Shown here in pieces: positions 1-43,381 of a stretch of DNA of 43,381 nt. Origin of the DNA: a virus. Location of the stretch: positions 1 through 43,381 of the IMG/VR virus record IMGVR_UViG_3300005471_000009; one strand, written 5' to 3'. The translations under genes and the position numbers were made by a program. Each line of letters opens with the position of its first letter. Positions within the stretch are counted from its first letter, which is position 1. Under the pieces are notes generated by a model that saw nothing but the letters and a program-made list of their open reading frames with translations, was not told the origin of the DNA and did no database searches.

Positions 1-30
1 GCGCCACCACCGACACGCTAACTATTGACC
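1..30. repeat. Terminal direct repeat, left copy (circular-contig overlap)
   Basis: These 30 bases are identical to 43352-43381. A reading frame opened at 43333 runs off the right end and continues in the same frame here to 629. The simplest explanation is that a circular or circularly permuted genome was cut arbitrarily inside a gene and the assembly overlap was kept. A true 30-bp terminal repeat is less likely because the cut falls inside a coding sequence. Confidence 0.9.
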
Positions 31-629
31 CCACTTCCAAAGCCGCGCGGGTAACGCTCTACGATGCTCAGGGCAACCTTATGGTGCCGCGCTCCGACAA
101 CGACCGAGGTATTCTCAACATCCTCGTTCGCCAGTCTGCCGCCACTGGCGCAGGCGCTGCTGTCTGGGCTCTCCGAAATGCCACCTCTGGCAAAGTGCTC
201 TACATCACTCGCATCTGGTGGACGCTCTCTTTCGACGGAACGGCAGCCGCGAGCTTTATGCGCTACGAGTGGATTAAAGGGACAGGCTGCACGGCCATGA
301 CTGGCGGTAATGCTGTTACTGCCCTGCTCAAGCGCAGCTCTGTCACTAACCCTGACGTTGACTCCAGAGTCCTCGACACTGGCCTGACTCAAACAGGCAT
401 TACTCAGGGAGCGGCCTTCTTTACTTGCACCTTTCCGCGCTGGCTGCCGGCTGCCGCGCTGAGTACTTCGGATGCTGGGCCAGTCTCGCCATTCTTTGAG
501 CTGGTCTTCCCTGACACTGCACCCATTGAGCTGGTGCAGAATGAGGTGCTGTCATTGCGGAATGGCCCAACGAATACCTCGGTCGTTGGGGACACGGTGA
601 TGGGCGGTGTGGACTTCTTTGGCGGATAA
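1..629 (+). CDS. Fibre-associated structural protein, C-terminal part (gene starts at 43333)
   Basis: Joined across the ends, this gene runs from ATG 43333 to TAA 627-629 and encodes about 215 aa. An AGGAGG ribosome-binding site lies at 43322-43327. The protein is rich in small and beta-prone residues, without signal peptide or membrane segment, and resembles virion surface or fibre-tip proteins rather than an enzyme. It follows the 1750-aa tail fibre by 9 bases and shares that gene's GC-rich, CTAG-poor composition, so the two probably form one host-recognition module. I recognise no named family. A tail-fibre chaperone or decoration role is possible. Confidence 0.75.
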   Translation, partial: ATTDTLTIDPTSKAARVTLYDAQGNLMVPRSDNDRGILNILVRQSAATGAGAAVWALRNATSGKVLYITRIWWTLSFDGTAAASFMRYEWIKGTGCTAMTGGNAVTALLKRSSVTNPDVDSRVLDTGLTQTGITQGAAFFTCTFPRWLPAAALSTSDAGPVSPFFELVFPDTAPIELVQNEVLSLRNGPTNTSVVGDTVMGGVDFFGG

Positions 630-642
630 CAAGAAGAAATAA

Positions 643-720
643 ATGCCAACCATAACCCTGACTGATACCGGCAGAACTAACAGCTTATTAAGGAGGGATA
701 AATGGCTAAACGTACATTAG
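643..720 (+). CDS. Possible 25-aa peptide or gene remnant
   Basis: An ATG at 643 opens a 25-codon frame beginning MPTITLTDTGR and ending inside the next gene, in another frame. The start resembles the N-terminus of small phage structural proteins that begin with M-x-T-I-T-L-T. Only a weak purine-rich stretch (aagaagaaa) precedes it. It may be the stump of a gene lost when the fibre module was exchanged, since it lies exactly at the boundary where codon usage returns to the phage norm. Confidence 0.2.
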   Translation: MPTITLTDTGRTNSLLRRDKWLNVH

Positions 721-1034
721 AAGAGATCATAGAGGCGCTAGACTCAGACACAGTTAGGACTGCACTGACTCAGCAGAAGGCTAGAGTACAGACTATGATA
801 GCTGAGCGGGTAGTAGAGCTACAGGCAGAGATGTCTAACCCTACCACCAACGATGAGGTTAAAGCTGAGATTGAGCGGCTGCTGACTAAGCAGATTATAG
901 GGCTACAGGAGATGAAGGAAGGGATAGAGGAAAGACTAAGTGATAGTGATGGTATACTTAAGGGACTGATGCCTAATAGAGCTGCTAAGCGCAGAGCTGC
1001 TAAGAATGGAGCTAAGGAGGCTAAGACTGATTGA
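702..1034 (+). CDS. Small coiled-coil protein, unknown function
   Basis: This 110-aa protein is almost wholly helical and charged, with heptad-like Leu/Ile spacing through residues 5-85 and a Lys/Arg-rich tail (AKRRAAKNGAKEAK). A strong AAGGAGG site precedes ATG 702. There is no signal peptide, membrane helix or Cys. It is the first gene after the foreign fibre module and uses AT-richer codons again. The position between tail fibre and lysis genes fits a minor virion or assembly protein, but that is inference only. Confidence 0.65.
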   Translation: MAKRTLEEIIEALDSDTVRTALTQQKARVQTMIAERVVELQAEMSNPTTNDEVKAEIERLLTKQIIGLQEMKEGIEERLSDSDGILKGLMPNRAAKRRAAKNGAKEAKTD

Positions 1035-1320
1035 AGGTGTTTCCTTCCTGTTTGGAGATGTTACTTATCAAGGGAAGTCAATGCGTCTTCCAGCTAGGCA
1101 GTTTGACTTGCTAAAGGCACTTGTAGAGGCTTCCCCAGAATCAATAACTGTAGACGCGCTTAACAGGATAGGATATAGAGAGCGGAGGACAGCTTCATAC
1201 CCAGAGAGCAGGGCAGTGAAGGTACATATTCGCATGATTAGACAAGCATTGATAGCCTCTGGTGTACCGCTAAGAATCGAACAGCGCAGAGGGTTTGGCT
1301 ACAGATGCGTATCCTTATAG
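1006..1320 (+). CDS. Stand-alone OmpR/PhoB-type winged-helix DNA-binding protein
   Basis: The 104-aa product matches the C-terminal output domain of OmpR/PhoB response regulators. It has an opening beta hairpin (residues 13-30), Lx3QFDLLKAL in helix 1, a middle helix, the recognition helix around SRAVKVHIRMIRQAL (about 67-81), and the closing wing RRGFGYR (about 95-101). No receiver domain is present. ATG 1006 overlaps the upstream gene by 29 nt. An AAGGAGG at 1014-1020 lies just inside it, so a non-ATG start (CTG 1027 or ATT 1030) is also possible. It probably binds DNA as a phage- or host-directed regulator. The family assignment is good; the target is unknown. Confidence 0.7.
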   Translation: MELRRLRLIEGVSFLFGDVTYQGKSMRLPARQFDLLKALVEASPESITVDALNRIGYRERRTASYPESRAVKVHIRMIRQALIASGVPLRIEQRRGFGYRCVSL

Positions 1321-1676
1321 CTTTGGCTTGCAGTGCTGTTCTGTTAATAGCTCCTGGTCAGGTCTTTAGTCAGAGCGCTCCTGATACAGACCAGGACGGC
1401 TGGTCAGATGGCTATGAGTTTCATCTTGGTACCAGTCCAGCAAGTCGGTGTACTATAACTGATATAGATGCTTGGCCTCCTGATCTCAACCATGATAATG
1501 TAGTAGATATATATGACATAGCTCTTGAGGCACAGCTGTTTGATAATGATGCCAACTACGCACCGTTCCCACCAGGCATCTACCGCTACGACCTCTATCC
1601 GGAGCCTATGGGTGATGGAGTTGTAGACATCTTTGATATGGTAAGACAAGCTAACCTATTCGGACAGCATTGTTAG
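1305..1676 (+). CDS. Secreted dockerin-like calcium-binding protein
   Basis: This 123-aa protein begins with a signal peptide (Arg2, hydrophobic 3-17, likely cleavage near F21-S-Q). A DxDxDGxxDxxE loop follows (D27, D29, D31, G32, D35, E38), of the thrombospondin type 3 / EF-hand kind. Next comes a dockerin-type repeat with a complete 12-residue loop (D60, N62, D64 to D71) and a second, degenerate one (E100, D104, G105, D111), each followed by a helix ending in LF. Cys49 and Cys123 could form a disulfide. Dockerins normally anchor proteins to cohesins. It overlaps the wHTH gene by 16 nt and precedes the holin candidate, so it is probably exported late in infection. Confidence 0.7.
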   Translation: MRILIALACSAVLLIAPGQVFSQSAPDTDQDGWSDGYEFHLGTSPASRCTITDIDAWPPDLNHDNVVDIYDIALEAQLFDNDANYAPFPPGIYRYDLYPEPMGDGVVDIFDMVRQANLFGQHC

Positions 1677-1685
1677 GAGGATATT

Positions 1686-1874
1686 ATGCAGCCTTGGCAG
1701 ATTGCTGTACTAAGAGCGGTTGCTGGTGGAGTTGTACTAGGCGCAGTAGGTTTCTTCAGTATCTGGGCACAGACTAGTGATTGGCATATACTGCTCACAG
1801 CCTTTATGGCTCCGTTCTGTGGTAACATTGCTACTCGTGGTGCGGCAGAAGGCTGGTGGGATACTAAGAAGTGA
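1686..1874 (+). CDS. Small membrane protein, holin candidate
   Basis: This 62-aa protein has two predicted membrane segments, about residues 6-27 (IAVLRAVAGGVVLGAVGFFSIW) and 33-50, joined by a short loop. The C-terminus is short and charged (EGWWDTKK). A TTAGGAGG site precedes ATG 1686. Size, two-helix topology and position two genes before a cell-wall hydrolase fit a class II holin, which would permeabilise the membrane to release the endolysin. No sequence-family match is claimed. Other small membrane proteins would look similar. Confidence 0.55.
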   Translation: MQPWQIAVLRAVAGGVVLGAVGFFSIWAQTSDWHILLTAFMAPFCGNIATRGAAEGWWDTKK

Positions 1875-2116
1875 AAAGGCTTTGGGCTATTGTTACTTGG
1901 CTTCCAAGATGGATTCCTAAGGAGAAGCCTTGGAAGTGGCGTCCTTTCTTTCGTAGGCGTAGTCCAGTTGTTAACGGAATGTGGTATCTTGGGATTATGC
2001 CCTATTTCTGGTGGCAGCGCGGAGAGTCAGGCAAGGACTGGGATTTCAACGAGTTTGGTCTACAATTCGGCTTTGGGCCTTGGATGTTCCTAGTAGGTAT
2101 TACAGATAACGATTAG
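1871..2116 (+). CDS. Trp-rich small protein of the lysis region, unknown function
   Basis: The GTG start overlaps the preceding stop by 4 nt (GTGA), so translation is probably coupled to the holin candidate. The 81-aa product is very rich in Trp and aromatic residues (WLPRWIPKEKPWKWRPFFRRR near residues 10-30, later WYLGIMPYFWW) and basic in its first half. It may lie at the membrane surface. I recognise no family. A role in lysis is inferred from position alone. Confidence 0.6.
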   Translation: MKRLWAIVTWLPRWIPKEKPWKWRPFFRRRSPVVNGMWYLGIMPYFWWQRGESGKDWDFNEFGLQFGFGPWMFLVGITDND

Positions 2117-2125
2117 GAGAATAAA

Positions 2126-2692
2126 GTGACCGACGATGGAGGGTACCAGAAGTTAGCCGATCCACCTATTATTGACCCTACCGCTAATGTCCTTGAGCAC
2201 GTTCGCTCTGCCATACAGCGAGTTGATGATCTACGAAATGCAGAAGCCAAACGACTAGATGATGCTGTAGCGCATCTAAAGGAAGTAGTGCAGCTTCAGG
2301 CCGCTCATGTAGCAGAGGTGGTAGCGATACAAGGGGCACACCAACGCGAGCTAGCATCAGCGGAGCAGAAGCGACTGGACGCTATTAGCGCTGTTGGAGC
2401 CGCTGACATTAATGCCACTCGGGAACGAACTAGTGCCACGGCAACAGCCTTGCAAACACAAATTACTACGGTGGCAGACACGGCAAGGCAGCAGATGCAA
2501 AGCACAGCCACCCTACTACAAGATAGAATAGGTGCTGTAGAGCGGCAGCAGTATGAGAACAGGGGTGCTAGGGTACAAGAGGTAGAGAGCCGAGATCAAA
2601 CTAACTGGGTAATAGGAATTATTGCGGCTTCAGTTGTTGGAGTATTAGGACTCTTGATTGGGGCCATAGGTATAGCTGTAGCACTGATGTGA
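2126..2692 (+). CDS. Coiled-coil protein with C-terminal membrane anchor
   Basis: The 188-aa product starts at GTG 2126, after a TTAGGAG site. Residues about 25-150 form a long Ala/Gln/Glu-rich coiled coil. The last 28 residues are a strong membrane helix (VIGIIAASVVGVLGLLIGAIGIAVALM). This tail-anchored architecture occurs in phage lysis-associated or envelope-spanning proteins. Its place between the holin candidate and the endolysin supports a role in lysis timing or membrane organisation. It is not a recognisable i-spanin, as the membrane segment is at the wrong end. Confidence 0.6.
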   Translation: MTDDGGYQKLADPPIIDPTANVLEHVRSAIQRVDDLRNAEAKRLDDAVAHLKEVVQLQAAHVAEVVAIQGAHQRELASAEQKRLDAISAVGAADINATRERTSATATALQTQITTVADTARQQMQSTATLLQDRIGAVERQQYENRGARVQEVESRDQTNWVIGIIAASVVGVLGLLIGAIGIAVALM

Positions 2693-2702
2693 GGGAGAAC
2701 TA

Positions 2703-3458
2703 TTGAAAGCACTAGATGTTTCCTTTAGCAGCATTAGTCAGTCCTGGTTTGAGGCTAGAAAGGCTGAGGGCTACGAGCTGTTTATACAGGACGCTTGGAC
2801 TGGCAGTCTTACCCCAGCTAGTGCGCTGCCTAATATAGCTAATGCTAGAGCTGCTGGATTACTAATAGCAGTATACAGTGTGGTATCCTATGCTCACCCA
2901 GGTAAGTTTGCTGCTGATGTAGTTCATGCTGTTAGTCCTTACTGGTCTGAGTACAACTTCGTAGCTGTTGATGTAGAGGAGATAGAAGGGCTGCCAGACC
3001 CAACAGCAGACCAGATTCAGGAGTGTATTGACCGCATTAGAGAACTGGGCCAGAGGCCGATACTCTATAGTAGGCGTAACTTTATCTCCCAGTATCCAGA
3101 CTTTGGGATACCAACTTGGATGGCTAAGTATGATGGAGTAGCTGAATTAGAGCCTGGTGATATAGGCAAGCAGTTCTCAGGTACTACACTAATAGGTGGA
3201 GTAGAAGTAGATCTAAGCGTGTTCGATGATACCTTCGTGAGAGGAGAGGATATGAGCCAGGATGATATTAATGCCATCAAGCAGGTGCTCTCACAGTTCG
3301 CTGATACTGACAACGCCATCAAAGAAGTGCTGGCGCAGCATAATGCTAGGCTAGCTGCCCTTGAATCTCACCCATCAGACGCAGCGGAGGCGGATAAGCT
3401 TATAGCTGATATTGAAGCTCGGATAGAAAAAGCTGGCAAAGATCTAGCCGGTGACTGA
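2703..3458 (+). CDS. Endolysin, GH25-like glycoside hydrolase (muramidase)
   Basis: This 251-aa protein starts at TTG 2703 after GAGGGAG. Residues 3-180 follow the GH25 lysozyme barrel: an N-terminal ALDVSFSS strand, YNFVAVDVEE around 79-88 with the acidic D-x-E pair, RPILYSRRNF near 118-127, PTWMAKYDG near 138-146, and the closing QFSG...VEVDLSVFDDTF. GH25 enzymes cleave the MurNAc-GlcNAc bond of peptidoglycan. Residues 185-251 form a charged coiled-coil tail that may oligomerise or bind the wall. There is no signal peptide, consistent with holin-dependent release. Confidence 0.75.
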   Translation: MKALDVSFSSISQSWFEARKAEGYELFIQDAWTGSLTPASALPNIANARAAGLLIAVYSVVSYAHPGKFAADVVHAVSPYWSEYNFVAVDVEEIEGLPDPTADQIQECIDRIRELGQRPILYSRRNFISQYPDFGIPTWMAKYDGVAELEPGDIGKQFSGTTLIGGVEVDLSVFDDTFVRGEDMSQDDINAIKQVLSQFADTDNAIKEVLAQHNARLAALESHPSDAAEADKLIADIEARIEKAGKDLAGD

Positions 3459-3696
3459 CTGTCCTAGGCCTAAGTGTCACGGGCAGGTCTACTCTGAGCC
3501 TTGGGAGCAGAATCTTTGGACTTGTTTCCAGTGTGCTCGACACTTTATGCGGCTTGATGGGGAGCTGATTGAGATCAGCCGAGTGGCAACAGAACAGGAG
3601 TCTGAGAAGTCTCGGGCGGTAGGATCTAAGTTTTGGCGTGATCCTCCAACTAAAGGAAATAGAAATAATATGAAGGACAGGCGGCGGTTGAAGTGA
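3451..3696 (+). CDS. Small zinc-ribbon protein at the end of the late operon
   Basis: GTG 3451 overlaps the endolysin stop by 8 nt. The 81-aa product has a four-Cys ribbon (CPRPKC at residues 4-9, then CFQC near 25-28) followed by a charged, Arg/Lys-rich tail. The fold is a likely zinc ribbon. Function is unknown. It is the last rightward gene and ends 17 nt before the stop of the converging polymerase gene. Confidence 0.6.
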   Translation: MTDCPRPKCHGQVYSEPWEQNLWTCFQCARHFMRLDGELIEISRVATEQESEKSRAVGSKFWRDPPTKGNRNNMKDRRRLK

Positions 3697-3705
3697 ACAG
3701 TGCCA

Positions 3706-3724
3706 CCCCTCCCTACCCCTCCCC
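3706..3724 (-). terminator. G-quadruplex motif at the convergent gene junction, possible terminator
   Basis: Read on the minus strand this is GGGGAGGGGTAGGGAGGGG: four G runs with loops of 1, 2 and 1 nt. It straddles the TAG stop of the polymerase gene and lies in the short gap where the two arms of the genome meet. I find no hairpin with a T-tract within about 60 bp. In the leftward message the motif sits exactly at the 3' end, so an RNA quadruplex could stop polymerase or protect the end. That function is inference. Confidence 0.5.
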
Positions 3725-5566
3725 TAGTGATGTTTGTTGCAAGACTTGCTTGCCCCAGGTTGGCCCGTACTTTACTTTGAACGGTGTGTACAGTGGCCCT
3801 ATATGAGCTAGTACCTCTGGAAAGGCTATCATACCATCTGCTAAGATTTCGTCATGAACCTGTAGCGCCTGATCTTGGTCTATTAGGCTAGGGTGTAACA
3901 TAGCTCGCTTAACAATATCTGCGCCAGTGGACTGTATAGGATAGTTGATAGCGCACTTCTCAATATGATCTGGTGTAGCTGTCTCCAGTGTTGGCAGTCT
4001 GCACTTCCGGCCCAACATGTTCTCTACCCAGCCCTGTTCCCAGCCAAGTGCTGCTTGCTCTAACTGGTAGTCGTTAACTCCAGGGTAAGTCTCTAGCCAG
4101 CGCTCTCTGTACTCAGCACAGGTACTTATTGGTAACTTAGTGTGTCTAGATAGCGTAAATGGATTAGCTCGATACTGCATAGCGAAGTTGAAGGTCTTGG
4201 ATCTAAGTCTGCTGTCTTCGTCTCTTTTACTAGTCCCTGGCCAGAGTGCTTGCTGTGTTAGCCAATGTATATCCTCTCCTTTAGCGTAGGCAGCTAGTAA
4301 GGTAGCATCCTGGCTGATCTCTGCCATGATCCTCATCTCTAGTTGGTCATAGTCCATCCAGCTCCAGATACTATTATCAGCCTCATATATGTCTCGGGCA
4401 GCATCGGGAATGTTCTGTAGGTTATCATCAGAGCTACTAAGTCTGGATGTCGATAAGTCTTGACGAAAGTGAGTGTAAGCCCTAGTACGGTTAAGATACT
4501 TCCTAAAGTAGGTTCCTATTAGTTTAGTCAGCTTGCGGTGTTCTAGTATAACAGTAGCTAATGGATCTGTTAGCATACTTAGGACTTCATCATCAGTCTT
4601 AAGCTGCTTCTTACTCTTAGTAAACGGAAGGAAGTTACCTCGGGCAGCTAGTACATAGCCAACCTGCTGAGGACTACTAGGATTGAAGCCTTCTTTAGTG
4701 CATATATCTTGGAAGACCAGTCTGCGCTGGCTAAGGTCAGTGTACCATTCTCTCACTCTGTTAGGTCGGAGCCTAAGTCCCCTTGCACTCATACGAAGCA
4801 ACAGCGGTATTAGTCTTCTGTCAACCTCATAGCAATCCTGCTGTCTAGTGTTGACTGAATAGTAGTCTGGCTCAGTCGGATCAAAGCCAAGACCAGAGTA
4901 GTTATGTTCATAGTGCCATGTTACAGTACTCCCCCTATTCCACCCAGGCCCCTTCATCTGGTGCCAGAGTCTCATAGTACCTATTGTATCATTCAAGCAC
5001 TTCTTAGCTGTTACCTCCCAAGGCAAGCTTAGCATGTTCTTACCTTTAGGAAGTATATCAGAGATAGCATCTAGCTCTGTCTGTGCATAGGAATGACACA
5101 TATCCTTTAGGTTAAGGTCTGGTAATGCCTGTACCTGAGACATCAAGCTAGTATCTTGGGATTTATGGGCTATGTCAAGAAGTGCTTGAGGAACCCTATA
5201 CTTACCGCTACAATCCAGTACGCTATGGCTAGCCCAAGGGCCAGATATATGAAAGTCTTGTGAGGCATCAATGCACCAATCTAATAACACTGAGAGATCA
5301 AAGATCCCATTATGCCAGATAACTGTTTCAGCACGTTCTAGTAGGCTAAGTACTAGTAGTATGTTGTTAGGATTAGGATCTGGATAGACTCTAACGTATA
5401 CTGATTCTTGGCAGTTAAGGCCTACTCCAATGCCTAGTAGGAATCTATCCTTGATTGAGACTGTCTCAACATCACATGACACAACAGGATGAAGCTGTAA
5501 GAGATATTCTATTAGTTGTTGTGGAGTATAGTTCTCTGGCCCTAGATAGGCGAGGCTACCTTCCAT
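3713..5566 (-). CDS. Family A DNA polymerase with 3'-5' exonuclease domain
   Basis: This 617-aa replicative polymerase has exonuclease motif I (DVE, residues 32-34), motif II WHNGIFD (84-90) and a probable motif III near Y236-D244. The polymerase part has TSRLSSSDDNLQNIP (373-387), motif A DYDQLEMR (405-412), motif B RSKTFNFAMQYRA (455-467) and motif C VHDE (570-573), so the catalytic aspartates D405 and D572 are present. It is compact for a phage Pol I. Motif B ends in YR instead of the common YG. No 5' nuclease domain is present. It is the last gene of the leftward operon and overlaps its upstream neighbour by 11 nt. Confidence 0.95.
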   Translation of the reverse strand: MEGSLAYLGPENYTPQQLIEYLLQLHPVVSCDVETVSIKDRFLLGIGVGLNCQESVYVRVYPDPNPNNILLVLSLLERAETVIWHNGIFDLSVLLDWCIDASQDFHISGPWASHSVLDCSGKYRVPQALLDIAHKSQDTSLMSQVQALPDLNLKDMCHSYAQTELDAISDILPKGKNMLSLPWEVTAKKCLNDTIGTMRLWHQMKGPGWNRGSTVTWHYEHNYSGLGFDPTEPDYYSVNTRQQDCYEVDRRLIPLLLRMSARGLRLRPNRVREWYTDLSQRRLVFQDICTKEGFNPSSPQQVGYVLAARGNFLPFTKSKKQLKTDDEVLSMLTDPLATVILEHRKLTKLIGTYFRKYLNRTRAYTHFRQDLSTSRLSSSDDNLQNIPDAARDIYEADNSIWSWMDYDQLEMRIMAEISQDATLLAAYAKGEDIHWLTQQALWPGTSKRDEDSRLRSKTFNFAMQYRANPFTLSRHTKLPISTCAEYRERWLETYPGVNDYQLEQAALGWEQGWVENMLGRKCRLPTLETATPDHIEKCAINYPIQSTGADIVKRAMLHPSLIDQDQALQVHDEILADGMIAFPEVLAHIGPLYTPFKVKYGPTWGKQVLQQTSLGEG

Positions 5567-5810
5567 ACTTAGCTAGTATCTTATTGTAGCGATGGCACCA
5601 ACTGATAGGGCAAACCTGTTTGGGAAATCTATTCTCATGTTCAGTATGCAGTAGATTACTGGCATGCTTTAGCTCGTCTAATACTTCTTCTAAAGCAGAC
5701 TTCTCTACTAGTTCTAGTCCTTCAGCAGGAATCATACAGATACACCCGCATTCCTCTTCAATGCAGAAGCCATTAGTCTTGACTTCGTGGCTACACTGTT
5801 TACAGATCAT
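5556..5810 (-). CDS. Small Cys-rich (zinc-ribbon) protein
   Basis: The 84-aa product starts MICKQC and carries CKQC, then C16, C21, C23 and C25, and a later CPISWC near residues 67-72, enough for two metal sites. The middle is helical. It overlaps the polymerase start and the upstream gene (ATGA), so it is translated within the replication operon. Function unknown. Confidence 0.6.
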   Translation of the reverse strand: MICKQCSHEVKTNGFCIEEECGCICMIPAEGLELVEKSALEEVLDELKHASNLLHTEHENRFPKQVCPISWCHRYNKILAKYGR

Positions 5811-5998
5811 CTTCCATCCAGGCGCTCTAGCTCTTTAGCCACTTGTGTTAGGCAATCAGCACACAGATAGAACTCACTATGCAGTATCGGGCTATAGAAC
5901 CTCATAACATATCTCAGTGGTACTGGCCCACAGCCATCACAACTGTTAGTGCCAAAGCTGAGGAGCTTCCATCTGATCCCAGGCACTTTATTAGGCAT
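5807..5998 (-). CDS. Small zinc-finger-like protein
   Basis: This 63-aa protein has two CxxC pairs (CDGC near 20-23 and CADC near 46-49) separated by a predicted beta region, the classic treble-clef or ribbon spacing, and ends in a short helix. Its stop overlaps the next start as ATGA. No family is recognised. Confidence 0.6.
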   Translation of the reverse strand: MPNKVPGIRWKLLSFGTNSCDGCGPVPLRYVMRFYSPILHSEFYLCADCLTQVAKELERLDGR

Positions 5999-6068
5999 CG
6001 TGTAATGCGAATCGGCGTGGGGTAATTCGGAAAATGACCAACACCACCAGGATCATGCGTTTCGTCAT
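5991..6068 (-). CDS. Possible 25-aa membrane peptide
   Basis: A short frame begins with ATG overlapping the stop of the upstream zinc-ribbon gene (ATGA) and runs to TAA 5991-5993, 8 nt inside the next gene. The product, MTKRMILVVLVIF followed by a basic tail, has one short hydrophobic segment. The overlaps at both ends match the operon's style and no gap is left if it is real. Chance cannot be excluded at this length. Confidence 0.3.
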   Translation of the reverse strand: MTKRMILVVLVIFRITPRRFALHDA

Positions 6069-6244
6069 CCGATTTGCATTGTACGCGCCCGTTTTGCATT
6101 TCCTATGGTATGCCACCGCACATATGCGCCAATCCTTGCAGCCTCTCTCTTACAACTCTTGCAGAGTCCTGGCTGTTCTTTTCCCTTCTGGATTGAAACC
6201 ATTCTTACTTGGCCTTTACTACAACGTCTGCAGAGTATGCTCAT
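6065..6244 (-). CDS. 59-aa zinc-ribbon protein
   Basis: ATG 6244 overlaps the stop of the LAGLIDADG-like gene (ATGA). The product begins MSILCRRCSKGQ and has CRRC (residues 5-8) and CKSC (28-31), then a basic helical tail rich in Arg, ending in TMQIG. It fills what would otherwise be a gap in a tightly packed operon. Likely a small metal-binding, perhaps nucleic-acid-binding, protein. Confidence 0.6.
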   Translation of the reverse strand: MSILCRRCSKGQVRMVSIQKGKEQPGLCKSCKREAARIGAYVRWHTIGNAKRARTMQIG

Positions 6245-6651
6245 GCAGGCTTTTTTGCTAGTTTAACTGCCAAGTAAATCTCTGCTCTTTTCTGTACTAT
6301 CTCTGGAGGGAGTTCCTTACCACCAGCCGTAAAGGGATAATCTAGGAGAAGTTCGATCTGATCTAGCTTTAGGATACTCCAAGGATATATATCTTGTAAG
6401 AAGTCATATGCTCGACGGCTATGTAGGCCCCACTGGTATTGTGGTCTCCAGTTCTTGTGCTTACCTCCGTCCATATAATAGGGGCCTAGCACTCCGCCTC
6501 CCCAGTGCTTAGCCAAGAAGTCTAATGGGCGGCGATCCACTTGGCCTATAAGAATACCTATTGTGTAGTGAGGAGGCCGGTTCCGAAGGTAAACATATCC
6601 TTCTCCATCGAAGAATCCAGCTGCATATGCTGCTATCCAATCTTCTACCAC
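6241..6651 (-). CDS. LAGLIDADG-type homing endonuclease, single motif
   Basis: This 136-aa protein carries one LAGLIDADG-like helix, WIAAYAAGFFDGEGYV (residues 5-20), with the acidic D15 that would coordinate metal. It is followed by alternating strands and helices of the usual single-domain length, so it would act as a homodimer cutting a long recognition site. Its start overlaps the stop of the methyltransferase gene by 1 nt. No intron or intein is evident, so it is free-standing. Confidence 0.75.
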   Translation of the reverse strand: MVEDWIAAYAAGFFDGEGYVYLRNRPPHYTIGILIGQVDRRPLDFLAKHWGGGVLGPYYMDGGKHKNWRPQYQWGLHSRRAYDFLQDIYPWSILKLDQIELLLDYPFTAGGKELPPEIVQKRAEIYLAVKLAKKPA

Positions 6652-7511
6652 TATTCTGGCTTCCTAAAGACAAGTAAGTCTTCGTCTAAAACGACATCGA
6701 CTTCTTTGTTGTACTTGCGAAGGGCTATGGTAGCGGACGCTTTAGCAATTGTTGAGGGAGGAAGGTGCTTAATCCACTCATCCAGCTTAAACCCGTTCCT
6801 TTGCGCTCTGTTAATAGCTGCCTCAGACAGCATTATCCTATTGTCTCCCTCACGTCTATCCTTACTAATCACACATACCCTACCTCCAGGCTTAATCACT
6901 TGAAACAGAGCCTTCATTACTCCATCCATAGCCTGAGTATAGAAGAAGGGGTTTAGCCTAGATAAGTTAAGTGCTGATCTCGTGTACTCCTGAGTCTTAT
7001 ACCTTCCAGTACCAGTATCACTCTCCGCCCCTGTTTCCTTGATCCCAGTACTTGCCATTGTGGTACTATACGGGGGACTGAAGATTGCTGCATCAACAGA
7101 CCCTTGTGGGAGCCTCTGCATGACTTGCCTACAATCTCCCTGGTATATAAAGACATCAGTTACCTCTCGCTTCTCTTCTCTCCACTTAGCTCCTGTCTTG
7201 TGGATTATATCTAGAAAGTAGGGTTCTAGTTCTATTAGCGCTACCTTCCTATTATCTAGTGCTGATATAAGTTGGCTGCCAGTCCCAGCAAATGGGTCTA
7301 GGACTAGTTCTCCAGGCTCTGTTAGGTACCTTGCCATCTCCCTAACCATTGGTAACAGAGCTTTGGCTGGGTGCTCAAATGCTTCTGGTGGGAACAGTGA
7401 TCGTCTAAGCTCTGTATCCCGACCAAAGTTAACTACCTGCCAAGGCCTCTTATTAATAAATAGTTCTTCGCGAGGATAGTCAGGAGCGAACTCTTCCTCT
7501 GTTGTTACCAC
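6651..7511 (-). CDS. DNA methyltransferase (N6-adenine or N4-cytosine type)
   Basis: The 286-aa enzyme has HPAK (47-50), the AdoMet-binding motif I LDPFAGTGS (71-79), an acidic motif II near 94-97 and the catalytic motif IV SPPY (145-148). SPPY is commonest in N4-cytosine enzymes, though N6-adenine activity cannot be excluded. Motif I precedes IV. No restriction endonuclease partner lies beside it, so it probably protects phage DNA from host restriction. The start overlaps the stop of the nuclease gene by 1 nt. The target sequence is unknown. Confidence 0.85.
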   Translation of the reverse strand: MVTTEEEFAPDYPREELFINKRPWQVVNFGRDTELRRSLFPPEAFEHPAKALLPMVREMARYLTEPGELVLDPFAGTGSQLISALDNRKVALIELEPYFLDIIHKTGAKWREEKREVTDVFIYQGDCRQVMQRLPQGSVDAAIFSPPYSTTMASTGIKETGAESDTGTGRYKTQEYTRSALNLSRLNPFFYTQAMDGVMKALFQVIKPGGRVCVISKDRREGDNRIMLSEAAINRAQRNGFKLDEWIKHLPPSTIAKASATIALRKYNKEVDVVLDEDLLVFRKPE

Positions 7512-8215
7512 TATATATCCGTTCTACCAACCTTGCGTAGGATTCTTACTGCATTAGTTTTACCTATACCAGCCACAGCTTGTAGTTGACTAGGATCAGA
7601 GTTCAGCACATTCCAGACTGTCCCGAAACGCTTGATAAGTGCCTCAGCTTTACTAGGCCCAATACCAACTCCGTGTCCTATTGCCATTAATGCTTCTACT
7701 TGTGGATTAGGACTCCAGCTCATGGTTCTTAAGTATCTTTCAAAGGTAGTGTGATCCTCCTTCTGATCCCCATAGTAGAAGGCTACTAGTGCTGAACAAG
7801 TACCCTTTAGTGTGGCTGTATGGTACACTTCTATAAACTTCTGTACCTGATACAGCCATGCCATTATCTTACTGTACCTAGCTGGAGCCTCGTTGCTAGC
7901 ATAGAACACGTTACGCTTACTACCTTTAGTTGGGTGGTATAGAATAGTTCCCATAGGCCCAGGATCAGCTACTCCTTCTACTAGTAACATTGTTCTAGCT
8001 TCCTTATGAGCCTTAACCTCTTGTCTAAGCTGGTACTCAATGCTATCCAAATCGCCTGTTAAGTCCTTCCAGGTCTTTCTCTCTACTTGTACCGACTGAC
8101 CATTGGCTGCTAACCACATATAGTCGGCAAAGCCTGCATCATTGAGTGGTACTAGCTTAGCCTCTACAGCTTGCCCTATATAGCTAAAAGCTAATACAGG
8201 TTCATGCGTGTCCAC
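7511..8215 (-). CDS. ERCC4-type structure-specific nuclease with C-terminal HhH
   Basis: Residues 1-130 match the ERCC4/XPF nuclease fold: D31-Y, the metal-binding VERK (44-47) and KDL (50-52), then a Q62-containing helix. Residues about 175-234 contain helix-hairpin-helix DNA-binding motifs, IGPSKAEALIKRFG and VAGIGKTNAVRIL. At 234 aa it resembles compact archaeal or phage XPF-like nucleases that cut branched DNA. Between the methyltransferase and the Sak4-like ATPase it probably resolves recombination or replication intermediates. Confidence 0.8.
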   Translation of the reverse strand: MDTHEPVLAFSYIGQAVEAKLVPLNDAGFADYMWLAANGQSVQVERKTWKDLTGDLDSIEYQLRQEVKAHKEARTMLLVEGVADPGPMGTILYHPTKGSKRNVFYASNEAPARYSKIMAWLYQVQKFIEVYHTATLKGTCSALVAFYYGDQKEDHTTFERYLRTMSWSPNPQVEALMAIGHGVGIGPSKAEALIKRFGTVWNVLNSDPSQLQAVAGIGKTNAVRILRKVGRTDI

Positions 8216-8220
8216 AGAAA

Positions 8221-9042
8221 TCAGGATACGGCTGCCTTCCTATGTTCTAGTCTCATTCTATCTCCTGCTACCATCTCAATCTGGTTAACTAGGCTATCCC
8301 AAGTAGGGTTCTCAACGCTGGTTCCCTCATAACCCAGATGGTAGCCACACTTGATCCACTTACCCGTTATCTTGCCTCTATCCTTTTCTAATCTCATATG
8401 GCAGTCTACTAGCGTCTCAGTCTTAGCCAATCCTTCCAGTATTCTCCTACCAGAGGCTATCTTCTCTACGTCTCCCTTACTAGTAATATGATCTTTGTAT
8501 TCGTCGGTCAAGTGGTGGACTGCTATTAGATTCTTCTTAGTTCCCTGGGCCATATTGTAAACATCTCTGGTAGCATCATTTGGTTTTCCATACTCTATCT
8601 GTAACAGCTGTATTCTAGGCCTCTCGCCTTTGGCAACCGAATCGTCTTGAAGCTGTTCAAGGTAAGCATCTGCCTTGACTCTCCTAAGTACTGTGGCTGT
8701 GTCTACTACTACTGATCTAACACTAGGGTCAGTGTAAGCATCAGCTAGTCTTATGATAAAATAATCCCAGAGCTTTCTCATTCCCCCGACCTTATAGTTA
8801 TCCAGTTGTAGTGGCTGTGGTAACTCATATATAACTATGTCTGCGTCCGATCTCTGAGGCTCTGTCTCTGGTTCGTACTTAACTACTTCTATATTCAGGC
8901 CTTCAAATAGCGCGTTGTACTTACCTCCATATATTGCCCGCTGCCAACCTAGATCAAACTGAAATCCTCGTATTGGTAATGGAGCTGAATATGCTAGAGT
9001 CGATTTACCTGTTCCGCTTTCCCCTTCGAGTCCTAGCAGCAT
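8221..9042 (-). CDS. Sak4-like RecA-fold ATPase (recombination)
   Basis: The 273-aa protein has Walker A GESGTGKST (7-15) immediately after the start and Walker B VVVDTA (111-116), with an HH pair (176-177) after the next strand. It fits the phage Sak4/AAA_24 group, single-domain RecA-like ATPases that assist single-strand annealing. Its start lies 38 nt inside the HNH gene upstream, perhaps because that gene inserted and took over the 5' end. The neighbouring ERCC4 and Cas4-like nucleases would supply processing activities. Confidence 0.75.
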   Translation of the reverse strand: MLLGLEGESGTGKSTLAYSAPLPIRGFQFDLGWQRAIYGGKYNALFEGLNIEVVKYEPETEPQRSDADIVIYELPQPLQLDNYKVGGMRKLWDYFIIRLADAYTDPSVRSVVVDTATVLRRVKADAYLEQLQDDSVAKGERPRIQLLQIEYGKPNDATRDVYNMAQGTKKNLIAVHHLTDEYKDHITSKGDVEKIASGRRILEGLAKTETLVDCHMRLEKDRGKITGKWIKCGYHLGYEGTSVENPTWDSLVNQIEMVAGDRMRLEHRKAAVS

Positions 9043-9478
9043 TAAGTCTCTCCTTGTTATTGTAATAATAGTTTTGGTTCTTTATATGCATACATTCGCG
9101 GCATGTTCGTCTGGGGTAACCTTTATAGTAATCTCGGTAAGTGTTCTCCTCTGTGTACTCATGGCCCTTAGGACAGTGGGTCTTTGCTTTGTGGCGTTCC
9201 TGCGTTACAACAGGCCCTAGGCCTCGCAATACGTTCTGTTGCCTTGTTACTAGCTCTAGATAGTCTGGATTAACACAGTTCCTTACTCTACATAAGTGAT
9301 CTATTTCCAGGCCTTCTGGTATTTCTCCTTTGAGAGCCCTGTAGGCTACTCGATGGGCAAGATCTATGTAACCGTGTGTAACAGCATAGGCACCATAGCC
9401 AGAACGTGTTGCAGCAGTCCATAACCAGCAGCTGTCTGTGATATTCACCTTGTCTAAGAACCGCTGTGGCAGATCCAT
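9005..9478 (-). CDS. HNH homing endonuclease
   Basis: This 157-aa protein has the free-standing phage HNH pattern: CWLWTAATRSGYG (17-29), AHRVAYRAL, then the core EGLEIDHLCRVRNCVNPDYLELV (about 55-77) with the DH pair and the Asn/Asp positions of the beta-beta-alpha-metal fold. A C-terminal CPKGHEY...CREC zinc motif follows. It overlaps the Sak4-like gene by 38 nt. It is a close relative of the frameshifted HNH at 13504-13945, so the two may share ancestry. Confidence 0.85.
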   Translation of the reverse strand: MDLPQRFLDKVNITDSCWLWTAATRSGYGAYAVTHGYIDLAHRVAYRALKGEIPEGLEIDHLCRVRNCVNPDYLELVTRQQNVLRGLGPVVTQERHKAKTHCPKGHEYTEENTYRDYYKGYPRRTCRECMHIKNQNYYYNNKERLNAARTRRGKRNR

Positions 9479-9697
9479 TCAGAGTGGTATCCCTGCTAGC
9501 CTGCAAGTGTTACAGACTACTGTACCGTCAGGAATCCAGTTTGGGCAGTCACCGTTCTCGCACTGCTGTAGATCAGGCCCGTTAGGTTCTAACCAGTCTG
9601 CCAGGCAAGAGTCACACTTGTATCTCAGTTGGCCGTCCTCTAAGCCTATCACACTAGTGTCAATAGCTCCGCAACTAGGACAACTAGGCTCAGACAT
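9479..9697 (-). CDS. Double zinc-ribbon protein
   Basis: The 72-aa product has two ribbons in series: CPSC (6-9) with CDSC (28-31), then CENGDC (about 46-51) with CNTC (62-65). Nearly the whole chain is accounted for by metal-binding knuckles. ATG 9697 overlaps the upstream stop by 8 nt. Likely a nucleic-acid- or protein-binding adaptor. Specific role unknown. Confidence 0.65.
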   Translation of the reverse strand: MSEPSCPSCGAIDTSVIGLEDGQLRYKCDSCLADWLEPNGPDLQQCENGDCPNWIPDGTVVCNTCRLAGIPL

Positions 9698-9875
9698 TAA
9701 CTCTATCCTCTAGGTCAACAACTGTATTCCATATATCTTGCCTCCAGCGCTCCAACATCTTATCTAGCCTATCAAAGGCTCTAAGCGCCTCTGCTAGTTC
9801 ATTATCCTCTAGTGCCCTAGCAAGGTCACGCATTGGAACCTGAACATCCTTCCACTCTGTCTTAGACTGTATCAT
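9690..9875 (-). CDS. Small helical protein, unknown function
   Basis: This 61-aa, strongly helical protein is rich in Asp, Glu, Arg and Leu (LARALEDNELAEALRAFDRL) and could form a two-helix bundle. An excellent GGAGG site formed by the end of the previous gene precedes ATG 9875. No family recognised. Confidence 0.6.
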   Translation of the reverse strand: MIQSKTEWKDVQVPMRDLARALEDNELAEALRAFDRLDKMLERWRQDIWNTVVDLEDRVNV

Positions 9876-9876
9876 C

Positions 9877-10050
9877 TTACTTCACCTCCTCTACTTCAAC
9901 GGTAATCTCCTTGGGTGCCTTGTTCTCAAACACCCATTTACTGATGTATAGAGTACTGATTGGAGACTCTACGTTCCCGTCTTGTACTCCAGCATTGTAT
10001 CTGTAGCTATGCTTCTTCTCGCTATCGAATACCATATTAACTTTTACCAT
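9877..10050 (-). CDS. 57-aa beta-rich phage protein
   Basis: ATG 10050 follows a GGAGGTG site. The product begins MVKVNMVFDSEKKHSYRY and ends in alternating hydrophobic and acidic residues (EITVEVEEVK), the pattern of a small beta-sheet protein seen in many phage replication regions: an initial KV strand, a Y/F-rich middle, STLYISKWVF, then a KEITVEVE strand. It fills the interval between its neighbours almost exactly. Confidence 0.6.
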   Translation of the reverse strand: MVKVNMVFDSEKKHSYRYNAGVQDGNVESPISTLYISKWVFENKAPKEITVEVEEVK

Positions 10051-10053
10051 TGT

Positions 10054-10236
10054 TCACCTCCTAAGTTTACGTCTGCCAACATGATAAGATCCGCAGAATT
10101 TACACCTATATGGATGAACTGATATTACCACTCCTTTCTGAGCCAAGCTCCGGGCTGCTGATCTAGCTGAGTCGAGGTCAACGTACTGAATCTTTCCGTA
10201 ACATTGTACTTTCTTTGCTCTCCTCTTTGAAGCCAC
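10054..10236 (-). CDS. Small basic zinc-ribbon protein
   Basis: This 60-aa product starts at GTG 10236, five bases after AGGAG. It has a Lys/Arg-rich N-terminus, a helix (SARSAARSLAQKG) and a ribbon ending HPYRCKFCGSYHVGRRKLRR, with C12, C46, C49 and H53 as possible ligands. The Y-R-C-x-x-C-x-x-x-H-x-G ending is common in phage zinc-ribbon peptides. It overlaps the upstream gene by 59 nt in another frame. Confidence 0.6.
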   Translation of the reverse strand: MASKRRAKKVQCYGKIQYVDLDSARSAARSLAQKGVVISVHPYRCKFCGSYHVGRRKLRR

Positions 10237-10342
10237 TTATGCTCCTAAACAACTTATTGGCACACTTATCATGTAGTATCCAGCCAAAGAAGTGCAATGC
10301 TTCTTGGCTAGGCTTGATTAGATTACCACAGGCACTACACAT
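10178..10342 (-). CDS. 54-aa zinc-finger-like protein
   Basis: I chose ATG 10342, which overlaps the upstream stop by 8 nt, rather than a start at 10384. The product begins MCSACGNLIKPSQEALHFFG and has CSAC (2-5) plus H-D-x-C (about 25-28), fitting one metal site, and a Ser/Lys-rich tail. The tail overlaps the next gene by 59 nt, so the exact end of functional sequence is uncertain. Confidence 0.5.
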   Translation of the reverse strand: MCSACGNLIKPSQEALHFFGWILHDKCANKLFRSISGFKEESKESTMLRKDSVR

Positions 10343-10607
10343 TGTTACTAGCCTTAAGTCTGAGGACTTGCCTGTATCTTTCAATAAGAGCCTGTGCCTT
10401 GGTTATCTGCCGCTCTAATTCTTCAGGATCACGGTACAATAAAGCCATACTGCGACGACCTATACTTCTTTGCCATTCACGATAAGCTGATACCATCTTC
10501 TCCGTACTATCAGCTTCACTGCTGTGTCCATTGCTCCTAGCCCATTCTAAACACTCAGGTGATATTACTATATTCGGTTTGCGGTCAGGGTTGCTTAGTT
10601 TAGTCAT
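10335..10607 (-). CDS. Hypothetical helical protein
   Basis: The 90-aa product contains an N-terminal segment similar in style to short DNA-associated phage proteins (NIVISPECLEWARSNG) and a C-terminal coiled coil (PEELERQITKAQALIERYRQVL). There is no Cys cluster and no membrane segment. Its start shares one base with the stop of the Cas4-like nuclease gene, so translation is coupled. Function not recognised. Confidence 0.6.
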   Translation of the reverse strand: MTKLSNPDRKPNIVISPECLEWARSNGHSSEADSTEKMVSAYREWQRSIGRRSMALLYRDPEELERQITKAQALIERYRQVLRLKASNNV

Positions 10608-11278
10608 TACTCACGTTCCTTTCTGAGTCTTTCAATAGACTCCTTAGCCTGACATATCAGCAAGTACTCACAGTTATCGCACATCCAAGGCTCATTGTAT
10701 GTGAATTGCTTAGGAACTTCTCCTCTGGCTACATGGTCTAGATAGATAGTCTTTCTTTCCTGTAGCCAAGCCCAGTTATCTTCTATTTCCTGTGGACTAG
10801 CTATGCCATGCCATACCTTCAGTGCTGGAAATGGTGGGTTATAGCTTCCTAACGCATGAAACACTGCGAGTGTAGCTTCATTCCTGTCAAGACATTTAAG
10901 GTAGCCAAGTAACTGCTTAGTCCAAGTCTCAGGGAAATCCTCAGGCTCCTTCTTAGCCGACACTCTGGTTGACTTAAGCTCGCCTACTGTATCCCTATAT
11001 GTTAGAAAATCAGCCTCATAATATATTCCGTCTACCTCACCGGACTTATGTTCCTTGTGTGGCCTTAGCAGCGCTTCTTCTAGTCCGATTCCCATAACAA
11101 AGATTAGTGCAGTCTGTGGGTTTATGGGAAGTGGGTCATAGCGGGCATAATAGCTGCGAGTTAAGCACCCTATGAGCTCAGTGAGATGCGGGAGAGGCTT
11201 TGGGCCTTTACTGTCCAGACTGGCAACAAAGTCCTCTAGCATTACTTTAGTCATATGCTCATCTAAGACCCACTTCAC
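10607..11278 (-). CDS. Cas4-like PD-(D/E)XK exonuclease with Fe-S cysteines
   Basis: This 223-aa protein has the Cas4/RecB-type layout: a first Cys in the N-terminal region (IGCLTRS, C38), the nuclease core GEVDGIYYEADFLTYRDTVGELKST (80-104; likely D83 or D90, E100, K102), a QLLGYL helix, and a C-terminal triple CDNCEYLLIC (C200, C203, C209). The four Cys would hold an Fe-S cluster. Such enzymes resect DNA ends. It probably acts with the Sak4-like ATPase. The GTG start follows an AGGAG. No CRISPR array is present, so an adaptation role is not implied. Confidence 0.8.
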   Translation of the reverse strand: MKWVLDEHMTKVMLEDFVASLDSKGPKPLPHLTELIGCLTRSYYARYDPLPINPQTALIFVMGIGLEEALLRPHKEHKSGEVDGIYYEADFLTYRDTVGELKSTRVSAKKEPEDFPETWTKQLLGYLKCLDRNEATLAVFHALGSYNPPFPALKVWHGIASPQEIEDNWAWLQERKTIYLDHVARGEVPKQFTYNEPWMCDNCEYLLICQAKESIERLRKERE

Positions 11279-11283
11279 GTCAG

Positions 11284-11394
11284 TTACTCCTGGTCTTCCT
11301 CTTCAGTTGTATCATCTTCGGTATCGGTGCTTTCGTCAGTGTTCTCGTCCTGATCTTCTTCACCGTTACCTTCTGGCAGGTCTTTGGGATCCAT
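11284..11394 (-). CDS. 36-aa highly acidic peptide
   Basis: ATG 11394 is preceded by a perfect AAGGAGG. The peptide begins MDPKDLPEGNGEEDQDENTD and almost half of its residues are Asp or Glu. It may mimic nucleic acid or act as a flexible regulator of a neighbouring DNA-binding protein, but only composition supports this. It closes the space between the Cas4-like gene and the next gene upstream. Confidence 0.5.
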   Translation of the reverse strand: MDPKDLPEGNGEEDQDENTDESTDTEDDTTEEEDQE

Positions 11395-11417
11395 GGTTTC
11401 CTCCTTTCTACGTGGGA

Positions 11418-12107
11418 TCATGCTTTGTGTAATAGCCCCTCTGAGTCTCTCGTGAGCTGCTTAGCCATCAACATAGTACTAAGCATCTCACGATTGGTAA
11501 TAGCAGTAACAATCTCTGTTCGGCTAGTAACTCTCTGGTCTTGTAGTGCAGCCTGATAAAATTGGCTTTCAGTTTTACCATCTGCTAGACCAGCAAGATA
11601 CTCGAACATATCATCGCTAGCGCCTGTAGCTCCGTTGATACTAACTACTTGCCAGGCCTGTCCTTCTCCGTTCTCCCAGATCTGCCTACCATTGGCTCCC
11701 ATAATAGGCTGCCCGTCCTCATCCACCTTTGGCATACGGATAGTAGCTGGGCCGAAGTGCAGCTCCTGTTCCTGTCCTACTAGCCTATCCAGGCGATCTT
11801 CCGGTGCTACCTCTGGTAATAGGTTACGCAATGACTTAGCAAATGCATCCCATCTGGTGTTACCAAAACTAGTACTGGGTGGCTGGTAGTTGATACTGAT
11901 AGATGCAGTTGGGAAGGGATAAGGCTCTGTGGCCTCCAGTACTTCCAGATCTCTATACTTGAGATCACAATAGACGGACTTCCGGCTGGTACCATCAGGA
12001 TTATCTCTCTGTGCTTCTCTCCTCTCGTATGAGTCTAGTGTCCCCTTGAAGCGGATCAGTGGTGACTGGCCCTGAGGGGGTGCAGTGCTAAACTTTTCTT
12101 GTACCAA
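11418..12107 (-). CDS. Conserved-looking replication-region protein, possible ssDNA-binding protein
   Basis: The 229-aa product starts at TTG 12107 after AAGGAGG with an 8-nt spacer. It is mixed alpha/beta: residues 15-120 have several strands (RFKGTLDSYERREA, SVYCDLKYRDLEVLEA, ASISINYQP), and an acidic helical C-terminus follows. Its place ahead of Cas4-like and Sak4-like genes, with its own upstream control region, suggests an OB-fold single-strand binding protein. I do not recognise a signature, so this is a guess. Ends near KQLTRDSEGLLHKA. Confidence 0.6.
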   Translation of the reverse strand: MVQEKFSTAPPQGQSPLIRFKGTLDSYERREAQRDNPDGTSRKSVYCDLKYRDLEVLEATEPYPFPTASISINYQPPSTSFGNTRWDAFAKSLRNLLPEVAPEDRLDRLVGQEQELHFGPATIRMPKVDEDGQPIMGANGRQIWENGEGQAWQVVSINGATGASDDMFEYLAGLADGKTESQFYQAALQDQRVTSRTEIVTAITNREMLSTMLMAKQLTRDSEGLLHKA

Positions 12108-12230
12108 GATCTATACCTCCTTAGTTTGTGTGACATTTGTATGACAACGCAAAGCCTAGTGCTAAGGCTTATAGCAAATTTGTTGTACAACAATTTGTGT
12201 GTATGGGTGATGTACAACAAAAATCGGCTT
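12108..12230. promoter_or_regulatory. Intergenic control region with palindrome TTGTTGTACAACAA
   Basis: The gap between the helicase stop and the next leftward gene holds a perfect 14-bp palindrome TTGTTGTACAACAA at 12180-12193 and a second half-site TGTACAACAA at 12211-12220. A TTGACA lies at 12234-12239 (minus) and a TATAAG at 12168-12173 (minus), with no ideal pairing. A small hairpin, AAGCCT/AGGCTT, lies at 12152-12170. It looks like a regulated promoter or attenuator for the downstream gene. The binding protein is unknown. Confidence 0.45.
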
Positions 12231-13286
12231 TTATGTCAACAATACGGTTGAATCAAGTCCATACTTCGCTGGTCGCCGTCCACTCGCTTTTTCTACTACA
12301 ACAATTCGGCCCTCCTCTACAAGCTCACTAACCTTTCTTCTTGTTGTTTGATACTCTAAGGCGAGCCTATCTGCAACTGTTGCAACATCAAGTACCTCCG
12401 AAGCTAATAGGGTATAAATTCCCTCTTTCACAACGTTGTATTTCTCTTCACTGTATTCCATTGTATAGACGCCCTCTTCTTCGCTAAAGCGTAAATACAA
12501 CTCGAACAGTTTAGCTGAACGCTTATCAGAGGCATCTAAACTAACTAAACCTCCCTGCTTGTCCATTGCCCAAACTGCTTCGTAATACCCTGCTTTCTGT
12601 ATTGACCCCCAAGCTCTGCTGCGTACATCAACTGACTCATCTCCATGACGAGAAACGTGCTCTATAAGTACCATACAACAATGGCACTCTGCTGCTAGGC
12701 GTTTCAGCCACCCAAGCCGAGCAGGGTAGCTATGTCCAAAGTCGTCAGTAGGTGCACCTGCCATTGCAGCCGTGTCTACTACTACAATTGCTGGGTACTG
12801 ACCATAGTCCTCATACATACTCACTATAGTATTACTCAGAAGGTATGCAGCTCCAGGAAGGCCAGATGTGCTAGTGTCACTAAAGTTAAGCTCTCCTCTG
12901 TCAACTACATCTATTAAATCATAGTGTGTAGAGCCTAACCTAAATTGCGCTACCATCCGTAAACGGTCTATTACCATATCTGCGCCATCGTCAGCTGCTA
13001 TATAGAGGACTGGGCCATTACGTATAGGCTGGCCTAGGAAGCTTCCTAGACCATTAGCAGTACAGATAGCAGCGTCAAGAATTACCCAAGACTTAAATGA
13101 ACCAGGAAGCCCGCACACCGTCATTACAGCACCTTCACGCATTAATTCCTGAATAATCCATCTTGGCCTCGTATCTCGATGCCTCTGATCCTCAGGCATT
13201 ATTCTACGTAACTGTATTAATGGAGCTAGCGCAGCAGCAGAACTTGATCCAGCCATTAGTTCGTTAACGTCCTTTGAGTCTCCCAA
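12231..13286 (-). CDS. RepA-like replicative helicase/ATPase with C-terminal winged helix
   Basis: The 351-aa protein has Walker A GLPGSFKS (59-66), an acidic strand end LYIAADDGADMV (95-105), Walker B VVVD (168-171) and a His in sensor position (MVLIEHVSRHG, H210). This is the AAA_25/RepA hexameric helicase pattern. Residues about 295-345 form a winged helix (VATVADRLALEYQTTRRKVSELVEEGRIVV) that may bind origin DNA. TTG 13286 immediately follows the upstream stop. No primase domain is seen here or in neighbours. Confidence 0.75.
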   Translation of the reverse strand: MGDSKDVNELMAGSSSAAALAPLIQLRRIMPEDQRHRDTRPRWIIQELMREGAVMTVCGLPGSFKSWVILDAAICTANGLGSFLGQPIRNGPVLYIAADDGADMVIDRLRMVAQFRLGSTHYDLIDVVDRGELNFSDTSTSGLPGAAYLLSNTIVSMYEDYGQYPAIVVVDTAAMAGAPTDDFGHSYPARLGWLKRLAAECHCCMVLIEHVSRHGDESVDVRSRAWGSIQKAGYYEAVWAMDKQGGLVSLDASDKRSAKLFELYLRFSEEEGVYTMEYSEEKYNVVKEGIYTLLASEVLDVATVADRLALEYQTTRRKVSELVEEGRIVVVEKASGRRPAKYGLDSTVLLT

Positions 13287-13436
13287 TCAAGCTTTCCTTT
13301 CAATGCCCTTATCATCCTTCGGCTCGTTCCACAAGTAGCTCTGACAGTTTGGACATTGAAAGACACGTCTCTTTCTGGGTACCCATCTGTGCCCACAGCG
13401 TAGACAGATCAGTTCGGATATTATAATTTCGTTCAT
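13287..13436 (-). CDS. 49-aa zinc-ribbon protein, probably from a leaderless message
   Basis: The product has CLRCGHRWVPR (11-21) and CPNCQSYLWN (28-37), matching the widespread CxxCGxxWxPR...CPxCxSxxWN ribbon family of phages and prokaryotes. ATG 13436 lies 7 nt beyond a near-consensus -10 box (13444-13449), so the transcript would start at or next to the start codon, and no Shine-Dalgarno sequence is present. It heads the helicase operon, its stop abutting the helicase start. A regulatory role is plausible but unproven. Confidence 0.7.
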   Translation of the reverse strand: MNEIIISELICLRCGHRWVPRKRRVFQCPNCQSYLWNEPKDDKGIERKA

Positions 13437-13443
13437 GCATTAA

Positions 13444-13473
13444 AGTATATCATGTTTCTATGTTATATGTCAA
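13444..13473 (-). promoter_or_regulatory. Leftward promoter for the replication operon
   Basis: On the minus strand TTGACA (13468-13473), an 18-bp spacer ending in TGA, and TATACT (13444-13449) form a strong sigma-70-type promoter with an extended -10. The predicted start is about 13436-13438, at the ATG of the zinc-ribbon gene. Confidence 0.75.
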
Positions 13474-13503
13474 TATAGTACTAACAGGGTAAATGTTGAT
13501 AAC

Positions 13504-13945
13504 CTACTTATAGCGCCACCTGTAGTCTTTGTGGGGATGGTTATGTAGCCACTCACATGCTAGACATACTCTTTGGCCAGTTCGTTGATTAATGCGTAAA
13601 TTAACTCCTGAAAGTGGATGGTTCCACTTGCAGTGTGTCTTTTCTTTGCTTGGATGGTTCCCTCGGCCTAGGTTAGTAGCTTTCGTTACAGCCTCAAGGT
13701 GCCTGGGATTTACGCAGGATACATTCCTGCACAGATGATCCAATTCCAGTCCAGCTGGAATATTGCCTATAAAGAACTGATAAGAGAACCTATGCGCCCA
13801 TTCCATCCCCTTACGAGGTGTGCTAAAGGTAGTTACCTTTATAGTACATTCCGTAGCCACGCTTATCTTTGCTACCTTGCCACTCCCAACACCCGTTTTG
13901 AAGACTCTTGACTCTTCGAGTAAAGCTAATCGGAGCTACAATCAT
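13504..13945 (-). CDS. HNH homing endonuclease split by a +1 frameshift (CTT TAG C)
   Basis: The 5' frame starts at ATG 13945 and encodes 40 aa, including [16 protein letters not shown] (17-32), then stops at TAG 13823-13825. The remainder of the HNH fold ([30 protein letters not shown], and a C-terminal zinc motif) continues in the +1 frame from 13824 to 13504. The join gives about 146 aa, close to the 157-aa HNH at 9005-9478. The slip site CTT-TAG-C is like the RF2 frameshift site CTT-TGA-C, but no Shine-Dalgarno-like stimulator sits at the RF2 distance. It is either a programmed frameshift or a recent inactivating mutation. Confidence 0.7.
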
Positions 13946-14126
13946 TTGCGACCTGCTGCAATTTAGATCTCCATTTAGATATAGTGGTAAAGTCTACATC
14001 TATTAGCGCTGCAACCTGCTTGTTGCTTAGCCAGACTGAAGCTAACAGTGCGACTATATCAATACCATATTGGCGCTCTATTCGAGACATTAGAGGAGTC
14101 TTATGGAACCTGTTGTTAGTCCTCAA
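13926..14126 (-). CDS. Small helix-turn-helix protein
   Basis: Residues about 20-62 read as an [23 protein letters not shown], then [18 protein letters not shown] as the recognition helix region. This fits a DNA-binding regulator of about 54-66 aa. I took TTG 14126, overlapping the upstream stop after an AGAGAGAG stretch; ATG 14090 is an alternative. The downstream HNH start overlaps its stop by 20 nt, and such HTH/HNH pairs can be parts of one homing unit. Confidence 0.6.
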
Positions 14127-14325
14127 CGCTCTCTCTGTATACCCAGCTACCTGTCACAGCGTACTTTAGGTCTAGGTCTGATCTAACCATCCTCCATACA
14201 AACTTTAAGTCGTCTGGAGGTTCTCCTTGATACCTTACAACTATATCCATACACCAGCCTGAGTCAGCTACGAACCTAAGCCGCTTCATGTTGTCACTGG
14301 TAGCTAGTGTCACTGTCTGTTCCAT
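14116..14325 (-). CDS. Hypothetical small protein, start region duplicated elsewhere
   Basis: The ATG at 14325, eight bases after AAGGAGG, is preferred over an upstream GTG. The 69-aa product begins MEQTVTLATSDNMKRLRF and has several strands and a Trp-rich middle. Its ribosome-binding and start region, GGAGGTGATACAGATG followed by AACAGACAGT, is nearly repeated at the gene starting at 16866, pointing to duplication or shuffling among these tiny genes. Function unknown. Confidence 0.55.
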   Translation of the reverse strand: MEQTVTLATSDNMKRLRFVADSGWCMDIVVRYQGEPPDDLKFVWRMVRSDLDLKYAVTGSWVYRESVED

Positions 14326-14524
14326 CTGTATCACCTCCTTCCATTGGTAGTGTGTTAGGTAGGACTACTACTGGTAACTTATGTCTCTTCTTCTGGTATA
14401 GGTTATAGCCCTTACCAGTATGTCCAGTCTGATAGTCTCGCTCAGCTCCACACAGCTTGCAGATAGCATGAGCAGTCTCTCCGTCTGGAGAATCAATAAT
14501 CCAATGATGCGAGCAACTGTTCAT
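14294..14524 (-). CDS. Small zinc-binding protein of the H-W-x-I-x-x-P / CxxCG type
   Basis: ATG 14524 overlaps the stop of the membrane peptide gene (ATGA), so I take this start rather than 14578. The 76-aa product opens MNSCSHHWIIDSPDGETAHA and continues ICKLCGAERDYQ. Cys4, the His pair and CKLC (24-27) would bind one metal. This H-x-W-x-I-x-x-P-x-G...CxxCG arrangement recurs in actinobacterial and chloroflexal phages, as I recall it. The C-terminal part is low complexity. Confidence 0.65.
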   Translation of the reverse strand: MNSCSHHWIIDSPDGETAHAICKLCGAERDYQTGHTGKGYNLYQKKRHKLPVVVLPNTLPMEGGDTDGTDSDTSYQ

Positions 14525-14622
14525 AGGATAAGATATGACACAGTAATACCCAATACGAAGCCCCACATGATTCCCCATAGATAGGTAATAATTAGCTGTT
14601 TATGACTGTGATCGTTGCTCAT
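14521..14622 (-). CDS. 33-aa single-pass membrane peptide
   Basis: ATG 14622, after AGGA, gives MSNDHSHKQLII followed by one membrane helix (TYLWGIMWGFVLGITVSYLIL). Its stop overlaps the next start as ATGA and its own start lies 23 nt inside the upstream gene. Early small membrane peptides are often exclusion or host-takeover factors. No specific role is shown here. Confidence 0.55.
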   Translation of the reverse strand: MSNDHSHKQLIITYLWGIMWGFVLGITVSYLIL

Positions 14623-14851
14623 TTTCGAGTCCTGAATACTTCTTCCAGGCAGCAAGGGCATCTTCGACCTGCTTCTGAAGTTCGGCAAGCTGAGTTGATC
14701 TAAGATAGTAGCCACGTTCAGCAGAAAGGTGCGGGAGCATCGCTCCTAGTACCCCTGCCATCTTCTCTGCGATGTCCCAGACCTCCTCGTACTGCTCTTT
14801 GTAGCAGTCAGCAGCGTAGGAGGCGGCCATGGCGTCCTCGCGGGCAGTCAT
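14600..14851 (-). CDS. Hypothetical helical protein
   Basis: This 83-aa helical protein (begins MTAREDAMAASYAADCYKEQ) has amphipathic helices and a likely coiled coil near QLAELQKQVEDALAAWKKY. ATG 14851 overlaps the preceding stop by 4 nt. Composition is GC-richer than the surrounding early genes and matches the upstream 256-aa gene, so the two may have arrived together. Confidence 0.55.
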   Translation of the reverse strand: MTAREDAMAASYAADCYKEQYEEVWDIAEKMAGVLGAMLPHLSAERGYYLRSTQLAELQKQVEDALAAWKKYSGLENEQRSQS

Positions 14852-15618
14852 TTCGCCTCCTCGGTTAGCAGCGTCTCTAATCGCATGACTTTCCAGTCCC
14901 AGACCTCTTGCCGTTCTTTGGCACTTGTCAGTAATCCTCTAACACCATTGCGTAAACGCTCAGCCTCAGCCTTGTGCGGGCAGAAGGCTTCGCCTCTCCC
15001 ACTGCCACGACAAGCAGCGCAGAGGGTGCCGCCAACGTGACCGTGGCCTTTACAAAACGAACAGTCGCCTTCGCCGGATAGGGCAGCGCGGACACAGTCG
15101 TCAGCGTGACCTTGGTCTTGCCGTTGATAGCAGACGTGGCAGCTTATCGTGCCGTCCTCCTCTATGCACCACTCTGGGACACGTTCCAGCGCCTCCCGTA
15201 CCACTTCTAGCTGACAGCGAGCAGCATCACGCTCCCCTCGTCGTTCGTAGAGTTGTTCACGGGCGTCATTCCGCTCCCGCTCAGCCGCCTCTTTCTCGCC
15301 TAACAGAATCCTCCAGTCACACGGCCACGGCTGTCCACAGGTGTAGCAGGTTTCCACATCAGGAGTTCGCTCAATGGGATAATGGCGCGTCGTTGCTTCA
15401 AACGTTGAGAGACGCTCCTCAGCCGCTTCCCGCTGCTCTCGCTCCAACGTTAGACCTTGCCCCAATGCCTCGATATCAAGCTTAGCGTCGCGTAACTGAA
15501 TCTCCAACCCAGCCCGCCGCTTTCGCTCTGTGGCAAGCTCGGTCTCCATCCTTCCATATTCACAAACCATACAGGCAGGCTCAAACTTAATGTGTTGCAG
15601 ACAGCCGCGTTCAGTCAT
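14848..15618 (-). CDS. Coiled-coil protein with DnaJ-like zinc-finger region
   Basis: ATG 15618 (MTERGCLQH), six bases after GGGGAG, is preferred over 15636. The 256-aa product alternates coiled coils (about 25-75 and 105-145) with Cys clusters: CYTCGQPWPC near 85-94, CHVC near 158-161, and CSFCKGHGHVGGTLCAACRGSG near 186-207, whose CxxCxGxG repeats resemble the DnaJ zinc domain. Similar proteins are common in actinobacterial phages. Its GC-rich, CTAG-free composition differs from most early genes, suggesting transfer. Role unknown. Confidence 0.65.
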   Translation of the reverse strand: MTERGCLQHIKFEPACMVCEYGRMETELATERKRRAGLEIQLRDAKLDIEALGQGLTLEREQREAAEERLSTFEATTRHYPIERTPDVETCYTCGQPWPCDWRILLGEKEAAERERNDAREQLYERRGERDAARCQLEVVREALERVPEWCIEEDGTISCHVCYQRQDQGHADDCVRAALSGEGDCSFCKGHGHVGGTLCAACRGSGRGEAFCPHKAEAERLRNGVRGLLTSAKERQEVWDWKVMRLETLLTEEAK

Positions 15619-15685
15619 TAAGAACTCCCCATACAAAGATTGCTGTCAGTAGGAATATCACTACGTAACCCTGAAGCTCATTCAT
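15611..15685 (-). CDS. 24-aa membrane peptide
   Basis: ATG 15685, after AAGGAATAAAGG, encodes MNELQGYVVIFLLTAIFVWG plus four residues: essentially one membrane helix. The stop overlaps the next start by 8 nt, consistent with coupled translation in this operon. Function unknown. Confidence 0.45.
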   Translation of the reverse strand: MNELQGYVVIFLLTAIFVWGVLND

Positions 15686-15695
15686 CCTTTATTCC

Positions 15696-16247
15696 TTATA
15701 ACCAAGGCTTCCATCCTTGCTCTAACCATAGTTGATATGCCACTGCTGTATTCTCCTCTATTCCTGCCGTCCAACAACTGGTAGTGAATCTCCAGCCATG
15801 GAGAGCGCAGTCGATCTGCCAAGTACCGCAATGGCCGCTATTATTGCAGTCTGCTTGGTAATCGCTGCCTGATTCTTGTCTTGCAAAGTAAAGAGCGGTA
15901 TTGCAGTCCCAAGAGTATGCACAGATAATCTGTTCTGCATCTACTGCTCCCGTCTCTTGCTGGGATAGAAGTCCCACATAGGGCTGCTGCCTCTGCTGAT
16001 ACTGGTAGTTCTGGGATACTCTCCAGCTTGCACGTTCGGCCAATGCTTCAGCCAGGGGTCTACCATCTGCCGCTGTTGGAGCCAGAGGCGCAGGCGCAGT
16101 GGTAGCCATCGCCACAATAGGTATGTCCTCGGGTGCCTGACTGGACACTGGCACCTGATCTGTCCACACTTGTAGCACTTCCAGTTGTCTAGGCTCATGC
16201 TTGCCTCCTAGTGATAGCCAGCTAGTGGTGACCGTTACAGCCACCAC
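15696..16247 (-). CDS. Secreted lysozyme/transglycosylase-like protein with six cysteines
   Basis: Residues 106-183 of 183 match the SLT/Rpf-like lysozyme fold: IICAYSWDC, then ALYFARQESGSDYQADCNN with the catalytic-type E125, SGHCGTWQID, and NTAVAYQLWLEQGWKPW. Cys109, 115, 134, 140, 147 and 158 could form disulfides, implying export. The N-terminus (VAVTVTTSWLSL) with an Ala/Pro-rich linker (40-60) resembles a signal peptide plus stalk. The start is unclear: GTG 16247 lacks a ribosome-binding site, and upstream non-ATG codons would lengthen the signal. As an early gene it may remodel the wall or block superinfection rather than lyse. Confidence 0.7.
   Translation of the reverse strand: MVAVTVTTSWLSLGGKHEPRQLEVLQVWTDQVPVSSQAPEDIPIVAMATTAPAPLAPTAADGRPLAEALAERASWRVSQNYQYQQRQQPYVGLLSQQETGAVDAEQIICAYSWDCNTALYFARQESGSDYQADCNNSGHCGTWQIDCALHGWRFTTSCWTAGIEENTAVAYQLWLEQGWKPWL
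15941..16198 (-). CDS. Overlapping alternative-frame ORF with zinc-knuckle start
   Basis: Inside the lysozyme-like gene, in another frame, ATG 16198 follows a perfect AGGAGG with a 5-nt spacer. The first residues, MSLDNWKCYKCGQIRCQCP, form a convincing CxxC...CxC knuckle of the kind abundant in this operon. The remaining 65 residues are low complexity, as expected of a shadow frame. The strong initiation site is hard to dismiss, so it may be a real overprinted gene. Confidence 0.3.
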   Translation of the reverse strand: MSLDNWKCYKCGQIRCQCPVRHPRTYLLWRWLPLRLRLWLQQRQMVDPWLKHWPNVQAGEYPRTTSISRGSSPMWDFYPSKRREQ

Positions 16248-16267
16248 TGCTAGATGAGTTAGGAATC

Positions 16268-16441
16268 TTATAAGCTACTCACTTGTATGTATCTACGTAC
16301 TAGCAGGTTAATGAATCGCCAGCCTGTTATCCTTGTACTGCCAATAATCATAATAGGAGCTACTGTATATTCATCTCTGCTAATCTCGATACGATACATG
16401 AGCCTGCCATCTTTGCTCTTTACCTTGACAACTGCTAACAT
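16268..16441 (-). CDS. 57-aa hypothetical protein
   Basis: ATG 16441 follows AGGAGG in the interval after the preceding gene. The product begins MLAVVKVKSKDGRLMYRIEI and is beta-rich and basic, ending in VSSL. No Cys cluster and no membrane helix. It fills a gap that would otherwise be empty. Family not recognised. Confidence 0.5.
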   Translation of the reverse strand: MLAVVKVKSKDGRLMYRIEISRDEYTVAPIMIIGSTRITGWRFINLLVRRYIQVSSL

Positions 16442-16475
16442 CTATCTCACCTCCTCTCTGTTATAGGTAGGAACC

Positions 16476-16688
16476 TTACTTAGTTACTGCCAGTTTAGTA
16501 CTCTCGCGCTCCTCCCATCGGTTCGTTCTTTCCTCACAGGCCTGGCAGCAACATATATCATTTACGTAGCCGCCAAGTACCCAGCTGGGAGTTATGCGGT
16601 TTGTCTGCCTAAGTATCTTGTAATGCGTCAGTGGCCTAGGGCAGCCTGTTGCTGCTATTGCCTTGAGTAGCTGTATCTGGTTAAACAT
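16476..16688 (-). CDS. Small Cys-containing protein
   Basis: ATG 16688, five bases after AGGAG, is taken instead of upstream in-frame starts. The 70-aa product begins MFNQIQLLKAIAATGCPRPL and has a C-C-C-x-x-C cluster near residue 50 (ICCCQACEE). This, with C16, could bind metal. The start overlaps the upstream stop by 8 nt. Its opening MFNQ matches the neighbouring gene's opening, again suggesting shuffling of start segments. Confidence 0.5.
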   Translation of the reverse strand: MFNQIQLLKAIAATGCPRPLTHYKILRQTNRITPSWVLGGYVNDICCCQACEERTNRWEERESTKLAVTK

Positions 16689-16866
16689 TCTGTCTCCTGT
16701 ACCTAGCATCAATCACAGCTGTCGAGCCGATAAAGTGCAGGAAGTCCTCTCCATCAAACCACACATAGCCAAACTCGTCCCATTCCTCAGCGAAGAACCT
16801 CCAGCCAGGGTAGTCATCGCACTCTCGCTTCTCAACCTTGCGAATAGTTACTGTCTGGTTGAACAT
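16681..16866 (-). CDS. Hypothetical 61-aa protein
   Basis: ATG 16866 lies eight bases after AGGAGG and is preferred to GTG 16875. The product begins MFNQTVTIRKVEKRECDDYP and is acidic, aromatic-rich and probably beta. The initiation region GGAGGTGATACAGATG is shared with the gene starting at 14325 and both products begin with a QTVT motif, so the two genes may be distant paralogues. Confidence 0.55.
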   Translation of the reverse strand: MFNQTVTIRKVEKRECDDYPGWRFFAEEWDEFGYVWFDGEDFLHFIGSTAVIDARYRRQNV

Positions 16867-16984
16867 CTGTATCACCTCCTCTCATAATGAAGTTAGCCAA
16901 GGCGATATACTCACAAGAGTAGCATCTTTTATCCCTAATCTCTTGGCGTGATAGCTTCCCACCACACTTTTTACACGTTTTCAT
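16832..16984 (-). CDS. 50-aa zinc-ribbon peptide
   Basis: ATG 16984 follows AAGGAGGTGAGC. The product begins MKTCKKCGGKLSRQ and has CKKC (4-7) and CYSC (21-24), a complete minimal zinc ribbon. Its last 35 nt overlap the next gene's ribosome-binding site and start, so translation is coupled. Role unknown. Confidence 0.6.
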   Translation of the reverse strand: MKTCKKCGGKLSRQEIRDKRCYSCEYIALANFIMRGGDTDVQPDSNYSQG

Positions 16985-16999
16985 GCTCACCTCCTTCCT

Positions 17000-17236
17000 T
17001 CATTTCTGTACCTGTGGGAGTGTTTTTGCCCACTTCTCTCTTGAGTTGTATTTCCCTACCCAGACATAGCGCCCTATGATATTAATGAGCGCCTGTCCAT
17101 CATCCTCATCCTGTTGGTTGATACGCAGGATAATACCTATCATCTCACGGCAACGTTTACACCCAAGGTACAGCCGCTTACTTCCAATCCTGTACCCTAT
17201 ATGTTGGCATAAGCCTGATGCTAACGTAGCGATCAT
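17000..17236 (-). CDS. Small Cys/His protein, unknown function
   Basis: ATG 17236 has a strong AAAGGAGG site. The 78-aa product carries C9, H12 and CKRC (26-29), a plausible metal site like those in its neighbours, followed by a strand-rich middle and a basic tail ending in LPQVQK. The left inverted repeat of the cassette lies 15 nt upstream of its start. Confidence 0.6.
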   Translation of the reverse strand: MIATLASGLCQHIGYRIGSKRLYLGCKRCREMIGIILRINQQDEDDGQALINIIGRYVWVGKYNSREKWAKTLPQVQK

Positions 17237-17251
17237 TTACCTCCTTTCCCC

Positions 17252-17268
17252 ATATGCTCCCTGCAGGG
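17252..17268 (+). repeat. 17-bp inverted repeat, left arm
   Basis: ATATGCTCCCTGCAGGG is the exact reverse complement of 17472-17488. Both arms contain the palindrome CCCTGCAGGG and tightly flank the 65-aa ORF between them. I see no target-site duplication outside the arms. Confidence 0.85.
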
Positions 17269-17272
17269 GCGG

Positions 17273-17470
17273 TTAACCCCTGACGATCACGATCTGCGAC
17301 CGCAACGCTTGCTGTGCGTGAACATTGCCATTGGCGGCCAATATCTGTAATGATTCGATCTGGTCATGCTTCCTATGCTGGATTGGACACAGCCATTTCA
17401 TTACGCCACAACTACACTTGACGTTCTTGCGCTTTGGCAATTGGCTACCTCCGGATATGGGAACTACCAT
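17273..17470 (-). CDS. 65-aa ORF inside an inverted-repeat cassette
   Basis: The frame fills the space between two 17-bp inverted repeats: ATG 17470 is one base from the right arm and the stop is four bases from the left arm. The product starts MVVPISGGSQLPKRKNVKCS and has CSCG and C-P-x-x-H-x-x-x-H, a possible zinc site. Codon use (CAG, GCG, CGC, ATC) differs from the CTA-rich early genes. There is no ordinary ribosome-binding site, only GGG one base before ATG. It may be a cassette gene, or non-coding. Confidence 0.45.
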   Translation of the reverse strand: MVVPISGGSQLPKRKNVKCSCGVMKWLCPIQHRKHDQIESLQILAANGNVHAQQALRSQIVIVRG

Positions 17471-17471
17471 A

Positions 17472-17488
17472 CCCTGCAGGGAGCATAT
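17472..17488 (-). repeat. 17-bp inverted repeat, right arm
   Basis: This is the exact reverse complement of 17252-17268. Arm-to-arm length is 237 bp. In a leftward transcript from the promoter at 17523-17551 the arms could pair and enclose the small ORF. Confidence 0.85.
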
Positions 17489-17522
17489 TCAATTGTTAAG
17501 GAGCGGTTCAATCCATAGTCAT

Positions 17523-17551
17523 ATCCTACCATATGGGGGTGGGAATGTCAA
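17523..17551 (-). promoter_or_regulatory. Leftward early promoter
   Basis: Minus strand TTGACA (17546-17551), a 17-bp spacer ending in ATGG, and TAGGAT (17523-17528) give a consensus -35 with an extended -10. The predicted start near 17516 would transcribe the inverted-repeat cassette and the operon of small genes beyond it. Confidence 0.7.
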
Positions 17552-17831
17552 TCCCCGAATTGTTTCCATATATACAATACCGGCATTATACTTCCATTAC
17601 CATAATGTACGGCCGCATGGGATTGGTGGCCTGGCGGTCCCGTGTGAATCAAACGTCTGCCACCACGTTGCCCAACAGGGTCCATTGGGGCCCGAATGTG
17701 TGCGCGTGTACACGTTTACCAATTGGGCACGGTTCTCGGCCATTGTGGCAATTGATCATTGGATAACACGATATAATACCTGTGTGCGCGAAGAAAGAGT
17801 CAAATGCTGAAGCTCTATAGCAAATAGAAAA
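17552..17831. other. Non-coding stretch rich in ATTGG/CCAAT words
   Basis: I find no convincing gene here. The stretch is GC-richer than the early genes and contains repeated short words around ATTGG and its complement (near 17615, 17672, 17718 and 17757). It also has an interrupted palindrome CATTA-cca-TAATG, and a weak leftward promoter possibility: TTGACT, 19-bp spacer, TATTAT (near 17771-17800). An open frame on the plus strand lacks a ribosome-binding site and protein-like composition. Confidence 0.5.
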
Positions 17832-17860
17832 TAGGGAGGCAGATGGGCTATACCTCCCTA
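17832..17860 (-). terminator. Rho-independent terminator for the 18.5 kb leftward gene
   Basis: The arms TAGGGAGG (17832-17839) and CCTCCCTA (17853-17860) form a perfect 8-bp stem with a 13-nt loop. On the minus strand the stem is followed by TTTTCTATTT. It sits 10 nt after the stop of the leftward gene, isolating that gene as its own transcription unit. Confidence 0.8.
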
Positions 17861-17870
17861 CTTCTTACTA

Positions 17871-18509
17871 TTACTGGTTCAGGTAGTGAAAGCTACCTAC
17901 GTTCGCTTCGAGCCACCGAGTAGCACTCGCTGTATTGGCAGGAGCAGGCTCCTGTCCATCCTTCTCGGCTCGCTTCTCCATGTAGGCGCGGTTCACTGAC
18001 TTGAACTCTTCGCCTGTCGAGTCAAGCTGGATAGCGCCTCGGCTCTGGAAGCCTCCGCCTCCATTGCTGGAGCGTGGAGCCCTTGGAGTACTGGTTCTGA
18101 TCCCAGGGCCACTTGGCTTGGCACTGACTGTTTCCTCTGTCATATCGATTGTCAGTACCAGCTTCTCCACTCCGACTGCCCTGTATGCAGCGAAATCCGT
18201 TGCTCCTCTGGCCTCCTCAACATCTCTGGCGATCAGAGAGTTACGCTCGTCCTTCTTGGCTTCCACCTCGAAGTTAGCCACTCGTTCCGTAGCGCGCTTG
18301 TGAAGCTTGGCTGCTTGCTCGGCTTCAGTCTTGGCCTTGTCAACCGCTCTGCCCAATTCGAGTAGCTGCTCGGGAGCAACTAGCCCGACACTGGACTCGA
18401 ACTGCTTCATAGCCGTAACGTGTGCCTTCTCCGCAGCCTTCACCTTGTTAGCGTGCTCGTGAGCTTCGGCTTCCAGCTCGGCCTTGGTGGGTTCTGTGTC
18501 TTGTACCAT
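17871..18509 (-). CDS. Monocistronic coiled-coil protein under a strong promoter, unknown function
   Basis: ATG 18509 (MVQDTEPTKAELEAEA) lies ten bases after AAGGA and is preferred to GTG 18518. The roughly 212-aa product has an Ala/Glu/Lys-rich coiled coil (residues 5-100), a compact middle, a Pro/Gly/Ser/Arg linker (RTSTPRAPRSSNGGGG) and a small C-terminal domain (GEEFKSVNRAYMEKR, then a TRWLEANVG helix). It has its own near-consensus promoter and terminator, so it is probably abundant early protein. A DNA-organising or regulatory role is possible given the adjacent repeat array. No family recognised. Confidence 0.7.
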   Translation of the reverse strand: MVQDTEPTKAELEAEAHEHANKVKAAEKAHVTAMKQFESSVGLVAPEQLLELGRAVDKAKTEAEQAAKLHKRATERVANFEVEAKKDERNSLIARDVEEARGATDFAAYRAVGVEKLVLTIDMTEETVSAKPSGPGIRTSTPRAPRSSNGGGGFQSRGAIQLDSTGEEFKSVNRAYMEKRAEKDGQEPAPANTASATRWLEANVGSFHYLNQ

Positions 18510-18572
18510 CTCGTTCACATCCTTTCTGTAACTCTGTCGGTTGGTAGGCGGCCCATCTCGGCTACCACATGG

Positions 18573-18601
18573 AGCATACCATTACCCGATATGCATGTCA
18601 A
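18573..18601 (-). promoter_or_regulatory. Leftward promoter of the coiled-coil gene
   Basis: Minus strand TTGACA (18596-18601), a 17-bp spacer ending in TGG, and TATGCT (18573-18578) make a consensus -35 and extended -10. The start is predicted near 18566, giving a leader of about 57 nt. Confidence 0.75.
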
Positions 18602-18654
18602 GGGGATATTGGGGATAATGACAGCACAATATCTTCCTCGAACATTAGTTCCTA

Positions 18655-18683
18655 TTGACAGGTGTTATAATGCATGGTATATG
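18655..18683 (+). promoter_or_regulatory. Rightward promoter firing into the repeat array
   Basis: TTGACA (18655-18660), a 17-bp spacer ending in TGG, and TATATG (18678-18683) have the same plan as the two leftward promoters. The predicted start, about 18690, coincides with the first element of the repeat array and lies 4 nt before an ATG. Confidence 0.65.
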
Positions 18684-18691
18684 GGACGGTG

Positions 18692-18860
18692 TTATGTCAA
18701 GCTATAACATACAGGCTGAGCTGTTACGTCAACTGGGGCAACGAGTTATTACTATTATGGCAAGCCCAAGTTTGTTATTATCAGCATTACGTCAAGTCTA
18801 CTTGCTTATTATCTGTATTATGTAGCATATAGTTCACTCATTATACACATTATGGTAAGC
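18692..18860 (+). repeat. Six helically phased degenerate repeats (iteron-like array)
   Basis: Six 11-bp elements of consensus TTAYGKCAAGC start at 18692, 18724, 18755, 18787, 18818 (degenerate) and 18850. Spacings are 32, 31, 32, 31 and 32 bp, averaging 31.6, three helical turns. Elements 1-3-5 and 2-4-6 are each exactly 63 bp apart. The spacers also repeat a TTATTA word. The array lies between divergent promoters and the terminase genes, so candidates are a packaging (pac) site, a replication origin or an operator cluster. All elements would face one side of the helix. Confidence 0.75.
18694..18825 (+). CDS. Possible leaderless 43-aa hydrophobic peptide inside the repeat array
   Basis: ATG 18694 lies about 4 nt after the predicted start of the rightward promoter and opens a 43-codon frame. 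The product starts MSSYNIQAELLRQLGQRVIT and ends with a hydrophobic SLLLSALRQVYLLIICIM. Because the array has a 63-bp super-period, the peptide itself shows two 21-residue repeats, each beginning M-S/A-S and containing LRQ. It may be real or a by-product of the DNA repeat. Confidence 0.3.
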   Translation: MSSYNIQAELLRQLGQRVITIMASPSLLLSALRQVYLLIICIM

Positions 18861-18988
18861 ATAGCGGTCAGACCCCGTCTTTGCCTCGATGTTCCTAGAG
18901 CGCATTTACTGTCTACGAGATTTTCTCAATCTAAAATCCTTGTTCTATACAATGCAGTCAACTAACTAGTAGCAACTAAATAAGGGTA
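18861..18988. other. Gap between repeat array and late promoter
   Basis: AT-rich sequence with no gene that I can support. A short AGAC-CCC-GTCT hairpin lies at 18870-18880. It would be part of a roughly 360-nt untranslated leader if transcripts from 18690 run to the terminase gene. Confidence 0.4.
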
Positions 18989-19018
18989 TTGACACAACAA
19001 TTTCAGTTGTGTTATTAT
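18989..19018 (+). promoter_or_regulatory. Late promoter and palindromic operator before the terminase genes
   Basis: TTGACA (18989-18994) and TATTAT (19013-19018) with an 18-bp spacer. Embedded is a palindrome TGACACAA-N9-TTGTGTTA spanning the spacer. The block ATAAGGGTATTGACACAA is repeated exactly at 29044-29061. The predicted start is near 19025, leaving a 28-nt leader with a good ribosome-binding site. Confidence 0.8.
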
Positions 19019-19052
19019 CTAACCCAAGAGAATCCGGAGGAAAAGGAGCCTA

Positions 19053-19646
19053 ATGCTAGCCCGAGAGAATCCACACTACATAGGCCCAAAGGCTACCCAA
19101 GAGGAGCTAGATGCGCCTAACGGCTACCAGATTAGGAAGCAGGAGTACTTAGATCTCCGCTGTAACGGCTTTACTGAACGAGAAGCCTCCTTACTATCTG
19201 GCTTCACTGCCAATAGTATTAGACGAGAGCGTGCTAACGACTCCAGTTTTGAAGCCATTGAGAAATCTATAGCCAGTGTTCCTGAACGGCAAACTTACCT
19301 AATGAGGATTAAGTACACAGCCGCTATTGCCCACGCTCTCAAGGAGAAGGAGTTGGCTGTTAGGGCACTAGACCCAGAGACAGACGGATTGGACGGACTT
19401 AGTGAGCGCGAGTTTAGTTACCATATGGAGACTCGCAAGTCGCTTCCTAGGGGACAGTTAGAAGTTGAGTCTGGCGGATCTGGCGGTAGCCTAAATCTAA
19501 CTATCAACCTTGGCGAGAACGAGATCAAGTCTGTAGAAGCCAGACGTGCCGTAGCTCAACAGCTACTAAGTGACTTTGACGCTAGCTCTAAGTACCGCAA
19601 CTCTGACTTACCACTCATAGGAGGTGAGATAGTTGAGGACAGTTAA
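19053..19646 (+). CDS. Small terminase subunit (probable)
   Basis: The 197-aa product has an N-terminal region (residues 25-60, RKQEYLDLRCNGFTEREASLLSGF then TANSIRRER) that reads as a helix-turn-helix, a helical middle for oligomerisation, and a beta/acidic C-terminus. It directly precedes the large terminase, the usual place for the DNA-recognising TerS. ATG 19053 follows AAAAGGAGCC. The repeat array 190 bp upstream is a natural candidate for its binding site (inference). Confidence 0.7.
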   Translation: MLARENPHYIGPKATQEELDAPNGYQIRKQEYLDLRCNGFTEREASLLSGFTANSIRRERANDSSFEAIEKSIASVPERQTYLMRIKYTAAIAHALKEKELAVRALDPETDGLDGLSEREFSYHMETRKSLPRGQLEVESGGSGGSLNLTINLGENEIKSVEARRAVAQQLLSDFDASSKYRNSDLPLIGGEIVEDS

Positions 19647-19803
19647 AAAGCTAGAAGAGCTAGGTATCCAGCCTAATGGTAACAACTGGGTACTAGTAGG
19701 TAACGTAGTTTGCCTCAACTGTGGCTACGCGTGGTTAGCTGCTAGACCTGCCTTTGTCTTCCTCCTGTACTGTCCTGAGTGTGGGCTACAGAGAGCTAAC
19801 TAG
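19633..19803 (+). CDS. 56-aa zinc-ribbon protein between terminase subunits
   Basis: TTG 19633 lies eight bases after AGGAGG. The product begins MRTVKKLEELGIQPNGNNW and carries CLNCGYAW (28-35) and CPECG (47-51): a clean zinc ribbon. It overlaps the small terminase end by 14 nt and the large terminase start by 1 nt (TAGTG), so it is translated with them. A packaging cofactor is possible. Confidence 0.6.
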   Translation: MRTVKKLEELGIQPNGNNWVLVGNVVCLNCGYAWLAARPAFVFLLYCPECGLQRAN

Positions 19804-21236
19804 TGGCAGCTCCAGTTCTAACTAGACCAACAAGTGAGTTTGAGTCCCGAGTAGTAGCTGCCCGCTATGGTGATCTCCGCTCCTATGCTAAAGCTGTCCA
19901 TAACATTGAGATAGAGGAATATCAAGAGGCTTGGGAAGAAGCCCTCAATACTCTCAACTATACCGTAATAGTCTGTCCCCCAGACACTTACAAGACCACA
20001 ACAGTACGTATGTGGGTAGAGCAGCAGATAGGCCTCAATCCTAACATACGTATCCTTTGGCTTCAGTCTGCTGGTGAGCAGTCTAAGAAGAACGTTATGG
20101 CTATCCAGCGCACTATCAAGTCTAACAACGTCTACCGAGCAGCCTTTGGTGTTGAGGAGGATACTGACGCTCAGTGGACTAAGGATGCTATCTTTGTCAA
20201 GCGCAACTATACTGGCCCAGAACCAACTCTAATGGGCTGTGGTCTAAATGGCCCTTATCAAGGTTTGCACTTTGACGTAATAGTACCTGACGATGTAACT
20301 AACCAGTGGGACGTACGTAGCCCAACTGAGATGGAAGCCCAGCGCTCTACACTCCGTGGTGTAGTGGTAGACCGCCTAGTAGAAGGCGGACGTATAGTAG
20401 CACTACTCACTAGATGGGGAGAGAACGATCTAGTCCCTACTTATGCAGAGATGGGATTTACTATTATTGAGATGCCTGTTATTGGCGAATACCCTTGGGG
20501 AGAAACTCTTAGCCCTAAGCGCTTTACACCAGAGAAACTAGAGTCTATCCGCAGACAGAAGGGTGATAGTCTCTTTGCTCTTACCTTCCTGTGTAGCACT
20601 GGTGCTATGGAAGGCAACATTATTAAGCGTGACCATATACAGTATTGGGATGCCAGCACAATTCCTAACCGTCCACTGAACATCTATATGGCAGTAGACC
20701 CAGCCGCTAGTACTAGAACCAGTGCTGACTATGCTGCAATAGCCTCAGTTGGTACTGATCTCCGCTCCCGCAAGATATTCTGCTTAGATGTCTGGGCTAA
20801 GCGCTTAGAAGTCCCTGACCTGGAATTTGAGATACAGAGACGTGGTAAGCGCACTAACGGACTTCGTGCAATAGGACTGGAGACAATTGGATTCCAACTT
20901 AGCCTAATGCAGTCTATGAAGCGCAAGTACAAGCTACCGTTTGTTGAGATACCTTACCGCTCTCGCCGTGGAGTACAGAGCCACACTATAGCCCTAGATC
21001 GTGACAAAGCTAGCCGAGCAGCCTACTTAGACGCTCTATTTGCTAGTGGCAGACTTCTTCTTCCCAGAAACCTACCGCTTGTTGACGGAGTTAGCCTTGA
21101 GACTGAACTGTGCTTAGCCCCCTATGGCAGACACGATGATAGAATGGACGCCCTAGCAATGGCATGCGTCTTGGCAGACGGGGCTAGAGTTCCTATGATA
21201 CGTAAGCCTAGATACATATTCAACAGGAGTTACTAA
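19803..21236 (+). CDS. terL: Terminase large subunit (packaging ATPase/nuclease)
   Basis: This 477-aa motor protein has a deviant Walker A CPPDTYKTTT (58-67, K64), Walker B HFDVIVPDDV (156-165), a coupling motif LLTRW (201-205) and a C-terminal RNase H-like nuclease: AVDPAAS (297-303), an acidic middle strand, and HDDRMDALAMA near the end. It cuts concatemeric DNA and pumps it into the prohead through the portal. GTG 19803 overlaps the previous stop by one base. Confidence 0.9.
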   Translation: MAAPVLTRPTSEFESRVVAARYGDLRSYAKAVHNIEIEEYQEAWEEALNTLNYTVIVCPPDTYKTTTVRMWVEQQIGLNPNIRILWLQSAGEQSKKNVMAIQRTIKSNNVYRAAFGVEEDTDAQWTKDAIFVKRNYTGPEPTLMGCGLNGPYQGLHFDVIVPDDVTNQWDVRSPTEMEAQRSTLRGVVVDRLVEGGRIVALLTRWGENDLVPTYAEMGFTIIEMPVIGEYPWGETLSPKRFTPEKLESIRRQKGDSLFALTFLCSTGAMEGNIIKRDHIQYWDASTIPNRPLNIYMAVDPAASTRTSADYAAIASVGTDLRSRKIFCLDVWAKRLEVPDLEFEIQRRGKRTNGLRAIGLETIGFQLSLMQSMKRKYKLPFVEIPYRSRRGVQSHTIALDRDKASRAAYLDALFASGRLLLPRNLPLVDGVSLETELCLAPYGRHDDRMDALAMACVLADGARVPMIRKPRYIFNRSY

Positions 21237-21238
21237 CT

Positions 21239-21304
21239 TGACATATTCTACTCCTTCTTCTGTGGCTGGCCTGGATTCGGCATGCTTAGGCCAGCTTACT
21301 TAAG
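21239..21304 (+). CDS. Possible 21-aa leader peptide ahead of portal
   Basis: TTG 21239 lies eight bases after AGGAG and opens a 21-codon frame (MTYSTPSSVAGLDS...) that stops 3 nt before the portal ATG. The portal gene itself lacks a visible ribosome-binding site, so ribosomes ending here could restart at 21308. A perfect hairpin is inside the frame. Confidence 0.35.
21265..21295 (+). promoter_or_regulatory. Hairpin between terL and portal
   Basis: GCTGGCCT (21265-21272) pairs perfectly with AGGCCAGC (21288-21295) around a 15-nt loop. No T-tract follows, so it is not an ordinary terminator. It may tune portal translation or be an RNA processing site. Confidence 0.5.
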
Positions 21305-21307
21305 ACA

Positions 21308-23212
21308 ATGATTCCTGACACACAAGCAGAACCAACCATTGACTACTGCCGTGAGATGTTGGAACACGTCCAGACTTACTGGCGTCCTCAGACTGACTTT
21401 GATCTCTTACGAAATACTATGTACTGGGACGAGGACTTGACTCCACAAGAAGATACAGCAGCCAAGGGTCGAAGGCGACGTATAGAACCAGAACGTATGA
21501 CAGCTAACGAACTGCGTCGTGAGGTAGACCTTATCTCCAGTCTATTCCCTTACCCTGCTGAGATCGGTGTCCAGTACATTGGGGATGGCAGTAAATCTGA
21601 AGCTATCAGTGAGCGCGTAGAGAAGGGTCTGAATGAGGCTATAGATCAACTCAACCCTCCACTAGACAGCCCGCTTCTTAGGGAACGTAGCCAGATGTGT
21701 CTCCTAGGCCGCTCAGCTCGTCTAATCTGTCCTGGGGATATGTACTGGTGGGGCTTCCCTTGGATGCAGCCAGATGAGGGTCTAGACCAGTGGAACAAGC
21801 GTTATAGTCAGTGGGCTACTCAGGCCCCTATCCCTGTCTGTTGGGTAGACCTCCCAGCCGAGTCAACCTTCCCTAGCAGCTTCGGCCGAATTAGTGAAGA
21901 GATAATCAGCTGGCAGACTGTCACTGGCTATGACCTCTATTCTATGTTCAGCCCTGACGAGCTAGCTGGAGTAATCCAGAGCCAACAGAGGATGGGCCAG
22001 GAGCACACCCTAGTTATCTTCAGCAACCGCTCTTGGCTCTTCTATGGCCTGGTACAAACCAAGACTGACGTACCTGGTATAGACTTTAAGCTGCGCTCTA
22101 TAGAACATAACTTGGGTGTACCTGCTGTCCAGATCCTACCAGGCACCACCAGCCATCGTAAGGAGCCAGGTAAGTTCTGGGTTGGGGTCTCTGACAGCAG
22201 CATAGCCCTCATCAAAGCCGCTAACCGCAGACTTAGTGAAGCTGCTACTGCTAGCAAGTTCGATTCCCTACCTGTCTTCAAGATGTGGCTACAGGAAGAC
22301 AACATGCTAGAAGAAGGCGCTAGCAGCGACAATACCAGTATGTTCCAAGGTGATCTCTGGTCTCTGCGAGGAGCTAACGCTGAAGGCCTAGAGAAGGAAG
22401 ATATAGAACCTCTCTTCCATCCTCAGTTTGGTGAGAAGACCTTGGCAGTAGCTCAGTTCGCTCTAGCTCGTGCTGAGCGTAACAGTGGCGCAGTAGAGTC
22501 TCTGGAAGGTGCTACTGGCCCTAGTGGTGAGCCAGCCTGGTCACGTAACAGTATCATAGAGCAGTCTAAGATGAAGCAATCTAAGCTATCTCAGGCTGTA
22601 GCAGCCTCAGACCTCTCCGCTGCTGAGATGATCTCTCGTGCTATTATCAGCTTTGGTGAGGACATACCACTAACTATGAAGGGCACTGGCCCCCAGATTG
22701 TCCTGAAGCCTGACGACCTAAAGATATATCGAGTAGTCCTCAAGTCTGAATACAAGATGAAGCTGCCTGTCTCCCGTCGAGCTGATATACAGCTTGGTGT
22801 CTCTATTATGCAACAGGCTAAGGAAGCTGGTGTCCCCATTAGCCCTGCCTGGGTTATGGAGAACGTAATGGACATACAGCGCCCACTAGAGGAGTTCAAG
22901 CGTAGCCTAACCTGGGAACTCCTTATGTCTGATGAATCCAAAGCGTTCTATAAGCAGCTTCTTATCAAGGAATCTGAGTTAGACCTGGCCCAAGGCGAGG
23001 GTATGGCTATTGGAGATCTCCAGAAGCTAGTTGATAGTGGTCAGCTACCTCCACAGATAGCACAGCAGTTTGCTCAATTAGGATCTGCCAAAGGTGCTAC
23101 TAATAATGCTAATCCTCGTACCAGAAACTTTGCTCGTGCTGGAATTCCATTTAGTACTAATCCAACTGGCCCACAACCTAGTCAAGAGATGCCGCCAGCA
23201 GGCCAATACTAG
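21308..23212 (+). CDS. Portal protein
   Basis: The 634-aa product lies directly after terL and has the expected size of a podovirus portal. It has a helical N-terminal wing (YCREMLEHVQTYWRPQTDF), a mixed core, a long helical stem around residues 400-500 (QSKLSQAVAASDLSAAEMISRA) and a disordered Pro/Gln-rich C-terminus. Portals form the dodecameric DNA channel at one capsid vertex. Function is inferred from synteny, length and architecture. ATG 21308 has no good ribosome-binding site (see the leader peptide). Confidence 0.75.
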   Translation: MIPDTQAEPTIDYCREMLEHVQTYWRPQTDFDLLRNTMYWDEDLTPQEDTAAKGRRRRIEPERMTANELRREVDLISSLFPYPAEIGVQYIGDGSKSEAISERVEKGLNEAIDQLNPPLDSPLLRERSQMCLLGRSARLICPGDMYWWGFPWMQPDEGLDQWNKRYSQWATQAPIPVCWVDLPAESTFPSSFGRISEEIISWQTVTGYDLYSMFSPDELAGVIQSQQRMGQEHTLVIFSNRSWLFYGLVQTKTDVPGIDFKLRSIEHNLGVPAVQILPGTTSHRKEPGKFWVGVSDSSIALIKAANRRLSEAATASKFDSLPVFKMWLQEDNMLEEGASSDNTSMFQGDLWSLRGANAEGLEKEDIEPLFHPQFGEKTLAVAQFALARAERNSGAVESLEGATGPSGEPAWSRNSIIEQSKMKQSKLSQAVAASDLSAAEMISRAIISFGEDIPLTMKGTGPQIVLKPDDLKIYRVVLKSEYKMKLPVSRRADIQLGVSIMQQAKEAGVPISPAWVMENVMDIQRPLEEFKRSLTWELLMSDESKAFYKQLLIKESELDLAQGEGMAIGDLQKLVDSGQLPPQIAQQFAQLGSAKGATNNANPRTRNFARAGIPFSTNPTGPQPSQEMPPAGQY

Positions 23213-23220
23213 GAGGCACT

Positions 23221-23436
23221 ATGTCAGCTTCAGTCCCAATTCAGATTATAGTGACAGTCCTCCCAAGTGGGCAAGTTCAAGTAGCTGGGCCTATTGAGGA
23301 TAAGGTGCTGTGTCTTGGTCTGTTAGAGATGGCTAAAGCAACTGTAGTAGCCTATCAGCCTCCTCAGAAGCCATCTATAGTTCCCTTTGCTAATATACCT
23401 GACAATGGAGGCCTAGATGCCAGACAGTCCGTTTGA
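23221..23436 (+). CDS. Small conserved phage structural-region protein
   Basis: ATG 23221 follows AGGAGG. The 71-aa product contains VLPSGQVQVAGPIEDKVLCLGLLEMAKATV (13-42), a motif I know from short proteins beside portal genes in many phages, where its job is undefined. It overlaps the next gene by 20 nt. Confidence 0.65.
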   Translation: MSASVPIQIIVTVLPSGQVQVAGPIEDKVLCLGLLEMAKATVVAYQPPQKPSIVPFANIPDNGGLDARQSV

Positions 23437-23749
23437 TGTCCTAATAGAGTCTTTCAACGACGCTAAGGCCCAGATGCAGGACGCTACCAAGTCTATCCAG
23501 GCTGACATAGTCCGCCCACTAGATCCTAATGCCCAGACTCTAACTCGTCAACAGCGCCTAGTAGACTTTGAAGATTTCATGGCTAATCCTGCTAGGAGAG
23601 AATCAGAGTTCCTAAGGCTTCGTGAGCGCTATAACCTTCCTGACGATAAGCCGATCCCAAGACGCCTTGTTGACTATGTAGTCCAAGGGCTTAAGGAACA
23701 GAATCGAGCTAGCAAGGACAGCTCCTACACTCCACCAGGACTAGAGTAG
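23417..23749 (+). CDS. Hypothetical helical head-region protein
   Basis: The 110-aa product starts at ATG 23417 after GGAGG. It is mostly helical, with a long charged segment (RQQRLVDFEDFMANPARRESEFLRLRERYN) and no Cys. It is placed between portal and the giant virion protein, suggesting a head-completion or assembly role. No family is recognised. Confidence 0.6.
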   Translation: MPDSPFDVLIESFNDAKAQMQDATKSIQADIVRPLDPNAQTLTRQQRLVDFEDFMANPARRESEFLRLRERYNLPDDKPIPRRLVDYVVQGLKEQNRASKDSSYTPPGLE

Positions 23750-26700
23750 TTGGCGATACCGTTCGGCTCTTACCGCTCCACTGGTCTACAGGATGGCCGT
23801 TTATCATTTGAGAAGGCTAGAACTGCTGCTCAAGGTATAGCTGGCGGTATCATAGGATCCAGTCTAACTCATCAGGCCCAAGGTCTATCCAGTATCAGCC
23901 AGAACCTCTTAGGCCTTATTAGTCAGCGTAATAGAATCCAAGGCCTGCCTAATATCCCTCTAACTGGCCAGTCTGGTGATGTAATAGGCATGCAGCAGTC
24001 CCGTGGCTACACTGGCCCGACCCCTGCTGCTGGTTACCAGGAGCCAATTCAAGTAGCTATGCGTACTGGCAATCTTGGAGAACAGTACAGAGCTAGAACC
24101 TTAGCCAGAATCCAGTTCCTTAACGAGAACGGTTTAGACACTAGCCAACTTAGTGCGCCACAGCTCCGCAACGTCCAGTTCGTACCAGATGATGTAATCC
24201 AGCGAGCTGTGTCAAGCAAGAATCTTGGTGAGATACCAGGGGAGCCAGGCTCACCAACTGGAGAGGCACCGTTACCCTATACTGAGCCTATAGGTGGTGT
24301 AACTTTACCAGAGGCTGCTTCTGTAGTCGGAACATTAGGACTCGGAGGAGCAGGAGAAAGTCTCGTTCCACGTATACTTGGCAATGCCAGAGCCGTGGTT
24401 GGAGGAGAAGTAGCTGGTCGGGTAACTTCTGCAGGACTAAACGCAGTCGGTGCTCCTCCTGCGGTTGCAATCCCAGCTACTGTTGCTGCTAGCTTGGCTG
24501 GTAGTGCAGTTGGCTATGCTGCGCCAGATATACTGGCTAATCCTAGGCTTCGGGCAGCGGCGCAGGCTATACATGCTGGTGAGGCTGGCGGCACTAGGTA
24601 CACTCCACAAGAACCTGGTGGGCCTACTCCTGAAGAGCTAGCGTTCGGTACTGGAGCTGCTGGGGGACGATATTCTGGGCTGAATGATAAGGAATTGGTA
24701 AGTCTATATAAAAGTATAGGTGACAATCCTCCAGGCCAGGAATTATTTAGGGAAGTATATCGTAGGGAACTAGAGGGACAACTAGGCTTATCTCCTAGGA
24801 GCTATGTGGAGGACTGGCTGGGTAAAATTGATCTAACTGGGGAGCCTAGGCCACAGCCTATTTCCTATGAACCAGGTGGAGGGGCTACGCTATCTCATCT
24901 TACTGACGAGCAATTAAGGTGGAGGTATGACTTCTACCAAGAGAATCCACCTGTAAGTCCGGCATCTGCTCAAGAATTTAGGCAAATAAGAGATGAGTTA
25001 ACTAAGAGGTATGGTAATTTAGGCCCAGGCACCTACCCTGGCCCAGAGGAAATCCCTCCCTTACCAACAGAAGCAGAGCTAGCCAAGATGCGCCCAACTG
25101 AGGTACCGCCTATTGAGCAAGCCGTTCCTCAACCTCCTGCTGGCCTTAGAGAAGACCTTCGCAAGGCTCTAACTGGCGAGACTCCTCCTAGCAATATTCC
25201 TGCTCCTGGTAGTCGTGGTCAGTATCTAGGCCCAGCCCTACGTCGTACCTACAAGTCCGCTGGCTTTACTAAGGATGAGATTAACCAGATTGCTGCTGGT
25301 GAGTTCCCTGAGCTTCTCCCTCGCGTTAGTGGTGCGGGTGGCCTAGCAGAGAACACCACTGAACTTCGCCGCAGACTCTTAGCTGAGCGTGGCAAAGGGT
25401 TCTTTGGTCGCCTTCCTGGGCCACCTACTGCTGAGGCTGCTCCTGCACCAGAGCCTCTTCAGCCTGGTACTGTGCCTACTACTGAAGGAGCTGAGCAGGC
25501 TAAGTTACTACCAGATATAGAGAAAGCATTTGGCACTAAATTAGCTGGTGCTGCTCACAATGCACTAGGAGCTACTTGGCATGAGGCAGTCAACTTAGTA
25601 GGTCTTCAGCGTGTGATCCGTACTATCTTGGACGTATCATGGCCTCTGCGTCAAGGTATAGCTGTAGCCGTTCGCCATCCTAAGGAAGTTTGGGGGAACA
25701 TACCTAAGAAGGGCATAGCTACTCTATTCAGTAATGACGTAGCTACAGAGTGGGATGCAGCCACTAGAGCAAAGCCAGCTATCGTTAACATAGAAGGTCG
25801 TAATGTAACTATAGGTGACCTACAGAAAGAGGCTGGTCTATTTTTGCCAGAGCCGTCTGGGGCTAACGTTCCTCTGAGTGAGCGTACTGAGGAGTTTGGT
25901 GCTATAGCTGGCCGTGACTCTTGGGTTGGAAAGATATTTGGCCCGATAGCAAAACCCTTTGAGCGTAGCTTTACAGTCCTAGGTAATGCGACTCGTAGTG
26001 ATATATTTGAGAATACAGTTCAAGGCTGGCTGAGGAACGGTAAGCAAGTAACTGACCAGGATACTGAAGCATTAGCCTGGTTGATAAATGTGGCTACTGG
26101 CCGAGGCAACCTAGGGGCCTTTAATCGCCATGCTGCAACTCTGGCTATACCTCTCTTCTCTCCTAGGCTGGCAGCCGCTAGAGTCGAACATGCACTATCT
26201 CCAGTGTTGCTGTCTACTGGTGTGGCAGGAGTGCCACAGTCGAATCTTGCTGCGAGGTTAGCTGCTGAACAACTAGTAACATTTATTGGTACAGGCCTAG
26301 CGATTCTAACTGTAGCTTCTAAGGTTGGTGGTGTGAAGGTAGAAACTAATCCTCTATCTAGTAAATGGGGCAAGATTGAAGTAGGCGCTGATCGCTTAGA
26401 TCCTCTTAAGTTAACACACAAAATCGACCTATTTGGTGGCTATACACCGTATGCAAGTCTAATAGCTCGGCTGTATAATGCTAAGGCTATGTCAGATACT
26501 GGGCAGATCTACCCTAAAGACAGAATAGAGATTGCTAAGGACTTTGTGAGTACTAAGCTGTCTCCTACCTTTACTACAGTTAGAGACGCTGTTAGTGGTA
26601 AATATTTCAGTGGAGAGAAGGTGGACTTAAACACTCTAACAGGTGCTCGTACGTTCCTGTGGAACGAATTTAGTCCCCTAGCATTTAACGATATAGTTGA

Positions 26701-27154
26701 GGCAGTGAAAGCCGATAACGGCTTTAAGCCTCTTACACCAGCTTTAGGAGCTTACAGCATCCTTGGTGGTGGAGTAACTACATATGGTTCTAATCCTCAG
26801 ACTGTAGCTAACTCCTTTAACCGCTATCAGGGCATAAGTAAAGACCAAGAAGACGCACTATATAAGTATCAACAAGAGGTTGCCTATGAGTGGAATCGAG
26901 CTAAGCGCCAGGGTGTGGATATAAGTCAAGCCGATATAGCAACCATACTAGGCCAGAAAACTGGGCGGCCTGAGCTAGGAGCGCAAGCTACTCTAGCTAT
27001 CCAAAACAAGTTACCGCTTAACAAAGATCAGATACAGTTTGCTGTCAACCACCAAGATGATTTGGATGCTAAGACTCTATTGAGGCTGGTGCCTGATGAG
27101 ATCCTACGCAAGTATCTAACTCCAAAGAACTTTGATCGTGTGTTCAAGCAATAG
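23750..27154 (+). CDS. Large virion-associated protein (1134 aa), candidate internal/ejection protein
   Basis: TTG 23750 follows the preceding stop directly. The N-terminal 480 residues are Gly/Pro/Ala-rich with an Ala-rich hydrophobic stretch (about 190-275). Residues about 600-970 form a conserved-looking helical domain (VIRTILDVSWPLRQGIAVA, later FERSFTVLGNATRSDIFEN, LITFIGTGLAILTVASK-like) similar to C-terminal domains of large polyvalent phage proteins. Residues 308-345 and 382-422 are two related about 40-aa repeats with AT-richer codons, an apparent insertion. Size and position fit an internal protein ejected with DNA. No enzyme motif is visible. Confidence 0.6.
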   Translation: MAIPFGSYRSTGLQDGRLSFEKARTAAQGIAGGIIGSSLTHQAQGLSSISQNLLGLISQRNRIQGLPNIPLTGQSGDVIGMQQSRGYTGPTPAAGYQEPIQVAMRTGNLGEQYRARTLARIQFLNENGLDTSQLSAPQLRNVQFVPDDVIQRAVSSKNLGEIPGEPGSPTGEAPLPYTEPIGGVTLPEAASVVGTLGLGGAGESLVPRILGNARAVVGGEVAGRVTSAGLNAVGAPPAVAIPATVAASLAGSAVGYAAPDILANPRLRAAAQAIHAGEAGGTRYTPQEPGGPTPEELAFGTGAAGGRYSGLNDKELVSLYKSIGDNPPGQELFREVYRRELEGQLGLSPRSYVEDWLGKIDLTGEPRPQPISYEPGGGATLSHLTDEQLRWRYDFYQENPPVSPASAQEFRQIRDELTKRYGNLGPGTYPGPEEIPPLPTEAELAKMRPTEVPPIEQAVPQPPAGLREDLRKALTGETPPSNIPAPGSRGQYLGPALRRTYKSAGFTKDEINQIAAGEFPELLPRVSGAGGLAENTTELRRRLLAERGKGFFGRLPGPPTAEAAPAPEPLQPGTVPTTEGAEQAKLLPDIEKAFGTKLAGAAHNALGATWHEAVNLVGLQRVIRTILDVSWPLRQGIAVAVRHPKEVWGNIPKKGIATLFSNDVATEWDAATRAKPAIVNIEGRNVTIGDLQKEAGLFLPEPSGANVPLSERTEEFGAIAGRDSWVGKIFGPIAKPFERSFTVLGNATRSDIFENTVQGWLRNGKQVTDQDTEALAWLINVATGRGNLGAFNRHAATLAIPLFSPRLAAARVEHALSPVLLSTGVAGVPQSNLAARLAAEQLVTFIGTGLAILTVASKVGGVKVETNPLSSKWGKIEVGADRLDPLKLTHKIDLFGGYTPYASLIARLYNAKAMSDTGQIYPKDRIEIAKDFVSTKLSPTFTTVRDAVSGKYFSGEKVDLNTLTGARTFLWNEFSPLAFNDIVEAVKADNGFKPLTPALGAYSILGGGVTTYGSNPQTVANSFNRYQGISKDQEDALYKYQQEVAYEWNRAKRQGVDISQADIATILGQKTGRPELGAQATLAIQNKLPLNKDQIQFAVNHQDDLDAKTLLRLVPDEILRKYLTPKNFDRVFKQ

Positions 27155-27166
27155 AGGGAAGCTGAT

Positions 27167-29047
27167 ATGAGTAATGGTAATAATACTCCAATAGACTGGG
27201 CTGCTGTCGCTGCAGCCGCTGAAGCTGCTAGGGGCGGCACAACTCCAGGAACTTCTGAGCCAAGTCTACTTAGCCAGTTAGTTGGCCGTGAGTATATTGA
27301 TCCTGTTGCTCGTATCATAGGCACTCTCCAGGTCAGGGACTATGGACGTAACGCTCCTCGTGCTCCAGGTAGATATTATGGCTTGGTAGACCAGGCAGGC
27401 CAGTTTCACTACCTTACAAGAGGTAGTCGTCTGTATGACCCCGCAACTGCTACTGTGCATGATGTAGGTGGCTATCGTACCTACCGAGATCGTAGTGGCG
27501 CTGAGGTCTTGTATCCAAATGAGCAGCGTGACTTCTTTGTAAAGCCCAACCAGTTAACTGAGGCACAGAACGATAGAATGCTCGCCTCCCTTGGTCTATC
27601 TGCTGGAGGTGGGGGTGTAAGTGCTAACACTGCAGCTGAGATAGCCAGCCGCGAATCAATAGCTGCTGCTGACCGTGCTCAGCAGTTAGAGCTTGAACGT
27701 CTCCAAGCTCAGCGGGCTATCCAGCTAGAGCAGATGCAAGAAGAGTCTGCTATGAAGCGTCAGCGGCTATCTGAAGCTGGCAGCCTAGCACAGACTGCAG
27801 CAACAGTCCAGCAGCGCACTCGTGACTTAATAGCTCAACTAACTGGAGTCGATCCTATCCGTGCAGCTGTACGTATGCAAGGTGGTCTAGGTGGAGTTGG
27901 TGCTTCCCCTGCTGAGTCCTTCATGGCATCTAACAGAGCATTTGTAAACCAGCCTATTCCGGTTCCTAATGAGAATTCAACTATACCTGAGATAGGCCAA
28001 ACTATTCAGCAGCTTCAAGGTATGCAATCGGCTCCAACAGCACCCTATCTTGGCTTTGCTGGTGGTGGCACTATTGATATGCAGCAAGGCCCAGATGGTG
28101 CTTACCAGATGGCTCCAACTGCACCAACCATGCCTATTGGGGTGGGGGGAGGTGGAGGGGGTATGCTTCCATTGGCTCTGGGTACAGCAGCACCTCAAGG
28201 CCAGCAGCCAGACATACAGCAGGGAACTACTAAGCGCGCCGTGCTAATAGGTGAAGCTGGCTCTAAGATAGCCCCAGGAACTGAAGTGGGGATCATAGAT
28301 CAATCCAAGCCTGGTGCTGGTATCACTGAGATTATACCTCTAGTCAGCAGCGCCCAGGGTGGCGGCTACTACGGACAGACCTATGACCCTGCCACTATAG
28401 CTCAAGCGTTAGGCCCTGTCTATGGTAGCCTTGGCTTTGGGGCTGGCAACGTTCCTAAGTATGCTGGCGGATATTACCAGGGTGGCCCTAATGCTCGTGG
28501 TCTATCTCCATTAGGCTACTACATTGGCTCAGGTTACCGTCCCAGACTGCTCCGCGAAGAGAGCTTTGGTCAGCCTGGCCTAGACCCTGCAAATCCTGGC
28601 GTCTTCGGTCATACCTATTGGCTAGACCCTTGGGGCACCAGACATTGGATAGCTGGCGGTGAGAACCTACAGCATATTAGAGACTTAGGCTTCCGTCCTG
28701 AGGATATAGCTGTAGTATCTCCATCTGATATTAGAAACTTTACTGAAGGCGCTAACTACAGTTGGCCTACACCTCCACAGATTGAAGCTGGTGCTAGAAA
28801 CTATCCAACAGCAGCTACACCGCTAGTAACTCCTCCATCAGCAGGCGGCTTTGCCCTTCCTGATCCTCGTATGTTAGCTGGTATCTGGCGGTTCCTTGAC
28901 CCGTACACTCAGACTGTCTTAACCTCAGCCTATGGCACTGCTGGTCTTGGCCTAGGCTCCCCTGAGGCTACTCGGGCTGCCATAGAGCAAGAGGTAAACG
29001 CCTTTACACCACATGGTACAGCTACAGGGCCGGCACGATTCGGATAA
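27167..29047 (+). CDS. Gly/Pro-rich virion protein, unknown function
   Basis: The 626-aa product has an Ala-rich N-terminus, a compact region near 60-130, a Gln/Glu/Arg coiled coil (about 165-225) and a long Gly/Pro/Tyr-rich C-terminal half with a run of six glycines near 331. It lies between the 1134-aa protein and the scaffold gene and probably is a second internal or connector protein. I recognise no domain. A late promoter begins just after its stop. Confidence 0.6.
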   Translation: MSNGNNTPIDWAAVAAAAEAARGGTTPGTSEPSLLSQLVGREYIDPVARIIGTLQVRDYGRNAPRAPGRYYGLVDQAGQFHYLTRGSRLYDPATATVHDVGGYRTYRDRSGAEVLYPNEQRDFFVKPNQLTEAQNDRMLASLGLSAGGGGVSANTAAEIASRESIAAADRAQQLELERLQAQRAIQLEQMQEESAMKRQRLSEAGSLAQTAATVQQRTRDLIAQLTGVDPIRAAVRMQGGLGGVGASPAESFMASNRAFVNQPIPVPNENSTIPEIGQTIQQLQGMQSAPTAPYLGFAGGGTIDMQQGPDGAYQMAPTAPTMPIGVGGGGGGMLPLALGTAAPQGQQPDIQQGTTKRAVLIGEAGSKIAPGTEVGIIDQSKPGAGITEIIPLVSSAQGGGYYGQTYDPATIAQALGPVYGSLGFGAGNVPKYAGGYYQGGPNARGLSPLGYYIGSGYRPRLLREESFGQPGLDPANPGVFGHTYWLDPWGTRHWIAGGENLQHIRDLGFRPEDIAVVSPSDIRNFTEGANYSWPTPPQIEAGARNYPTAATPLVTPPSAGGFALPDPRMLAGIWRFLDPYTQTVLTSAYGTAGLGLGSPEATRAAIEQEVNAFTPHGTATGPARFG

Positions 29048-29052
29048 GGGTA

Positions 29053-29082
29053 TTGACACAATGTTACAGTTTGTGTTACAGT
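29053..29082 (+). promoter_or_regulatory. Second late promoter/operator, before the scaffold and capsid genes
   Basis: TTGACA (29053-29058), 18-bp spacer and a weaker TACAGT (29077-29082). It repeats the block ATAAGGGTATTGACACAA and the ACACAA-N9-TTGTGT palindrome of the terminase promoter with identical spacing. The predicted start (about 29089) falls beyond the GGAGG site (29083-29087) and only about 7 nt before ATG 29096. Confidence 0.7.
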
Positions 29083-29095
29083 GGAGGCAACAGAA

Positions 29096-30052
29096 ATGGC
29101 TGATACACCGTCTCTTGCACCTGAGGCTCCTACACAAGAGCCTTCCTTAGAGCAAGTCCGTTCTAGAATCGCTCTAGACGACACTGCTGCTCCTGAGGAA
29201 GAAGCTCCTGTGCCCCTGACTGAAGAGCCAGGCGAAGAGTCTCCTGAGGAGCAAGAGCAGCCGGAAGAAACGTTTACCCTTCCAGAAGGCTGGGAAGAAG
29301 CTGAGCCTGTCCTAGAGCGACTTAAGACTGCTGAGTCTGAAGGCTACAACAAGGCCAAGTCGCATCTAACTCGGGCTCATACTGCAACCCTGGCCGAGCT
29401 AGAGGAAACCCATCAGGGAGAGATTCAGCGCATCAGCCAGGAGGCTTCTTCCCGCGCAATGGTACAGACCTTTGCTGAGAAGATAGCTGAGCTGGACACT
29501 GATGATCCTGAAACTGTTAAAGTTGTAACTCGACTACTCCATGCTAACGAGTCCTGGGCCAGGGTGTTCCTTGGTGACCAGTTCAAGTCAGCACAGGGCC
29601 GCTTAGTAAATGCTGTCACTAATGATAGCCGCTTTACCAAAGACCTGCAAGAGGACGTAGCTGACGAGTTCAATGCTACAGTTACAGAATTAGCCCTCAA
29701 GCTGCGCCGTCAACTAGCTGGCGCTGCCAGCCAGGATGATGTCTCTCGTGCTTACTCCTCAGCCTTTAGTTCTTGGCTCGAAGAGCGTGATAAGCTCCGC
29801 GACCAGCAGATCATAAAGGCAGCCCTATCTAAGGAAGGTAAGCGTCTCGAAGAAGTGGCTAAGAAGGCTGCTGGCCTAGAAGTCAAAGCTGGCCAGCGCA
29901 ATAATAGCCGTCCACCAGCTAAGCCCACTGGCTCCTCAGGTGGGGGTGGTACTCAGTACCGCACACTAGCTGAGGCCAGAGCGCTTCATGCTGATGGAAA
30001 GATCGATAACAACGAGATGCGAGCCGCCAAAGTCCGTTTTGGCGTAAGATAA
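29096..30052 (+). CDS. Scaffold-like protein
   Basis: ATG 29096 (MADTPSLAPEAP) is eight bases after GGAGG. The 318-aa product begins with about 70 acidic, Pro/Glu-rich residues, followed by long charged helices (about 80-250) and a Gly/Ser linker before a short basic C-terminal helix (ADGKIDNNEMRAAKVRFG). This acidic-disordered plus coiled-coil plus basic-tail plan, immediately upstream of the capsid gene, is typical of phage scaffolding proteins that template prohead assembly. Confidence 0.75.
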   Translation: MADTPSLAPEAPTQEPSLEQVRSRIALDDTAAPEEEAPVPLTEEPGEESPEEQEQPEETFTLPEGWEEAEPVLERLKTAESEGYNKAKSHLTRAHTATLAELEETHQGEIQRISQEASSRAMVQTFAEKIAELDTDDPETVKVVTRLLHANESWARVFLGDQFKSAQGRLVNAVTNDSRFTKDLQEDVADEFNATVTELALKLRRQLAGAASQDDVSRAYSSAFSSWLEERDKLRDQQIIKAALSKEGKRLEEVAKKAAGLEVKAGQRNNSRPPAKPTGSSGGGGTQYRTLAEARALHADGKIDNNEMRAAKVRFGVR

Positions 30053-30062
30053 GGATTGAAAC

Positions 30063-31034
30063 ATGCCTGTCGCTAATATGACACTAGCGGGGGCGAGCCA
30101 AGCACTTGACACTTCACTCCCAACGATTTTTTCGGAGTTCTTACTCCTCCGAGATGAAACTGGTGTCATGCGCGATGTCTCAACTCGCTATGACCTACAA
30201 CCACATACTGGAACTGCCAAGAACATTATCAACTATGGCCGTGTAGTTGCCTTTAACGTAGCTGACGGTGTTGATATTGCTCAGGCCCAAGCCCTCAGCG
30301 ACTTTCTAACTTCCTTCACTCCAACTGAGGTTGCTGTTCAGGTGATCCTGGCCGGCTCTACTATCCGCCGTGTGGCAGACCCTGATCTTGAGGGGCGTAC
30401 TGCTAAGATCCTGAACAACGCTTATAACCTGAAGGAAGACGCTGATGGTGTAGGCCAGTTCAGCTCGTTTACCACTGCTGACATCGGCAGCGCTACCACT
30501 GTCTGCTCTCCAGGTCACATAGCAGCCCTGGCAGGTCGTCTCCGAGTTGGTATCTCAACAGCTAACCCCGAGCCAGCACCTGATCCGCTGTTTGCTGTGA
30601 TCCATCCACTGTCAGCTGTAGCCCTTGCAGGCCGCATCGTTCCCTATGCAACAACTCCGGCTGGCGCTACTGCATATGGTGCTGCTGGTGGTGCTCATGC
30701 TGGTGTTTCTGTAGTCGCTGGTTCGCCAGAAAGCGGACAAGCGGAAACACTTCTAACAAAAGGCATTGGAGGCCTCGGTATGCTGGCCGGTCTTGACATT
30801 CGCCAGGATGCTAACATTCCAGTGGTCTCAGCTGGTGCTGGTGGTGCAGGCTTCTCCAAGGAAGGCATGGTCTATGTGTCCGAGCTGGAGCCTCGCTTAG
30901 ATCCCGACACCAGTGACAAGTCGCTTCGTGGCGCAGTTGAGATGAACCTTTGGGGTAGTTACATCTGGGGTGTGTACCGGCCTGCTAACTACGGCCAGCT
31001 GGCAACCTTCGACGCTTCACTGCCGTCCTCGTAA
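30063..31034 (+). CDS. Major capsid protein
   Basis: The 323-aa product follows the scaffold by 10 nt. It has the features of an HK97-fold coat protein of the N4 gp56/P22 type: an N-terminal arm, a helix-rich start, repeated beta segments (PTEVAVQVILAGSTIRRV), a nucleotide-poor Gly/Ala loop domain, and a conserved-type C-terminus (AVEMNLWGSYIWGVYRPANYGQL). Assignment rests on this similarity, size and position. A short GTAGG/CCTAC hairpin follows at 31040-31056. Confidence 0.85.
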   Translation: MPVANMTLAGASQALDTSLPTIFSEFLLLRDETGVMRDVSTRYDLQPHTGTAKNIINYGRVVAFNVADGVDIAQAQALSDFLTSFTPTEVAVQVILAGSTIRRVADPDLEGRTAKILNNAYNLKEDADGVGQFSSFTTADIGSATTVCSPGHIAALAGRLRVGISTANPEPAPDPLFAVIHPLSAVALAGRIVPYATTPAGATAYGAAGGAHAGVSVVAGSPESGQAETLLTKGIGGLGMLAGLDIRQDANIPVVSAGAGGAGFSKEGMVYVSELEPRLDPDTSDKSLRGAVEMNLWGSYIWGVYRPANYGQLATFDASLPSS

Positions 31035-31088
31035 TCAGGGTAGGTGTGATTCCTACTCAGCCTTCAGATACGTACACAAGGAGATAAA

Positions 31089-31859
31089 ATGAGCTTTCCA
31101 AATATGCTGTTTGCCCCTGAGGGAGAACAGTTCAATACTTATGCAGCTCCAACTGTAGCCGGTCAGGAGCGTACTCCACTTGGCACCCGCCTTATTATGC
31201 AGGACGGTCGTGAGTACCGCTTCTACTCAGTTGTTACAACTGTTCCTGTTATTGGTAACATGGTGCAGCGGGCGGCTCCGGTGGCTAACGATGTGAACCG
31301 TGCTGGTATTGCTGCTAATGGTGCCGTTGGTTCACGGAACCCTACACTAACAACTGGTGGTGCAGTCACAGCCAACTTCTATGCTGAGGGTTACTTTAAC
31401 CTCTCAGTTGCTAACGCGGCTGCTACTGCTGGCTCGTCTGGTCAGGTCTATGTGGTTGACAACCATCTGGCTGGCACTACAGCAACAGTCTACAACCTTG
31501 CTGCAGGCCATGCTATTAGGTCAGCTGCTATTGACACAACCACACGAGTTGACTTGATCCAGAACCCATACAAGAACTGTATCCAGTCTCCTATTACAAC
31601 TCTGACTAGCCATCCTATTGGAGCTTGTGTTTCAACACTAGCTACTCTCCAAATGGGGTGGATACAGACTAGAGGAATGGCATCAATTTTGACCTCTGGT
31701 ACCGTTGTGATTGGTGAGCAGGTTATCGTTCCTGCAGGTGCAGCTGGAGCTGTTGGCCCTAACTCAGCTGGTGGCTCGGAGACTGAGTCTATCGTTGGTT
31801 ATGTTGCCAGAGTAGCAGCCACAACTGCCTGGTCTGACATTCAACTCACTCTGCCTTAG
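31089..31859 (+). CDS. Capsid decoration or minor head protein
   Basis: ATG 31089 follows AAGGAG. The 256-aa, beta-rich protein opens with a conserved-looking LGTRLIMQDGREYRFYS (31-47) and contains many Ala/Gly/Thr strands without membrane or enzyme motifs. Proteins with the T-x-L-G...DGR-x-Y/F-R motif next to capsid genes are usually abundant decoration proteins. A strong hairpin directly after its stop separates the high-expression capsid block from downstream genes. Confidence 0.65.
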   Translation: MSFPNMLFAPEGEQFNTYAAPTVAGQERTPLGTRLIMQDGREYRFYSVVTTVPVIGNMVQRAAPVANDVNRAGIAANGAVGSRNPTLTTGGAVTANFYAEGYFNLSVANAAATAGSSGQVYVVDNHLAGTTATVYNLAAGHAIRSAAIDTTTRVDLIQNPYKNCIQSPITTLTSHPIGACVSTLATLQMGWIQTRGMASILTSGTVVIGEQVIVPAGAAGAVGPNSAGGSETESIVGYVARVAATTAWSDIQLTLP

Positions 31860-31864
31860 TCCAC

Positions 31865-31894
31865 AGGGGGAGCTGCTCGATAGTGGCTCCCCCT
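31865..31894 (+). terminator. Strong hairpin after the capsid block (attenuator)
   Basis: AGGGGGAGC (31865-31873) pairs perfectly with GCTCCCCCT (31886-31894) around 12 nt. There is no T-tract, and a ribosome-binding site for the next gene follows at once, so partial termination or message processing is more likely than full termination. Confidence 0.6.
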
Positions 31895-31907
31895 CAGGAG
31901 GTTTAAT

Positions 31908-32066
31908 ATGCCAAGACGAAGTAATGACAAGATCGAAGCTGATCGTACTAAGGTTGCTGACCAGTTAGCACGAGGAGAGATCACTGAAGAGGAAGCTGCT
32001 GAAAAGGACGAAGCCTTAGTCAAGGAGCTTACTGGTGGTGAATCCACAACTAGTACAGACGGGTGA
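31908..32066 (+). CDS. 52-aa charged helical protein
   Basis: ATG 31908 follows CAGGAGG. The product begins MPRRSNDKIEADRTKVADQL and is nearly all charged helix (GEITEEEAAEKDEALVKEL), ending in a Ser/Thr tail. The next gene starts 32 nt before its stop in another frame. Function unknown. Confidence 0.6.
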   Translation: MPRRSNDKIEADRTKVADQLARGEITEEEAAEKDEALVKELTGGESTTSTDG

Positions 32067-32385
32067 TTTCTACGAGAACGAGCCTGGTCAACCAGGTTAC
32101 TTCGAGAATCCCCAGACTCCCAACACCTGTCTCTGTTGTGGTGTAGTCTACTACTATGCTACAGGCCCGATCTGTATCTGTGCTATTGGGGGTAACTACT
32201 GGCTCCAGGATGAGCTGCGCCGTATGACTTGTTTCTTTCATGCTCAGGAAAAGATCAAGGACGGCCTATTTGGTGCTTTACCTGGTGGATTCACTGTGCC
32301 TGGCGGTAAGCCAGTTGACCGTTCTATACATCGAGCTGGTGAGAGAACAGCTCCCATAGTTGGTGCCTCGGAGATCAAGCGCTAA
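32035..32385 (+). CDS. Cys-rich small protein
   Basis: GTG 32035 lies seven bases after AAGGAG within the previous gene. The 116-aa product has CLCCG (32-36), CIC (47-49) and C65, with H68 nearby, enough for one or two metal sites, then a basic Gly/Pro-rich tail. Its stop overlaps the next start (TAATG). A structural-region zinc protein of unknown role. Confidence 0.6.
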   Translation: MVNPQLVQTGDFYENEPGQPGYFENPQTPNTCLCCGVVYYYATGPICICAIGGNYWLQDELRRMTCFFHAQEKIKDGLFGALPGGFTVPGGKPVDRSIHRAGERTAPIVGASEIKR

Positions 32386-32807
32386 TGGAACTATTAATCC
32401 CAATAGCTCACAAGCTGACTATGAACCGTGAGGCTATTCCATATGCCCTCCAGGGCCAACTGTCTGGTGTAGTCCGCAGCGAACGTGATGCTAAGGAGAT
32501 TGGTGCTGCCTTTGGTCGTGGCTATCGTCCTAGCAAGCCAGTCATGCTAATTGGCCCTGACGATCACACTGTTATCCTTATCATCGGTGGTGAGGCTGCA
32601 GAGATAGAGGATATAGCCTTAGCCAAGATGGATCAGCAGCGCCGGTCGGCTGAGAAGGGCCAGCGCGGTTTCAACTTTGCAGAGCATAGGGACGCTATTG
32701 GTGCTCCACCAGTAGAGAAAGTAGACAGTCTGTTCAGAGAAGCTCTTCAGGATCGCATCAAGCGTCACAAGCGCAATCCAGTAACAGACCCAGGAAAGGG
32801 AAGATAA
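32385..32807 (+). CDS. Hypothetical protein
   Basis: This 140-aa alpha/beta protein has an apparent beta-alpha-beta core (KPVMLIGPDDHTVILIIGG near residues 51-69) and a basic C-terminal helix (FREALQDRIKRHKRNP). Its stop overlaps the next ATG (TAATG). No family recognised. It lies in the neck/connector interval. Confidence 0.6.
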   Translation: MELLIPIAHKLTMNREAIPYALQGQLSGVVRSERDAKEIGAAFGRGYRPSKPVMLIGPDDHTVILIIGGEAAEIEDIALAKMDQQRRSAEKGQRGFNFAEHRDAIGAPPVEKVDSLFREALQDRIKRHKRNPVTDPGKGR

Positions 32808-33382
32808 TGGCTGAGACATTAAAGGAGCGTGTGGCTAGGAAGCGTCAGGAGAATCCTTATTCCCAACAGATCTTTGCCGCTCAGAATCGTAATAAGATGG
32901 CTGAGTATAGCCAAGATGTGAATGAAGACGGCCAGCAGGCTAGTGTGAGTGCCCGAGGCCCAGGCCTAGTAGTCATGTTCAAGCCTGGCTCCTACGGACA
33001 CCAGAGAGTAGATATTCCAGTCACCAACCTAGATATAGTCCTACCTGCTGGCTATCTCCCTGAGTGTCCTGCTTGCGGTTCAGTGGACTGCCAGATAGAT
33101 GGTAAGCCCTGTCCTGCGCTTCCACCTGCACCATACCGTGTCTGTCCTATTCCATCCTGTCGCAAATACTTCTATGACCGGCCACCGCTAGATGCAGTAG
33201 AGGTAGTTGAGGATGAGTTTATGATTAGAGACGATGCCTATGTTCCTTCAACTCCAGAGCTGCGAACCAAGGCGGCTTTGGACGCTCACATGACTGCCTA
33301 TCACCCCTCAGAGCAGGCATCCATGGCTCGCCAGAACCCAGTTCACTTGAAGCGGATAGAGGAAGTAAAGTCTGATGCCTGA
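32807..33382 (+). CDS. Zinc-finger-containing structural-region protein
   Basis: The 191-aa product has a basic N-terminal helix, a strand-rich middle (LVVMFKPGSYGHQRVDIPV) and a Cys cluster: CPACG (87-91), C96, C102, then CPIPSC (113-118), with H161 and H166 towards the end. Two metal sites are plausible. The composition and coupled position suggest a minor virion or assembly protein. It overlaps the next gene by 8 nt. Confidence 0.6.
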   Translation: MAETLKERVARKRQENPYSQQIFAAQNRNKMAEYSQDVNEDGQQASVSARGPGLVVMFKPGSYGHQRVDIPVTNLDIVLPAGYLPECPACGSVDCQIDGKPCPALPPAPYRVCPIPSCRKYFYDRPPLDAVEVVEDEFMIRDDAYVPSTPELRTKAALDAHMTAYHPSEQASMARQNPVHLKRIEEVKSDA

Positions 33383-33677
33383 GCTTAGCCTCAACCAGAT
33401 TGGCTTCCAACAGCTAACAGTTAGTAACGTTGCTGTATCTCTAACAATAGCTCCAGTTGGAGCAACTCCTAGACACGCGCTGATATATGTTGGCGGTGAT
33501 GCTGTACGTTGGAGGGCAGACGGTGTTGCACCAACAGCTACAATAGGAATCCAGGTACCTGCTAACGGTTACATCGACTTCACAGAACCTATGACAGACT
33601 TCTGGGGAATGATTAAGAACATTCAGTTCATCCGTGTAACTACTGATGCAACCCTTAACATAGCGTATATGACCTGA
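33375..33677 (+). CDS. Minor virion protein, beta-sandwich
   Basis: The 100-aa product follows a pattern common in phage virions: QQLTVSNVAVSLTIAPVGATPRHALIYVGGDAVRWRADG near residues 12-50, then PTATIGIQVPANGYIDF and a closing IKNIQFIRVTTDATLNIAYMT. It is all-beta without Cys, and is likely a head or tail surface or completion protein. Confidence 0.65.
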   Translation: MPELSLNQIGFQQLTVSNVAVSLTIAPVGATPRHALIYVGGDAVRWRADGVAPTATIGIQVPANGYIDFTEPMTDFWGMIKNIQFIRVTTDATLNIAYMT

Positions 33678-34174
33678 TGTCTAACATAATCGTTCTCCCG
33701 TTCCCAGGTCTGACTCCTAGTTCCGTTACTCCAACTGAATTGGCAGCAGCTTCTGTTGTTGAAGCCAAGCTCGATACAGTAACCAACAACACTCTCAATG
33801 CAGCAAGAGTTGGTAAGTGGACTTACGACTTTACTGTCCTTGGTGGAGCTGTTAGTACAATCGCTCTAACTGGAGCTGCACTTGCTGCTAAGGCTGTTAT
33901 CTTTGGTGGATTCATTCGAGTATTAACAGCTCTAACCTCAGGAGGTGCTGCTACTGCTGCACTGCAAGTTGAGGCAGCAAACGACATAGTTAACGCTACT
34001 GTAGTCTCAGGTGCCCCCTGGTCTACAACTGGGCGTAAGGTGATAATCCCTACTTGGGCTATAACCAATTCAGTGGAGACTACTCTAGCCAGAACTCCAT
34101 CTATAGTAATTGGTACTTTTGCCCTGACAGCTGGCAAGTTTGATCTCTGGCTCTTTTATGAAGTTACTGACTAA
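33677..34174 (+). CDS. Virion protein, fibre-like beta domain
   Basis: The 165-aa product begins with a short linker holding LTPSSVTPTELAAASVVEAKLDTV, a segment type often found just before fibre domains. A predicted all-beta domain follows (WTYDFTVLGGAVSTIALTG..., ending FDLWLFYEVTD). It starts one base before the upstream stop ends and shares TAATG with the next gene. Probably a small tail or head appendage. Confidence 0.6.
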   Translation: MSNIIVLPFPGLTPSSVTPTELAAASVVEAKLDTVTNNTLNAARVGKWTYDFTVLGGAVSTIALTGAALAAKAVIFGGFIRVLTALTSGGAATAALQVEAANDIVNATVVSGAPWSTTGRKVIIPTWAITNSVETTLARTPSIVIGTFALTAGKFDLWLFYEVTD

Positions 34175-34344
34175 TGAGTGTCCGTCTACTAGAGTTAGAA
34201 GAGCTTTTAGATGAAGCCAAGCAGGAGCTTGAGGCACTTGGAGAAGTCACTACCGTAGAGAAGCACTTAGTGCGGAAACGAGTATTGAAGCTACAGCGTA
34301 TGGTAGAATCTAGGAAGCAGTACGATGCCGCTGAGAAAAGGTAA
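34174..34344 (+). CDS. 56-aa coiled-coil peptide
   Basis: ATG 34174 overlaps the upstream TAA by one base. The product begins MSVRLLELEELLDEAKQELE and is a continuous Leu/Glu/Lys coiled coil with a basic second half. The next gene begins 20 nt before its stop. Confidence 0.6.
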   Translation: MSVRLLELEELLDEAKQELEALGEVTTVEKHLVRKRVLKLQRMVESRKQYDAAEKR

Positions 34345-34483
34345 GAGCAAGAAAGCCTTCAGTCAGAATGTAGAAACTGAAATGGCTGCTGGTAAGCCCC
34401 AAAAGCAAGCCGTAGCTATCGCATACTCGGTACAACGAGGTTCTAAGAAGAAAGGAGCCAAACGTGGCACGAAAAAGCACTAA
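34325..34483 (+). CDS. 52-aa conserved basic phage peptide (MPLRKGKSKK type)
   Basis: The product begins MPLRKGKSKKAFSQNVETEM and contains AAGKPQKQAVAIAYSV, matching a widespread short phage protein family (MPLKKGKSxKxxxxNxxxExxxGKPQKQAVAIAxS) found among structural genes. Its function is not established. It is strongly basic at both ends. Confidence 0.75.
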   Translation: MPLRKGKSKKAFSQNVETEMAAGKPQKQAVAIAYSVQRGSKKKGAKRGTKKH

Positions 34484-34670
34484 AGGTATGAAAGGCTTTC
34501 AGAACATAGAGTCTGCTCAAGTATCTAAGATCAAGGCGCGAGGCGGTAAGACTGCTGGTGGTAAGAAGATCAGGAACCCCGCTGCCTATGTGGCAGCTGG
34601 TCTCCGCAGAACTGGCATTAAGAAGTATGGTGCTAAAGGCTTTGCAGCCAAGCAGAGAGCGGCTAGGTGA
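34464..34670 (+). CDS. Small basic protein of the structural region
   Basis: GTG 34464 follows AAAGGAG. The 68-aa product is rich in Lys, Arg, Ala and Gly (opening MARKSTKGMKGFQNIE) with a NPAAYVAAGLRR-x-G-I-K-K-Y-G motif and a KGFAAKQRAAR end, resembling short basic phage proteins usually next to the preceding gene. It may bind DNA or capsid interior. It overlaps both neighbours. Confidence 0.65.
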   Translation: MARKSTKGMKGFQNIESAQVSKIKARGGKTAGGKKIRNPAAYVAAGLRRTGIKKYGAKGFAAKQRAAR

Positions 34671-36220
34671 CATCTAGTCTTAGGTTAGATCTTGAAACTG
34701 AGATCATCAGAATTCTGGCTCAGGCTGACCCAGAAGCCTCTCTGGTGCCAGTTCCTTTCAATGGTACTATTAGTGCTGTAGGAACTATAACTGCGCCTGG
34801 CTTAGATCGTGGCACTATCAATGCTAACCGCTTTGATGGTAGACTGATCAAGGTTGCTGAGGACGCAACAGCAGTAGCCTATGCTCCAGCGGTAACAGCT
34901 ACAGGTGCCCAGACAGCTACTACTACTGCCTTTAATGTCAGCTCTACTACTAACATTAAGGCGGGGGATATACTGGAGATAGGTACTACCCTAGAGAAAC
35001 TATTGGTGCGAGCTGTAGTTAGTGCTACACAGTTAACAGTGACTCGTGGTTACCAAGGCACAACAGCAACTGCTACTGCCGGTGGTGAGACTGTCCGTTA
35101 TGATCCTTACGGTGAGTTCACTGGAGTAGACAACGGCGGATTTGCTGCTGGTGGTATTCTAACTATCAGCCCAGACTTTAGTGTAACTGGCTATGGTGCT
35201 GGCTCTTTTCTAATGTACCCTAAGGGTCTGCTACCTGACTATGTAGTAACTAAGCTTAACGCAGTCCTACGTAACACTGACCATCCTCACCTATGGTTCC
35301 CTAGTCTAGTAGACGACTCGGACATGGCCAGTGCTGACTTAACTAACTGGGCTGCTGTTGGGGCACCGACTACTAGAGCCTTCGATACCACTGCTGCTAA
35401 CGTACTGTTTGGGGAGCGTTCACTGCATCTGGCTGGCGGTAATAATGATGGAGCTACTACTAACGCCTTTGATGTAACTGAGCAAGAGAACCTACTAGTC
35501 TGGGTTCCTGTCAGGGTTAATGCTACTGACCCAGCAGCAGGTGTAGCGGCTAAGGTAATTCTCCGCCGTGTCACCACTACTGCTGCTGATATTAGAACAG
35601 TAACCAGCCTTAATGAGCGCCTGTTCACTGATGTCTTCTTCCGAGATATTATCCCTTCTGGATGCCAACGTGCAGCTATTAGATTCTTAGGAGCGGCTGC
35701 CAGTGCTGACTTCTTTGTATCCCCTCACGTGGTAGTCCAGTCCGCTAAGCGTCGCGCCTACAATGTTCCCTCTTGGTGGACTCGTGAGGGCCAGCTCAAG
35801 GACATAATTTTCTTCTGGCCGCATTATACTAGTGATGTAGCTGATAGCTTTATTTCTCTGTCTGAGCGCGACTACGCTATGATTGATGTGAGCTTCCTTC
35901 GTGCTGACAGAGATCTGCATCCCCTCCGAGTTGAGTTCTATAGCTATGCTCAATACCCAGTTGGCTTCCTAGTCCAGCGGCCTTTTGTTGAGCTGGCTGG
36001 GGACTCCTCAACAACAGTGTGTGATAAAGACTATGTAGTGTTTAAGACTGTCAGTAACATTCTACGTGACCGTCAGAATCCTGGCTGGAAACACTGGGCT
36101 GGCAGAGCTGCGGAGCGCGCCAAACTATTTGGCTATGGAGGACGTGAGATAGAGGTAAGGGAGCAACTGTATGGCCGTTACCCCCTTAGTTGGCGTTACT
36201 ATCGCCGTGGCCTCTATTAG
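34667..36220 (+). CDS. Tail/neck structural protein with carbohydrate-binding-like domain
   Basis: GTG 34667 overlaps the upstream stop as GTGA. In the 517-aa product, residues about 85-145 contain a beta segment (TTAFNVSSTTNIKAGDILEIG ... LTVTRGYQGT) of the same kind as two segments in the tail fibre. Residues about 215-355 (WFPSLVDDSDMASADLTNW ... SADFFVSPHVVVQS) resemble a jelly-roll carbohydrate-binding module. The position, two genes before the fibre, corresponds to tail tubular proteins of podoviruses (inference). Confidence 0.6.
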   Translation: MTSSLRLDLETEIIRILAQADPEASLVPVPFNGTISAVGTITAPGLDRGTINANRFDGRLIKVAEDATAVAYAPAVTATGAQTATTTAFNVSSTTNIKAGDILEIGTTLEKLLVRAVVSATQLTVTRGYQGTTATATAGGETVRYDPYGEFTGVDNGGFAAGGILTISPDFSVTGYGAGSFLMYPKGLLPDYVVTKLNAVLRNTDHPHLWFPSLVDDSDMASADLTNWAAVGAPTTRAFDTTAANVLFGERSLHLAGGNNDGATTNAFDVTEQENLLVWVPVRVNATDPAAGVAAKVILRRVTTTAADIRTVTSLNERLFTDVFFRDIIPSGCQRAAIRFLGAAASADFFVSPHVVVQSAKRRAYNVPSWWTREGQLKDIIFFWPHYTSDVADSFISLSERDYAMIDVSFLRADRDLHPLRVEFYSYAQYPVGFLVQRPFVELAGDSSTTVCDKDYVVFKTVSNILRDRQNPGWKHWAGRAAERAKLFGYGGREIEVREQLYGRYPLSWRYYRRGLY

Positions 36221-38074
36221 ATGGGTATTCCGCCTGGTGGTTTGCCAAGCGGTGCTGGCCCGATTGCTCCTCCTGTCTATCGTATCACTATTAATGGAGT
36301 CGAGTACCCATGCTCTGAGTGGCATGAGATAGAACGTGGTGAAGCCTTGGAGCGTGTCTGGGCTGACGGTTTCTGGGACGGGATAGGAGAGTCTAGAGTC
36401 CGTTCCCCTCGGCGCTGTCTTGTAGCTAGTTACTTAGATGTAACCTCACCGCCGTTCATCAGGTTAGTGCCTCCTATTACCACTATAACTGGTCTAACTG
36501 GCTTAGATGTTGCCAGCTTTCCTTTATACCATCTGCAGGCCCAGCAGCCTAACGGTACTAATGTTATCTATTTCTTTAATGGTACTAACAGGTATAAGGT
36601 CAATAGAGACAACAATACTCTTATTGAGGCTGTATCTACAGCTAATGTAACTTATGGTAGACCGGCACTATTCGAAGGTACTTGGCGCTTGGCTCGTGGT
36701 GAGACAGTAGACGCAGCTAACCTTACTGTTGGCAACGGCGCTGCTGCTGACACTGTAACAGCTATAGCTGGCTCTATTAAGGCTAGACACTTTGCGAGGA
36801 TACAGGATGAGGGTGTAGCCAAGCTTGCTAGAGCCAGCCTCAATCAGGTGTCCTTATCCTCAGATGCAGTTACCTTTGCCAGTGGCTTTGAGGTAGGCGA
36901 CACCAGCCTTAATATATCAGACTTACTGGAATCCCAGGGCGAGATACTGGTAATAAAGCCTGATGGCCCCTATAGATTTAATTCCAAAGGTGACTCTATC
37001 CAACTCCAGAAGTTCGTAGGGGTTAATCCTCAGGTCTCAGCTATTGATGGTTCTAACTCTCACGGCCATGGCCCTTATGCTTACTGGATAACTAGATCAG
37101 GCATCTGGCGTATCCTTGGCGATAACATGAGTCCAGTGGGCTTCGAGGCTGATCCCCAATACTTTGCTAACTCTACTGAGATTGAGCCTGGTACCTTCTG
37201 GCTGTCATGTACCGCTATTGGTAGATGGCTTTATGCTACTCGTGGTGGCCAGACCTGGCAAGCCTTTATCCGCGATGATGGTACTCTACAGTGGTATGGC
37301 TCTATAGTGGATGGCAACGGAGGAGCCTATCAGCGCTGTGTGTTAGATGGCGGTCTAGGTGTCTATGTTGGCCCTGCACTGTGGGTGGCAAGTGGTACCT
37401 CTGTAGTCCGTATGGATCTCCAGGCTGATGGTTCTATGCGTAGCTCACTAGGGGCAACTAGAGGTACTGCTGGCATTACCTCCCGTCTACGTATTGGTAC
37501 AGATGACTTTGGCAGACCAGATAGGCAGAAGCAGCTCAGGCGTATGTGGCTGGTGGTAGATACCTATGTTAGCACTGAGCAGTACCAGTTAGTAATCATA
37601 CGCGATGGTGCCACTGCTGACCAGAATGTAGGAGCTGCTATAGCTGCTGCTGGTCTAGCAGAGCGGATACCAACAGTAGGTACTAATGATCTGTTCTTTG
37701 CTGCCAGATACGGCTATAACATAACTGGTGTAACAGCTGGTGGTGAGCCGCTAGTTAGAGCCTTTGGTATAGAGTGCCATACTCCTAGTATCTATCAGGC
37801 TAAGATACCATTAACTCCTGACTCAGTGCGTGGCTATTCAATGGGTATCCAAGGATCGCTACAGAACCTTCGTACATTACAGAACGCCCAGAGGGTAGCT
37901 GTTAAGGAGCCAGAGTTAGACGCCACCAGAAACGGCTACGTTACAGCCTCCAGAGCTAATGTATCTTGGTTCCATCCTGGGGAGAAAGTAGTCGGTGCTG
38001 AAGGAGATCGTGGCATAGGATATGAGGTAATAGTAACTGTTGAGTTCTTTGATATACCAAGTAGTGTAGCATGA
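36221..38074 (+). CDS. Tail structural protein (617 aa), probable tail tubular/nozzle protein
   Basis: ATG 36221 abuts the previous stop. The protein has a short Pro/Gly start, a conserved-looking ERGEALERVWADGFWDGIGESRVRS (39-62), and a long series of beta strands with repeated Trp/Tyr-Gly motifs, suggestive of a beta-propeller-like nozzle. A 617-aa beta protein before the fibre gene is the usual place of a tail tubular B-type nozzle. No diagnostic motif is claimed. Its stop overlaps the fibre start (ATGA). Confidence 0.6.
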   Translation: MGIPPGGLPSGAGPIAPPVYRITINGVEYPCSEWHEIERGEALERVWADGFWDGIGESRVRSPRRCLVASYLDVTSPPFIRLVPPITTITGLTGLDVASFPLYHLQAQQPNGTNVIYFFNGTNRYKVNRDNNTLIEAVSTANVTYGRPALFEGTWRLARGETVDAANLTVGNGAAADTVTAIAGSIKARHFARIQDEGVAKLARASLNQVSLSSDAVTFASGFEVGDTSLNISDLLESQGEILVIKPDGPYRFNSKGDSIQLQKFVGVNPQVSAIDGSNSHGHGPYAYWITRSGIWRILGDNMSPVGFEADPQYFANSTEIEPGTFWLSCTAIGRWLYATRGGQTWQAFIRDDGTLQWYGSIVDGNGGAYQRCVLDGGLGVYVGPALWVASGTSVVRMDLQADGSMRSSLGATRGTAGITSRLRIGTDDFGRPDRQKQLRRMWLVVDTYVSTEQYQLVIIRDGATADQNVGAAIAAAGLAERIPTVGTNDLFFAARYGYNITGVTAGGEPLVRAFGIECHTPSIYQAKIPLTPDSVRGYSMGIQGSLQNLRTLQNAQRVAVKEPELDATRNGYVTASRANVSWFHPGEKVVGAEGDRGIGYEVIVTVEFFDIPSSVA

Positions 38075-41000
38075 ATGATACTCTAACTAGAGAAGACGTA
38101 GACCAGCAGGCGCAAGAGCGCCTTAGGGAGATTAATCTTCGCCTTTCCACTCTAGAGGGAATGAGGCCTAGAGGAGCCCAGATTGCTAAACCTCTAGATG
38201 GCCATCACCATATGGAGTCTGTTGAGCTATTCGATGAGGGGGTATCTCAGGGCTTCGGCTACCAGATGGACTTTATTGGAGATGCTGTCTATGCCTACAG
38301 ATCAGGCCGGAAGCTCAATGTAACGCTTAATACTACCGGATTCCTGCTGTTTGCCCAAGGTACTTATACTGGTAATGGTGGTACATTAGCTATTACTGGT
38401 CTAGGCTTTACACCTAAGGTAGTAATAGTTAAGTCTGCTAACGTATTCAGTGGCTCTAACGGTCAGGCTATGATCCGCACTAATACATTCAGCACGTCTG
38501 AGAACGTTACCAATGCTACTACTGATGGTGGTATTGCCTCACTGGACACTGATGGCTTTACTGTTACCCAGACTGCTAGTGTTAATGGTAGAACTAATAC
38601 TAATACTGAGACTTACTACTACTACGCTTTTGGTGGTGCTGGCTGTATAACAGGTACATATGTAGGTACTGGTATTGCTGGCAGTCAGGTAACTGGTCTA
38701 GCTGGTAAGCCTGTAATGCTGTGGATTAGGCGCCCTGCTGGTGGCAACTTGGTATGGCGCACTACAGCTATGCTTGCTGAGGACTATGGGTTCGATACTG
38801 ATGCTGGCAATACTAACCGTATCCTGAGCCTTGATAATGGCGGTGGCTTCACTCTTGGCTCTGACAATGATGTTAATCAGTTAGGTATCACTTACCACTA
38901 CATGGCGTTCATTGCAGCGTCTAATCTAGCAGTGGGAACGTTCTTAGGTAACGGTACTGATAACCGTACCTTGCCAGCAACAGCTCTAGGCTTTACGTCT
39001 ACTATGCTTCATGTAAAGGCTGATGCCGGCCAGCTTGCTACTTGGAAGGTTAATGCTCTGGCTGGTGATGCTTCCTTTAACTATGGCAACGGTGCCAGCC
39101 AAGCTAACAAGATACAGAACCTAGCAATAGCTACTGGCCAGTTCCAGCTCGGCAATGATAATGAAGTTAATGCTAATGCTATTATCTATTATTTCTTTGC
39201 TGTTACTGTCTCTAATGCTATTGCTGGTATGGCTGTTAGAGAGGATGGAGTACTAGTAACTAGTATAGCTAGTACTCTTAACTTCCTAGAGCCTGATGCT
39301 GCCTTAACAAGTCTTAGTGGGTCTACTGTGGCTATCAACATGGCCCTCTATGCTCTCCTTGCTGGTAGAGCAGGAGGACAGACGCTTATCGGCGGTACGG
39401 CGGCGGATACCTATCTGAGTCTGCGCGGATCGTCTTCTAACCTGGCCTATACCGTCAAACTTCTGTCACCCCTGCGTATGACAACGGCAGGTAGCAGCGA
39501 CAGCGGAACGGCGAGCGCTGCGACCACAACGGTCGTGACCGACTCGACCAAAACCTGGCTAGTGAACCAGTGGGCGGGTAGCATTCTTTCCTTTGTGGGC
39601 GAGACCAAGGCAGTCCTCTCCAATACGTCAACTGCTCTGACGGTAGATATTGCATTTTTCACTACCACTTCTGGTACAGCCAATGCAGCAGTAACAACCA
39701 GTAACACTACGCTGACTGATACGCGAGTGACTAACTGGCAATCCAACGCATTGGTGGGAGCCGTCGTTACTGCAGGCGGCAAGACGATGACGGTTACCTC
39801 TAATACGATCAACACCTTAACTGGTGCAGCTGGTTGGTCAGGTGGTGGCAATCCTGGCAATGGTGTCGCTTGGACACTATCACTCGCGGGGGTTGCCTAC
39901 ACTGTCACGAACTCAAATAACTCAGTCCAGGATTCCACAGGCGTAGCGCGTATTACCGTCGCAGCGACCAATCCCCAGATTCTTCTGGGGCCGTCAAGTA
40001 CGACTACGAGCTTCGGGTCGAGTATTGCTGTGAAGATCGCTGATGTCCTTTCTCTAGGACAGACCGCTACCTTAACTGAGGCATCAGGTCGGCTTCAGAT
40101 TGCTACCTGGCCGGGCCTCAATGTCCAAAATGTAAATATGTTCGCAGTATCGCTTACAGGCACTCAAACGATAAATGCGACAACAAGGGGTGGGTTTCAA
40201 TTTGTTGGCACGTATGAGTTAGCTAGCTTTAACCTAACTGGTGCCAGTGGCAGCTTTGTAGGTCTCAGCGGTGTTCCGACTATCACGGACAGTGTGGGGA
40301 CAGGAACAGTCACGCGGTTTATAGGAGTGCGGGGCGGCACAGTAGTAGGTTCCGCCAACTCTGGAACCCCACGCCTGATAAATTCGGCTGCTATCGAGGC
40401 GGGTCTTCTTGGCGACCTCAGTGCAGGCGGCGCAGTGCTTAGCAACCACGCAGGTCTGCGAGCACGTAACCAGAGCAATATTGTCGTGACTGGCACTTCT
40501 GCTGGTCTAGACATCGAGGCTCAGGGTGCTGGGTCAGCGACCGTCCGTAGTCTCCGTGTACAGGGAACAGGTGTCTCCGAGCACCAGCCTCCGCTCATAC
40601 TCGGCACAACTTCAGCGGTGGGTTCGCTCAGGGATGCCAATAATATCAGCCGCATTGAACTTCCCTCGGCGGGACGTGTTGCACTGTCTGGCACAGGAGT
40701 CGGAGCTTACAGCCCTGTAGTTACGCTGAACACAGCATTGCCTGACGGTGTGGGCACGAGTGTGGTCTACACCTCGGCGGGTGATCCTATCCTTGTTGGG
40801 CACTACATACTCATCGACTCCGAAGCGATGCTGGTGAGCGCGGTCAACACAGCCACAAACACCCTCACCGTTAGTCGAGGTGCGCTTTCGACCACTGCCA
40901 CCTCGCACCTGGCGGGTGTGGCCATCACTCAGACGCAGCGGGTAGACGTGTTCGTTAATGGAGGACTCGGAACGGCCGGAGGGACGCTTTACGGCGCTGA

Positions 41001-43323
41001 CCTCGTTCTGCTTGGTGATAGCACGACCGAGTTGCTTGTCACCAAGAGCCAGACGACTCCAGTTGCGACAATCACTGGCAGCGGCTCAATGTTCGTTGCT
41101 CCGTCCAAGCACAACTACGCTGCGAACACCTCTTTCCGTGTGGAGATAGACACCGCTGGAGCGCTGAACGCCGTCTACACGACCGCGAACTACTCACCCT
41201 ATACGACTCTTGCTGCTGACATCAACGCCTCCACCACGACGGTCACTTACACGAGCGCTGGTGACCCGGTAGCTATCAATGACTACATCATGATCTCGGG
41301 CGAGATTATGTTAGTGAGCAACGTCAACGCGGGGACTAATACCCTGACGGTGACAAGGGCAGTTCTGGACTTCCCCGGCATTGCCCACACAGCACTGGAT
41401 GAGGACGGGAACGCAGTCCCTATCCAGAAGCTCGCGGTCTCGACCGCACAGGCCACGTTCAGATGGTCGGATACTGGTGGGGCTGTCTGGAACAATTCTC
41501 TGATTCCAGTGAAGTCCACTTTGACGCAGATCGGCAACGGATTCATCTGGATCAGGTTCTCAGGTTTTAACTTCGTTGTCGCGGACAGGTGGGACTGGAC
41601 GGCCACAGGGACGGCGAACCAGGTCGAGATGATTAAGGCGGACACCACTAATAACGTTCTCTATCTGGGTGGGCGTCTCGTCCAGGCTTACACTGCCGAT
41701 ATTGCCAGCGGAGTCGTTATGACCTTTACCTACACAGGTGCGAGTCCAAGCAGTGTCTATGGAGCGGCGTTCGAGGGCAAGAGCACAGGCACGCTGACTC
41801 CGCAAATTGCCGGAGTCTTCGCTCAGGGCTCCTTGAATTCAGTTGCCAACGGCGGCGCCGCCACAGGGCTCACAGCGCAGGTATCAGCGCTCTCAGCACA
41901 GAGCGGTACGATTGCCAGCTTCACGACTTTGCTGGCCGAGGTGCCGGTCTTCGATGCGGCTATCTTCCCGACCCTCCAGTACGGCCTCAGGATCAAAGAC
42001 CAGGGCAACGCCGGATCAGGCACGGTCACAGCACTCCAGATCGACTCCCAGACCGCTGGCGCGACTGCTACCTACAACATCCGTCAGCAAGGCACCACGG
42101 GCGTAAACCGCATCGCAGCCCCGACTCTCATAGGAGCGGACGCTTCTCCAGCGGCTGGAGTGCTTTTGGAGGTGCAGGGCGCGGCCGCCTCGGCAAGGAT
42201 GCGTGTGCGGAGCGCGGACGCGGCGGCGACGCCTGCTATCGAGTTCAACGATGGTATCGCTGTTGACGCCTTCATGCGACTGGAGAACCGCATCGGGATC
42301 GGGATAGATCCGACCGCGAACATAGTCCTGCGTGTTGGCATGCCGACTGTCGGTTCAGCCCTTGTTAACCAAATGCTCCTGACGGGGACGAAGACAGAAA
42401 CGGGCAATAACCAGACCAGAAACCTCTTTGCTTTCACGACGAACCACAGCGACGGGGGTTTCACAGGCCACAACGTGCGAGCCTTTGCTGTGAACCCGAC
42501 GATCACGAACGCTGGGGGAAGTCACAACAACGTTATCCTCTTTCGCACGGCACCTTCTCCGTCAAGCGCCGTCATTACGAACCTTGCTTACTTTTCCACC
42601 GGACACCCTTCGGGTTCGGCTACCGTCACAAACCTTGCCTTCATGCACATCGGTGACATCGATGATGGCACAGTGTACACGACCACCAATGCCTACGGAA
42701 TCCGCATCGGTCTGGACATGGAAGGCGTAGGGTCTGGCCCCTTTGGCGCGGGAGTGATCTCTACGGGCGGCACCGCAAATCCGATATACCAGCAGAGTAT
42801 CCTTGCTGACATTTCCGGTGGGACTGCCGCCAACTTCTTCAACGTCTTCGGGGCGCCCACCAGCTTCGGTGGAATTGCGGCACCTGCTACCAGTGCTCTC
42901 ATCGACATCAAGGGTACAGTTGGTGCGCTCCTTATCTCCCGGCTGACCACGGCACAGCGTGACGCGCTCACTGCCGTCGACGGGATGCTCGCCTACAACA
43001 ACGATGCCGCCGTCGCCCGCGTCCAGGCTCGCGAGAATGGTTCATGGGAGTCGCTCGCTTTTGAGAAGCAGACCGAGATAGATTTCGGAGCCACTCCAGT
43101 CGATAATGCGACTTTCATAATCGTGGATGCTGCCGTCACAACAGGATCGCGCATCACTGCAAAAGTCGCCTACGAAGCGCCGACGGGAAAGGACTTGGAT
43201 GAGGTGGAGATGGATATGCTAGAGCTGCTCTGCGGGCCAGGCAGTGGGCAGTTCACGCTATTCGCGCGAGGAATGGAGGGCTACGTCCACGACAAGTTTA
43301 AAATCAATTACGCAGTGGCTTAG
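38071..43323 (+). CDS. Tail fibre / receptor-binding protein, mosaic (1750 aa)
   Basis: The protein opens with a coiled coil (residues 5-35). Three tandem copies of an about 95-aa domain follow (starting near 94, 194 and 288; each opens G-T/x-Y/F-x-G-N/T-G and ends with a YYY/YHY/YYF-A/F strand). Then come fibre repeats including two YTSAGDP...ISGE/IDSE-MLV...NTLTVTR segments (about 900-950 and 1050-1110), and a C-terminal segment LTTAQRDALTAVDGMLAYN...ENGSWESL typical of fibre tips. At about nt 39380 (residue about 437) codon use changes abruptly from CTA-rich to GC-rich: the distal three quarters look acquired. Confidence 0.8.
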   Translation: MNDTLTREDVDQQAQERLREINLRLSTLEGMRPRGAQIAKPLDGHHHMESVELFDEGVSQGFGYQMDFIGDAVYAYRSGRKLNVTLNTTGFLLFAQGTYTGNGGTLAITGLGFTPKVVIVKSANVFSGSNGQAMIRTNTFSTSENVTNATTDGGIASLDTDGFTVTQTASVNGRTNTNTETYYYYAFGGAGCITGTYVGTGIAGSQVTGLAGKPVMLWIRRPAGGNLVWRTTAMLAEDYGFDTDAGNTNRILSLDNGGGFTLGSDNDVNQLGITYHYMAFIAASNLAVGTFLGNGTDNRTLPATALGFTSTMLHVKADAGQLATWKVNALAGDASFNYGNGASQANKIQNLAIATGQFQLGNDNEVNANAIIYYFFAVTVSNAIAGMAVREDGVLVTSIASTLNFLEPDAALTSLSGSTVAINMALYALLAGRAGGQTLIGGTAADTYLSLRGSSSNLAYTVKLLSPLRMTTAGSSDSGTASAATTTVVTDSTKTWLVNQWAGSILSFVGETKAVLSNTSTALTVDIAFFTTTSGTANAAVTTSNTTLTDTRVTNWQSNALVGAVVTAGGKTMTVTSNTINTLTGAAGWSGGGNPGNGVAWTLSLAGVAYTVTNSNNSVQDSTGVARITVAATNPQILLGPSSTTTSFGSSIAVKIADVLSLGQTATLTEASGRLQIATWPGLNVQNVNMFAVSLTGTQTINATTRGGFQFVGTYELASFNLTGASGSFVGLSGVPTITDSVGTGTVTRFIGVRGGTVVGSANSGTPRLINSAAIEAGLLGDLSAGGAVLSNHAGLRARNQSNIVVTGTSAGLDIEAQGAGSATVRSLRVQGTGVSEHQPPLILGTTSAVGSLRDANNISRIELPSAGRVALSGTGVGAYSPVVTLNTALPDGVGTSVVYTSAGDPILVGHYILIDSEAMLVSAVNTATNTLTVSRGALSTTATSHLAGVAITQTQRVDVFVNGGLGTAGGTLYGADLVLLGDSTTELLVTKSQTTPVATITGSGSMFVAPSKHNYAANTSFRVEIDTAGALNAVYTTANYSPYTTLAADINASTTTVTYTSAGDPVAINDYIMISGEIMLVSNVNAGTNTLTVTRAVLDFPGIAHTALDEDGNAVPIQKLAVSTAQATFRWSDTGGAVWNNSLIPVKSTLTQIGNGFIWIRFSGFNFVVADRWDWTATGTANQVEMIKADTTNNVLYLGGRLVQAYTADIASGVVMTFTYTGASPSSVYGAAFEGKSTGTLTPQIAGVFAQGSLNSVANGGAATGLTAQVSALSAQSGTIASFTTLLAEVPVFDAAIFPTLQYGLRIKDQGNAGSGTVTALQIDSQTAGATATYNIRQQGTTGVNRIAAPTLIGADASPAAGVLLEVQGAAASARMRVRSADAAATPAIEFNDGIAVDAFMRLENRIGIGIDPTANIVLRVGMPTVGSALVNQMLLTGTKTETGNNQTRNLFAFTTNHSDGGFTGHNVRAFAVNPTITNAGGSHNNVILFRTAPSPSSAVITNLAYFSTGHPSGSATVTNLAFMHIGDIDDGTVYTTTNAYGIRIGLDMEGVGSGPFGAGVISTGGTANPIYQQSILADISGGTAANFFNVFGAPTSFGGIAAPATSALIDIKGTVGALLISRLTTAQRDALTAVDGMLAYNNDAAVARVQARENGSWESLAFEKQTEIDFGATPVDNATFIIVDAAVTTGSRITAKVAYEAPTGKDLDEVEMDMLELLCGPGSGQFTLFARGMEGYVHDKFKINYAVA

Positions 43324-43332
43324 GAGGATGAA

Positions 43333-43381
43333 ATGGCGACAATCAAGAGTGGCGCCACCACCGACACGCTAACTATTGACC
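43333..43381 (+). CDS. Fibre-associated structural protein, N-terminal part (continues at 1)
   Basis: ATG 43333 follows TAGGAGGATGAA, where the fibre stop and the ribosome-binding site overlap. The first residues are MATIKSGATTDTLTID, continuing without frame change at position 1 of the window to the stop at 629. The combined product is about 215 aa. See the entry at 1-629. Confidence 0.8.
   Translation, partial: MATIKSGATTDTLTID
43352..43381. repeat. Terminal direct repeat, right copy
   Basis: Identical to bases 1-30. Removing one copy joins the split gene in frame and gives a 43,351-bp circle. Confidence 0.9.

Follow-up and report, generated by a model that had tools for sequence, protein, structure and literature searches.

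The window analyzed here is the whole 43,381-nucleotide stretch of IMG/VR record IMGVR_UViG_3300005471_000009, in which a control region separates a left block of early minus-strand genes (encoding PolA, a methylase, an ERCC4-type nuclease, and AAA proteins) from a right block of terS, terL, portal, and structural genes. For comparison, we assembled five IMG/VR loci retrieved with TerL as the query, together with five further records retrieved with a TerL profile; the TerL proteins of L008, the closest by this protein, and of L001 are 80% and 75% identical to that of the window. Named phages gave no DNA match to the window and a TerL identity to deposited phages of at best about 26%, and searches of bacterial genomes with TerL and portal queries returned no relative.

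The left border of the control region is an open reading frame for a coiled-coil early protein on the minus strand (positions 17871 to 18518); this frame had been annotated initially as ending at 18509, but it reaches 18518 and encodes 215 amino acids counted from a GTG. Homologues in L001, L005, and L008 are 37 to 61% identical, and the predicted structure consists of two long helices and a small C-terminal domain (pLDDT of 81), for which a fold search recovered generic coiled-coil matches only. The gene is inverted in L005 (positions 3696 to 4340) relative to the window, L001, and L008. On the right lie terS (19053 to 19646, plus strand), whose 197-residue product has a predicted N-terminal helix-turn-helix (HTH), and terL (19803 to 21236, plus strand), which is assigned by its matches to phrog_38 (E value of 1.7e-65) and PF17289. 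An alignment of eight TerS members shows a variable N terminus and a conserved C terminus, and five of the eight, the window's own sequence not among them, match the terminase small subunit family phrog_4044 (best E value of 1.1e-4). The modeled helices at TerS residues 25 to 74 have pLDDT values of 74 to 88, but the whole-chain model is poor, and the fold search with it therefore gave no significant match; the TerS of L005 has no evident HTH. Searches of PDB sequences with the TerL, TerS, and 215-residue protein profiles yielded nothing relevant.

Two putative promoters point outward from the control region. The early one (TTGACA-17-TATGCT, 18573 to 18601, minus strand) was found in a consensus scan with 10 of 12 matching positions, and the late one (TTGACA-18-TATTAT, 18989 to 19018, plus strand) precedes terS with 11 of 12. 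A palindrome, CGAACATTAGTTCC, occupies positions 18639 to 18652 and resembles the Gram-positive LexA/DinR SOS box, with a chance expectation of 0.42 occurrences in the window. Its counterpart in L008, GAACATATGTTC, lies at about 3575 to 3595 and is embedded in conserved sequence (TATCTTCCTCGAACAT..GTTCC) located 5′ of the early promoter. From the likeness to the LexA/DinR box, the early genes may be damage regulated.

A phased repeat array beside a conserved core

Between these promoters, the initial annotation had reported six iteron-like elements spaced alternately by 32 and 31 bp, and both the letters and the positions of these elements are correct: they begin at 18692, 18724, 18755, 18787, 18818, and 18850 on the plus strand, at intervals of 32, 31, 32, 31, and 32 bp, which gives a 63-bp super-period. 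The reported 11-mers do not form a tight motif: TTAYGKCAAGY with two mismatches allowed is no more common in the genome than expected; the conserved part of the unit is TTAYG. The first two elements, TTATGTCAAGC (18692 to 18702) and TTACGTCAACT (18724 to 18734), contain this pentamer singly, whereas the inner four units are bipartite, of the form TTAY-N5-TTAYG, with a second TTAY placed 9 bp 5′ of the first at 18746, 18778, 18809, and 18841. With their upstream half-sites, these units are TTATTACTATTATGGCAAGC (18746 to 18765), TTATCAGCATTACGTCAAGT (18778 to 18797), TTATCTGTATTATGTAGCAT (18809 to 18828), and TTATACACATTATGGTAAGC (18841 to 18860). The bipartite pattern has 6 matches on both strands of the whole window, against 0.86 expected.

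The regularity of the array exceeds what shuffled sequences produce. Counting TTAYG at a 31/32-bp spacing, the longest chain has six members in the window, whereas dinucleotide shuffling of the whole window 300 times never gave more than two. An unbiased search, in which every pentamer containing no more than one R/Y position was tried at every spacing from 12 to 70, ranked TTAYG at 31/32 bp as the single longest chain in the window, the runner-up elsewhere having four members; chains of any pentamer in 200 shuffles of the 534-bp control region usually reached three members and once four, the maximum. Autocorrelation, which had been proposed as a check, yields peaks at lags of 63 (z = 4.2) and 32 (z = 3.2), though these are no more than suggestive, with P of only 0.04 to 0.07 once the choice of lag is corrected for, and this raw periodicity test by itself would have undersold the array. 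A tandem-repeat finder was silent on the array because the copies are too diverged, and no Rfam RNA element matched positions 18400 to 19200 at E values up to 1. A CRISPR-like reading of the 63-bp period was rejected, as the repeated part spans just 5 to 14 bp.

Adjoining the array on its right is a conserved core that the initial annotation did not mention, GGTCAGACCCC-N43-ATTTT (18866 to 18924, plus strand), whose 59 bp align without gaps in four phage species. Across the window, L001, L005, and L008, the core has 22 invariant columns, compared with no more than 11 in 1,000 shuffles, and its internal spacing is 54 in all four; in IMG/VR, the exact core pattern matches contigs of this clade only. 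Its start, GGTCAGACCCC (18866 to 18876), is invariant in the window, L001, and L005 and reads TCAGACCCC in L008. Inside it lies GGTC-A-GACC (GGTCAGACC), a perfect 9-bp palindrome around a central A, the first two bases of which are changed in L008. The distance from the core to the late terS promoter is about 120 bp in the window, 140 bp in L008, 250 bp in L001, and 320 bp in L005; since this distance varies while the core itself is rigid, we regard the core as an independent cis element and not as part of a promoter.

Relative to the first G of GGTCAGACCCC (18866), the six TTAYG pentamers of the window start at −174, −142, −111, −79, −48, and −16, and within up to 420 bp around the core there are no further TTAYG on the plus strand and no CRTAA.

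Gain, loss, and register of the array among relatives

Alignment with related phages, also suggested at the outset, places the TTAYG of L001 at −143, −111, −80, −48, and −16, that is, in register with elements 2 to 6 of the window to within 1 bp. Bipartite sites occur at −89, −57, and −25 in L001 and at −120, −88, −57, and −25 in the window; L001 has two more TTAYG off or beyond the ladder, at −121 and +47. In a gapped alignment of the two, 24 of 25 TTAYG columns are identical but only 49 of 101 others (Fisher P = 6e-6), a contrast that strengthens to P = 3e-7 with the upstream half-sites added. The view that the interval is a phased nucleoprotein site is thus well supported, the ladder recurring in register in a second phage. 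By the same contrast, it is very improbable that the array is a functionless, decayed tandem duplication of a 31- to 32-bp unit: the spacers are weakly alike from unit to unit (e.g., ACAGTTGACTGATTAC... in L001), as tandem duplication leaves them, but neutral decay predicts no such difference between spacers and half-sites that are conserved far above them and in register with the core.

The other two core-bearing relatives depart from this arrangement. In L005, CRTAA, which is TTAYG read on the opposite strand, occurs four times at a 13-bp pitch that is not a whole number of helical turns, the last copy starting 5 bp before the core; CRTAA is the best chain of L005 in the same unbiased pentamer search. 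Despite the inversion of its left-hand gene, both the core and these TTAYG-type repeats remain beside terS. The control region of L008 has no array, though it has the core and an HTH-type TerS, from which it follows that the array is not essential for the function of the core.

Further repeats were observed ahead of terS. L005 carries five AGAAACMCTTACTRC-type repeats (one of them AAAACCCTTACTGC) between the core and terS (positions 4753 to 4955), 24 to 69 bp apart, of which L008 and L001 contain single counterparts. In L017, another TerL relative, five YACTA at an exact 10-bp pitch lie immediately 5′ of the terS promoter (about 4105 to 4155), a chain length reached in 0 of 60 shuffles. L014 and L015, likewise related by TerL, share a near-identical noncoding block of about 60 bp before terS (about 3020 to 3080 and 2683 to 2743, respectively), which includes three GTCTA at intervals of 20 to 22 bp.

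Packaging, replication, or regulation

Of the three functions offered initially (a terminase pac site, a replication origin, or a cooperative operator), the pac type fits best, an origin is possible, and an operator fits poorly. We assign a probability of roughly one-half to the interval being the left arm of a packaging-initiation site (pac or cosB-like) that is read by the terminase of a circularly mapping tailed phage of about 43 kb. The array (18692 to 18860) and core (18866 to 18924) lie directly upstream of terS (19053) and terL (19803), and a packaging site best accommodates a rigid core and a phased ladder that precede terS, are independent of the promoters, and are kept despite the inversion in L005. 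On this reading, a DNA-binding protein present in multiple copies, probably TerS oligomers acting through their HTH, would occupy a single face of the helix and bend or wrap some 170 bp. TerL would thereby be placed to introduce the first cut within or close to the two-fold symmetric GGTCAGACC, the core start being the candidate cut zone; headful packaging would then run on from that cut. That TerS binds the phased sites, that the DNA is wrapped, and that cutting follows are our inference. The repeats or blocks that L017 and the pair L014 and L015 have right before terS are also in keeping with packaging.

Some observations run against this reading. L005 keeps a TTAYG-type array in the opposite orientation though its TerS has no evident HTH, and L008, the relative with the closest TerL, combines an HTH-type TerS and the core with no array. 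In vitro, DNA binding by the TerS proteins of pac phages is generally weak and not sequence specific (PMC9611059). As to the binding protein, the initial annotation had named TerS, the coiled-coil protein, and a RepA-like helicase. The helicase is disfavored because G001 and G005, in whose control regions the motif is present, lack a homologue of it, and the coiled-coil protein because it is as well conserved in the array-less L008 (58 to 61%) as in L001 (56 to 58%). TerS is the best candidate of the three, L005 being a problem for it. The identity of its HTH to that of the window, read by eye from the alignment, is about 33% in L001 and 25% in L008, values too similar for any covariation with the array to be demonstrable.

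The closest packaging parallel is that of SPP1. Like the pac region of SPP1 and SF6 (pacL-pacC-pacR, with boxes A, B, and C), the site belongs to a genome of about 44 kb in those phages and a comparable size here, and it stands at the start of the terS-terL operon (PMC4737164, PMC6316719). In SPP1, sets of direct repeats surround the start of terS as well as the first cut, and the box A repeats are missing from the close relative SF6 (PMC4737164); likewise, the repeats described here lie beside a candidate cut and come and go among relatives that retain the candidate cut region. Unlike in SPP1, whose pac overlaps the late promoters and the terS start, the present site has a strict three-turn ladder outside terS and a fixed 59-bp core. 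The site also resembles lambda cos (cosN-I2-cosB), in which the repeated TerS sites R1 to R3 lie at rigid spacing beside a two-fold symmetric cleavage site (PMC4856287): in the window and L001, the ladder stands at fixed offsets from the palindromic GGTCAGACC, with binder and cut both putative here. It differs from lambda cos in having its main array distal to terS and also in the form of the genome.

Positions 1 to 30 of the window are identical to 43352 to 43381, and these ends close the record to a 43,351-bp circle, although it is classed as linear. End sequences are likewise shared in G005 (126 bp) and G010 (108 bp), one tail-region gene of G005 is divided between its two ends, and near-complete records end in different genes; shared ends together with different end genes indicate that the genome maps as circular. 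Contigs of the clade never end at the core; those that are near complete run through it and close elsewhere. In contrast to lambda, these records appear circularly permuted, and fixed, unique cohesive ends were not found, which in metagenomic assemblies is evidence short of proof. Circular closure favors permuted headful DNA, but a cos phage, or a replicating phage sampled inside cells, should give circular assemblies too. In phage P1, clusters of Dam-methylation hexamer repeats flank the pac cut. In P1, too, a very short motif is thus repeated around the packaging cut, as may be the case here, but the P1 hexamers are not known to be phased at three turns.

A more specific form of the packaging reading, which we hold to be speculative, is that a TerS ring sits on bipartite TTAY-N5-TTAYG sites every three turns and winds them into a nucleosome-like spool, by which the cut at GGTCAGACC is fixed, and that relatives have swapped ladders (one-turn YACTA in L017, inverted 13-bp CRTAA in L005, and none in L008) around separately kept cores. 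How a headful TerS recognizes its own DNA is disputed, as is the nucleosome-like wrapping model (PMC9611059, PMC4737164); a three-turn ladder locked to a core before terS would be an unusually tractable substrate for this question. If wrapping occurs, half-turn insertions should break it and full-turn insertions should not.

The main rival, which we consider possible and less probable than packaging, is a replication origin in which the phased TTAYG are iterons for a phage-encoded initiator and the adjacent, AT-richer DNA is an unwinding element. The array does consist of regularly spaced direct repeats, although at a pitch of 31.5 bp instead of the 20 to 22 bp or so usual for plasmid iterons. 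Direct repeats placed in a row next to AT-rich DNA, within an intergenic control region, recall SPP1 oriL and oriR (direct repeats plus an AT-rich unwinding element) as well as plasmid and lambda iteron origins (PMC6316719). The array DNA is 63% AT and lies between the divergent early (replication) and late blocks, and the conservation of a promoter-independent core would suit an origin as well. Set against these points, and unlike the SPP1 and iteron origins, no initiator gene was recognized in the genome (the RepA-like helicase is missing from motif carriers G001 and G005), and an AT-rich element is not conserved among relatives, with no obvious AT-rich stretch at the array position in L005 (53% AT) or L008 (41% AT). 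Conserved early proteins (e.g., the 229-residue protein encoded at 11418 to 12107) may include the cognate initiator. Cumulative GC skew has a low of −1.40 at 18 to 19 kb (with a near-equal −1.42 at 23 to 24 kb) and a high near 3.7 kb, but the low proves little because the coding strand switches at the same point. Were the site an origin, the replication start would be placed for a phage lineage of which no member has been characterized. An origin of the DnaA-box type was considered separately and rejected: the single TTATACACA (18841) coincides in part with an array element and has no conserved counterpart in the L001 array.

We find it improbable that the interval is a cooperative operator or stoperator array that controls the early/late switch through binding of either a phage repressor or the 215-residue protein. 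Its location between divergent putative promoters and the nearby LexA/DinR-like palindrome would suit such a role, but the array overlaps neither promoter, its distance being about 90 bp to the early −35 box and more than 120 bp to the late one. An operator is made unlikely by this lack of overlap, by a distance to the late promoter that differs among relatives, so that no close promoter flank is kept, and by L005, where the divergent gene is inverted and the TTAYG-type repeats are retained. Moreover, L008 has an equally similar 215-residue protein and no array.

The PolA homologues of G009 (about 9914 to 11689) and G010 (3701 to 5506) each show one in-frame stop (TAG and TAA, respectively) in the matched stretch, which may be genuine or just the gene's own stop codon.
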